NCBI GenBank assembly: GCA_018241185.1
Contig: JAFEEH010000206.1
Span: 1 to 39,010 of the forward strand
Direction: 5' to 3'
Origin: Pseudomonadota bacterium
GTDB taxonomy: Bacteria > Pseudomonadota > Gammaproteobacteria > Burkholderiales > Burkholderiaceae_C
Length of the DNA: 39,010 nucleotides
The position numbers and the translations under genes were made by a program. Under the pieces are notes generated by a model, which saw only the letters and a list, made by a program, of their open reading frames with translations, had not been told where the DNA came from and did not search any database. The first letter of the stretch is position 1. Every line of letters begins with the position of its first letter. Shown one piece after another: positions 1 through 39,010 of this stretch.

Positions 1-1
1 C

Positions 2-544
2 CTCATGGTGGCACTCAAGCCATGGGTGTCTCAGGTGCCGGTGGCGGCGCTGGTCGCAGTCATGGTGATGGTGTCGGCATCGACCTTCGACTGGGGTTCG
101 CTGCGGAACGTGGTCACGCACCCCCGGTTGTCGAGTGCCGTCATGCTCGCCACCGTGGCCGTGACGGTGTCGACCGACAACCTGGCGGCGGGCGTGGCAG
201 TCGGCGTGCTGCTCAGCGGCGTTTTCTTCGCCGCCAAGGTGGCGAAGCTGATGGAGGTCACGGCGGAGGACGACCAGACTGCAGGCGCCCGGATCTATGC
301 CGTGCGCGGCCAGGTTTTCTTCGCCTCGGCGGACGTGCTGGTCGACGCCTTCGACTTCCGCAACGTCGAGAGTCGCCCCGTGGTCATCGACGTCACGGCG
401 GCGCATTTCTGGGATGTCACGGCGGTGGCCGCGCTGCACAAGGTCGTCGCGCGGCTGCGCAGCCACGGCAGCAGCGTCGAGGTGGTGGGCCTGAACGCCC
501 ACAGCCTCGGGCTGATGCAGCGAATGGACGTCACGCTCCCCTGA
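2..544 (+). CDS. SulP-family anion transporter, C-terminal part (5' truncated by window edge)
   Basis: This is the 3' end of a gene that begins before the window; the frame is open from base 2 to the TGA at 542-544. The first ~75 residues hold hydrophobic stretches that look like the last membrane helices of a SulP sulfate/bicarbonate-type permease. From about residue 95 the chain reads as a cytoplasmic STAS domain, with alternating strands and helices such as VIDVTAAHFWDVTAVAALHKV. In SulP proteins the C-terminal STAS domain follows the transport core directly, which fits. The substrate cannot be told from this part. The ATG at base 5 is internal, not a start. Confidence 0.8.
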   Translation, partial: LMVALKPWVSQVPVAALVAVMVMVSASTFDWGSLRNVVTHPRLSSAVMLATVAVTVSTDNLAAGVAVGVLLSGVFFAAKVAKLMEVTAEDDQTAGARIYAVRGQVFFASADVLVDAFDFRNVESRPVVIDVTAAHFWDVTAVAALHKVVARLRSHGSSVEVVGLNAHSLGLMQRMDVTLP

Positions 545-575
545 CGTCAGCGCCGCGAGCCCGGCGCGGGGCGCC

Positions 576-653
576 TCAGAAAACGCCGAACAGCTTGAGC
601 AGGATGATGACGCTGATGGGCACGCCGAGCAGCCAGAGGATGATGGACTTCAT
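576..653 (-). CDS. Tiny 25-residue hydrophobic membrane peptide
   Basis: A 26-codon frame encodes a peptide starting MKSIILWLLGVP and ending LLKLFGVF. It is almost entirely hydrophobic apart from two lysines, with a glycine-proline kink at residues 10-12: a single short transmembrane helix. A clear Shine-Dalgarno sequence (GGAG, six bases before the ATG) supports translation from 653. An in-frame extension upstream would run through repeat sequence and lacks such a site, so it was rejected. I recall similar very short membrane peptides in Burkholderiales annotated only as hypothetical; function is unknown. It is convergent with the SulP gene and stands alone. Confidence 0.6.
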   Translation of the reverse strand: MKSIILWLLGVPISVIILLKLFGVF

Positions 654-776
654 GTGGGTCTCCGTGGGTGAAAGAAGTGAGAGGCATGATCGGCAGCACC
701 GCCTGCACGGGCGTGCCGGCGTGCACAGGCTGGCCCCGTAGGAGCGCCCGCCGCGTCGATGCGGGCCCGCACCCTT

Positions 777-830
777 GCTACGAAAAACATAGCTGCTTGC
801 GCAAGCAGGACGGGCGCTGCAGCCCGAAAT
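777..830 (+). repeat. Dispersed two-hairpin repeat, copy A
   Basis: One copy of a short repeat found several times in this window. It starts with a small hairpin of the form GCTA(T)-N-ATAGC, continues CTGCTTGCGC and then GGACGGGCGCTGCAG, and ends in a CCGA/T-rich tail. This copy lies between the 25-residue peptide gene and the gapA terminator and interrupts no gene. The same block is present in reverse orientation at 24605-24658 and 35788-35846. Confidence 0.75.
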
Positions 831-880
831 GATCTGAAAGTGCCGCTGCCTCAAGGCAGACCATTGCCACAGCGCCGATG

Positions 881-906
881 AAAAAAAACGCGCCCGAAGG
901 CGCGTT
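881..906 (-). terminator. Intrinsic terminator of gapA
   Basis: Read on the minus strand, an 8-bp perfect stem AACGCGCC/GGCGCGTT closes a TTCG tetraloop and is followed by a run of Ts (A881-A888 on the plus strand). It lies 24 bp after the gapA stop codon. This is a classic Rho-independent terminator. Confidence 0.9.
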
Positions 907-929
907 CATGGTCAGCGAGGCGCCGCTGG

Positions 930-1943
<1,014 letters not shown>

Positions 1944-1975
1944 TCAGTTTGAAAACCTAAATGCGGGAGCGGGCA

Positions 1976-2080
1976 GCCGAACGCAGAGGTCGCCAAGGAT
2001 TCGCAGAGGACGCAGAAAAAACCTTTTCATGGCTGTTCTTCTGCGCCCTCTGCGTGATCTCTGCGTCCTCCGCGTTCGGC
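1976..2080. repeat. 105-bp imperfect palindrome between tktA and gapA
   Basis: Two 43-bp arms (1976-2018 and 2038-2080) are imperfect reverse complements around a 19-bp centre. Each arm is built from repeats of a CGCAGAGG-like unit (GCCGAACGCAGAGG, CGCAGAGGACGCAG), so the element is repetitive within each arm too. It could fold into one long hairpin in either transcript. The outer end begins 17 bp after the tktA stop. It looks like a REP/MITE-like dispersed element that could serve as a terminator or mRNA stabiliser; no transposase is present. Confidence 0.75.
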
Positions 2081-2096
2081 TGTCCGTATTCGGATG

Positions 2097-4196
2097 TCAA
2101 GCCAGCACCGCCTCCACCGTCGCCGCGACGTTCTCGGGCGTGAAGCCGAAGTGCTTGAACAGCACGGGCGCGGGCGCCGACTCGCCGTACGTGTCGATGC
2201 CGACCACGGCCGACACGCCGTACTTCCACCAGCCGCCGGTGCAGCCCATCTCGACGGCGATGCGCGGGATCTTCTTCGGCAGCACGGCCTTCTTGTAGCC
2301 GACGTCCTGGCGGTCGAAGGTGGTGGTCGAAGGCATCGACACCACGCGCACCGCGATCTTCCTGGCGGCCAGCAGCTTCTGCGCGGCCAGGGCCAGCGGC
2401 ACTTCGGAGCCGGTGGCGATGATGATGGCGGCCGTCTTCTTGCTCTTGAGGCCCACGGCCTCGGGCTCGGCCAGCACGTAGGCGCCCTTGGCGATGTCGC
2501 TCAGGTCGGTCTTGGGCGAGTAGGCGATGTTCTGGCGCGAGAGCAGCAGCGCGGTGGGACGCGACTGGTTCTGCAGCGCGACGGCCCACGCCACGGCGGT
2601 CTCGGCCGTGTCCGACGGGCGCCACACATCCAGGTTGGGGATCAGGCGCAGCGAGGCGGCGTGCTCGATCGACTGGTGCGTCGGGCCGTCCTCGCCCAGG
2701 CCGATGGAGTCGTGCGTGAAGACGTGGATCACGCGGCGCTTCATCAGCGCGGCCATGCGGATCGCGTTGCGGCTGTAGTCGCTGAAGGTCAGGAAGGTGC
2801 CGCCGTAGGGGATGTAGCCGCCATGCAGCGCGATGCCGTTCATGATGGCGGCCATGCCGAACTCGCGCACCCCGTAGTTGATGTGGCGGCCGATGACGCC
2901 CTGCGGCGTTTCGGCGGCCGCGTCGGGCTTGGACTCGTCCTCGGCACCGTGCTTGGGCTCCACCGCCGGCACGTTCATGACCACGGCGCCGGTCCTGGCG
3001 TCGAAGCGCAGGGCGGCGGTGCTCTTGGTGTTGGTGAGGTTGGAGCCGGTGAGGTCGGCGCTGCCGCCGAGCATCTCGGGCAGGGCCGCGGTGAAGGCCT
3101 CGAGCGCGAGCTGGCTGGCCTTGCGGCTGGCGACGGTCTCGCCCTTGGCGTGGGCCGCCACGATGGTGTCGAAGGCCACTTGGTGGAAATCGGCGGGCAG
3201 CTCCCCCTTCATGCGGCGCGTGAACTCGTCGGCCAGCTTCGGGTAGGCGGCGATGTAGGCGGCGAAACGGTCGTCCCATTCGCCTTCGACCTTCGCACCC
3301 GCGGCACGGTGGTTCCAGTCGTCGTAGACGGCCTGCGGCACGACGAAGGGCGGCTCGGTCCAGCCGAGGGCTTCGCGCGTGAGCTTGATCTCGTCCGGGC
3401 CCAGCGCCTCGCCGTGGGCCTTGGCCGTGCCGGCGCGGTTGGGGCTGCCCTTGCCGATCGTGGTCTTGCAGATGATCAGCGTCGGCTTGTCTTCGGACTT
3501 CTTCGCCTTGGCGATGGCGTCCGAGACGGCCTTGACGCTGTTGCCGTCGATCGGGCCGATCACGTTCCACTCGTAGGCCTTGAAGCGCTCGGCGGTGTGA
3601 TCGATGAACCACGGCTTGACCTGGCCGTCGATGCTGATGCCGTTGTCGTCGTACAGGGCGACCAGCTTGTTGAGCTTCCAGGCGCCGGCCAGGGCGCAGG
3701 CCTCGTGGCTGATGCCTTCCATCAGGCAACCGTCGCCCAGGAAGGCGTAGGTGTGATGGTCGACGATGGCATGGCCCGGGCGGTTGAACTCGGCGGCCAG
3801 CAGCTTCTCGGCCAGCGCGAAGCCCACGGCGTTGGTGATGCCCTGGCCCAGCGGGCCGGTAGTGGTTTCCACGCCGGGGGTGACGTCCACTTCCGGATGG
3901 CCGGCCGTCTTGCTGTGCAGCTGGCGGAAGTTCTTGATCTCGTCGATGGGCAGGTCGTAGCCCGTGAGGTGCAGCACCGCGTACTGCAGCATGGACGCGT
4001 GGCCGTTCGACAGGATGAAGCGGTCGCGGTCGAACCAGTGTGGGTTGGCCGGGTTGTAGCGCAGGTGCTCGCCCCACAGTGCGACGGCCATCTCGGCCAT
4101 GCCCATCGGCGCGCCGGGGTGGCCGGAGTTGGCTTGTTGAACGGCGTCCATTGCCAACGCGCGGATCGCGTTGGCCATCAAGGCTTGGTTGGCCAT
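2097..4196 (-). CDS. tktA: Transketolase
   Basis: 699 residues. It moves two-carbon ketol units between sugar phosphates in the pentose phosphate or Calvin pathways, using thiamine diphosphate and a divalent cation. Active-site histidines sit at the E. coli TktA positions (His26 in SGHPG, His66 in SNGH, His100 in AGHPE). The cofactor motif is GDGCLMEG at ~154-161, ending at DDN (183-185). A 30-odd residue charged/Ala-rich insertion near 400-435 makes it longer than E. coli TktA (663). The start was set at [14 protein letters not shown] because residues further upstream are Pro/Arg-rich and unlike the family; no strong ribosome site is visible. gapA lies downstream on the same strand. Confidence 0.96.
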
Positions 4197-4234
4197 CGGG
4201 GGCTTTCGGGGGAGGGAAGGGGGAGGAGCCCGCG

Positions 4235-4240
4235 ATTTTA
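4235..4240 (-). promoter_or_regulatory. Candidate -10 box for tktA
   Basis: Minus-strand TAAAAT, 38 bp upstream of the tktA ATG, in an otherwise very GC-rich stretch. No convincing -35 box was found 17 bp further upstream, so the call rests on the AT-rich hexamer alone. Confidence 0.35.
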
Positions 4241-4345
4241 GCGAGCGGGGCTCCGGGGGCCGGGTGGCCGTGCCCCCGACCCTGCGGTCCATGGCGCCTC
4301 TAAGATGCGCAACACAAACTCACAACAGGTTTCAGGGGGATGTCC

Positions 4346-6016
4346 ATGCGAACACGAATTCGCGCGCTGGCTTGCGCGCTCGGGATGGGGCTGATCGCCG
4401 GCTGCGGTGGCGGAGGAGGAGGAGGAGGCGGCGGCGGGTTCTTCCTGCCGGTTGCGAATGGTGGCGGCACCCCGGCCGCGCCCACCCCACCCACTCGACC
4501 CACTTCGCCCGCCACACCGGGCACGCCGGGCACGCCGGGCACGCCGGGCGCCCCCGACACACCCGCCACGCCCGCGTCGCGCCAGGCCACGCTGCAAGGC
4601 CGGGTCACCCTCGCCGGCACACCCGTCGCCAGCGCCCAGGTGCAGGCCGGCGGCCAGGCGGCCAGTACGGATGCCGAGGGCCGCTACCGCATCGACTTCG
4701 CCGACCCGTCCGCCTCGGTCGTCGTGCTGGTCAAGTCGGCCGGCCGGCTGACGATGGCGAAGCACGCGGGGCTGGCGCCCGGGCAGGCCACCACGCTGGA
4801 CATCGCGCTCCAGGCGGCGGACGTGCAGCGCAGCTTCCGCGCGGCCGATGGCGTGATCGCCGTGGTCAACGGCGCGGTGATCGACATTCCCTCGGATGCG
4901 GTCCAGGACGCGTCGGGCACCGCGTACGGCGGCGCGGTGCAGCTGGTGGCCAGCTATCGCAACCCGACCACGGCCGCCGGCGTGGATGCCTTCCCGCAGC
5001 CCTACGAAGGCGAGGCCGGCAGCACGCGATTCAACCTGCAGACCGTCGGCGTGATCGAGGCCACGCTCGCCACGCCCGACGGCCAGCCGCTGCAACTGCG
5101 CAAGGCGGCCACCCTGGTCTATCCGGGCGTGAGCACGATCGACAGGGGGACGGCCAGCATCCCGCTGTGGTACTACGACGAAACGCGCGGGCTGTGGGTC
5201 CGCGAAGGCGAGGCTGCCCGGCAGTCGGACGGCAGCTACCTGGGCCAGGTCTCGCACTTCACCGCCTGGAACCTGGACGTGCCCTGGGGCAACGGCTACA
5301 CGGGCATCACGCTCCACTACTGCATCAGGTTGCAGGACAGCGCCGCGAGCCGCTACGGCATCGGCGTGAGCGTCACTGGCGCCGGCTACAGCTTCAGGCT
5401 CTCGACGCAGCCGCTGTCGGCAGGCCAGCACACGTTCCTGAACCTGCCCGCGAACACCCCGCTCGCGCTGACCTTCTCCGACCAGGGCAACGGCACCGTG
5501 CAGACGCGGCTGCTCCCGCCGCTGGCACCGGGCGAAACGACATCGTTGTCCGATTGCGTGGAACTGTTGGGCACCGCCGACGACGTGCCCCCGCCGCCGC
5601 CCCCACCGCCGGTGCCGGTGCCCGCGGATACGCCGGTCAACTTGCTGCAGGGCTCGCTCATCGGCGGCTGGGGCTACTGGGCGGGCGACGGCGGCGAGAC
5701 GGGCTGGATCAGCCAGTTGAACGCCGATGCCACAGGCGCGATCACGGGCGAGGGCGGGTTCAACGCGGCGGAAGAATCGATGGCCTCCCTCACCGGCCAG
5801 ATGGCCGTCGGCGGCTATTTCACGCTGACGGCGACCCGCACGCCGGGCGGCAATGCCCCGCCCTACGGGCCCATCCTGTTCACCGGGCGCGTGTATGTCG
5901 ATCCGGTCACCGGGGGCCGGCTCATCCAGGGCGTGTGGTCCTATGTCAGCCCGCCCGCGGGCGTCAGCACGCCCCCGAATGCGCGTTTTGCCAGCGAAGT
6001 GGCACAACCCGCCTGA
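4346..6016 (+). CDS. Pro/Gly-rich lipoprotein with carboxypeptidase-regulatory-like domain
   Basis: 556 residues. A type II signal peptide ends in LIAGC, with lipidated Cys20 followed by an 11-glycine run and a Pro/Thr linker containing TPG repeats. Residues ~80-150 resemble a carboxypeptidase-regulatory-like Ig fold (QATLQGRVTLAGTPVASAQV). Next comes a conserved region with IPLWYYDETRGLWVREGE and SHFTAWNLD, typical of bacterial surface proteins carrying such folds. A polyproline linker (~410-420) leads to a C-terminal beta-rich domain. Start: ATG 4346 has a GGGGG run six bases upstream, whereas ATG 4340 lies right against it. It is divergent from tktA. Ligand and role are unknown. Confidence 0.8.
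   Translation: MRTRIRALACALGMGLIAGCGGGGGGGGGGGFFLPVANGGGTPAAPTPPTRPTSPATPGTPGTPGTPGAPDTPATPASRQATLQGRVTLAGTPVASAQVQAGGQAASTDAEGRYRIDFADPSASVVVLVKSAGRLTMAKHAGLAPGQATTLDIALQAADVQRSFRAADGVIAVVNGAVIDIPSDAVQDASGTAYGGAVQLVASYRNPTTAAGVDAFPQPYEGEAGSTRFNLQTVGVIEATLATPDGQPLQLRKAATLVYPGVSTIDRGTASIPLWYYDETRGLWVREGEAARQSDGSYLGQVSHFTAWNLDVPWGNGYTGITLHYCIRLQDSAASRYGIGVSVTGAGYSFRLSTQPLSAGQHTFLNLPANTPLALTFSDQGNGTVQTRLLPPLAPGETTSLSDCVELLGTADDVPPPPPPPPVPVPADTPVNLLQGSLIGGWGYWAGDGGETGWISQLNADATGAITGEGGFNAAEESMASLTGQMAVGGYFTLTATRTPGGNAPPYGPILFTGRVYVDPVTGGRLIQGVWSYVSPPAGVSTPPNARFASEVAQPA
4513..4548 (+). repeat. 9-bp tandem repeat (4 units) in lipoprotein linker
   Basis: Four consecutive 9-bp units, the last three identical (CACGCCGGG), encode the (Thr-Pro-Gly)n part of the linker. 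Unit loss or gain would keep the frame and change linker length. Confidence 0.8.
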
Positions 6017-6040
6017 ACGCGGGCGTGCGCCACGGGCTGC

Positions 6041-6046
6041 TAGAGT
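6041..6046 (+). promoter_or_regulatory. Candidate -10 box of speH (possible leaderless start)
   Basis: TAGAGT lies only seven bases before the speH ATG, so transcription from it would begin at or next to the start codon. No good -35 box or Shine-Dalgarno sequence is visible. Confidence 0.35.
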
Positions 6047-6053
6047 CCGCGGC

Positions 6054-6443
6054 ATGCAGGGCCTGCACCTCACCGCCGACCTCCACGACTGCCAGTGCCA
6101 GCCGCACTGGTTCGTCGATGCCGAGGCGCTCGGCGCCCGCTGCGTGGCCGCGGTGCGCCACGCGGGCCTGCAGTCCGTGGGCCAGCTCTTCCATCGCTTT
6201 CCCGACACGGCCGAGGGCCCGGGCGGCGTGACGGCGACGGTGCTGCTGGCCGAGTCGCACCTGTGCGTGCATACCTGGCCGGAGCGCCGCGCCGTGACGC
6301 TGGACGTCTACGTGTGCAACTTCGGCGGCGACCATTCCGACAAGGCGCGCCAGTTGCTCGATGCGCTGGTGGCGCTGTTCGCACCGCGCGAGGCGGTGCG
6401 CCAGTCCCTGCAGCGCGGCCGGGCCCCTGCGCATGCCGACTGA
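6054..6443 (+). CDS. speH: S-adenosylmethionine decarboxylase proenzyme (class 1B, SpeH type)
   Basis: 129 residues, the length of the small pyruvoyl-dependent AdoMet decarboxylases. It makes decarboxylated AdoMet, the aminopropyl donor for spermidine synthesis. The self-cleavage site is Glu67-Ser68 in LLAESHLCVHTWPE, where Ser68 would become the pyruvoyl group. His73 and Cys88 match Ser63/His68/Cys83 of the Thermotoga enzyme with a constant offset of five. The ATG at 6054 starts the conserved LHLTADLHDC; no Shine-Dalgarno is seen but a TAGAGT hexamer lies seven bases upstream. It overlaps the next gene by 11 bp. A candidate partner enzyme, an aminopropyltransferase homologue, lies at 21.1-22.7 kb. 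Confidence 0.92.
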   Translation: MQGLHLTADLHDCQCQPHWFVDAEALGARCVAAVRHAGLQSVGQLFHRFPDTAEGPGGVTATVLLAESHLCVHTWPERRAVTLDVYVCNFGGDHSDKARQLLDALVALFAPREAVRQSLQRGRAPAHAD

Positions 6444-7179
6444 AGGCGTGCGCGCCGGCGCCATGCTGCTGGCCGCCGGCCGCGGCGAGCGCATGCGGCC
6501 GTTGACCGACCACACACCCAAGCCGCTGCTGCCGGTATGCGGCAAACCGCTGATGCAGTGGCCCATGGAAGCGATGGCGGCCGGCGGCGTCACGCGGCTG
6601 GTGGTCAACACGGCCTGGCTGGGCGAGCAGATTTCGAGCCATTTCGGCCCGCAGGCCGCATGGGGCGGGCGCGAGGCGCTATCAATTTCATACTCAGACG
6701 AAGGCCGTGACTTCGGCGGCGCACTGGAGACGGCCGGCGGCATCGTGCGGGCCCTGCCCCTGCTCGACGAGGTGTTCTGGGTGGCGGCCGGCGACGTGTT
6801 CGCGCCTGACTTTCGCTTCGCGCCCGAGGCGCTGGCGCGCTTCCGTGCCGGCGACGCGCTGGCCCACCTGTGGCTGGTGCCCAATCCTGCGCACAACCCG
6901 AAGGGCGACTTCGGCCTGGGCGAGGATGGCCGCGCGCGCAACGTGCCGGCCGATGCCGGCGTGCCGCGCCACACCTTCTCGACCATCGGCCTGTACCGCG
7001 CCGCGCTGTTCGCGCCGCCCTACTGCAGCATTCCGTCCGGCAACCCGGAGGGCGTCAAGGCGGCGCTGGCGCCGATCCTGCGGGCCGCCATGGACGACGG
7101 TCGCGTCACGGCCGAGCTTTACACGGGCGGCTGGACGGACGTCGGTACGCCGGAGCGACTGGCGCAGCTCCAGCGCTGA
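6433..7179 (+). CDS. murU: MurU-like nucleotidyltransferase (N-acetylmuramate-1-phosphate uridylyltransferase)
   Basis: 248 residues. The N-terminus has the sugar-nucleotidyltransferase signature AMLLAAGRGERMRPLT followed by PKPLLPVCGKPL. The order of later motifs (NTAWLGEQI, LETAGGI, GDVFAPDF, NPKGDFGL, FSTIGLY, GGWTDVGTPERL) follows Pseudomonas MurU closely. MurU turns MurNAc-1-phosphate plus UTP into UDP-MurNAc in peptidoglycan recycling. Its usual partner AmgK is encoded at 34.7 kb, not next door. The start at 6433 overlaps speH by 11 bp; ATG 6463 is an alternative. Residues ~78-86 are encoded by what looks like half of the dispersed repeat. A related hexose-phosphate nucleotidyltransferase cannot be excluded. 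Confidence 0.75.
   Translation: MPTEGVRAGAMLLAAGRGERMRPLTDHTPKPLLPVCGKPLMQWPMEAMAAGGVTRLVVNTAWLGEQISSHFGPQAAWGGREALSISYSDEGRDFGGALETAGGIVRALPLLDEVFWVAAGDVFAPDFRFAPEALARFRAGDALAHLWLVPNPAHNPKGDFGLGEDGRARNVPADAGVPRHTFSTIGLYRAALFAPPYCSIPSGNPEGVKAALAPILRAAMDDGRVTAELYTGGWTDVGTPERLAQLQR
6665..6692 (-). repeat. Fragment of dispersed two-hairpin repeat inside murU (copy F)
   Basis: The 28 bases match the GCGGGCGCGAG(C)CGCTATC...CATA half of the copy at 24629-24655 with few differences, including a GCTAT...ATA half-hairpin. They are read in frame by murU (GGREALSISY). The match is short, so chance or convergence remains possible. Confidence 0.4.
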
Positions 7180-7212
7180 GCACATACCCGGCAGCGATGC
7201 GCCGCCGATGGC

Positions 7213-9279
7213 TCAGGGCACGTTGGCCGAGCCCAACTGGAACGGGCCGCCGGGCAGACTGAACGCACCGCCGTACTCGAACGGATCGTTGTTGGAACTG
7301 CCCATGCCACAGCCGTTGGGCGGCCCACACGGGGTGCCAGGATAGTTGTGCAGGATCACGGGCCCATAACGAAAGTTGTGCAGCGCGCGGCCACCGTAGT
7401 CGGCCACCGACACCACATACGACTCGGAGGTGTGGTTGTCCGTATCTTCTGCCGCGATCGGGTCCTTGAGCCGGCTGTCCTGCAGCGTGCGCACGACCGA
7501 GCCGCTGTTGCCGTCGCTCGCAAAGCGGATCCATTGCAGTCGGCGGTCGCCGCGCGAGGTCACGATGATGTCGCGCGTGACATCAAGACCGATTGCGTTG
7601 CCCGCCTTCACCTTGGTCAACGCGATGCCTGTCGGGTTGCGCCCCACGCCAACACTGCCCACTTCGGCGATGCTCGACGCCGACGCGGTCCCCGTCGCCG
7701 GATAGTCGCCCAGGTTGAAGATGTGCAGTTGCCCATCCTGCGTCGCGACCCAGGCGCGCCGGTTGGCACCCCACGCATAGGTCCTCACCGCGGTGGGACG
7801 GTTGGCCATCGCGACGGTCTTGATCACCGTCGGCATCTGCTGCGGTGCCGCACTGAAGGTGCGTGGCCATTGCGAATCGGCGCTGCCCAGGGTTGTCGTG
7901 ACGCTGAAGTCCGCATCGCTGCCGAAATACATCGACTGGTAATAGCTGAACAGCGGCCGGAGGTCGATGAAGGCCACTTTCTGTTCGGACTTGGAGGTAA
8001 CGACAGCCACGCCAGACTTGGCATAGGTGTTGTAGTTGCGCCCGCCCGACTTGAACGTCGCCCGATTGGCCGCGCTGCTCAGGGGCAGGTCATAGGGCGA
8101 TTCGTAGCCCGGAACGCCGGCGGGCAGGTAGTCGGTGTTGCTGAGCCCGGTGGTGACTGAGATGCCGGTAGGGGCCTGCATGTCACTGGGCAGCGGCACG
8201 TAGCCCAGCACCTTCATGTAGCCGGTGTTGCCGAGGTTGGGCAGGCCCGGGTAGGCCCCACGCCACTCGCCCCAGTAGTTCGATGCACCGGGGTTGCTGA
8301 TCGTGCACCCTTCGCACAGGCCTGCCAGGGCAACGACGGCGATCTCTCCGCGCAGATTGTTCACGTCCCACACCGTGATGAAGGCGAACTCGTTGCTGTT
8401 GGAGATGGCCACCGCCGTCGGCACCTTGCCCGGCGCGAGCTGGGCGGTCGCTTTGTTCGTCGAAGTGTTGGTCTGGGCGGTGCCGATGAAGCCGCTGTCG
8501 AACACCGTCAGGCTGTTCATGCACCAGCCGGGACGACCGGGGCAGCGCGCCACGCCGACAGGGTTGCCGACGGCGGCCCCGGCCTGGCGATAGCTGGCGA
8601 CATTGATGTCGTCGAGGCCGCCGCCGTAGTACACCCACGGCAACTCGGGCCGCTGCGAGAACACTGCGTTGCTGACCGAGCTGATAGACAGCGCGGCCAC
8701 GCCGGCCCGCTGGGCCGGCACATCGGGAATGAACGCGATGTGTCCCAGATTGGACGAATAGCCACCCGCGGAGGCGCTGTTGAACGAGCCCAACTGCCAA
8801 GTGCCACAGAAGGCGGGATCGCAGGCGCGCGTACCACCGTTGCGATCGGACACGAAGGCGTTGTCGGTGCGCTTGAACCAGGTAGGCAGGCCACTGTCGC
8901 TGGTCGTGCCGTATTCGGTCGGAGACGGGCCATAGCGGTAGGCGATGCCGGCGGCCTTGCCCATGTTCGCGGCCACACTGCGGTACGCGGCAGCGTCGAC
9001 CGACGTTGTGCCTCCGGTCACCGGGTCGGCCCCGCCGGGGGCGGGCGCAGCACCGCCTGATCCTGATCCTGATCCGGTGCCCGAGCCCGTCGACGGCGTG
9101 GTCGGCGCGCTGCCGCTTCCGCCACCGGCGGACGTGCCCGAACCCGAAGGCGCGCCTGCACCGGCGAGGGCTGCCAAGCCGATTCCGCCACCGCCGCCAC
9201 CTCCACCGCCACCGCCACCACAGGCCGTCAGGATCATGCCCGCCACGACCAGGGCCCCTCCAAGCGTTATTACTTTCAT
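7213..9279 (-). CDS. Cys-rich lipoprotein of unknown function, paralogue 1
   Basis: 688 residues. A lipoprotein signal peptide ends LTAC (Cys20), followed by about twelve glycines and a long Gly/Ser/Pro/Thr linker to ~residue 90. The folded part holds four Cys pairs: CDPAFC, CPGRPGWC, CEGC and CGPPNGC, probably disulfides outside the cytoplasm. Motifs such as VGRNPTGIAL, RRAWVATQDGQLHIFNLGDYP and VAFIDLRPLF recall the blades of YVTN/NHL-type beta-propellers, but I cannot name a family. It is closely similar along its length to the lipoprotein at 10886-12958. The ATG at 9279 was chosen over TTG 9291 because the paralogue starts at the equivalent residue. It is convergent with murU and divergent from pepP. 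Confidence 0.8.
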   Translation of the reverse strand: MKVITLGGALVVAGMILTACGGGGGGGGGGGGIGLAALAGAGAPSGSGTSAGGGSGSAPTTPSTGSGTGSGSGSGGAAPAPGGADPVTGGTTSVDAAAYRSVAANMGKAAGIAYRYGPSPTEYGTTSDSGLPTWFKRTDNAFVSDRNGGTRACDPAFCGTWQLGSFNSASAGGYSSNLGHIAFIPDVPAQRAGVAALSISSVSNAVFSQRPELPWVYYGGGLDDINVASYRQAGAAVGNPVGVARCPGRPGWCMNSLTVFDSGFIGTAQTNTSTNKATAQLAPGKVPTAVAISNSNEFAFITVWDVNNLRGEIAVVALAGLCEGCTISNPGASNYWGEWRGAYPGLPNLGNTGYMKVLGYVPLPSDMQAPTGISVTTGLSNTDYLPAGVPGYESPYDLPLSSAANRATFKSGGRNYNTYAKSGVAVVTSKSEQKVAFIDLRPLFSYYQSMYFGSDADFSVTTTLGSADSQWPRTFSAAPQQMPTVIKTVAMANRPTAVRTYAWGANRRAWVATQDGQLHIFNLGDYPATGTASASSIAEVGSVGVGRNPTGIALTKVKAGNAIGLDVTRDIIVTSRGDRRLQWIRFASDGNSGSVVRTLQDSRLKDPIAAEDTDNHTSESYVVSVADYGGRALHNFRYGPVILHNYPGTPCGPPNGCGMGSSNNDPFEYGGAFSLPGGPFQLGSANVP

Positions 9280-9394
9280 CCGATTAACCAAAGTTCCAAA
9301 TAACTATTTGTACATTGGACGCTGTCCTACAGGCAAACATCCTTGCAAATCTTTTCCGAGTCGTTGTGGAAATGCGGCCCAGTTGTTACGTACG

Positions 9395-9400
9395 TATAGT
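9395..9400 (+). promoter_or_regulatory. Candidate -10 box of pepP (possible leaderless start)
   Basis: TATAGT ends six bases before the pepP ATG in a relatively AT-rich 127-bp divergent intergenic region shared with paralogue 1. Transcription would start about at the ATG. No -35 box of good quality is seen at 17 bp. Confidence 0.4.
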
Positions 9401-9406
9401 GAGTCC

Positions 9407-10792
9407 ATGAACAGCGCCCCCTACGCACAACGCCGCGCCCGTCTGGCGGCGCAACTCGGCCCGGACGGCATCGCGATCGTGCCGACGGCGCCCGAGCAGC
9501 CGCGCAACCGCGACACGGATTTCCTGTACCGGCACGACAGTTACTTCTATTACCTCACCGGCTTCACCGAGCCCAACGCCTGGCTGGTGCTGGCCGGCGA
9601 CGGCCGCACCACGCTGTTCTGCGCGCCCAAGGACCTCGAACGCGAGATCTGGGACGGCTACCGCCTCGGCCCGGAGGCGGCACCGGGCGTGCTTGGCGTT
9701 GACGAGGCCTTCTCCGTCGCCACGCTCGACACCGCCCTGCCCCGCTTGCTGGAGAACCGCGGCACGGTGTGGTATCCCTTCGCCACCCATCCGGGCCTGG
9801 AATCGCGTGTCGACGGCTGGCTGCAGAAGGTGCGCGCCCGCGTGCGCTTCGGCGCGCTGTGCCCCGAGCAGCAACGGGACCTGTGCGGCCCCCTGGACGA
9901 GATGCGCCTCGTCAAGGACGCGCACGAGCAGGACATCATGCGCCGCGCGGCCGACATCAGCGCGCGCGCCCATGTCCGCGCGATGCAGACCTCGGCCCGC
10001 ATGCTGCGCGCCGGCCGGGAGGTGCGCGAATACCACCTCGACGCCGAACTGCTGCACGAATTCCGCCTCGGTGGCTCGCAGTACCCGGCCTACGGTTCGA
10101 TCGTGGCCGCCGGCGCCAACGCCTGCGTGCTGCACTACCGCGCCGATGCGGCCCCGGTGCGGGCCGGCGAACTGGTGCTGATCGACGCCGGCTGCGAGCT
10201 CGACGGCTACGCCAGCGACATCACGCGGACCTTTCCCGCCGACGGCAAGTTCACCGGGCCGCAGCGTGCGCTGTACGACCTGGTGCTGGCGAGCCAGGAT
10301 GCGGCGGTGGCGGCAACGCGCGCGGGCCAGCGCTTCAACGACCCGCACGAGGCGACCGTGAAGGTGCTGGCGCAGGGCCTGCTCGACCTCGGCCTGCTCG
10401 ACGCCAACAAGGTGGGGTCGGTGCAGGACGTGATCGACAACCGCAGCTACTTCCCCTTCTACATGCACCGCACCGGCCACTGGCTGGGCATGGACGTGCA
10501 CGATTGCGGCAGCTATGTGGAGCCCACGCAGGTGGGCGAAGTCAGCGAACGCAAGGACCCGCTCTCGGGCGAGCTCATCAAGAACCGCCCCAGCCGCATC
10601 CTGCAGCCGGGCATGGTGCTGACCATCGAGCCCGGCCTGTACGTGCGGCCTGCCGAGGGCGTGCCCGAGCAGTTCCACAACATCGGCATCCGAATCGAGG
10701 ACGACGCCATCGTGACGGAGAACGGCTGCGAACTGATCACGCGCGGCGTGCCGGTCCACGCCGACGAGATCGAGGCGCTGATGCGCGATTGA
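9407..10792 (+). CDS. pepP: Xaa-Pro aminopeptidase (aminopeptidase P)
   Basis: 461 residues, a cytosolic M24 metallopeptidase that removes N-terminal residues preceding proline. The N-terminal aminopeptidase-P domain spans ~1-170 and the pita-bread catalytic domain ~175-455. The five metal ligands are present: Asp260 (LIDAGCE), Asp271 (SDITRTF), His354 (YMHRTGHWLG), Glu408 (TIEPGLY) and Glu431 (GIRIEDD); the first three carry the same numbers as in E. coli PepP. The start at 9407 opens the conserved APYAQRRARL; there is no Shine-Dalgarno. It sits between two minus-strand lipoprotein paralogues and has its own terminator. Confidence 0.95.
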   Translation: MNSAPYAQRRARLAAQLGPDGIAIVPTAPEQPRNRDTDFLYRHDSYFYYLTGFTEPNAWLVLAGDGRTTLFCAPKDLEREIWDGYRLGPEAAPGVLGVDEAFSVATLDTALPRLLENRGTVWYPFATHPGLESRVDGWLQKVRARVRFGALCPEQQRDLCGPLDEMRLVKDAHEQDIMRRAADISARAHVRAMQTSARMLRAGREVREYHLDAELLHEFRLGGSQYPAYGSIVAAGANACVLHYRADAAPVRAGELVLIDAGCELDGYASDITRTFPADGKFTGPQRALYDLVLASQDAAVAATRAGQRFNDPHEATVKVLAQGLLDLGLLDANKVGSVQDVIDNRSYFPFYMHRTGHWLGMDVHDCGSYVEPTQVGEVSERKDPLSGELIKNRPSRILQPGMVLTIEPGLYVRPAEGVPEQFHNIGIRIEDDAIVTENGCELITRGVPVHADEIEALMRD

Positions 10793-10794
10793 TT

Positions 10795-10832
10795 GCAACG
10801 GGCCCGTCGGCGGCGGGCCCGTTGCGCTTCTT
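10795..10832 (+). terminator. Intrinsic terminator of pepP
   Basis: A perfect 12-bp stem GCAACGGGCCCG/CGGGCCCGTTGC with a 7-base loop (10807-10813) begins two bases after the pepP stop. It is followed by a modestly T-rich tail (GCTTCTTT). Confidence 0.85.
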
Positions 10833-10885
10833 TCCGCCCCGCATGCCGGGGGTATTCCGTGCAGCCGATCCGGCCGCGCCGATGC

Positions 10886-12958
10886 TCAGGGGATGTTGGC
10901 GGACATCACCTGGAACGGTCCTCCGGGCAGTCCGAACTCGCCGCCGTACTCGAAGGGATCGGCGCTGTTGCTGCCCATGCCGCAGCCACTGGGCGCCCCG
11001 CAGGCACTGCCGGGGTAGTTGTGCATGATCACCGGCCCGTAGCGATAGTTGCGTAGCGCGCGCCCGCCGTAGTCGGCCACCGAGACCACGTACGACTCGG
11101 TCCCGTTGTTGTCCGTGTCTTCGGCCGAGATCGGGTCCACCAGCCGGCTGTCCCGCAGCGTGCGCACCACCGAGCCGCTATTGCCGTTGCCGGCAAAGCG
11201 CACCCACTGCAACTGCCGATCGCCGCGCGAGGTGACGATGACCTCGCGAGTGATGTCCGGGTACAGGGCATTGCCTGCCTTCTCCTTGACCAGCGCGATG
11301 CCCGTGGGGTTGCGCCCCACCGCCACGGTGCCGACTTCCACGATGCTTCCTGCCGAGCCGGTACCGGCCGTGGGGTAGTCGCCCAGGTTGAAGATGTGCA
11401 ACAGGCCTTCCTGCGTGGCCACCCAGGCGCGCCGGTTGGTGCCCCAGGCGTAGGTCTTCACGGCCGTCGGCCGGTTGCCCATTGCCACCGTCTTGATGAC
11501 CGTGGGGGTCTGCTCGGGCGCGGCGACGAAGGTGCGCGGCCACTGCGAATCGGCCGGGCCGACCGAGGTGGTCACGCCATAGTCCGCGTCGCTGCCGAAG
11601 TACATGCGCTGGTAGTACGCGAACAGGGGACGCAGGTCCAGGAAAGCGACCTTCTGCTCGGACTTGGAAGCCACCACCGCGATGCCGGCCTTGGCGTAAC
11701 GGTCGTAGTTTCGCCCGCCGCTCTTGAAGGTCGCGCGGTTGGTCGCGCTGCTCAATGGAAGGTCATAGGTGGATTCCTGGCCGGGCGCCCCCGCTGACAG
11801 ATAGGCTTCGCGGCTGACGCCCGTAGTGACGGAGATGTCGGTCGGCGCCTTCATCTCCGCGGGCAGTGGGATGTAGCCCAGCACCTTCATGTACGCCGTG
11901 TTGCCGAGATTGGGCAGGCCTGGATACAAGCCATTCCATTCGCCCCACCAGGAACTGGACGATGCCGGGTTGGCCGGTGTGCAGCCTTCGCACAGGCCGG
12001 CCAGTGCCACTACGGCTACCTCGCCGCGCAGGTTGACCGTGTCCCACACGGTGATCAGCGCGAACTCGTTGCTGTTGGTTATCGCGATCGCCGTGGGCAC
12101 CTTGCCTGCAGCCAGCTGGGCACTGGCCTTGTTGGTCGAGGTGTTGCTCTGCGCCGAGCCGATGAAGCCGGTGTCGAACACCATCAGGCTGTTCATGCAC
12201 CAGCCGGGCCGGCCAGGGCACCGCGCCACGCTCACCGGATTGCCGACCGCCGCGCCAGCCTGCCGGTAGGCGATGCCGCTGATCTCGTCGACTCCCCCTC
12301 CGTAGTACACCCACATCAGCTCCGGTCGCTGGGAGAAAACGCCGTTGCTCATCGAGCTGATGGCCAAGTCGGCCACGCCCAGGCGCTGGGCGGGCACGTC
12401 GGGGAGATAGGCAACATGGCCAACGTTGGACGAGTAGCCGCCGACGTCGTTGCTCCATGCGCCGACCTGCCAGGTGCCGCAGTAGGCGGGGTCGCAACCC
12501 CGTTGACCGCCGTTGCGATCGGACACGTACGCAATGTCGGGACGCTTGGACCAGGTGGGCAGGCCGTCGTTGCCGCCGGTGCCATAGGCGGACGGGGCCG
12601 GTCCGTAGCGGTAGTCGATGCCCGCAGCCGTGCCCATCGCGGCGGCCACCGCGCGGTAGTTGGCCGCGTCGAAGGTGGTCGCACCGCCCCTCGGGGGACG
12701 ACGGAAACGGGTGGCCACATTCCATGCCTTCTCGCCGGCATCCGCCGCGATGGCGACGGTCGCCTGCGGCTGTGCGTCGCCGGCCTGCGCCACCTGGGCC
12801 AGGTCACGCATCGCCGAATCCTGCTCGGCCTTGGCAGAACCGGCGGAATCCCCGCCGGCGGCAAGGGCAGGCAGCGTGAAGTCGCCGTCGCCTCCCCCGC
12901 ATGCCACCAGGGCCACGCTTGCAAACACCAGAGTCCCCGCGAAGCTGATTACTCTCAT
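10886..12958 (-). CDS. Cys-rich lipoprotein of unknown function, paralogue 2
   Basis: 690 residues. The lipobox is LVAC (Cys20). Instead of the polyglycine linker of paralogue 1 it has a short GGG and an Ala/Asp/Gln-rich stretch to ~residue 95. From there on the two proteins align nearly without gaps (for example YRYGPAPSAYGTG, DRNGGQRGCDPAYCGTWQ, DLPLSSATNRATFKSGGRNY), including all four Cys pairs. An ACGGAGG Shine-Dalgarno eight bases before ATG 12958 fixes the start; a longer in-frame extension has no homology to paralogue 1. No known domain was recognised beyond a propeller-like feel of repeated WVATQEG/LHIFNLGDYP motifs. Confidence 0.82.
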   Translation of the reverse strand: MRVISFAGTLVFASVALVACGGGDGDFTLPALAAGGDSAGSAKAEQDSAMRDLAQVAQAGDAQPQATVAIAADAGEKAWNVATRFRRPPRGGATTFDAANYRAVAAAMGTAAGIDYRYGPAPSAYGTGGNDGLPTWSKRPDIAYVSDRNGGQRGCDPAYCGTWQVGAWSNDVGGYSSNVGHVAYLPDVPAQRLGVADLAISSMSNGVFSQRPELMWVYYGGGVDEISGIAYRQAGAAVGNPVSVARCPGRPGWCMNSLMVFDTGFIGSAQSNTSTNKASAQLAAGKVPTAIAITNSNEFALITVWDTVNLRGEVAVVALAGLCEGCTPANPASSSSWWGEWNGLYPGLPNLGNTAYMKVLGYIPLPAEMKAPTDISVTTGVSREAYLSAGAPGQESTYDLPLSSATNRATFKSGGRNYDRYAKAGIAVVASKSEQKVAFLDLRPLFAYYQRMYFGSDADYGVTTSVGPADSQWPRTFVAAPEQTPTVIKTVAMGNRPTAVKTYAWGTNRRAWVATQEGLLHIFNLGDYPTAGTGSAGSIVEVGTVAVGRNPTGIALVKEKAGNALYPDITREVIVTSRGDRQLQWVRFAGNGNSGSVVRTLRDSRLVDPISAEDTDNNGTESYVVSVADYGGRALRNYRYGPVIMHNYPGSACGAPSGCGMGSNSADPFEYGGEFGLPGGPFQVMSANIP

Positions 12959-13321
12959 GGCGATTTCCTCCGTTGGATATGACCGGGTTTTTGTTCCACC
13001 GACCGAAGTTGAAAAACAATCTTGCGAGTGGTTCAAAGTGTTGCGGAATCGTTGACGAACTGTCACCCCGACGGATGGAGGGATGCGCGTCCGAGGTTCA
13101 GATCGAACACGACAAGGCGATTCGGGCGGGAAACCGTGGCGCGAAAGGCCCCTTCTCCGCCGGGCACTTGGGCAAGCGGCGTTTCGCTGCAGCAACGAGG
13201 AATCGCGACGGCTGGGCCGCGCGGCCCAGCGCTGGAGCGAGGTCCGGCACCACGTTCAGCGCCCGGAAAGACAGCCCGACGGCGCCCAGACGCGCCCGCG
13301 GCCGCTGTGGCAGTGCAGGCG
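12959..13321. other. 363-bp intergenic region without a convincing gene
   Basis: It separates the start of lipoprotein paralogue 2 from the stop of the DadA-like oxidase. The first ~90 bp next to the lipoprotein gene are AT-richer and should hold its promoter, but no clear -35/-10 pair was found. The remainder is open in several frames, as usual for GC-rich DNA, with no ribosome site or recognisable protein. Confidence 0.5.
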
Positions 13322-14569
13322 TTACGCGCCGTGAAGGAAGCGCCGTGCCGAATAGGGCGCCGGGTCGACCACAGGCGCCTCGCCGCCGATCAGTTCGGCC
13401 AGCAGCCGGCCGCTCACGGGGCCGAGCGTGAAGCCCTGGTGCGCATGCCCGAAGTTGAACCACAGGCCACGGTGACGCGGCGCCGGGCCGATGACGGGCT
13501 TCATGTCGGCGGTGCAGGGCCGCGCGCCGAGCCAGGGCTGAGCCTCCACCGGCTCGGGCAGCTCGAGCAGCTCGCGGGCATGGGCTTCGGCGCGGCCCAG
13601 CTGCCAGGGCGTGGCGGGCGCGTCCTGCTTCGCGAACTCGGCGCCCGTGGTGATGCGCACGCCGCGCTGCATGGGTGCGATCACCAGGCCACGGCCGACG
13701 TCGTACAGCGGCAGGCGCGGCGCGGCGCCGCCGCGGTAGTGACGGTGGTATCCGCGCTTGACGAACAGCGGCAGCCGGTAGCCCATCGGCCGCAGCAGCG
13801 CATCGGCCCAGGGGCCCAGGGCGACCACCGCGTGCTCGGCCTCGAGCGGGCCGTCAACAGTCCGCACGGCCCAGCCGGTCGCGGTCTGCCGCAGCGTCGA
13901 AGCGTCTCCCTCGGCGAGCGTGCCGCCCAGGCGCTGGAAGTGCGCCGCGTAGCGCGCGACCAGCTCGCCCGGATCGCTCACGCTCCACGGGTCGCGCCAG
14001 TGAATCGCGCCGGCCAGGCGGGTGCGCAGCGCAGGCTCGGCAGCGGCGAGGGCCGCGCCATCCAGCAGGTCCGTGCGCAGGCCGTGGCGGTTCGAGAGCG
14101 CCTGCGCCTCGGCGGCCGCCAGGTCCATCGACGCGGCGTCGCGGAAGATGTGCAGGTAGCCCTCGCGGCGCACCAGGTCGTCGGCACCGGCGGCAGCGAC
14201 GAGCGGCGCGTGCTCGTCGGTCGCGTGGGCGATCAGTCGCGCATAGGCCTCGGCGATGGTGGGGTAGCGGCCCGCGCCCGAGTTGCGCCAGTAGCGCGCC
14301 AGCCCGGCGGCCACGTGCGGCAACGCGCCCAGGTGGTAGTTGACGTCGGCGCCGCGCTTGAGCGCCACGCCCGCCAGCTTGGCGATGCTGCGCGGAAAGG
14401 CGTAGGGCGCGACCGCCTCGCGCTGGATGATGCCGGCGTTGCCGTACGAGGTCTCGCGCCCGGGTGCGCGCCGGTCGACCAGCACCACCGCGTGGCCGCG
14501 CATGGCCAGGTGCACGGCGGTGCAGGTGCCGACCATGCCGGCGCCCAGCACGAGCACGCTGCGGCTCAT
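13322..14569 (-). CDS. DadA-like FAD-dependent D-amino-acid oxidase/dehydrogenase
   Basis: 415 residues of the DAO superfamily. The FAD Rossmann motif is VLGAGMVG (residues 7-14), followed by VDRRAPGRETSYGNAG, the typical D-amino acid dehydrogenase stretch. The C-terminal part has the conserved ARPCTADMKPVIG and NFGHAHQGFTLGPVSG. Such enzymes oxidise an amino group to an imine, which hydrolyses to the oxo acid, passing electrons to oxygen or quinone. Its ATG overlaps the stop of the upstream Rid-family gene in ATGA, so the two are translationally coupled. The exact substrate is unknown; the dadA symbol is avoided because related oxidases act on proline, hydroxyproline or glycine. Confidence 0.85.
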   Translation of the reverse strand: MSRSVLVLGAGMVGTCTAVHLAMRGHAVVLVDRRAPGRETSYGNAGIIQREAVAPYAFPRSIAKLAGVALKRGADVNYHLGALPHVAAGLARYWRNSGAGRYPTIAEAYARLIAHATDEHAPLVAAAGADDLVRREGYLHIFRDAASMDLAAAEAQALSNRHGLRTDLLDGAALAAAEPALRTRLAGAIHWRDPWSVSDPGELVARYAAHFQRLGGTLAEGDASTLRQTATGWAVRTVDGPLEAEHAVVALGPWADALLRPMGYRLPLFVKRGYHRHYRGGAAPRLPLYDVGRGLVIAPMQRGVRITTGAEFAKQDAPATPWQLGRAEAHARELLELPEPVEAQPWLGARPCTADMKPVIGPAPRHRGLWFNFGHAHQGFTLGPVSGRLLAELIGGEAPVVDPAPYSARRFLHGA

Positions 14570-14919
14570 CGCGCGCGGCTCGCGACCACCGTCAGTTCGA
14601 GCAGCGCGCCGGGCAGCATGAGGTCGGCGCGGACCGTGGTGCGCACCGGCCGGGGCTCGGCGAAATGCTCGGCATAGACGCGGTTGAAGCCGGCGAAGTC
14701 GGCCGCATGCACGAGGTACGCGGTCACCGAGACCACGTCGTTCAATCCAAGCCCCTCGCTTTGCAGGGTGGCTGTGATGCGCTCGAGGGTCAGGGCGGTC
14801 TGCGCCTCGATGCCCTCGGGCATGGCACCTTCGGGCACGAGCGGCAGCTCGCCCGAAAGAAACACGAGATCGCCCACGCGGCGGGTCTTGGAGAAGGGAA
14901 GTGCGGACGCTTGCGGCAT
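14566..14919 (-). CDS. Rid (YjgF/YER057c) family protein
   Basis: 117 residues, the usual length for the trimeric Rid fold. The family includes enzymes that hydrolyse reactive 2-imino acids and others with catabolic roles. Typical stretches are present (LVFLSGELPLVPEG, GLGLNDVVSVTAYLVHAADF, FNRVYAEHF). At the position of the RidA carboxylate-binding arginine (E. coli Arg105, just before LP) I read Met101, so it is probably one of the non-RidA subfamilies and may not be a classical imine deaminase. It is the first gene of a two-gene operon with the oxidase that would generate an imine. A LysR-type dyad and promoter-like boxes lie upstream. Confidence 0.85.
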   Translation of the reverse strand: MPQASALPFSKTRRVGDLVFLSGELPLVPEGAMPEGIEAQTALTLERITATLQSEGLGLNDVVSVTAYLVHAADFAGFNRVYAEHFAEPRPVRTTVRADLMLPGALLELTVVASRAR

Positions 14920-14952
14920 GGCGGCGGGGAAAGCAGGGAAGACGATGGCCGG

Positions 14953-14981
14953 ATTATTCGGCAGGCCACGCCCCGCAGCGA
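14953..14981 (-). promoter_or_regulatory. Candidate promoter of the Rid-oxidase operon
   Basis: Minus strand: -35 TCGCTG (14981-14976), 17-bp spacer, -10 AATAAT (14958-14953). The predicted start point near 14946 places the upstream dyad centre at about -64. The weak -35 fits an activator-dependent promoter. Confidence 0.55.
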
Positions 14982-15000
14982 TCGCGGCCGTCGAATGTTG

Positions 15001-15019
15001 CGTTGCGCATCAGGCAACG
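15001..15019. promoter_or_regulatory. LysR-type operator dyad, arm 1
   Basis: A perfect inverted repeat CGTTGC-N7-GCAACG (extended by one more pair at each side) contains the T-N11-A core of LysR binding sites. Its near end is 82 bp from the Rid gene start. The same dyad with a different 7-base centre occurs at 16004-16022, also 82 bp from the start of the opposite operon. Confidence 0.7.
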
Positions 15020-15029
15020 CTATGCCGCG

Positions 15030-15986
15030 TCATCCCTCCCGTGCCAGCGTTTCGCGCAGATGATCGATGAAGGCCCGTGCCGCATCGGGCAGGTGGCGGC
15101 CCGCCATGGTCTGCACCTCGAAGTGGCGCTCGTTCATCTCGCGGTCACGCAAGGGGATCGCCGCGATGCTGCCGTTGTGCAGCTGCTGGCGCAGCGCCAG
15201 TTCGCCGCAGAAGGTCACGGCGCGGGTGCAGGCCACGTACTGGATGAGCGGATAGAGGTGGTCACTGGTGATGACCGGCTCCAGCGGCAGGCCCTGCCGG
15301 CTGCAGCTGATGTCGAGCAGTTGCCGCAGCGTGGACGTGCCCGCCGGCAGCGCCAGCGGATGCGCCACCACCTGCGCGAGCGAGACCTGGCGCCGCGTGG
15401 CCAGCGGGTGGCCCGGCGCGACGATGGCGAGCACGGGCGCCGGGTGGCGCAGTTCGACGTTCAGGCCGCGCTCGGAGCTCAGGCTCACCGTCACGCCGAT
15501 GTCGGCGATGCCTTCACGCACGCGTCGCGCGACCTCGCGCTGCACACACATGTCGAGCGTGAAGTGGATGCCCGGACAGCGCGCCTGGAACTGGGCCACC
15601 AGCGCGGGCAGAAACTCGTAGGCGAAACCCTCGGTGGCCACCACGCGCACCTCGCCCTGGCGCAGGCCGCGCAGCGCGAGGATGTCGTCCGCCACGCGCT
15701 CGATGTCGAGCCACGCGCGCCGCGCATGCGCGGCCAGCAGCTCGCCGGCCGAGTTGAGTGCCATGCCGCGCGCACGGCGCTCGAAGAGCAGCGTGTCGAG
15801 TTCGCGTTCGAGCCGCCCGATCTGGCGGCTGACGGCCGAGGGCGCCACCTCCAGCCGCGCCGCGGCCTCGGTGACGGAGCCGGCACGCGCCACCTCGAGA
15901 AAGTAGCGCAACGCAACCTCCTGCAGCACGCCCTGGTTGAAGGATGGGCGGGCGCTCGTGCGCGAACGGGGACGGACGGCGGGCAT
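15030..15986 (-). CDS. LysR-family transcriptional regulator
   Basis: 318 residues. The winged helix-turn-helix lies at ~25-82 (LRYFLEVARAGSVTEAAARLEVAPSAVSRQ in two pieces), followed by the effector-binding domain to ~310 (VVATEGFAYEFLPALVAQF). An 18-residue Arg/Ser-rich leader precedes the usual start, so a slightly later start cannot be excluded. It lies between the Rid-oxidase operon (same strand, downstream) and the divergent receptor-amidase operon. Identical dyads on both sides suggest it controls both and, through the one 18 bp from its own start, itself. Confidence 0.93.
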   Translation of the reverse strand: MPAVRPRSRTSARPSFNQGVLQEVALRYFLEVARAGSVTEAAARLEVAPSAVSRQIGRLERELDTLLFERRARGMALNSAGELLAAHARRAWLDIERVADDILALRGLRQGEVRVVATEGFAYEFLPALVAQFQARCPGIHFTLDMCVQREVARRVREGIADIGVTVSLSSERGLNVELRHPAPVLAIVAPGHPLATRRQVSLAQVVAHPLALPAGTSTLRQLLDISCSRQGLPLEPVITSDHLYPLIQYVACTRAVTFCGELALRQQLHNGSIAAIPLRDREMNERHFEVQTMAGRHLPDAARAFIDHLRETLAREG

Positions 15987-16003
15987 GGGTGGCGCGGGCT
16001 TTG

Positions 16004-16022
16004 CGTTGCCGTTCGGGCAACG
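16004..16022. promoter_or_regulatory. LysR-type operator dyad, arm 2
   Basis: A perfect inverted repeat CGTTGC-N7-GCAACG with the T-N11-A core, 18 bp upstream of the LysR start and 82 bp upstream of the solute receptor start. Its centre (16013) falls at about -65 of the receptor promoter, the usual place of the LysR recognition site. Confidence 0.7.
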
Positions 16023-16042
16023 AAACTTTATGAAGCTTGTGC

Positions 16043-16071
16043 TTGCTGCACGGCAGGCGCGTTTCTAGCAT
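16043..16071 (+). promoter_or_regulatory. Candidate promoter of the receptor-amidase operon
   Basis: -35 TTGCTG (16043-16048), 17-bp spacer, -10 TAGCAT (16066-16071), predicted start near 16078, giving a ~26-base leader before the receptor ATG. The geometry relative to the dyad is the same, within one base, as on the Rid side. Confidence 0.6.
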
Positions 16072-16103
16072 GGACCGATGTCGTCGTCGAAAGGTGCCTT
16101 GCC

Positions 16104-17129
16104 ATGAAGCTCACGCCCCACGTTCCCACTCCCACCCCGGGAGCGCGCCGCCGCGCCTTCGCACTGGCGGCGGCCGGTCTGTTCGCCACCGTCGGCCTCG
16201 CTCTGCCCAGCGTGGCATGGGCGCAATCGGCCTGGCCCGCCAAGCCGATCACGCTGGTCATTCCCTTCCCGCCGGGCGGCAGTGCCGACGTCATCGGGCG
16301 CCTGGTCGGGCAGCGGATGTCGGACGAACTGGGCCAGCCGGTGATCATCGACAACCGGCCCGGCGCCGGCACCGCCATCGCGGCCGGCCTGGTGGCCAAG
16401 GCGCCGGCGGACGGCTACACGCTGTTCCTCGGCTCGGGTTCGACTTTCACGGCCAACCCGGCGATCCGCAGCAACCTGCCCTACGACACGCTCAAGAGCT
16501 TCGACCCGATCGCAATCGTGGCGCGCATCCCGCTGATCGTGCTGGCCACCAAGGACGTGCCGGTCAACAACGTCAAGGAATTCGTCGCCGCGATCAAGGC
16601 CGCGCCCGACAAGTATTCGTATGCCTCATTCGGCGCCGGCACCACCTCGCACTTCACCGGCGAGATCGTGCTGCACGCGGTGGGCGCCAAGCTGATGCAC
16701 GTGCCCTACAAGGGCAGCGCACCGGCGATGACCGACCTGATCGGCGGGCAGGTGCCCTTCTCGGTCGACACCGTCACCGCCGCCATTCCGCAGCTCAAGG
16801 CCGGCAAGGTGAAGGCCATCGCCGTGACCACCGCCAAGCGGTCCTCGCAGCTGCCCGACGTGCCGACCTTCGCCGAGGCCGGCTACAAGGACATCGACGC
16901 CGACACCTGGATCATGCTGGTCGCGCCCAAGGGCACGCCGGCACCGGTGCGCGAGCGGCTGGAAAAGGCGCTGGCGAAGATCGTCGCCACGCCCGCCGCC
17001 AAGGCCGCGCTGCAGGCGCAAGGCGCCGAGCCCGCCTTCGCCGGCGCCGCCGCTTCGCTGGCGCAGATCGAGCGCGAGCTGCCGCTGATGCGCGCCGTGG
17101 CGCAGCGTGCCGACATCCGGGCGGATTGA
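16104..17129 (+). CDS. Bug-type (tripartite tricarboxylate transporter) periplasmic receptor
   Basis: 341 residues. A signal peptide ends at AWA (residue ~40) after an Arg-rich n-region. Family features: WPAKPITLVIPFPPGGSADV, IIDNRPGAGTAIAAGLVAKA, HVPYKGSAPAMTDLIGGQV and PDVPTFAEAGY. These proteins bind small carboxylates or amides in the periplasm. No TctA/TctB membrane genes are nearby, which is common for this large family. The amidase start lies at or just past its stop, so the two are co-transcribed; the ligand may be the amidase substrate, but this is inference. Confidence 0.93.
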   Translation: MKLTPHVPTPTPGARRRAFALAAAGLFATVGLALPSVAWAQSAWPAKPITLVIPFPPGGSADVIGRLVGQRMSDELGQPVIIDNRPGAGTAIAAGLVAKAPADGYTLFLGSGSTFTANPAIRSNLPYDTLKSFDPIAIVARIPLIVLATKDVPVNNVKEFVAAIKAAPDKYSYASFGAGTTSHFTGEIVLHAVGAKLMHVPYKGSAPAMTDLIGGQVPFSVDTVTAAIPQLKAGKVKAIAVTTAKRSSQLPDVPTFAEAGYKDIDADTWIMLVAPKGTPAPVRERLEKALAKIVATPAAKAALQAQGAEPAFAGAAASLAQIERELPLMRAVAQRADIRAD

Positions 17130-17131
17130 CG

Positions 17132-18664
17132 GTGTCGGAACTCGTCGAAAGCTCCGCCGTCGAGTTGCGCCGCCTGATCGGCGCGCGCCAGCTCTCGCCC
17201 GTCGAACTACTGGAAGCGTGCATCGCGCGCATCGAGCAGCTCAACCCCTTCGTCAACGCCATCACCGCCACCTGCTACGAGCGGGCGCGCGCCGAAGCCC
17301 GGGCCGCGGAACAGGCCGTGATGCGCGGCGAGCCGCTGGGCCTGCTGCATGGCCTGCCGCTGGGCGTGAAGGACCTGGAACCGACGGCCGGCCTGCTGTC
17401 CACCATGGGCACGCCCAGCCTGCGCAACCATGTGCCGGCGCAGGACATCGAGCTGGTGCGCCGACTGCGCGCGGCCGGCGCCATCGTGGTGGGCAAGACC
17501 AATGTGCCCGAGATGGGCGCCGGCGCCAACAGCCGCAACCCGGTGTGGGGCGCGACCGGCAACCCCTTCGACCCGAACCTCAATGCCGGCGGCTCTTCCG
17601 GCGGCTCGGCGGCGGCGCTGGCGCTGGACCTGCTGCCGCTGGCCACCGGCTCGGACACAGGCGGTTCGCTGCGCATCCCGGCGGCCAAGTGCGGCGTGGT
17701 GGGCTTCCGGCCCTCACCCGGCGTGGTGCCGAGCGTGCGCAAGCCGCTGGGGTGGTCGCCGATCTCGGTCGTCGGGCCGATGGGCCGGGACGTGGCCGAT
17801 GCCTGCCTGCAGCTCGCTGCCAGCGCGGGCCCGCATCCGGGCGATCCGCTGAGCCATCCGCTCGATGCGATGGCCTTCCTGCGCCCTGCAAGCGTGGACC
17901 TCTCGCGCCTGCGCGTGGCGTGGACCGAGGACTTCGGCCTGTGCGACGTCGACCCGGCCATCCGCCGCACTATGCGTGCGCGCATGGCCGCGATGTCGGG
18001 CCTGTTCGCGGCCTGCGACGAGCTGCGCATCGACCTCGGCGCGCCGCAGGACGTGCACCGCTGCTTCGACGTGCTGCGCGCCGAGGCCTTCGTGGCCGGC
18101 ATGCGCGAGGCCTACGAACGCGACCCGTCCAGCCTGGGCCCCAACCCGCGCGCCAACTACGAGATGGGCGTGAAGATGAGCCTGCTGGACAGCGCCTGGG
18201 CGCAGACCGAGCAGACGCGCCTCCTGGCCCGCTTCCAGAAGGTGTTCGAGGGCTACGACCTGGTGCTCTCGCCCACCACGCCGGTGTCGCCCTTCCCGTG
18301 GACGCAGCCCTATGCCGCCGAGATCGATGGCCGGCCGCAGGCCAACTACTACCGCTGGCTGGCGCTGACCTACGTCGTGACGCTGACCACGCACCCGTCG
18401 ATCGCGCTGCCCTGCGGCGTCGACCCGCAGGGCCTGCCCTTCGGCCTGCAGGTGACGGGGCGCTTCCGCGGCGATCTGGCGCTGCTGGGCGCGGCGCAGG
18501 CGATGGAGTCGGCCTTCGCGGCCGACGCCACGCTGCGCCGACCGCGACCCGACATCGCGCGGCTGCGGCCCGCCGTGCCGGCGCTCGCTTCGATCGTCAC
18601 GGCGCCGCCGGACGACCGGCACGCCCACGTGCCCACCGAAGCGACGGCCGCATCGGTGGTGTGA
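17132..18664 (+). CDS. Amidase (amidase signature family)
   Basis: 510 residues with the complete Ser-cisSer-Lys triad: Lys80 (LGVKDLEPT), Ser155 (NAGGSSGGSAAAL) and nucleophile Ser179 (SDTGGSLRIPA). The spacings 75 and 24 are those of fatty acid amide hydrolase. It hydrolyses an amide to acid and ammonia or amine; the substrate cannot be read from sequence. GTG 17132 is the most likely start, two bases after the receptor stop; TTG 17126, overlapping that stop, is an alternative. Likely the second gene of the receptor operon controlled by the LysR protein. Confidence 0.92.
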   Translation: MSELVESSAVELRRLIGARQLSPVELLEACIARIEQLNPFVNAITATCYERARAEARAAEQAVMRGEPLGLLHGLPLGVKDLEPTAGLLSTMGTPSLRNHVPAQDIELVRRLRAAGAIVVGKTNVPEMGAGANSRNPVWGATGNPFDPNLNAGGSSGGSAAALALDLLPLATGSDTGGSLRIPAAKCGVVGFRPSPGVVPSVRKPLGWSPISVVGPMGRDVADACLQLAASAGPHPGDPLSHPLDAMAFLRPASVDLSRLRVAWTEDFGLCDVDPAIRRTMRARMAAMSGLFAACDELRIDLGAPQDVHRCFDVLRAEAFVAGMREAYERDPSSLGPNPRANYEMGVKMSLLDSAWAQTEQTRLLARFQKVFEGYDLVLSPTTPVSPFPWTQPYAAEIDGRPQANYYRWLALTYVVTLTTHPSIALPCGVDPQGLPFGLQVTGRFRGDLALLGAAQAMESAFAADATLRRPRPDIARLRPAVPALASIVTAPPDDRHAHVPTEATAASVV

Positions 18665-18770
18665 GCCGGGGCGGCGCCGGCTGTCCGCCGTGCCCGCCGG
18701 AATGAGAAGCCCTGCGGCACCTGCGGGGTTTGGCGCCGCGCCACGGCGTGCGTGCGGGAAGAATGCCGCC

Positions 18771-19385
18771 ATGAGCACACGCACGCCTTCCCGATCGATC
18801 GCCCTCGCCGCCGCACCGGGCCGGCAGTCTGCCCTGCGCCGCCGGCTGGGGCTGTCCGCCCTGGCCAGCGCGCTGCTGGTCGGTGCGGCCTGGCTGGCCG
18901 CCCCGCGCGCCGAAGCGGCCGAACCCGCCGTGCTCGCGGCCGTTGCCGCGCGCGCCACCCTGCCACTGGCCGAGGCAATCGCCAGTGCGGAAAAGAGCGC
19001 TGCGGGTCGGCTGGTCGAGGCCGAACTGGACGACGAGCGCACCGATGCGCAGGGCGCGCCGCTGTACGAGATGACGCTGGCCACGCCGCAGGGCCAGCGC
19101 GAGGACCTGATGGTCAGCGCCGCCACGGGGCAGGTCGTCAGCCGCAAGGCGGACGGTGCGCTCAAGCGCAAGGAAGCCGACCGGCTGAAGGCCGCCACGC
19201 TGGCGATGCCGCAGGCCGTGCGCACGGCGCTGGAGCGCCAGGGCGGCCGCGCGGTCAAGGCCGAGCTCGACAGCCACTTCGGCACCGTCGTCTACGAAGT
19301 GGAAATCCTCACGCCGCAGGGCACCCTCGCCGAAGTGAAGGTGCATGCGGGCAACGGGCAGATCGTGAGCGTGGCCACCAAGTAG
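18771..19385 (+). CDS. Exported protein with two PepSY-like domains
   Basis: 204 residues. A long N-region with RRR is followed by a hydrophobic stretch, with likely cleavage near residue 49 (AEA-A). Two similar modules follow, each with the PepSY pattern of an acidic/charged strand, YE(M/V) and a G(Q)IVS-type end: LYEMTLATPQGQ...GQVVSRK and VYEVEILTPQGT...GQIVSVATK. PepSY domains often inhibit or bind peptidases and some regulate heme or metal enzymes. A GGAAG ribosome site precedes ATG 18771. It ends convergently against the FAD oxidoreductase, with repeat copy B between. Confidence 0.85.
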   Translation: MSTRTPSRSIALAAAPGRQSALRRRLGLSALASALLVGAAWLAAPRAEAAEPAVLAAVAARATLPLAEAIASAEKSAAGRLVEAELDDERTDAQGAPLYEMTLATPQGQREDLMVSAATGQVVSRKADGALKRKEADRLKAATLAMPQAVRTALERQGGRAVKAELDSHFGTVVYEVEILTPQGTLAEVKVHAGNGQIVSVATK

Positions 19386-19399
19386 CGGCCGGTGGAATT

Positions 19400-19460
19400 G
19401 CTCTTTTTTTTTAATAGCCATTCGCGCCCATGGGACGGGCGCAAACGGCCGATTCGGCTC
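19400..19460 (+). repeat. Dispersed two-hairpin repeat, copy B
   Basis: A diverged copy lies between two convergent genes. It has an AATAGCC stretch, the strong hairpin GCGCCC...GGGCGC, and a CCGATTCGGCT tail. A run of nine Ts precedes it on the plus strand. It may work as the terminator for the convergent pair. Confidence 0.65.
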
Positions 19461-19468
19461 GCAATCTC

Positions 19469-21106
19469 TCAGGCCACCGAGCCCGCGAGATGCCCGCGCG
19501 TGAAGGCTTCCTCGAAGATGGAGTAGCCGGCCCAATCGGCATGCGCGAACTGCAGCCGCCCGTGGCTGCGCACGATTTGCTCCTGATTTGATAGCTGCCC
19601 GCGCCCACTGGACGGGCGTTGCAGCCCGATTTGGCTTAGAAGTCCGGGCGTCGGGATGGCCATCGCATGGCCGTAGCGCGTGATGTCGATGCGCGTCGCC
19701 AGCTCGCGCAGGTCGGGATGCGGCACCGACAGCTCGGCCAGAAGCTCGTCGCGCCACGCGCTCCATGGCGCATCGAGCAGGCGGCGGCGGCCTTCGGCGG
19801 CCGTGGCGCCATCGAAGCCGCTGGGCCCGAGCGGCCGGTACCAGCTCAGCACGGTGGCGCGCGGCGTCGGGTCCAGCGTTTGGTGGCGTGCGTCGACATA
19901 GCCCAGCCCGCGCGTGCCGTAGACCACGTTGTCCCAGCTCGGCGCTGCACCGGGCCGGTCCTGCAGCGGGCCGCGCAGATGCATGTTGGCGACCAGCCAG
20001 GGCGCGTACTGCAAATGCGCCGCGGCCTGGCGCAGAAAGGCGGGCGGACCCTCGACCACGCGCGCGGCAATGAATGCCGGCAGCGCGACGATGCAGCGCT
20101 CGGCCTCCCAGCGCACCACGCGGCGCGTCGCGGCGTCCCACGCATCGACCTCGACACCATGCCGCACGTCGGCGACGCGCAGCACCACATGGCCCGCGCG
20201 CAGCCGGTCGCCCAGCGGCGCGGCCAGCCGCTGCGTGAGCCAGCCGTTGCCCTCGGGCCAGGTCAGCACGGCCTCGCGCTCGCCGTCGCCGCTGTCGTCG
20301 CCCGGTGGATGGAAACCGTGGCGGCTCGCGAAGTAGTGGATGCCGGCCCAGGCCGACACATGGGCGGTGCCGGCGCCGTAGTCGTCGCGACAGCAGTAGT
20401 CGAGGTACCAGCGCAGTTGCGGGTCGCTGAGGCCCTCGCGGTCCAGCCAGGTGGCGAAGGGCTCGGCGTCGAGCGCCAGCACCGTGGGCGTGAGCGGCGC
20501 GCGGAAGGCGGGGATGGTGAAGTGCGCCTCGCGCTGCAGCGCGTCCACGCGGCGTGCGAAGCGCTGGTACTGCGCCAGCGTGTCGGCGCCCACGCCGTGC
20601 AGCGGCAGCAGGCCGTCCTGCCACTCGCCGCGGAAGAACAGGCGCTCCTGCGGGCTGTGGCACAGGTGGCGCTCGTCGTATTCCCAGCGGCCCGCAACGC
20701 GCCGGCGCAGGCCCAGTTCCTCGAGCAGGTCCTGCACCTCGTGCGCGTGGTCGCCAGGGACCGGCAGGTAGTGCGCGCCGAGCGGGCAGGCGATGCCGTG
20801 CACGCGGCCGCCGCGCGCGTTGCCGCCGGCCCCGTCCTCGAGTTCGAGCAGCACGAAATCCTCGATGCCCGCCAGGCGCAGCGCGCGCGCCGCCGCCAGT
20901 CCGGCCACGCCGCCGCCGGCGATCACCACCCGCGTGCGCCGCGTCTCGGCCGGCGCCGCGCCGCGTCCGGCGCCGTCGCGCCAGGCATGGCCGCGCGCGA
21001 CGTCGATGCCGGTGAAGCCGCCGTCGATGGTCGGGCTCGACTCGCAGCCGGCCAGCGCCAGCGCGCCGGCGGAGGCGCCGATGAAATCGCGGCGGCGGAG
21101 GGTCAT
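19469..21106 (-). CDS. Tat-exported FAD-dependent amine-oxidase-like lipoprotein
   Basis: 545 residues. The N-terminus combines a twin-arginine motif (RRRDFIG) with a lipobox ALAGC (Cys21), so it is probably exported folded with FAD and anchored by lipid. The Rossmann motif GGGVAG is at 64-69, followed by ELEDGAGGNARGG, as in NAD(P)-binding flavin amine oxidases or protoporphyrinogen-oxidase-like proteins. The C-terminal FAD-contact motif FAHADWAGYSIFEEAF is intact. Residues ~489-510 are encoded by repeat copy C and look inserted. It starts seven bases after the stop of the aminopropyltransferase homologue and is the last gene of the SPFH cluster. Oxidation of a polyamine-type substrate is a guess from context. 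Confidence 0.8.
   Translation of the reverse strand: MTLRRRDFIGASAGALALAGCESSPTIDGGFTGIDVARGHAWRDGAGRGAAPAETRRTRVVIAGGGVAGLAAARALRLAGIEDFVLLELEDGAGGNARGGRVHGIACPLGAHYLPVPGDHAHEVQDLLEELGLRRRVAGRWEYDERHLCHSPQERLFFRGEWQDGLLPLHGVGADTLAQYQRFARRVDALQREAHFTIPAFRAPLTPTVLALDAEPFATWLDREGLSDPQLRWYLDYCCRDDYGAGTAHVSAWAGIHYFASRHGFHPPGDDSGDGEREAVLTWPEGNGWLTQRLAAPLGDRLRAGHVVLRVADVRHGVEVDAWDAATRRVVRWEAERCIVALPAFIAARVVEGPPAFLRQAAAHLQYAPWLVANMHLRGPLQDRPGAAPSWDNVVYGTRGLGYVDARHQTLDPTPRATVLSWYRPLGPSGFDGATAAEGRRRLLDAPWSAWRDELLAELSVPHPDLRELATRIDITRYGHAMAIPTPGLLSQIGLQRPSSGRGQLSNQEQIVRSHGRLQFAHADWAGYSIFEEAFTRGHLAGSVA
19579..19637 (+). repeat. Dispersed two-hairpin repeat, copy C, inside a coding sequence
   Basis: Nearly complete copy: GATTTGATAGCTGCC, the hairpin CGCCC...GGGCG, then TTGCAGCCCGATTTGGCTT. 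It lies wholly inside the FAD oxidoreductase gene and is read through in frame as about 22 residues between TPG and IVRSHGRLQFAH. Confidence 0.75.
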
Positions 21107-21113
21107 GGCGCGC

Positions 21114-22697
21114 TCAATGCGTGACCCCGACCTTGCCCCATTCCTGCTCGTAGGTCGTGACCAGCACCTGGTTCGACAGGCGGTTGACCTCGGCCGGCAC
21201 GCGCGCCATGTCCTTGGGGAAGTCGAAGAGCAGGGGCAGCGTGTCGGCCGTGAGGAAGCGCAGGCCCGCAGGCAGCGCGTCGGGACGGCGCCAGGGGCGG
21301 TGGCTGGCGATGACGTAGCCCCACTCGCCGAAGCTCGGCACGTGCGCGTGGTAGGGCGTGGCGACCAGGCCCACCGATTCGATGGTCTGCGCCACCGTCC
21401 AGTAACTCTTGCGCGCCACCAGCGGCGAGGTGGTCTGGATCACCGCGTAGCCGCTCGCGGCCAGACGGCGGTCCAGCAGCGCGTAGAAGCTGTTGGTGTA
21501 GAGCTTGCCGATGGCGAAGTTGGTCGGGTCCGGGAAGTCGACGACCACCACGTCGAAGGTGTCATCCCCCTCCTGCAGCCACTTGAAGGCATCGGTGTTG
21601 AGGATCTTCACCTTGGGCGACGAGAGCGAATGCCCGTTGAGCGCGGCCAGGGTCTCGTGATCGGTGAAGAGCCGAGTCATGTTCGGGTCGAGCTCGACCA
21701 GCGTGACCGACTCGACCGAGGGGTACTTCAGGATTTCGCGCACCGCCATGCCGTCGCCGCCGCCGAGCACGGCCACCTTCCTGGGTGCGCCGTGGGCCGC
21801 CATCACGGGGTGCACCAGCGCCTCGTGGTAGCGGTACTCGTCGCGTTCGGCGAACTGCAGGTTGCCGTTGAGGAACAGCCGGTGCCCGGCACCGCCGCGC
21901 GTGACGACGATGCGCTGGTAGGGCGAGGTGGCCGCGAAGACGATGCGGTCCTGGTAGAAGCGGTCTTCGGCCAGCGTGGTGATGCGCTCGGCGAAGGCGA
22001 AGGCGGCGGCCAGCGCGGCCAGCGTCAGGGCACAGGCGATCGCATGCGCGCCGAAGCGCCTTAGCTCGTGCCGGAACAGCCACAGCGCCCAGGCGCCCAC
22101 GGCCGCGTTCATGAGCCCGAAGAGCAGCCCGGTGCGGATCATGCCCAGCTGCGGCACCAACAGCAGCGGAAAGGCCACCGACACCGCCAGCGCGCCGAGG
22201 TAGTCGAAGGTCAGCACCTGCGAGACCAGGTCCTTGAGCACGATGTCGCGCCGCAGGATGCGCATGACCAGCGGGATCTCCAGCCCGACCAGCGTGCCCA
22301 CCACGACCACCAGCCCGTACAGCAGCAGCCGGAAGGCACCCGGCACATAGGCGTTGGCGATGAACAGCAGCGCCGGCAGGAAGCCGCCGACGAGCGCGAC
22401 CATGAGCTCAATGCGCAGGAAGTGCGCGGGCAGCTGGCGCTCGAAGTAGCGCGAGAGCCACGAGCCCACGCCCATGGCGAACAAGTAGGTGCCGATGATG
22501 GTGCTGAACTGCAGCACCGAGTCGCCGAGCAGGTAGGAGCTCAGCGCCGCCGCACTCAGTTCGTAGACCAGGCCGCAGGCGGCGACGACGAAGACGCTGG
22601 CGAGCAGGGCGATGGCGACGGGAGACGGGCCGGCGCGGCGGGCGGGTGCAGCGGGCAGCGCGGCCGCATCGATCGGCGGCGCGAGGGGTTCGTTCAT
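21114..22697 (-). CDS. Membrane-anchored spermidine synthase-like aminopropyltransferase
   Basis: 527 residues. Residues ~28-235 form about seven hydrophobic helices; the C-terminal half is a spermidine synthase-type fold. Seen there: YHEALVHPVM (290-299), the AdoMet-binding VLGGGDGMAVREIL (GGGDG 312-316), acidic VELDP (334-338), and FDVVVVDFPDP with Asp387 and Asp390 where the catalytic aspartates of the family sit. The family moves an aminopropyl group from decarboxylated AdoMet to an amine; membrane versions are poorly characterised. ATG 22697 was preferred over 22715 because a GAGG lies eight bases upstream. Cluster partners are the DUF350 gene upstream and the FAD gene downstream. Confidence 0.82.
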   Translation of the reverse strand: MNEPLAPPIDAAALPAAPARRAGPSPVAIALLASVFVVAACGLVYELSAAALSSYLLGDSVLQFSTIIGTYLFAMGVGSWLSRYFERQLPAHFLRIELMVALVGGFLPALLFIANAYVPGAFRLLLYGLVVVVGTLVGLEIPLVMRILRRDIVLKDLVSQVLTFDYLGALAVSVAFPLLLVPQLGMIRTGLLFGLMNAAVGAWALWLFRHELRRFGAHAIACALTLAALAAAFAFAERITTLAEDRFYQDRIVFAATSPYQRIVVTRGGAGHRLFLNGNLQFAERDEYRYHEALVHPVMAAHGAPRKVAVLGGGDGMAVREILKYPSVESVTLVELDPNMTRLFTDHETLAALNGHSLSSPKVKILNTDAFKWLQEGDDTFDVVVVDFPDPTNFAIGKLYTNSFYALLDRRLAASGYAVIQTTSPLVARKSYWTVAQTIESVGLVATPYHAHVPSFGEWGYVIASHRPWRRPDALPAGLRFLTADTLPLLFDFPKDMARVPAEVNRLSNQVLVTTYEQEWGKVGVTH

Positions 22698-22800
22698 GGC
22701 AAGGGCCTCGACCATTCGAGCCGGGCCTGTGGGCGCCGTTGCGGCGGCGCTCCGACGGCCTCAGCGTGAACGGTGGCGGGGCGACTGGCGCCGTGCGCCG

Positions 22801-23022
22801 TCAATGGATCGCTGCGGCGACGATGATGCTGATGCCCAGGCACATGGCGGCCACCACCATGGCCAGCGCCTTGTTGTGCTTCTCGACGATCTCGCCCCAC
22901 AGGTCGTAGGGCGTGATCTTGTCGATAACGATGAAGGCGATCCAGAAGATCGCGACACCGATCAGCGCATACAGCAGGGTGCCCAGGATCGCCATCGGCT
23001 GGAGCCATTCGATTTTCGGCAT
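22801..23022 (-). CDS. DUF350 family small membrane protein
   Basis: 73 residues with two hydrophobic helices (~10-33 and ~50-72) separated by a charged loop (DKITPYDLWGEIVEKHNKA), the pattern of single-repeat DUF350 proteins such as those near E. coli YjfL. A GGAGAG ribosome site lies before ATG 23022. It sits between the DUF4178 gene and the aminopropyltransferase gene, a neighbourhood I recall as recurrent for this family in proteobacteria. Biochemical role unknown. Confidence 0.85.
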   Translation of the reverse strand: MPKIEWLQPMAILGTLLYALIGVAIFWIAFIVIDKITPYDLWGEIVEKHNKALAMVVAAMCLGISIIVAAAIH

Positions 23023-23064
23023 GCGGTCTCTCCGTTAGAAGGTTTTGGGGTGTGCGCGGGTTCG

Positions 23065-24567
23065 TTACTTGTGGCCGCCGCCGCTCGAGTAGCCGCCGTA
23101 GGAGCCGCCCGAGCTTCGGTAGCCGCTGCCCGAGGAGCTCGAGCAGGTGGACAGGATGATCAGCAGGATGATGATCACCACGACGATGAGGATGATCGTG
23201 CCGCAGCCCAGGCTCGACGCGGCACTGACGGGCAGCGCATCGGTGCGCTTGAACATGTCCTTCTTCGCATCGAGCTTGAAGGCCGACGCCACGGCGTTGC
23301 TGTCGATGCGGCTGCCGTAGGACCAGGTGAGCTCGTTGGCGCTGCGCTCCATCGACAGCAGGCCGCCCTTGGGTTCGCCGTAGTCGCGGTTCTGCGTCTT
23401 CTGGCCGCGCTGCACCTGCCAGTAGAACTCGCCGGCGACGTAGGTGGTCTCGGCCTCGTAGGCGTACTTCTGCCGGTAGACGCGGCCGAGGTAGCGCGCG
23501 GTCTGGCCGCCGTCGGACACCACCGGCGCACCGGTCGCGGGCTTGACCATGCTCCAGCCGTCGCTCGCGTCGACCAGGAAGCTGAAGCCGCGCTTCCTGT
23601 TGTAGAGCAGGTACTCGTCCCAGCCGAAGTGCTCGTCGTCGCCGGGCTCCATGCCCATGCGGTGCTGGAAGCCCACCACCTGCCACTGCGCACCCTGCAG
23701 CGTGCCGAGCGTGCCCAGCGCGATGAGCGGCTGCACCGGCTCGTTCTGCGTGGCGTACTTCAGCTCGCCGCCGATGCCGGCGCTGGTGTCGATGATGCTC
23801 TTGCACGACGGGCAGGTGATGCTCTTGCTGTCGGCGAAATTGAGCGTGACCGGCGAGCCGCAGTTCGGACAGGCGAAGCTGCGGCCCTTCTCCTCCTTGG
23901 CCGATTCTTCGCGCAGCCCGGCCATCTTGAGGTCATCGAGCTCGACCGAGCGGCCCAGGTAGGCCGTGGGCGGCGCCGAGTCGTAGTCCAGGCTCAGGAC
24001 CAGGCCCTTCTCGTTGCGCAGCTCGACGACGCGGAAGGGCTTGCCGAGCTCGGGCAGGCGCGGGAGTTCGCCCTGGGCCGACAGCAGCTTCACTTCCTCG
24101 TTGGACGCGACGGTGTAGCCCTGCCCGTTGAAGGTGTGGGTGGCGCCCACGCGCAGCTGGTCGGCGGCCGGCGCGGGCTGCTGCAGCGCGTAGGGCAGCG
24201 AGAAGACGTAGGCGCCGTTGTCCTCGCTCAGGACGCCGGTGCGGTCGTCGGTGCCGTCGATCTGGGCGACCCATTCGGTCCAGCGGCCACCTTCGTAGGC
24301 GTACTGCAGGCGGCCGACGAGCGTGAAGGCCTTGTCCTGGATGCGGCCGGTGGCAAAGAGCTGCAGTGGGCTGAAGTCGTCGAACAGCTCGGCCATCTTG
24401 CCGATGCGCGCGAGCTGCTCGCCCTGGCGCACGACGGTGCTCTGGCAGTAGGGGCAGACGGCGAAGGCCGACTGCGCCGAGCGGAACTCGACCGGCGCGC
24501 CGCAGCCGGGGCAGGGGGCGCTGTACGTGCGCTGGGGAGACGGCGGGGCGCCGCCCGGCTCAGCCAT
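23065..24567 (-). CDS. Double zinc-ribbon, DUF4178 domain membrane protein
   Basis: 500 residues. Two CxxC...CxxC ribbons are clear: Cys19/22 with 38/41 (CPGCGAPVEF...CPYC) and Cys233/236 with 252/255 (CPNCGSPV...CPSC). Each is followed by a DUF4178-like beta domain; the second contains FGWDEYLLYNRKRGFSFLV and FYWQVQRGQ. A strongly hydrophobic helix at ~455-473 leads to a short Ser/Gly/Tyr-rich, His-ending tail. Most of the protein should face the cytoplasm. ATG 24567 was chosen over TTG 24573. It lies downstream of the SPFH gene, separated by 101 bp that hold repeat copy D. Confidence 0.85.
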   Translation of the reverse strand: MAEPGGAPPSPQRTYSAPCPGCGAPVEFRSAQSAFAVCPYCQSTVVRQGEQLARIGKMAELFDDFSPLQLFATGRIQDKAFTLVGRLQYAYEGGRWTEWVAQIDGTDDRTGVLSEDNGAYVFSLPYALQQPAPAADQLRVGATHTFNGQGYTVASNEEVKLLSAQGELPRLPELGKPFRVVELRNEKGLVLSLDYDSAPPTAYLGRSVELDDLKMAGLREESAKEEKGRSFACPNCGSPVTLNFADSKSITCPSCKSIIDTSAGIGGELKYATQNEPVQPLIALGTLGTLQGAQWQVVGFQHRMGMEPGDDEHFGWDEYLLYNRKRGFSFLVDASDGWSMVKPATGAPVVSDGGQTARYLGRVYRQKYAYEAETTYVAGEFYWQVQRGQKTQNRDYGEPKGGLLSMERSANELTWSYGSRIDSNAVASAFKLDAKKDMFKRTDALPVSAASSLGCGTIILIVVVIIILLIILSTCSSSSGSGYRSSGGSYGGYSSGGGHK

Positions 24568-24604
24568 GGGCAACGCACGCCGGCACGCGCCGGCGTTTCA
24601 AGCG

Positions 24605-24658
24605 TTTTGAGGCCGCAGCGCCCGTCCCGCGGGCGCGAGCCGCTATCGAAAACATAGC
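24605..24658 (-). repeat. Dispersed two-hairpin repeat, copy D
   Basis: Reverse-oriented copy with a perfect GCGCCCG/CGGGCGC stem and a GCTATC...ATAGC hairpin. It lies between the SPFH gene and the DUF4178 gene of the same operon, 10 bp after the SPFH stop, where it could act as attenuator or mRNA processing site. Confidence 0.75.
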
Positions 24659-24668
24659 AGTCTGCGAC

Positions 24669-25718
24669 TCAGACGAGCTTCTTGAGCAGCTCGGCCTTCT
24701 TGGCGTCGAACTCTTCCTGCGTGAGGATGCCCTTGGTCTTGAGCTCGCCCAGCTTCTCGAGCGTGGCCATGACCTCGTTCGGGCTCACGGTGGCGGCCGG
24801 CGCGGTGGCGGCGACGGCGGCCTGCGCGGCGGCGTTGGGATGGAGGCCCTGCTGCAGGTTCTGCGCCAGCACCTGGCCCAGCGCCACGCCGGCGCCCAGG
24901 CCCATCGCGTCGCCCGCGATGCCACCACCGCCGTTGCCCGAGCCTTCGGCGAACTTGGGGATCGCCTGCGCCGTCTGGTACTGCATGAACTTGCCCATGT
25001 CGTTGCCGACCATGCCCATGCCGATCTTCTGGTCGAGGATCTTCTGCAGCTCTTCGGGCAGCGACACGTTCTGGACGGTGATCGTCTCGAGCTTGATGCC
25101 GATCTTGGCGAACTCGGGGTTCAGCTGCGCCGCCAGCGCCTTGGCGAACTCGATCTGGTTGGCCGCCAGGTCGAGGAAGGGCACGCCGCTGGCCGCGATG
25201 GCGGTGCTGATGTTCTGCAACACCAGGCCACGCAACTGGCCGTCGAGGTCGGCCACGGTGTAGGTGTCGCGCGTGCCCGAGATCTCGGTGTGGAAGAGCT
25301 TGGGGTCGGCGATGCGGAAGGCGTAGTTGCCGAAGGCACGCAACCGCACGGCGCCGAAGTCCTTGTCGCGGATGGTGATGGGCTGCGGCGTGCCCCACTT
25401 CTGGTCGACCTGCTGGCGCGTGCTGAAGAAGTAGACGTCGCTCTTGAAGGGCGACTCGAAGAGCTTGTCCCAGTTCTTGAGGTACGTGAGGACGGGCAGC
25501 GTCTGCGTCGTCAGCTTGTACATGCCGGGGCCGAAGACGTCGGCCACCTGGCCTTCGTTGACGAAGACGGCCATCTGCGACTCGCGCACGGTGAGCGAGG
25601 CGCCGTTCTGGATCTCCATCTCCTGCATGGGGAAGCGCCAGGCGAGCGTGCCGTCGCCGGTTTCCGTCCACTGGATGATGTCGATGAACTGCTTCTTGAT
25701 GAAATCCATCAGGGCCAT
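24669..25718 (-). CDS. SPFH/Band 7 domain protein with C-terminal SHOCT motif
   Basis: 349 residues. It resembles the YdjI-type soluble SPFH proteins: MDFIKKQFIDIIQW at the start, a band-7 core from ~20 to 220 (RESQMAVFVNEGQVADVFGPG, ISGTRDTYTVADLDGQL), an Ala/Gly-rich hinge and a SHOCT-like end (LGELKTKGILTQEEFDAKKAE). Such proteins oligomerise and organise membrane stress machinery; in Bacillus a YdjI/zinc-ribbon pair is part of an envelope stress operon. An AGGAG seven bases before ATG 25718 fixes the start, rather than GTG 25724. It is the first gene of a five-gene minus-strand cluster, with a palindrome 30 bp upstream. Confidence 0.88.
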   Translation of the reverse strand: MALMDFIKKQFIDIIQWTETGDGTLAWRFPMQEMEIQNGASLTVRESQMAVFVNEGQVADVFGPGMYKLTTQTLPVLTYLKNWDKLFESPFKSDVYFFSTRQQVDQKWGTPQPITIRDKDFGAVRLRAFGNYAFRIADPKLFHTEISGTRDTYTVADLDGQLRGLVLQNISTAIAASGVPFLDLAANQIEFAKALAAQLNPEFAKIGIKLETITVQNVSLPEELQKILDQKIGMGMVGNDMGKFMQYQTAQAIPKFAEGSGNGGGGIAGDAMGLGAGVALGQVLAQNLQQGLHPNAAAQAAVAATAPAATVSPNEVMATLEKLGELKTKGILTQEEFDAKKAELLKKLV

Positions 25719-25747
25719 GTCCACTCTCCTCGTCGTTCGGTTGCTGA

Positions 25748-25771
25748 GCGCGGCATATTGCCATACCGCGC
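25748..25771 (-). promoter_or_regulatory. Palindrome upstream of the SPFH gene (candidate operator)
   Basis: A 24-bp inverted repeat, GCGCGG(T)AT-N6-AT(G)CCGCGC, 30-53 bp upstream of the SPFH start. All nine pairs match except one G-T. Its place near the expected promoter suggests an operator or leader hairpin; no -35/-10 pair is certain. Confidence 0.45.
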
Positions 25772-25851
25772 CCGCGCCGCGGTGCGTCGACCGCAGGGGA
25801 TTGATCGGCCATGCGAACTATGCCGCGCCAGTCGCCTGCGCGACCGAGGTC

Positions 25852-25857
25852 TAGAAT
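25852..25857 (+). promoter_or_regulatory. Candidate -10 box of maeB
   Basis: TAGAAT, 74 bp upstream of the maeB ATG, in GC-rich surroundings. No clear -35 hexamer accompanies it. Confidence 0.35.
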
Positions 25858-25931
25858 CGGCGCCCCTCTAAAACAGCGCCCTGGGCGGGCCCGCGGCGGG
25901 CCACGCACCACCGGCTTCAGGAGCCAGTTCC

Positions 25932-28265
25932 ATGTCCGAGACACAAATCTTGAGCGCCGAAGACAAGCGCGCCCAGGTTCGCGGCGCGGCGCTCGAGTAC
26001 CACGAGTTTCCGGTGCCCGGGAAGGTGGCCATCTCCGCCACCAAGCAGATGACCAACCAGCGCGACCTCTCGCTGGCCTACTCGCCGGGCGTCGCCGCAC
26101 CCTGCGAGGAGATCGTCAAGGACCCGCTGAACGCCTTCAAGTACACCTCGCGCGGGAACCTGGTGGGCGTCATCAGCAACGGCACGGCCGTGCTGGGTCT
26201 GGGCGACATCGGGGCGCTGGCGTCCAAGCCGGTGATGGAAGGCAAGGGCGTGCTGTTCAAGAAGTTCGCTGGCGTGGACGTGTTCGACATCGAGATCGAC
26301 GAGAAGGACCCGGCCAAGCTGGTCGAGGTGATCGCCGCTCTGGAACCGACCTTCGGCGCCATCAACCTCGAGGACATCAAGGCGCCGGACTGCTTCTACG
26401 TCGAACGCGAACTGCGCAAGCGCATGAAGATCCCGGTCTTCCACGACGACCAGCACGGCACGGCCATCACGGTGGCTGCGGCCATGGTCAACGGCCTGAA
26501 GGTGGCGGGCAAGAAGATCGAGGACGTGAAGCTCGTCGCCTCCGGCGCGGGCGCCGCGGCCCTGGCCTGCCTGAACCTGCTGCTCAAAGTGGGGCTGCAG
26601 CGCAAGAACGTGTTCGTCACCGACCTGGCCGGCGTGGTCTACGAAGGCCGTACCGAGCTGATGGACGACGACAAGCGCCAGTTCATGCAGAAGACCGAGG
26701 CGCGCACGCTGGCCGAGGTGATCGAGGGCGCGGACGTGTTCCTGGGCCTGTCGGCCGGCGGCGTGCTCAAACCGGCCATGGTCGCCAAGATGGCCAAGCG
26801 CCCGGTGATCTTCGCGCTGGCCAACCCCAACCCGGAGATCGCGCCCGAAGACGCGCATGCCGTGCGCGACGACGTGATCATGGCCACGGGCCGCACGGAC
26901 TACCCGAACCAGGTCAACAACGTCCTGTGCTTCCCGTACATCTTCCGCGGTGCGCTGGACTGCGGCGCGACGACGATCACCGACGAGATGGAGATCGCCG
27001 CGGTGCATGCCATTGCCGAGCTGGCGCAGGCCGAGCAGAGCGAGCGCGTGGCGGCCGCCTACGTGGGCGAGAAGCTGAGCTTCGGCCCCGAGTACCTGAT
27101 TCCCAAGCCCTTCGACCCGCGGCTGATGATGAAGATCGCGCCGGCGGTGGCCAAGGCCGCGGAGGAAAGCGGCGTGGCGGCGCGCCCGATCAAGGACCTG
27201 GACGCCTACCGCGACAAGCTGCAGAGCTTCGTCTATGCCTCGGGCACGACGATGAAGCCGATCTTCGACGCCGCCCGGCGCGCCGGGAAGAAGCGGGTGG
27301 CGTACTCGGAGGGTGAAGAGGAACGCGTGCTGCGCGCGGCGCAGATCGTGGTCGACGAAGGCATTGCCCGCCCGACGCTGATCGGGCGGCCGGGCATCAT
27401 CGCGCAGCGCATCGAGAAGTTCGGCCTGCGCCTGAAGGAGGAACTGGACTACGACGTCGTCAACGTCGAGCAGGACCACCGCTACCGCGACTTCTGGCAG
27501 ACCTACCACCGCATGGCCGAGCGCAAGGGCGTGACGGTGCAGGTGGCCAAGATCGAGATGCGCCGCCGCCTGACGCTGATCGGCTCGATGCTGCTGCACA
27601 AGGGCGAGGTCGACGGCCTGATCTGCGGCACCTGGGGCACCACGGCCAACCACCTGCACTACATCGACCAGGTGATCGGCAAGCGCCCCGGCGGCTGCGA
27701 GAGCACGCCGCAGGACGTGCCGGTGTACGCCTGCATGAACGGCCTGCTGCTGCCCGATCGCCAGGTGTTCCTGGTCGACACGCACGTCAACTACGACCCG
27801 ACGCCCGCCGAGCTGGCCGAGATCACCACCATGGCGGCCGAGGAGATGATGCGCTTCGGCCTCAAGCCCAAGGCCGCGCTGCTGTCGCATTCGAACTTCG
27901 GCACCAGCAACCACCCCAGCGCCCACAAGATGCGCCAGACCCTGGACCTGCTGCGCACCCAGGCGCCGTGGCTGGAGGTGGACGGCGAGATGCACGGCGA
28001 CGTGGCGCTGGACGGCAAGCAGCGCGCCGCCGTCATGCCGCACAGCGCGCTGGCCGGCGACGCCAACCTGCTGGTGTTCCCCAACATCGATGCCGCCAAC
28101 ATTTCCTACAACCTGCTCAAGACGGCGGCGGGCGGCAACATCGCGATCGGCCCGGTGCTGCTCGGGGCGGCCAAACCTGTGCATGTTCTCACGGCGAGCG
28201 CGACTGTTCGGCGCATCGTGAACATGACGGCGCTCACGGTGGCGGACGCGAATGCCGATCGTTGA
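25932..28265 (+). CDS. maeB: NADP-dependent malic enzyme with phosphotransacetylase-like domain
   Basis: 777 residues, the MaeB length. The N-terminal malic enzyme (~1-430) decarboxylates malate to pyruvate; Tyr50 ([11 protein letters not shown]) and Lys105 ([10 protein letters not shown]) match E. coli Tyr39/Lys94 with a constant offset. Metal and substrate motifs EDIKAPDCF and FHDDQHGTA and a nucleotide motif ([12 protein letters not shown]) follow. The C-terminal phosphotransacetylase-like domain (~440-777) is usually regulatory in this fusion. An AGGAG eight bases upstream supports the start. Single gene, divergent from the SPFH cluster, with a terminator after it. Confidence 0.96.
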
Positions 28266-28314
28266 AGCGTCTTCTTGATAGCGTGCGCTGACTTATCGCA
28301 CTGCGACTCCTTCA

Positions 28315-28352
28315 AGGCGCCTGCTCAATTCTTGGGCAGGCGCTTGCTTTTT
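28315..28352 (+). terminator. Intrinsic terminator of maeB
   Basis: GCGCCTGC/GCAGGCGC, an 8-bp perfect stem with an 11-base loop, followed by TTGCTTTTT. It starts about 50 bp after the maeB stop. Confidence 0.85.
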
Positions 28353-28438
28353 GGGCATGCCTCGGGCACACTGGCGGGCTTGAATTTGCGGGTTAACCCG
28401 CAGTTCTGGTCCCCGCGTCCACAGCATTCGGTGCCTTC

Positions 28439-28852
28439 ATGGCGTTTGCCGCCTCGATCTCGTCCAAAGTCTCCAAGTTTGCGCTCACTGGCGTTTTCGT
28501 GGTGGCCCTCGGCGGGGTTCTGGCGCCGAGCCAGTCCGTCCAAGCCAGGGAATTCCCGGCCCGGGACGAGACGATCGCGCTGTCGCAATTGCCTCTCCAG
28601 GGTCAGACAACGTACCGCGCGATCTTCGAAGGCGGCCCGTTCCGGCATGACAAGGACGGCACCGTGTTCGGCAATCGGGAGCGTCTGCTTCCGCGCGAGC
28701 GGCGTGGGCACTACCGCGAATACACCGTGGACACGCCCGGTGCTCGCACGCGCGGCGCCCGTCGCATCGTGTGCGGCGGCCCGCCGACGACGCCGAAGGC
28801 GTGCTGGTACACGGCGGACCATTACGCAAGTTTCAGGAAGATCGTGCCGTGA
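28439..28852 (+). CDS. Secreted barnase-like ribonuclease (N1/T1 superfamily)
   Basis: 137 residues. A signal peptide ends near SVQA-R (36/37); the ~100-residue mature part is a microbial guanyl-specific RNase fold. Catalytic candidates: Glu94 (HYREYTV), Arg108/Arg109 (GARRIVCGG) and His128 (YTADHYASFRKI), corresponding to barnase Glu73, Arg87 and His102, with a longer loop before the His. Two cysteines (112, 122) may form a disulfide in that loop. It would cut RNA outside the cytoplasm or in competitor cells. The barstar-type inhibitor gene follows, giving protection against any enzyme left inside. Confidence 0.85.
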   Translation: MAFAASISSKVSKFALTGVFVVALGGVLAPSQSVQAREFPARDETIALSQLPLQGQTTYRAIFEGGPFRHDKDGTVFGNRERLLPRERRGHYREYTVDTPGARTRGARRIVCGGPPTTPKACWYTADHYASFRKIVP

Positions 28853-28911
28853 CGGACGATCGCACAGGCAGGGGTGACGCACCCACGCGTTCGGGAGAAG
28901 TTTTGATCACC

Positions 28912-29331
28912 ATGGAAAGAACAGCGGAGATGAATCAGTCCCTTCGTGGCGTTCGGCCCAACATCGTTCAGTCGATCCGGGCCTTTCGCGTCAGCGACCT
29001 TCAAGAGGCGGCCCACGCGTCGGGCCAGCACTTCCTCTATGCCAACCTGGCGAATGCCCAGAGCAAGCAGGACGTGCTCGACCTGATCGCGCAGCAGTTC
29101 ACCTTCCCGGCGCACTTCGGCAAGAACTTCGATGCGCTGTACGACTGCATGACCGATCCCTTGCACAAATCGGGCCCGCAGCCGGGCTTCGTCGTGGTGC
29201 TGGAGCAGATCCCGGCCAATGCCAAGTTCGACAAGGAAGCGCGCGAGCAGCTCCTGGACATCTTCCGCGACGCCTCGGATTACTGGGGCGACCGCAAGGT
29301 GCCCTTCAGGTGCTTCTATTCTTTTCTGTAG
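28912..29331 (+). CDS. Barstar-family ribonuclease inhibitor
   Basis: 139 residues. The barstar domain covers ~25-135: LYANLANAQSKQDVLDLIAQQFTFP, then FGKNFDALYDCMTD, the conserved helix with the acidic residues that plug the RNase active site, and the final strand VPFRCFYSFL. It directly follows the barnase-like gene, so cognate immunity is likely. The start is uncertain: ATG 28912 is listed, but the best-placed Shine-Dalgarno (GGGAG 28893-28897) points to TTG 28903, and ATG 28930 is a third option. The domain is unaffected by the choice. Confidence 0.88.
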   Translation: MERTAEMNQSLRGVRPNIVQSIRAFRVSDLQEAAHASGQHFLYANLANAQSKQDVLDLIAQQFTFPAHFGKNFDALYDCMTDPLHKSGPQPGFVVVLEQIPANAKFDKEAREQLLDIFRDASDYWGDRKVPFRCFYSFL

Positions 29332-29543
29332 CCCGTTCTGCACAAGCCGGCCAAGCAGAACGGGCCAACGAGGCCCAGATCCAGGGTGCCCACAGCGCGG
29401 AACCCGCGCCCCTGGATGGCATCGACCTGAACGCGGATCCCGCGGCAGAGAAGATGCCGACCGACAAGCTGGTGGACGTGTCCCCGCTGGCGCTGCGCAT
29501 GAGCAGCCCCTTCAACAGCACCTACTGGCTGGCCGCCGCCTGA
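29310..29543 (+). CDS. Small protein of unknown function overlapping barstar end
   Basis: A 77-residue frame starts at GTG 29310 inside the last codons of barstar (22-bp overlap, other frame). AAGGTG lies about eight bases upstream. After the overlap, codon choice is strongly coding-like, with nearly every third base G or C, and the chain ends LALRMSSPFNSTYWLAAA. It stops 17 bp before a strong terminator, which makes it the natural last gene of the RNase-barstar unit. A later start (ATG 29455) is possible. Not recognised; no domain or clear signal peptide. Confidence 0.5.
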   Translation: MLLFFSVARSAQAGQAERANEAQIQGAHSAEPAPLDGIDLNADPAAEKMPTDKLVDVSPLALRMSSPFNSTYWLAAA

Positions 29544-29560
29544 TCACGGCGCGGTCCCGC

Positions 29561-29592
29561 AAAAAAAAGCCCGTCGACGACGGGCTTTTTTT
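29561..29592. terminator. Bidirectional intrinsic terminator
   Basis: A run of As, the stem AAGCCCGTC/GACGGGCTT with a 3-base loop, then a run of Ts. It is symmetrical, ending transcription of the RNase-barstar unit on the plus strand and of rsmA on the minus strand (rsmA stop at 29615). Confidence 0.93.
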
Positions 29593-29614
29593 ACGCCTGC
29601 GCGAAGCCGGCCGC

Positions 29615-30394
29615 TCAGCCGGCCGTGGCCTGCGCCAGCGCGATGTACTCGGACACGGGCACTTCCTCGGCGCGGCGCTGGGTGTCGAAGCTGCCGGCGA
29701 AATTCCGCGCCTCGAGCCAGCGGCCCAGCGTGTGGCGCAGCAGCTTGCGGCGCTGGCTGAAGGCGAGCTGGACGAGCGATTCGAGGTGAGCGACGTCGAC
29801 CGGCGCCGGTTCGGCGCGCGGCACCATGCGCACCACCGCGCTGTCCACCCGCGGCGGTGGCTCGAAGCTGCCCGGCGGCACGAACAGGATGTTCTCCATC
29901 GCATAGCGCCACTGCAGCATCACCGACAACCGGCCGTAGTCCGCCGTGGCCGGCGCCGCCACCATGCGGTCGATCACTTCCTTCTGCAGCATGAAGTGCT
30001 GGTCGGCCACGCGGTCCGCCCAGCGCAGCAGGTGAAAGAGGATGGGCGTGGAGATGTTGTAGGGCAGGTTGCCCACCACGCGCAGCGCGGCGCGGCCTTC
30101 TTCGCCCCCGAGACGGTCGGCGAGCGCACCGAAATCGACCTTGAGCACGTCGGACTCGACCACGTCGAGCTGCGCATGGCCGCGCAGGCGGGCAGCGAGG
30201 TCCCGGTCGAGCTCGATCACCGTGAGCCGGCCCAGGCGCTCGACCAGTGGCTGCGTGAGTGCCGCCAGGCCCGGGCCGATCTCGACCATCGGATCGCCCG
30301 GCCTGGGCGCGATCTCACGCACGATCGCATCGATGATCGCGCCGTCGGACAGGAAATGCTGGCCGAAGCGCTTGCGCGGCGCGTGCGCCTTCAT
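29615..30394 (-). CDS. rsmA: 16S rRNA dimethyladenosine transferase
   Basis: 259 residues (KsgA/RsmA), which dimethylates the two adjacent adenines in the 3' helix of 16S rRNA. It starts with the typical [11 protein letters not shown]. The AdoMet motif is [11 protein letters not shown] (37-47), the acidic ribose contact is ELDRDL (61-66), and the target-adenine motif is NLPYNIS (109-115). No Shine-Dalgarno precedes ATG 30394. In E. coli the order is lptD-surA-pdxA-rsmA; here pdxA is missing and a 161-bp palindromic element fills the gap after surA. Confidence 0.96.
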
Positions 30395-30404
30395 GTGCGC
30401 GATC

Positions 30405-30565
30405 AGAACGTGTGAATGAATCCGGCGTGGCCGGGCAGCGCGCCAAAACGCGGCCGATCAAGGCGCAAAGCGCAGCCATAGCCCGGGCTATGGCGAGCAT
30501 TTGCAACGCAGAGTGGGCGTGTTTTGGCGTGATGAGCGGGCATGTCGGACTCGTTCACACGTTCT
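30405..30565. repeat. 161-bp palindromic element between surA and rsmA
   Basis: The ends are perfect 12-bp inverted repeats AGAACGTGTGAA (30405-30416) and TTCACACGTTCT (30554-30565). About 45 bp of each arm remain mostly complementary, including CGCCAAAAC/GTTTTGGCG. A 20-bp perfect palindrome, GCCATAGCCCGGGCTATGGC, sits exactly in the centre (30475-30494). It begins 10 bp upstream of rsmA, and its far end overlaps the first base of the surA stop triplet. No open frame is inside. It looks like a non-autonomous mobile or REP-like element. Confidence 0.8.
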
Positions 30566-31998
30566 CAGGACTGTGGCGGCTCGCGCAGCTCGACGTAGGC
30601 GCGGTTGCGCACTTCCTGGGCCCAGGCCTCGTAGGCGTCGTCCATCTTCTTGTCGCGCAGCGCATTGCGGGCGGCGGTGCGCAACTCCTCGGGGTTGAGC
30701 TTGGCGTCGCGCCGGCCTTCCACCTGGATCAGGTGCACGCCGAAGCGTGTGCTGATCGGCTCGCTGATCTGGCCCGGCTGCAGGCGACTCATCGCGTCCT
30801 CGAACTCGGGCACGAAGGTGCCCGGCACCGTCCAGCCCAGTTCGCCGCCGTTGCGGGCGCTGCCGGTGTCCTGCGACTGGTCGCGCGCCAGCGTGGCGAA
30901 GTCGGCCGTGCCGCTCTGGATGCGGCGCTTGTAGTCGTTGAGCAGGGCCACGACCTGCTCGGGCGTGCGGTTGCCGTCCGGACGGATGAGGATGTGCCGC
31001 ACCTGGGTCTGCGTCACCACGCCGTCGGCGCCGGCACTCGCGCGCTCGCGTGCCAGGACCTTGATCACATGGAAGCCGGCGCCCGAGCGCACCGGGCCCG
31101 CGATGCCGCCCACCGGGGTCGACTGCGTGCTCTCGACGAACAGCGGCGGATAGCGGTCGGCGTTGCGCAGCCCCAGGGCGCCGCCGTTGTTGCGCGCGTC
31201 GGGCGCATCCGAGGCTTCGGCCGCGAGCTTGGCGAAATCTTCACCGGCCCGCGCACGGCGAGCGATGTCCTGTGCACGCTGCTGCAGCGTCGCGACCTGC
31301 GAGGCGCTGGCGTTCTCGGGCACCGCCACCAGCACCTGCGCCAGGTTGATGTCCTGTGCGCCTGGGGCGTTGGCCCCGCCGCGCTGGTCGCGCAGGAACT
31401 GGTCCACCTCGGCGTCGGTGACCTTGACCTTGGACTCGAGCTCGCGCTCGCGCAGCCGGGTGAGCAGCAGCTGGTTGCGCACATTGGCGCGGAATTCGTC
31501 GCGCGAGAGGCCCGCCTGCGCGATGCGCTGCTGCAGCTCGGGCACGCTCAGGTTGTTCTGCCGCGCCACGACAGCGACACCCTGGTCGACCGCCGTGTCG
31601 TCGACGCGCACACCCTGTTCCTTGGCCAGCTGGAGCTGCGCCTTCTCCGAGATGAGCTGCTCGAGCACCTGCCGGGCGAGCTGGGCGCGCGGCATGCGCT
31701 CGATCTCGGGTCCGCCATCCTGCAGCACGCGATCGATGCGCTTCTGCACCTCGGTGTTGGTGATGGGCTCCGAATTGACGAGCGCCACGATGAATTCAGC
31801 GGCACGCTGGGCCTGCGGGGCAGCCGGCGCCCGGGCAGTGGCGGGCGGCACCGCGACAGCGGGCCCGGCCCGCATGATGTCGGTGATGCCCATGGGGCGC
31901 TGCGCGCGCTGCTGCTGCGCGCGCTGGGCCTGGGCCACGGCGGTGGTCGCCAGCGCGGCCGCACAGGCCAGCGCGAGGGTGGAACGCAGGAAGTTCAT
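30565..31998 (-). CDS. surA: Periplasmic chaperone/peptidyl-prolyl isomerase SurA
   Basis: 477 residues. A signal peptide is cleaved near AVA (22). It is followed by a Gln/Arg/Ala-rich stretch, the SurA N-terminal chaperone domain (~68-200, ALVNSEPITNTEVQKRID...) and two parvulin-type domains (~210-310 and ~325-425, the second with VRHILIRPDG and GGELGWTVPGTF). It escorts outer-membrane beta-barrels such as LptD to the BAM complex. It lies 24 bp downstream of lptD on the same strand, a conserved operon. The stop is at the edge of the palindromic element. Confidence 0.95.
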   Translation of the reverse strand: MNFLRSTLALACAAALATTAVAQAQRAQQQRAQRPMGITDIMRAGPAVAVPPATARAPAAPQAQRAAEFIVALVNSEPITNTEVQKRIDRVLQDGGPEIERMPRAQLARQVLEQLISEKAQLQLAKEQGVRVDDTAVDQGVAVVARQNNLSVPELQQRIAQAGLSRDEFRANVRNQLLLTRLRERELESKVKVTDAEVDQFLRDQRGGANAPGAQDINLAQVLVAVPENASASQVATLQQRAQDIARRARAGEDFAKLAAEASDAPDARNNGGALGLRNADRYPPLFVESTQSTPVGGIAGPVRSGAGFHVIKVLARERASAGADGVVTQTQVRHILIRPDGNRTPEQVVALLNDYKRRIQSGTADFATLARDQSQDTGSARNGGELGWTVPGTFVPEFEDAMSRLQPGQISEPISTRFGVHLIQVEGRRDAKLNPEELRTAARNALRDKKMDDAYEAWAQEVRNRAYVELREPPQS

Positions 31999-32022
31999 GG
32001 CGATGTCCTTGCTCGGGCGAAC

Positions 32023-34515
32023 TCAGTCGTAGTTGGTGAAGCGGCTCGGCGCCGGGATGGGCGAGCGCAGCGGCTGGTAGCGCGGCACGTTGAGCTGCAG
32101 GGTCTGCATGGGGCTCGAGCCCAGGCTCGAGAAGCCCAGGAACTCCAGCTGGAACATGATGCGCTTGGTCGAGGTGGCCAGGCCGGTGCTGGTCTTCTCC
32201 AGCACGACGCGACCGATGTAGCAGCAGCCGTCGTACTCGAAGCCGATGATGGCGTCCGTGACGCCCGGCCGGTCGCCGGCGCTGGCGTACACCGGCCGTC
32301 CGAGGGCATTGAACGACGAGGGCTTGTCGCGCAGGCTGTAGTTGAGCCGGCCCACGGCGTACCAGCGTCCGCCGCCCTGGCCGCGGCCGGGGCCGAGGTC
32401 CTTGCCTTTGTCGCCCCACAGATCGTTCAGCGGCCACTGCCAGCCCAGATCGATCGACTCGTTGCCCGCGCCGTTGGGCGAGATGCGGTCGGCCTGGTAG
32501 CGGTACGACACGCTCAGGGTGCGGTACGGCCCCGGCGTGTAGCGCGCGGTGATGGTGCTGCGGTTGGAGCGCCGGTCGTCGGGGTTGTACTGGACCGTCG
32601 TGTCTAGGCTCCACTTGGGGCTGAGATTGACCTGTGCGCCCAGCATCAGGTCGCTGGAGCGATCGGTCACGGGCAGGGTGCCCGCCGTGGTGAAGGTCGT
32701 TCCGTCGACCACGTTGGTCAGCGTCGGCATGGTCACGCGCTGGTCCGAGAAGCGCCGCCGCTGCGCGATGCCGAAGCGCGCCAGTTCGGCGCCGCTGTCG
32801 GGATCGAGCAGGCGCGAGGTCACGCCCAGCGTGAGCGCATTGGTGGACGAGATCCGGTCGTTGCCCGAGAACTCGTTCTCGGTGAACAGCGTGGCGAAGC
32901 TGAAGTCGTTGGCCGCCGTGTCGTACACGGGCAGCCGGCTCTGGTCGCGGTAGGGCGTGTAGACGTAGAAGGCGCGCGGCTCCAGCGTCTGGCGGAAGGC
33001 CTTGCCGAACAGGTTCACGTCGCGCTCGAAGGTCATGCCACTGTCGAGGCTGAAGGTCGGCACCGTGCGGGTCGCCGAGGTGCGGCCGTCGGACATCGGG
33101 CCATCCAGCTGGTACGTGGTGGCGTGCAGTTGCACCTTGGGCGTGACGTAGGCGCCCGGCGTCGTGAAGGGCCGGCTCAGGCTGGCGAGCGCATAGGCCC
33201 GGTCGCCGTTGGGCTGGCCCTGTTCTTCCGTGCGGGCGCGAAAGCGCGTGAAGTCGGTGTTCAGCGAGAAGTCGAAGCCGTTCCAGTCGTACTTCGCGTA
33301 GTTGGCCGTGAGCTGGGGCAGGCGGTCATACGGCGGGACGATCGGCGCCGCCGAGTACTGCAGCGTCTGGTACGAGAGCGCGCGCACCTGGCCGCTCCAG
33401 TCGCCCTTGCTCCAGCTGAGCGAGCCGTCGATCGGCAGCAGGCGCGTGATGAGCGAGGGCGTACGGTTGAAGTCGCGCCAGTAGTCGTCGTCGCTGACGC
33501 GGTTGGCGTCCAGGTTGAGGTTGAGCGAATCGAGACCGATGGCCTTGGCATCGAACTTCTGCCGGTACTTGCCCCACAGGCCCCAGCGGTCGCGGTTGCG
33601 CAGCTGGTCGTCGGGCATGTAGTCCAGCCGCACCTCGCCGCTGTAGTCCTTCTCGAGGAAGCGGAACTCGTTGGCCACGTTGATGCCGCGCTTGCTCATC
33701 ACCGTGGGGGTGAATGTGGCGTCGCGGTTGGGCGCGATGTTCCAGTAGTACGGCAGCGCGAGTTCGAGGCCGTTCACGCTGTCCATGCCGATCGTCGGCG
33801 GCAGGAAGCCGCTCTTGCGCTCGTTGTTCAGCGGAAAGCTCACGCTCGGGATCGGCGGCGTGCTCACGCCCATGAAGGTGAGCTTGACGTTCTCGGCCGT
33901 GCCGACGTTCTCTTCGTTGTCGGTGCGCAGGTTCGCGGCGCTGAGGAACCACGCCGGCATCCAGCCCGGGTAGTCCTCGCGGCGGCAGGTGGTGTAGGTG
34001 GCGCGGCGCGCGATGGCGCGGTCGGCATCGACGAAGTCGACACGTTCGGCCTCGCCGTGGGCGCCGGTGGCCAGCAGCTTGTAGCGCACGTTGTTGAAGA
34101 AGCCCTCGAAGGTCTCGACCTTGAGTTCGAGCTGCGGGCCTTCGTAGACGTTCCCGGCCTGGTTGACGCGCACATTGCCCGTGGCCTTGGCCAGGTCTTC
34201 CGGCTGGTAGTACTCCAGACGGTCGGCGTGGATCACGGTGTCGCCGCGGCGCAGCGACGCGTTGCCTTCGACGATGGTCTCGAGGTCGGGCCGTCCCGAC
34301 ACGCGGTCGCCCTCGACGATGCTGGGGCGCTGGCCGCGCTCGGCCGGCGGAATGGTTTCGGCCAGCATCGGCGTGCGCTTGAGCACCAGCGGTGCATCCG
34401 GCTCCCCGCCCGCCTGGGCCCAGGCGCCGTGCGCATGCAGCAGGGCGAGCGTCAGCAGCGCCAGAGGCAGCGGCGGCAGGGACCGCGGCCGGGGCGCTCG
34501 GTTCGGATCAGGCAT
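32023..34515 (-). CDS. lptD: LPS-assembly protein LptD
   Basis: 830 residues. The signal peptide ends at AWA-Q (33/34). An N-terminal LptA-like domain follows (LETIVEGNASLRRGDTVIHADRLEY), then a large beta-barrel ending FQLEFLGFSSLGS. It inserts lipopolysaccharide into the outer leaflet with LptE. Only three cysteines were found: Cys177 (TYTTCRRED) and the adjacent pair Cys764-765 (YDGCCYIG). The E. coli protein has a fourth near its mature N-terminus, so only one of the two usual long-range disulfides can form. ATG 34515 starts directly before the signal peptide; an upstream in-frame ATG at 34551 was rejected. Confidence 0.95.
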   Translation of the reverse strand: MPDPNRAPRPRSLPPLPLALLTLALLHAHGAWAQAGGEPDAPLVLKRTPMLAETIPPAERGQRPSIVEGDRVSGRPDLETIVEGNASLRRGDTVIHADRLEYYQPEDLAKATGNVRVNQAGNVYEGPQLELKVETFEGFFNNVRYKLLATGAHGEAERVDFVDADRAIARRATYTTCRREDYPGWMPAWFLSAANLRTDNEENVGTAENVKLTFMGVSTPPIPSVSFPLNNERKSGFLPPTIGMDSVNGLELALPYYWNIAPNRDATFTPTVMSKRGINVANEFRFLEKDYSGEVRLDYMPDDQLRNRDRWGLWGKYRQKFDAKAIGLDSLNLNLDANRVSDDDYWRDFNRTPSLITRLLPIDGSLSWSKGDWSGQVRALSYQTLQYSAAPIVPPYDRLPQLTANYAKYDWNGFDFSLNTDFTRFRARTEEQGQPNGDRAYALASLSRPFTTPGAYVTPKVQLHATTYQLDGPMSDGRTSATRTVPTFSLDSGMTFERDVNLFGKAFRQTLEPRAFYVYTPYRDQSRLPVYDTAANDFSFATLFTENEFSGNDRISSTNALTLGVTSRLLDPDSGAELARFGIAQRRRFSDQRVTMPTLTNVVDGTTFTTAGTLPVTDRSSDLMLGAQVNLSPKWSLDTTVQYNPDDRRSNRSTITARYTPGPYRTLSVSYRYQADRISPNGAGNESIDLGWQWPLNDLWGDKGKDLGPGRGQGGGRWYAVGRLNYSLRDKPSSFNALGRPVYASAGDRPGVTDAIIGFEYDGCCYIGRVVLEKTSTGLATSTKRIMFQLEFLGFSSLGSSPMQTLQLNVPRYQPLRSPIPAPSRFTNYD

Positions 34516-34639
34516 CGGTACGGAACGGCAATCTTGGGTCGAAGGGGCCACGCAGGCCCACCCTGCACGAGCGCAGCGTCCGGGCCGGGCACTGCGGGCT
34601 CCGCCAGCGGCCGCAAGCCTGCAGCGCAGGGCGGATTTG

Positions 34640-34645
34640 TAGAAT
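34640..34645 (+). promoter_or_regulatory. Candidate -10 box of the amgK-like gene
   Basis: TAGAAT ends 11 bases before the ATG, predicting a leader of only about five bases. No Shine-Dalgarno and no clear -35 hexamer are seen. Confidence 0.4.
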
Positions 34646-34656
34646 CGAGATTATCC

Positions 34657-35781
34657 ATGACAGCCCCTTTGCCCCCGGCCGCCGGTCCGGAACGACCGAG
34701 CCTGCCGGGTGTGCCGCCGGCGTCCACCCCCGCCGCACCCGTCGCCTGGGCCGATCCGGCGCGCGCCGACGCCTTCGCCCGCTGGATCGAGGCGATCGCG
34801 CCCGCCCAGGGGCTGCGGCCCGACACCGTGCGGCTGGCTTCGGCCGATGCCAGCTTCCGCCGCTACCTGCGCGTCGACACCGCCACGCCGGGGCTGGCAC
34901 GCATCGTGATGGACGCGCCGCCCGACAAGGAGGACAGCCGCCCCTTCGTGAAGGTGGCGGCCTTGATGCGCGAAGCCGGCGTGACCGCGCCCGAGGTGCT
35001 CGCCTGGGACGAGCCCCAGGGCTTCATGCTGCTCGACGACCTGGGCCGGCAAACGATGCTGGACCGCATCGACCGCGACCACGCCGAGACCAACCGCCCT
35101 CGCTACGAACAGGCGATCGAGGCACTGATCCGCTGGCAACTCGCCTCCCGACCCGGCGTGCTGCCGCCCTACGACGCCGCGCTGCTGCAGCGCGAGCTGC
35201 AGCTCTTCCCCGACTGGTACCTCGCGAAGCACCGCGGTGTCGCGGTCGAAGGCAAGCTCAAGGAAACGCTGGACAAGACCTTTGCGCTGATCGTCGAGCA
35301 GAACTTGCGCGCCGCGCCGGTGTACGTGCACCGCGACTTCATGCCGCGCAACCTGATGGTGAACGGCGATGCCCTGGGGGTGCTGGACTTCCAGGACGCG
35401 GTCTACGGCCCGATCACCTACGACATCGCCAGCCTGATGCGCGATGCCTTCCTGACCTGGGAGGAAGACTTCGTCATCGACATCACCGTGCGCTACTGGC
35501 AGGCGGCGCGCAAGGCCGGGCTGCCGGTCGACGAAGACTTCGGCGACTTCTACCGCGCCGTGGAATGGATGGGCCTGCAGCGGCACCTGAAGGTCGCGGG
35601 CATCTTCGCCCGCCTCACGCTGCGCGACGGCAAGCCCAAGTACCTGGCCGACACGCCGCGCTTCATCGGCTACATCCGCGCCACGGCCAGCCGCTACCGG
35701 GAGCTGACGCCGCTGCTGCGCCTGATCGACCAGGTCGAGGGCACCGAGGCCGCGACCGGCTACGCCTTCGGCCGGCTGTGA
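34657..35781 (+). CDS. amgK: AmgK-like aminoglycoside phosphotransferase-family sugar kinase
   Basis: 374 residues. After a Pro/Ala-rich leader (1-35) comes a kinase of the APH fold: ASADASFRRYLRV (61-73), FMLLDDLG (123-130), the catalytic loop HRDFMPRN (225-232) and the metal loop DFQDAVYGP (244-252). This pattern and the position divergent from lptD fit AmgK, the anomeric MurNAc/GlcNAc kinase of cell-wall recycling. In Pseudomonas amgK and murU adjoin; here murU is at 6.4 kb and rsmE follows instead. The kinase would make MurNAc-1-phosphate for MurU. Another APH-type kinase is possible. Confidence 0.8.
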   Translation: MTAPLPPAAGPERPSLPGVPPASTPAAPVAWADPARADAFARWIEAIAPAQGLRPDTVRLASADASFRRYLRVDTATPGLARIVMDAPPDKEDSRPFVKVAALMREAGVTAPEVLAWDEPQGFMLLDDLGRQTMLDRIDRDHAETNRPRYEQAIEALIRWQLASRPGVLPPYDAALLQRELQLFPDWYLAKHRGVAVEGKLKETLDKTFALIVEQNLRAAPVYVHRDFMPRNLMVNGDALGVLDFQDAVYGPITYDIASLMRDAFLTWEEDFVIDITVRYWQAARKAGLPVDEDFGDFYRAVEWMGLQRHLKVAGIFARLTLRDGKPKYLADTPRFIGYIRATASRYRELTPLLRLIDQVEGTEAATGYAFGRL

Positions 35782-35787
35782 GTTTGC

Positions 35788-35846
35788 AAGCCAAACCGGC
35801 CTGCAGCGCCCGTCCCGCCTGCGCAAGCAGCTATTGATTTCATAGC
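35788..35846 (-). repeat. Dispersed two-hairpin repeat, copy E
   Basis: Full reverse-oriented copy (GCCAAACCGGCCTGCAGCGC, then CCGTCCCGCCTGCGC, ending with the hairpin GCTATTGATTTCATAGC). It begins seven bases after the amgK stop and ends four bases before the rsmE ATG, so it makes up nearly the whole intergenic gap. Confidence 0.8.
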
Positions 35847-35850
35847 AACC

Positions 35851-36576
35851 ATGCCGCGCATCCATTGCCCCGATGCCTTGACCCCCGGCCGGTCGCTGGC
35901 CTTGCCGGCCGGCGCCGCGCGCCATGTGCAGGTCCTTCGGCTGCAGCCGGGCGACGCACTCACACTGTTCGACGGCCGCGGCGGCGAATACGCCGCCACG
36001 GTCGAACGCATGGGCCGCAGTGACGTGCAGGTGCTGGTCGGCGCCCACGACCCGACGGAACGCGAGGCGCCGAAGGCCGTGCACCTGGCGGTCGGCATGC
36101 CGGCCAACGAACGCATGGACTGGCTGGTCGAGAAGGCCGCCGAGCTGGGCGTGGCCAGCATCCAGCCGCTGGTGACAGCGCACGGCGTGCTGCGCCTGGC
36201 CGGCGAACGGGCAGAGAAGAAACGCGCCCACTGGCAGGCGGTGGCCATCGCCGCCTGCGAACAGTGCGGCCGCAACCGCGTGCCGCCGGTGCATGCACCG
36301 CAGGGCTTCGACGCCTGGATGGCCGCGTTGCCGGACGCAGACGGCGCGCGCCTCCTGCTGGCCTTTGCGCCGGACGCCAGGGCATTGCCCGACAGCACCG
36401 CTCCAGGCGCCGCCGACATCACCGTGTTGAGCGGCCCCGAGGGCGGTCTCAACGCGCAGGAAGAAGCAGCCGCACGCGCGCTTGGCTTTCAGGCCGTGAC
36501 GCTGGGGCCCCGCGTCCTGCGCGCGGAGACGGCCGCCCTCGCGGCACTCGTGGGACTGCTCGCGCTCCCCGCCTGA
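35851..36576 (+). CDS. rsmE: 16S rRNA m3U1498 methyltransferase
   Basis: 241 residues, normal for RsmE, which methylates N3 of U1498 in 16S rRNA. The N-terminal PUA-like part includes HVQVLRLQPGDALTLFDGRGGEY. The SPOUT knot includes VGMPANERMDWLVEKAAELGV, AAIACEQCGRN-type EQCGRN, LSGPEGGLNAQEE and LGPRVLRAETAA. No ribosome site is seen; the bases just before the ATG belong to repeat copy E. Its last 88 bp overlap, in antisense, the end of the LysR-type gene on the other strand. Confidence 0.95.
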   Translation: MPRIHCPDALTPGRSLALPAGAARHVQVLRLQPGDALTLFDGRGGEYAATVERMGRSDVQVLVGAHDPTEREAPKAVHLAVGMPANERMDWLVEKAAELGVASIQPLVTAHGVLRLAGERAEKKRAHWQAVAIAACEQCGRNRVPPVHAPQGFDAWMAALPDADGARLLLAFAPDARALPDSTAPGAADITVLSGPEGGLNAQEEAAARALGFQAVTLGPRVLRAETAALAALVGLLALPA

Positions 36577-37466
36577 TCGGCCGCCGCCGACGCCGCCAGC
36601 CAGGCCGCGAAGGCCTCCACCAGCGCATCGCCGACCTTGTGGGGCGCCACGAACACGCTGTAGCCGCGCGGGCTGCGGCCCTCGTGGCCGTGCGCCTGGA
36701 GCAGCTCGCCGGCGCGCAGCTCGCGCTCGATGCAGTAGCGCGGCACCAGCCCCACGCCCAGGTCGGCACGCACCGCTTCGACGAGCATCGAGAAAAGATC
36801 GAAGCGGTGCCCGCTCGCCGCGTGCATCGGCCGGCGCGCGATACCGGCCTGGTCGAACCAGTCCTCCCAGGCGCCCAGTCGCGAACTCAGCTGCAGCAGC
36901 GGCACCTCGCGAAAGTCGCCCCGCGCCACCGCGCGCTGCCAGCGCGAGCCCGGCGCGCTCGCCACCATGCAGGCTTCGGCCATCAGCGGCCGTGCCTGCG
37001 CACCCGCCCATGCCGCATCGTCGTACTGCACCGCCACGTCGAAGGCCGGCTCCTCCATGTAGATCCGCGTCGGGAAGACCTGCAGGTGCAGGCTGCAGGC
37101 CGGCTGCAGCGCGGAAAAGGCAGGCAGACGGGGCACCAGCCAGCGCTCGGCGAAGACCGGCACCGCGCCCACCAGCAGGCGCGCGCCGTCGGGGCGCTGC
37201 GCCATCGCCTCCAGCGTGTGGTTCTCCAGGCGCAGCAGGTCGCCGGCGATCTGCGCGTGGTAGCGGCGGCCCGCGTCGGTGAGCGCCGAGCCGCGCGCCG
37301 TGCGCTGGACCAGCCGCACGCCGAGCTGGGCCTCGAGCTGGCGCAGCTGCTGGCTCACGGCGCTGTGCGTAAGGCACAGCTCCTCGGCCGCCTTGCCCAC
37401 GCCATGGTGGCGGGCAACGGCATCGAGCACGAGCAGGGCGCGGGTGGTGGGGATGTGGCGGCGCAT
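36489..37466 (-). CDS. LysR-family transcriptional regulator (GcvA-like)
   Basis: 325 residues. The helix-turn-helix is at ~5-62 (RALLVLDAVARHHGVGKAAE, LCLTHSAVSQQLRQLE). The effector domain has the GcvA/AmpR-type FDVAVQYDD and LGVGLVPRYCIERELRAGELL. The start was set at MRRHIPTTRAL; the upstream extension is Pro/Gly-rich and unlike the family. The C-terminal ~29 residues (Ala/Ser/Arg-rich) overlap rsmE in antisense, and the natural end of the domain is near AWLAAS. It is divergent from the M20 peptidase gene, its likely target. Confidence 0.88.
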   Translation of the reverse strand: MRRHIPTTRALLVLDAVARHHGVGKAAEELCLTHSAVSQQLRQLEAQLGVRLVQRTARGSALTDAGRRYHAQIAGDLLRLENHTLEAMAQRPDGARLLVGAVPVFAERWLVPRLPAFSALQPACSLHLQVFPTRIYMEEPAFDVAVQYDDAAWAGAQARPLMAEACMVASAPGSRWQRAVARGDFREVPLLQLSSRLGAWEDWFDQAGIARRPMHAASGHRFDLFSMLVEAVRADLGVGLVPRYCIERELRAGELLQAHGHEGRSPRGYSVFVAPHKVGDALVEAFAAWLAASAAADQAGSASSPTSAARAAVSARRTRGPSVTA

Positions 37467-37481
37467 GTCAAAAAAACTGAC
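37467..37481. promoter_or_regulatory. Candidate LysR dyad abutting the regulator start
   Basis: GTCA-N7-TGAC, which includes a T-N11-A core, immediately upstream of the LysR ATG at 37466. The spacer is an A run. Short arms make chance likely; position suggests autorepression. Confidence 0.3.
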
Positions 37482-37593
37482 GGCGCCGAAGATTAAAGCA
37501 GAGCGCGCCGGCGCGAGCGGACCAACAATGGGCGGCGGCCCGTGCCAGCACCGAGGCCCGCACCGACCACCCTTTCCAATCTCCGAACCCGAT

Positions 37594-38967
37594 ATGCCCC
37601 AGCTGCCGCGCCCCCTCGTCCCCACCCTGGCCCTCGCACTCGCCGTGCTCGGCGTCGGTGCCGCTCAGGCGCAGAGCTTCAGCGCGGTCGCCCCTACACC
37701 GGCGCAGGTGCGTCCGGCCGTGGACCAGGCCTACACGCAGCTGCTGTCGGCGCCGCAGGTGCAGAAGCTGCTCGAGGCGGTGAAGGCCGACCACGAACGC
37801 TCGGTCGACGACCTGAAGATGCTCACCGAGATCGAGGCGCCGCCCTTCAAGGAGCAGAAGCGCGCCGAGGCCTTCCTCGCCCGCATGAAGGCGCTGGGCC
37901 TGGCCGACGCGAGGATCGACGCCGAGGGCAACGTGGTCGGGCTGCGCAAGGGCACGGGTGGACCCGGAGGAAGTGGCCCGAAGCTGCTGATCTCGGCCCA
38001 CCTGGACACGGTGTTCCCGGCCGGCACCGACGTGAAGGTGAAGGACCTGGGCAACGGCAGGCTCGCCGCGCCCGGCATCTCGGACGACACCCGCGGCCTC
38101 GCGGTGCTGCTGTCGTGGCTGAAGGTGCTGAACGACAACAACGTGCAGACCGTGGGCGACCTGCTCTTCGTCGGCAACGTGGGAGAGGAGGAACTGGGCA
38201 ACCTGCGCGGCATGAAGCGCATCTTTGCCGACCACCTCGACATCGACGGCATGGTGGGCCTGGAGCCGGCGCCGGACGGCAGCGTGCTGATCCTGGGCAC
38301 CGGCAGCCACCGCTACGAAGTGACCTTCAAGGGCCCGGGCGGCCACAGCTACGGCGCCTTCGGCCAGGTGCCCAGCGCGATCCACGGCATGGGCCGCGCG
38401 ATCGCGAAGATCGCCGACGTGAAGACGCCGAGCTTCCCCAAGACCACCTTCACCGTCGGCACGGTGAGCGGGGGTACCTCGGTCAACACCATCGCGCCCG
38501 AGGCGAAGATGGCGGTGGACATCCGCTCCGACCAGATGGAGCCGCTGCTGGAGACCGAGAAGAAGATCCTCGCCGCCATCGACCAGGCGGTGGTCGAGGA
38601 GAACAGGCGCTGGAATGTCAACACGCTGAGCGTGAGCACCAAGCTGATCGGCGACCGCCCGGGCGGCAGGACGCCGCCTGACTCGGTGATCGTCGAGGCG
38701 GCCACGCGCGCCAACGCGTCCTTCGGCCACAAGACGCTGCTGTCGGGCGCCAGCACCGACGCCAACGTGCCGATGTCGCTCGGCATCCCGGCCATCATCG
38801 TCGGCGGCGGTGGCAAGACCGGCGGCTTCCACGCGATGAGCGAGTGGATCGACGTGACCGACGGCTGGAAGGGCGCGCAGAACTCGCTGGTCACGGTGCT
38901 GGGGCTGGTGGGCGTTCAGGGCGTGACGCAACCGCTGCTCGAGAAACGGCCGCCCCGCGCCAATTAA
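37594..38967 (+). CDS. Exported M20 family metallopeptidase
   Basis: 457 residues. A signal peptide ends AQA-Q (26/27), so it acts outside the cytoplasm, unlike most M20 enzymes. Zinc-site residues: His136 and Asp138 (SAHLDTVFP), bridging Asp164 (GISDDTRG), Glu198-Glu199 (NVGEEELGN) as base and ligand, an acid in VGLEPA, and the last His in GGFHAMSEW. The dimerisation domain (~245-350, VTFKGPGGHSYGAFG) is present. It cleaves a di/tripeptide or an acylated amino acid; substrate unknown. It is divergent from a LysR regulator. Confidence 0.9.
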   Translation: MPQLPRPLVPTLALALAVLGVGAAQAQSFSAVAPTPAQVRPAVDQAYTQLLSAPQVQKLLEAVKADHERSVDDLKMLTEIEAPPFKEQKRAEAFLARMKALGLADARIDAEGNVVGLRKGTGGPGGSGPKLLISAHLDTVFPAGTDVKVKDLGNGRLAAPGISDDTRGLAVLLSWLKVLNDNNVQTVGDLLFVGNVGEEELGNLRGMKRIFADHLDIDGMVGLEPAPDGSVLILGTGSHRYEVTFKGPGGHSYGAFGQVPSAIHGMGRAIAKIADVKTPSFPKTTFTVGTVSGGTSVNTIAPEAKMAVDIRSDQMEPLLETEKKILAAIDQAVVEENRRWNVNTLSVSTKLIGDRPGGRTPPDSVIVEAATRANASFGHKTLLSGASTDANVPMSLGIPAIIVGGGGKTGGFHAMSEWIDVTDGWKGAQNSLVTVLGLVGVQGVTQPLLEKRPPRAN

Positions 38968-39010
38968 TTCGTCACGACCCGGCCGACCCAGGTGCCGGGC
39001 AGGGTTGAGT
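38968..39010. other. Window end, no feature
   Basis: The final 43 bases follow the M20 peptidase stop. No hairpin or start codon that can be judged from this fragment was seen. Confidence 0.5.

Follow-up and report, generated by a model that had tools for sequence, protein, structure and literature searches.

Some bacteria that make an aminopropyl donor with S-adenosylmethionine (AdoMet) decarboxylase and carry a membrane-fused spermidine-synthase-like protein reportedly contain no spermidine, which makes the pair a puzzle. Li et al. 2019 reportedly found an MFS-spermidine-synthase fusion alongside DUF350 and an AdoMet decarboxylase of class 1b or class 2, with no complementation of a speE mutant; SPFH and flavoprotein partners and an outside location are not known to be described there.

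Related gene sets appear in Ravi et al. 2024 (PMC11237479). The second major group of that study is a CesT/Tir-PspA operon with a 7TM-spermidine-synthase, DUF350 and DUF4178, and a variant of the third group combines a band-7 + 2TM + SHOCT protein with AdoMet decarboxylase, a polyamine oxidase and a glutathionylspermidine-synthetase-like ligase. The first-pass annotation of the locus studied here had stated that DUF350, DUF4178 and spermidine-synthase genes recur together and that their chemistry is undescribed; the recurrence is indeed in print (PMC11237479), and the portions of the literature searched yielded no description of the chemistry. The locus lies in a 39,010-nucleotide stretch of DNA from a Pseudomonadota bacterium, hereafter the window.

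Gene content and conservation of the locus

The five adjoining minus-strand genes that the first-pass annotation grouped together are real and lie where it placed them (Table 1), but a sixth member of the set, speD, was missed in the same window. Gaps within the five-gene run are 101, 42, 103 and 7 bases, sizes that depend on the start codons chosen in the analysis; the SPFH gene start at 25718 was picked by eye, and 25709 and 25724 are possible too. All five genes occur in identical order and on the same strand in 75 of 80 related Comamonadaceae loci, and the arrangement is therefore not a product of chance. The genes are thus conserved as a group, and the contrary outcomes named in the first-pass annotation (genes neither co-transcribed nor conserved together, or an enzyme domain lacking donor binding) gained no support. 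In locus L080 no flavoprotein gene follows within 10 kb, though the remaining four genes are there. Scanning gave one promoter-like site (0.4 expected) and two terminator-like sites (3.1 expected). A separate pattern scan for an interspersed repeat gave 11 matches at ≤2 mismatches against 6.7 expected; only the copies with ≤1 mismatch are noteworthy.

Table 1. Features of the proposed gene set in the window
Feature	Coordinates	Strand	Basis
SPFH/band-7 protein, C-terminal SHOCT	24669..25718	-	Pfam Band_7_1 (PF13421) 264.5 bits, SHOCT (PF09851) 34.3 bits; hydropathy
DUF4178 protein (two domains, CxxC pairs, C-terminal anchor)	23065..24567	-	PF13785; hydropathy
Short DUF350 membrane protein, 73 aa	22801..23022	-	PF03994; hydropathy
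Membrane aminopropyltransferase	21114..22697	-	NF002956, AlphaFold, Foldseek, alignment, hydropathy
Twin-arginine/lipobox flavoprotein, amine-oxidase fold	19469..21106	-	NAD_binding_8, profile search, AlphaFold, Foldseek
speD, S-adenosylmethionine decarboxylase	6054..6443	+	PF02675 match at 6066-6419; start inferred from ORF

The hydropathy scan found no hydrophobic segment in the SPFH protein, two only in the DUF350 protein (PF03994, 53.3 bits) and a single C-terminal membrane anchor at residues 453-471 of the DUF4178 protein, whose PF13785 match (110.2 bits) falls in two separate stretches. The latter had been annotated as a double zinc-ribbon membrane protein; it has the anchor and two zinc-ribbon-like motifs, visible as CxxC pairs, and all Pfam zinc-ribbon models remained below cut-off. 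DUF4178 was present in 16 of 23 enzyme-bearing genomes of a phylum-level sample (one below cut-off) and in none of 29 chosen comparators. A Pfam scan of the five cluster proteins and three neighbours found neither CesT nor PspA.

A role in anti-phage defence was considered and rejected. PADLOC returned a partial mad2 match of the enzyme domain (52.4 bits, residues 298-456), 18.2 bits for the flavoprotein, 11.7 bits for the DUF4178 protein and no match for the other two.

Donor supply and active site of the membrane aminopropyltransferase

The speD product scores 85.1 bits against PF02675 (cut-off, 25) and is the sole match to this model in the genome, in which no class 2 AdoMet decarboxylase (PF01536) was found. 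Among 150 genomes surveyed in the order, 28, from 14 families, have the membrane enzyme above cut-off; speD was present in 27 of these 28 genomes versus 26 of the 122 without the enzyme. Within the order, the arrangement enzyme, flavoprotein, speD is seen in four genomes (G216, G256, G291 and G321), and it recurs in two more distant ones (G189 and G024). Among the 23 phylum-level genomes with the enzyme, 21 also have a class 1 or class 2 AdoMet decarboxylase; neither class was found in G037 and G057. SpeD would produce decarboxylated S-adenosylmethionine (dcAdoMet), the aminopropyl donor, and dcAdoMet is very probably the donor of the membrane enzyme.

The enzyme matches NCBIfam NF002956/PRK03612 with 689.8 bits (cut-off, 472) and PF01564 with 126.3 bits, and is the genome's single spermidine-synthase-domain protein above the Pfam cut-off. 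Its spermidine-synthase-fold domain spans residues about 250-527; the AlphaFold model has a mean pLDDT of 91.2, and its top Foldseek match is 1uir_A (1.2e-17). Against the SpeE model TIGR00417 it scores 147.3 bits, under the cut-off of 249.55. Q281, D286, E287, GGxDG, D337, D369, D387 and D390, the donor-site and catalytic motifs of SpeE, are invariant in 29 of 29 aligned membrane enzymes except for G313 (27/29), and D387 and D390 are kept in all 53 of a larger set. Of 20 SpeE sequences, all 20 have D315, D337, D369, D387 and D390, 17 have D286, 13 have E287 and 10 have Q281. The domain retains the aminopropyl-donor-binding motifs, in line with the first-pass proposal.

The acceptor side differs. 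Position 456, the acceptor-loop Tyr site of SpeE, is Phe in 53 of 53 membrane enzymes versus Tyr in 20 of 20 soluble SpeE, and the membrane enzymes have a loop shorter than that of SpeE by one residue. This uniform replacement makes putrescine improbable as the acceptor, and the enzyme probably passes the aminopropyl group to something else. An envelope component, e.g., a lipid head group bearing an amine, would be the leading candidate, although we put it forward tentatively.

The flavoprotein, a predicted exported lipoprotein

Within the order, the enzyme is almost always accompanied by this flavoprotein: at a survey threshold of E ≤1e-20 it was found in 27 of the 28 enzyme-bearing genomes and in none of the other 122 (Fisher p 6e-29, relatedness ignored). 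It lies ≤160 bases from the enzyme gene in 24 of the 27 and is kept in the three genomes where it is non-adjacent (on another contig in two, 18 kb off in one). The exception, G327, has the enzyme without flavoprotein or speD; this assembly has 680 contigs, with the enzyme on a 3.5-kb contig. At the phylum level the flavoprotein is absent from 16 of 23 enzyme-bearing genomes, and the core system therefore works without it elsewhere. Seven flavoprotein-less loci had scanned neighbour ORFs; PspA was found in four of them (L092, L096, L101 and L105), CesT_Tir_1 in L101 and DUF2170 in L092.

The single Pfam model above cut-off for the flavoprotein is NAD_binding_8 (42.8 bits), and no Pfam amine-oxidase model was listed at E up to 0.1. 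Profile searches matched monoamine oxidase 8p84 (2.3e-14) and putrescine oxidase 2yg6 (2e-13), and the AlphaFold model (mean pLDDT, 85.2) matched 8p84_A and 2yg7_A in Foldseek (8.2e-23 and 1.4e-22; target TM, 0.76 and 0.73). The protein as modelled thus adopts the fold of putrescine and monoamine oxidases. Identification as HpnE, protoporphyrinogen oxidase or phytoene desaturase was rejected: the NCBIfam models for these scored <30 bits versus cut-offs of ≥97, and amine oxidases were nearer by profile and fold.

Asn374 occupies the position of the active-site lysine near the flavin of amine oxidases. The alignment has Asn there in 48 of 51 sequences and no column in which lysine exceeds 12 of 52; the aromatic Y528 varies (present in 30/51). 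The window protein carries a twin-arginine motif (RRRDFIG) and a lipobox (LAGC, Cys21), with the RR pattern in 49 and a lipobox-like pattern in 46 of 52 aligned rows, one of which (L149) is a false match. The flavoprotein is accordingly predicted from these signals to be a Tat-exported lipoprotein. The earlier proposal of amine oxidation on the outside thus gains from the predicted export and the amine-oxidase fold but is weakened by the absence of the usual active-site lysine.

Membrane side, alternatives and relation to known systems

The enzyme had been given about seven membrane helices. Seven hydrophobic segments, of which the second is the weakest, do appear in the family average, but this single sequence has six strong ones (hydropathy). 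With seven spans assumed, positive charges favour an outside catalytic domain in 53 of 53 sequences; with six, 52 of 53 show a charge bias toward N-in and therefore C-in. A PDB sequence search with just the membrane domain gave no match up to E 5. The catalytic domain has no cysteine in 37 of 53 enzymes and one, at the same position, in the remaining 16, set against 76 cysteines across the 5812 residues of 20 SpeE sequences; cysteine is also absent from two cytoplasmic-type proteins of the window. On the charge pattern and this near-absence of cysteine, the balance tips toward aminopropyl transfer outside the membrane, at the periplasmic face.

The first-pass annotation had instead placed aminopropylation on the inside. 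In such a variant the enzyme would face the cytoplasm and modify a lipid or amine passed to it by its helical domain, and the product would be flipped or exported before meeting the flavoprotein. dcAdoMet is made in the cytoplasm, and we know of no transporter for the export that an outside location would need. Moreover, AlphaFold models residues 154-207 as one helix; as a single span this gives six spans, and hence a catalytic domain toward the cytoplasm, in line with the six-span charge bias. The helix count can be read otherwise and is compatible with either side: the hydrophobic stretch is ∼40 residues long and contains a conserved turn, P182-x-L-G185-x-x-R188, so that it looks like two spans. 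Seven spans also give a larger charge bias than six (8.5 versus 4.3), and cysteine depletion of the catalytic domain speaks against the cytoplasm. We regard the inside placement as rather unlikely; the catalytic domain is probably on the flavoprotein side.

The NCBIfam family name (polyamine aminopropyltransferase), the SpeE-like fold and an ornithine/arginine/lysine decarboxylase in the genome would suit a membrane-tethered spermidine synthase for stress protection, with the flavoprotein serving unrelated polyamine catabolism outside. This is improbable given the low TIGR00417 score, the altered acceptor loop, the reported lack of spermidine and of speE complementation, and the near-perfect flavoprotein partnership; some genomes (e.g., G082, G171 and G322) also retain a SpeE-like gene or a SpeD-SpeE fusion separate from the membrane enzyme. 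The same loop change, the lost flavoprotein lysine and the recurrence of PspA or SPFH partners could instead mark both proteins as pseudo-enzymes that sense dcAdoMet or envelope redox state in a stress-scaffold operon with SPFH and DUF4178 as effectors. Invariant D387 and D390, conservation of the other donor-site positions and the company of speD make this very improbable.

Our preferred explanation, which we hold to be about evenly poised as a whole, is that speD works together with the five-gene cluster as a single functional unit that aminopropylates an envelope acceptor, the product being processed by the exported flavoenzyme. More tentatively, the cell would export dcAdoMet, a step in which DUF350 or the enzyme's helical domain may move the donor across the membrane; the periplasmic domain would aminopropylate an envelope component; and the lipid-anchored flavoenzyme, with its non-standard site, would oxidize or otherwise redox-process the new amine on the same face. 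That the flavoenzyme acts on the aminopropyltransferase product is the part toward which we lean. SPFH, DUF4178 and DUF350 would provide a cytoplasmic and membrane scaffold, SPFH perhaps filling the place of PspA and CesT in other bacteria.

If true, this would be, to our knowledge, the first extracytoplasmic use of an AdoMet-derived donor in polyamine-type chemistry, would explain orphan pairs of AdoMet decarboxylase and membrane aminopropyltransferase, and would constitute a new kind of envelope modification linked to SPFH and PspA membrane-stress scaffolds. The enzyme gains a named partner that follows it almost perfectly within one bacterial order, and the proposed periplasmic site narrows the acceptor hunt to envelope lipids and other periplasmic amines.

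Compared with soluble SpeE, the membrane enzyme shares fold and donor-site motifs but differs in the Tyr-to-Phe change, the shorter loop, the added membrane domain and the few cysteines. The flavoprotein resembles putrescine/monoamine oxidases in overall fold and nearest solved sequences but has Asn for Lys, a twin-arginine signal, a lipobox and no Pfam amine-oxidase match. The fusion of Li et al. is reported to share with the window set the enzyme architecture, an AdoMet decarboxylase of either class and a DUF350 neighbour.

The second group of Ravi et al. (PMC11237479) likewise has the 7TM-SpdSyn, DUF350 and DUF4178, but with PspA and CesT where the window cluster has SPFH-SHOCT, and with an eight-helix DUF350 instead of one of 73 aa; the window cluster adds the Tat-exported amine-oxidase-fold flavoprotein, with speD in the set. 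The third-group variant (PMC11237479) shares band-7 with SHOCT, AdoMet decarboxylase and a polyamine-oxidase-type oxidase, there in one operon, but centres on an ATP-grasp ligase, absent from the window's five genes, where the window has a 7TM aminopropyltransferase. Relative to this partly published gene set, the tight flavoprotein tie and the likely outside chemistry look new.

The cluster and its recurrence

The five adjacent minus-strand genes described in the first-pass annotation are all present where it placed them, but a sixth member, speD, had been missed.

Coordinates of the cluster genes and speD in the window
Feature	Position	Strand	Basis
SPFH-SHOCT protein	24669-25718	-	family scores
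Double-DUF4178 protein, CxxC pairs, C-terminal anchor	23065-24567	-	family scores
DUF350 protein	22801-23022	-	family scores
Membrane aminopropyltransferase	21114-22697	-	family scores
Twin-arginine lipoprotein flavoenzyme	19469-21106	-	family scores
speD, AdoMet decarboxylase	6054-6443	+	gene limits placed around PF02675 match 6066-6419

The gaps in the five-gene cluster are 101, 42, 103, and 7 bases, SPFH end first, and plus-strand genes of other kinds flank it on both sides (a PepSY protein and a malic enzyme-phosphotransacetylase fusion). At 28439-29331, on the far side of the malic enzyme gene, lies a ribonuclease gene (PF00545), and after it an open reading frame (ORF) that we take to resemble the inhibitor barstar. 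Copies of a short palindromic interspersed repeat of the GCGCCCGT-N5-GGGCGC type, with no more than one mismatch, occur at three places: after the flavoprotein gene (19424-19442), in frame within its coding sequence (19601-19619), and in the gap separating the SPFH gene from the DUF4178 gene (24618-24636). The resulting insert lies in or beside a low-confidence loop of the flavoprotein model (residues 498-509), and in-frame inserts like it occur in about half of the 28 relatives aligned.

The genes recur together. Among the best 80 of 552 confirmed matches, 75 loci contain all five genes in the same order and on the same strand, with every gap between matches <800 bases in 68 and other genes inserted in 7. 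Of the five incomplete loci in this sample, two (L030 and L078) start at most 0.7 kb upstream of the membrane aminopropyltransferase (here, the enzyme) and one (L077) offers just 2.5 kb upstream; in another (L082) the sequence stops just past the enzyme and the upstream trio is also absent within 10 kb, and the last (L080) has no flavoprotein despite 10 kb of following sequence. Of the best 80 loci, 22 yielded speD, in every case on the opposite strand; 21 have it 2.6 to 8.4 kb past the flavoprotein and 1 has it upstream. The sequence extends at least 8 kb past the flavoprotein in 60 loci. Among the matches listed, Xenophilus is nearest to the window (96 to 97% protein identity); that relationship suggests Burkholderiales as the order and Pseudomonadota as the phylum sampled below. 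Two insertions were identified by reading: DNA methylase and helicase ORFs resembling a type III restriction-modification system between DUF350 and the enzyme (L068:2698-9959), and sensor-kinase-like and response-regulator/HD-like genes between the enzyme and the flavoprotein (L069:11661-16417).

Across the order (150 evenly drawn genomes), the enzyme scored above the cutoff in 28 genomes from 14 families. The flavoprotein (E at most 1e-20) was present in 27, every one among these 28, and speD in 27 of the 28 versus 26 of the 122 others. The exception, G327, lacks both; its assembly has 680 contigs, with the enzyme on a 3.5-kb contig. At most 160 bases separate the flavoprotein from the enzyme in 24 of 27 genomes; the other 3 retain it even though it is 18 kb off or on a separate contig. 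speD and the enzyme are within 10 kb of each other in 16 of 27. Enzyme and flavoprotein protein distances are correlated (r = 0.916, 33 genomes), although common species history alone would also score high. Neighborhoods take two forms: an operon SPFH-DUF4178-DUF350-enzyme-flavoprotein, with speD at the end in some, and two divergent groups, with enzyme and flavoprotein on one strand and speD, DUF4178, SPFH, and in some a weakly scoring DUF350 on the other. The enzyme match at G209:C3:81489-82997 includes one in-frame TGA.

Donor supply and the two enzymes

The speD gene in the window holds the sole PF02675 match in the whole genome, and class 2 AdoMet decarboxylase (PF01536) was not found in that genome. 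The cluster enzyme has the genome's only spermidine synthase domain above the Pfam cutoff (a second match reached 22.2 bits against 22.9), so the bacterium has a gene for producing decarboxylated S-adenosylmethionine and one clear user enzyme. The bacterium probably makes a diamine, since one ornithine/arginine/lysine-type decarboxylase was detected; putrescine and 2-hydroxyputrescine are reported products of the betaproteobacterium Ralstonia pickettii (PMC7857480). A gene read as sugar-nucleotidyltransferase-like (6361-7179) overlaps the 3' end of speD, and a similar gene adjoins speD at L055. Single open frames join speD and a speE-like domain in L124 (G082; 448 amino acids) and L109 (G102; 410 amino acids); two genomes, G082 and G171, have a fused frame of this kind in addition to the membrane enzyme.

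The C-terminal half of the enzyme has the spermidine synthase fold (AlphaFold mean pLDDT, 91.2; Foldseek 1uir_A, 1.2e-17; sequence, 6.2e-33). Donor-side and catalytic positions are conserved in alignment with soluble spermidine synthase (SpeE), with D387 and D390 invariant in 53/53 membrane enzymes. On the acceptor side, Phe456 (53/53) replaces a Tyr (20/20 SpeE) that we take to contact the diamine, the acceptor loop is shorter by one residue, and Pro389 (29/29) stands where 18 of 20 SpeE have Thr. Bacteria of this type reportedly lack spermidine, and a speE mutant is said not to have been complemented (Li et al. 2019).

The flavoprotein has an amine oxidase fold: monoamine oxidase (2.3e-14) and putrescine oxidase (2e-13) rank first in a profile search of solved structures and are the best structural matches of its AlphaFold model (mean pLDDT, 85.2). 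Its catalytic detail likely differs, because Asn374, retained in 48/51, replaces the family lysine, presumably an active-site residue. Twin-arginine and lipobox-like patterns occur in 49 and 46, respectively, of 52 aligned rows, which include one false match (L149). Two flavoproteins from outside the order (L090 and L091) keep the arginines and lack the lipobox cysteine; the lipobox pattern is likewise missing from L130 and L144.

Membrane side of the catalytic domain

The first-pass annotation had proposed aminopropylation inside followed by amine oxidation outside, an order that now appears doubtful. Hydrophobic segments number seven in the family average and six above the threshold in the window sequence alone, where the second is weaker. 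Lys and Arg abound in the N terminus and in loops 2, 4, and 6, whereas loops 1 and 3 have few; loop 5 has about one positive residue, at position 188 (Arg in 44/53). With seven spans assumed, this pattern puts the catalytic domain outside in 53/53 sequences; with six, inside is favored in 52/53. The AlphaFold model draws residues 154 to 207 as a single helix, which counts against an outside location. However, a conserved P182-x-L-G185-x-x-R188 turn separates two hydrophobic stretches within 160-208, and another tight turn in the model, at residue 118, interrupts the assigned helix for just one residue; we therefore read residues 160 to 208 as two spans. Ravi et al. likewise name this domain 7TM (PMC11237479).

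The catalytic domain is cysteine free in 37/53 sequences, with a single Cys, always at position 434, in the other 16; the 20 soluble SpeE contain 76 cysteines in 5,812 residues, and one sequence alone has none. The lack of cysteine is by itself a weak indication, since the window SPFH protein and KsgA, both cytoplasmic types, also have none; the argument gains its weight from comparing the whole enzyme family with its own soluble homologues. On balance, we lean toward a catalytic domain outside the membrane.

A proposed envelope pathway and published clusters

The first-pass annotation was right to associate the cluster genes. The reading we favor is a single pathway at the envelope that joins the exported flavoprotein and the membrane enzyme to SpeD, and in which SPFH, DUF4178, and DUF350 would be scaffold or transport parts. 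The evidence supports the donor, the partners, and the export signals; we infer the acceptor, the membrane side, and the reaction order.

In the phylum sample, 23/199 genomes carry the enzyme above the cutoff, 19 with class 1 AdoMet decarboxylase and 2 more with class 2; neither class was found in G037 and G057. Class 1, the only class searched there, also occurs in 14 of 29 chosen comparators. DUF4178 is present in 16 of the 23 (one below the cutoff) versus none of the 29, and the flavoprotein in 7 of the 23; short flavin-binding matches occur in 2 comparators and 1 more of the 23. PspA was found in four of seven flavoprotein-less loci with neighbor ORFs scanned (L092, L096, L101, and L105), with CesT_Tir_1 in L101 and DUF2170 in L092.

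No description of a flavoprotein-7TM enzyme partnership, or of an outside location for 7TM enzyme chemistry, was found in searches of open-license papers. The core cluster is already in print: Ravi et al. 2024 (PMC11237479) describe the gene arrangement of the flavoprotein-less PspA loci. The same paper notes a variant in which band-7-SHOCT occurs with AdoMet decarboxylase and polyamine oxidase, in an operon centered on an ATP-grasp ligase. The window cluster joins features of both groups, the 7TM enzyme type and the band-7-SHOCT/AdoMet decarboxylase/polyamine oxidase type.
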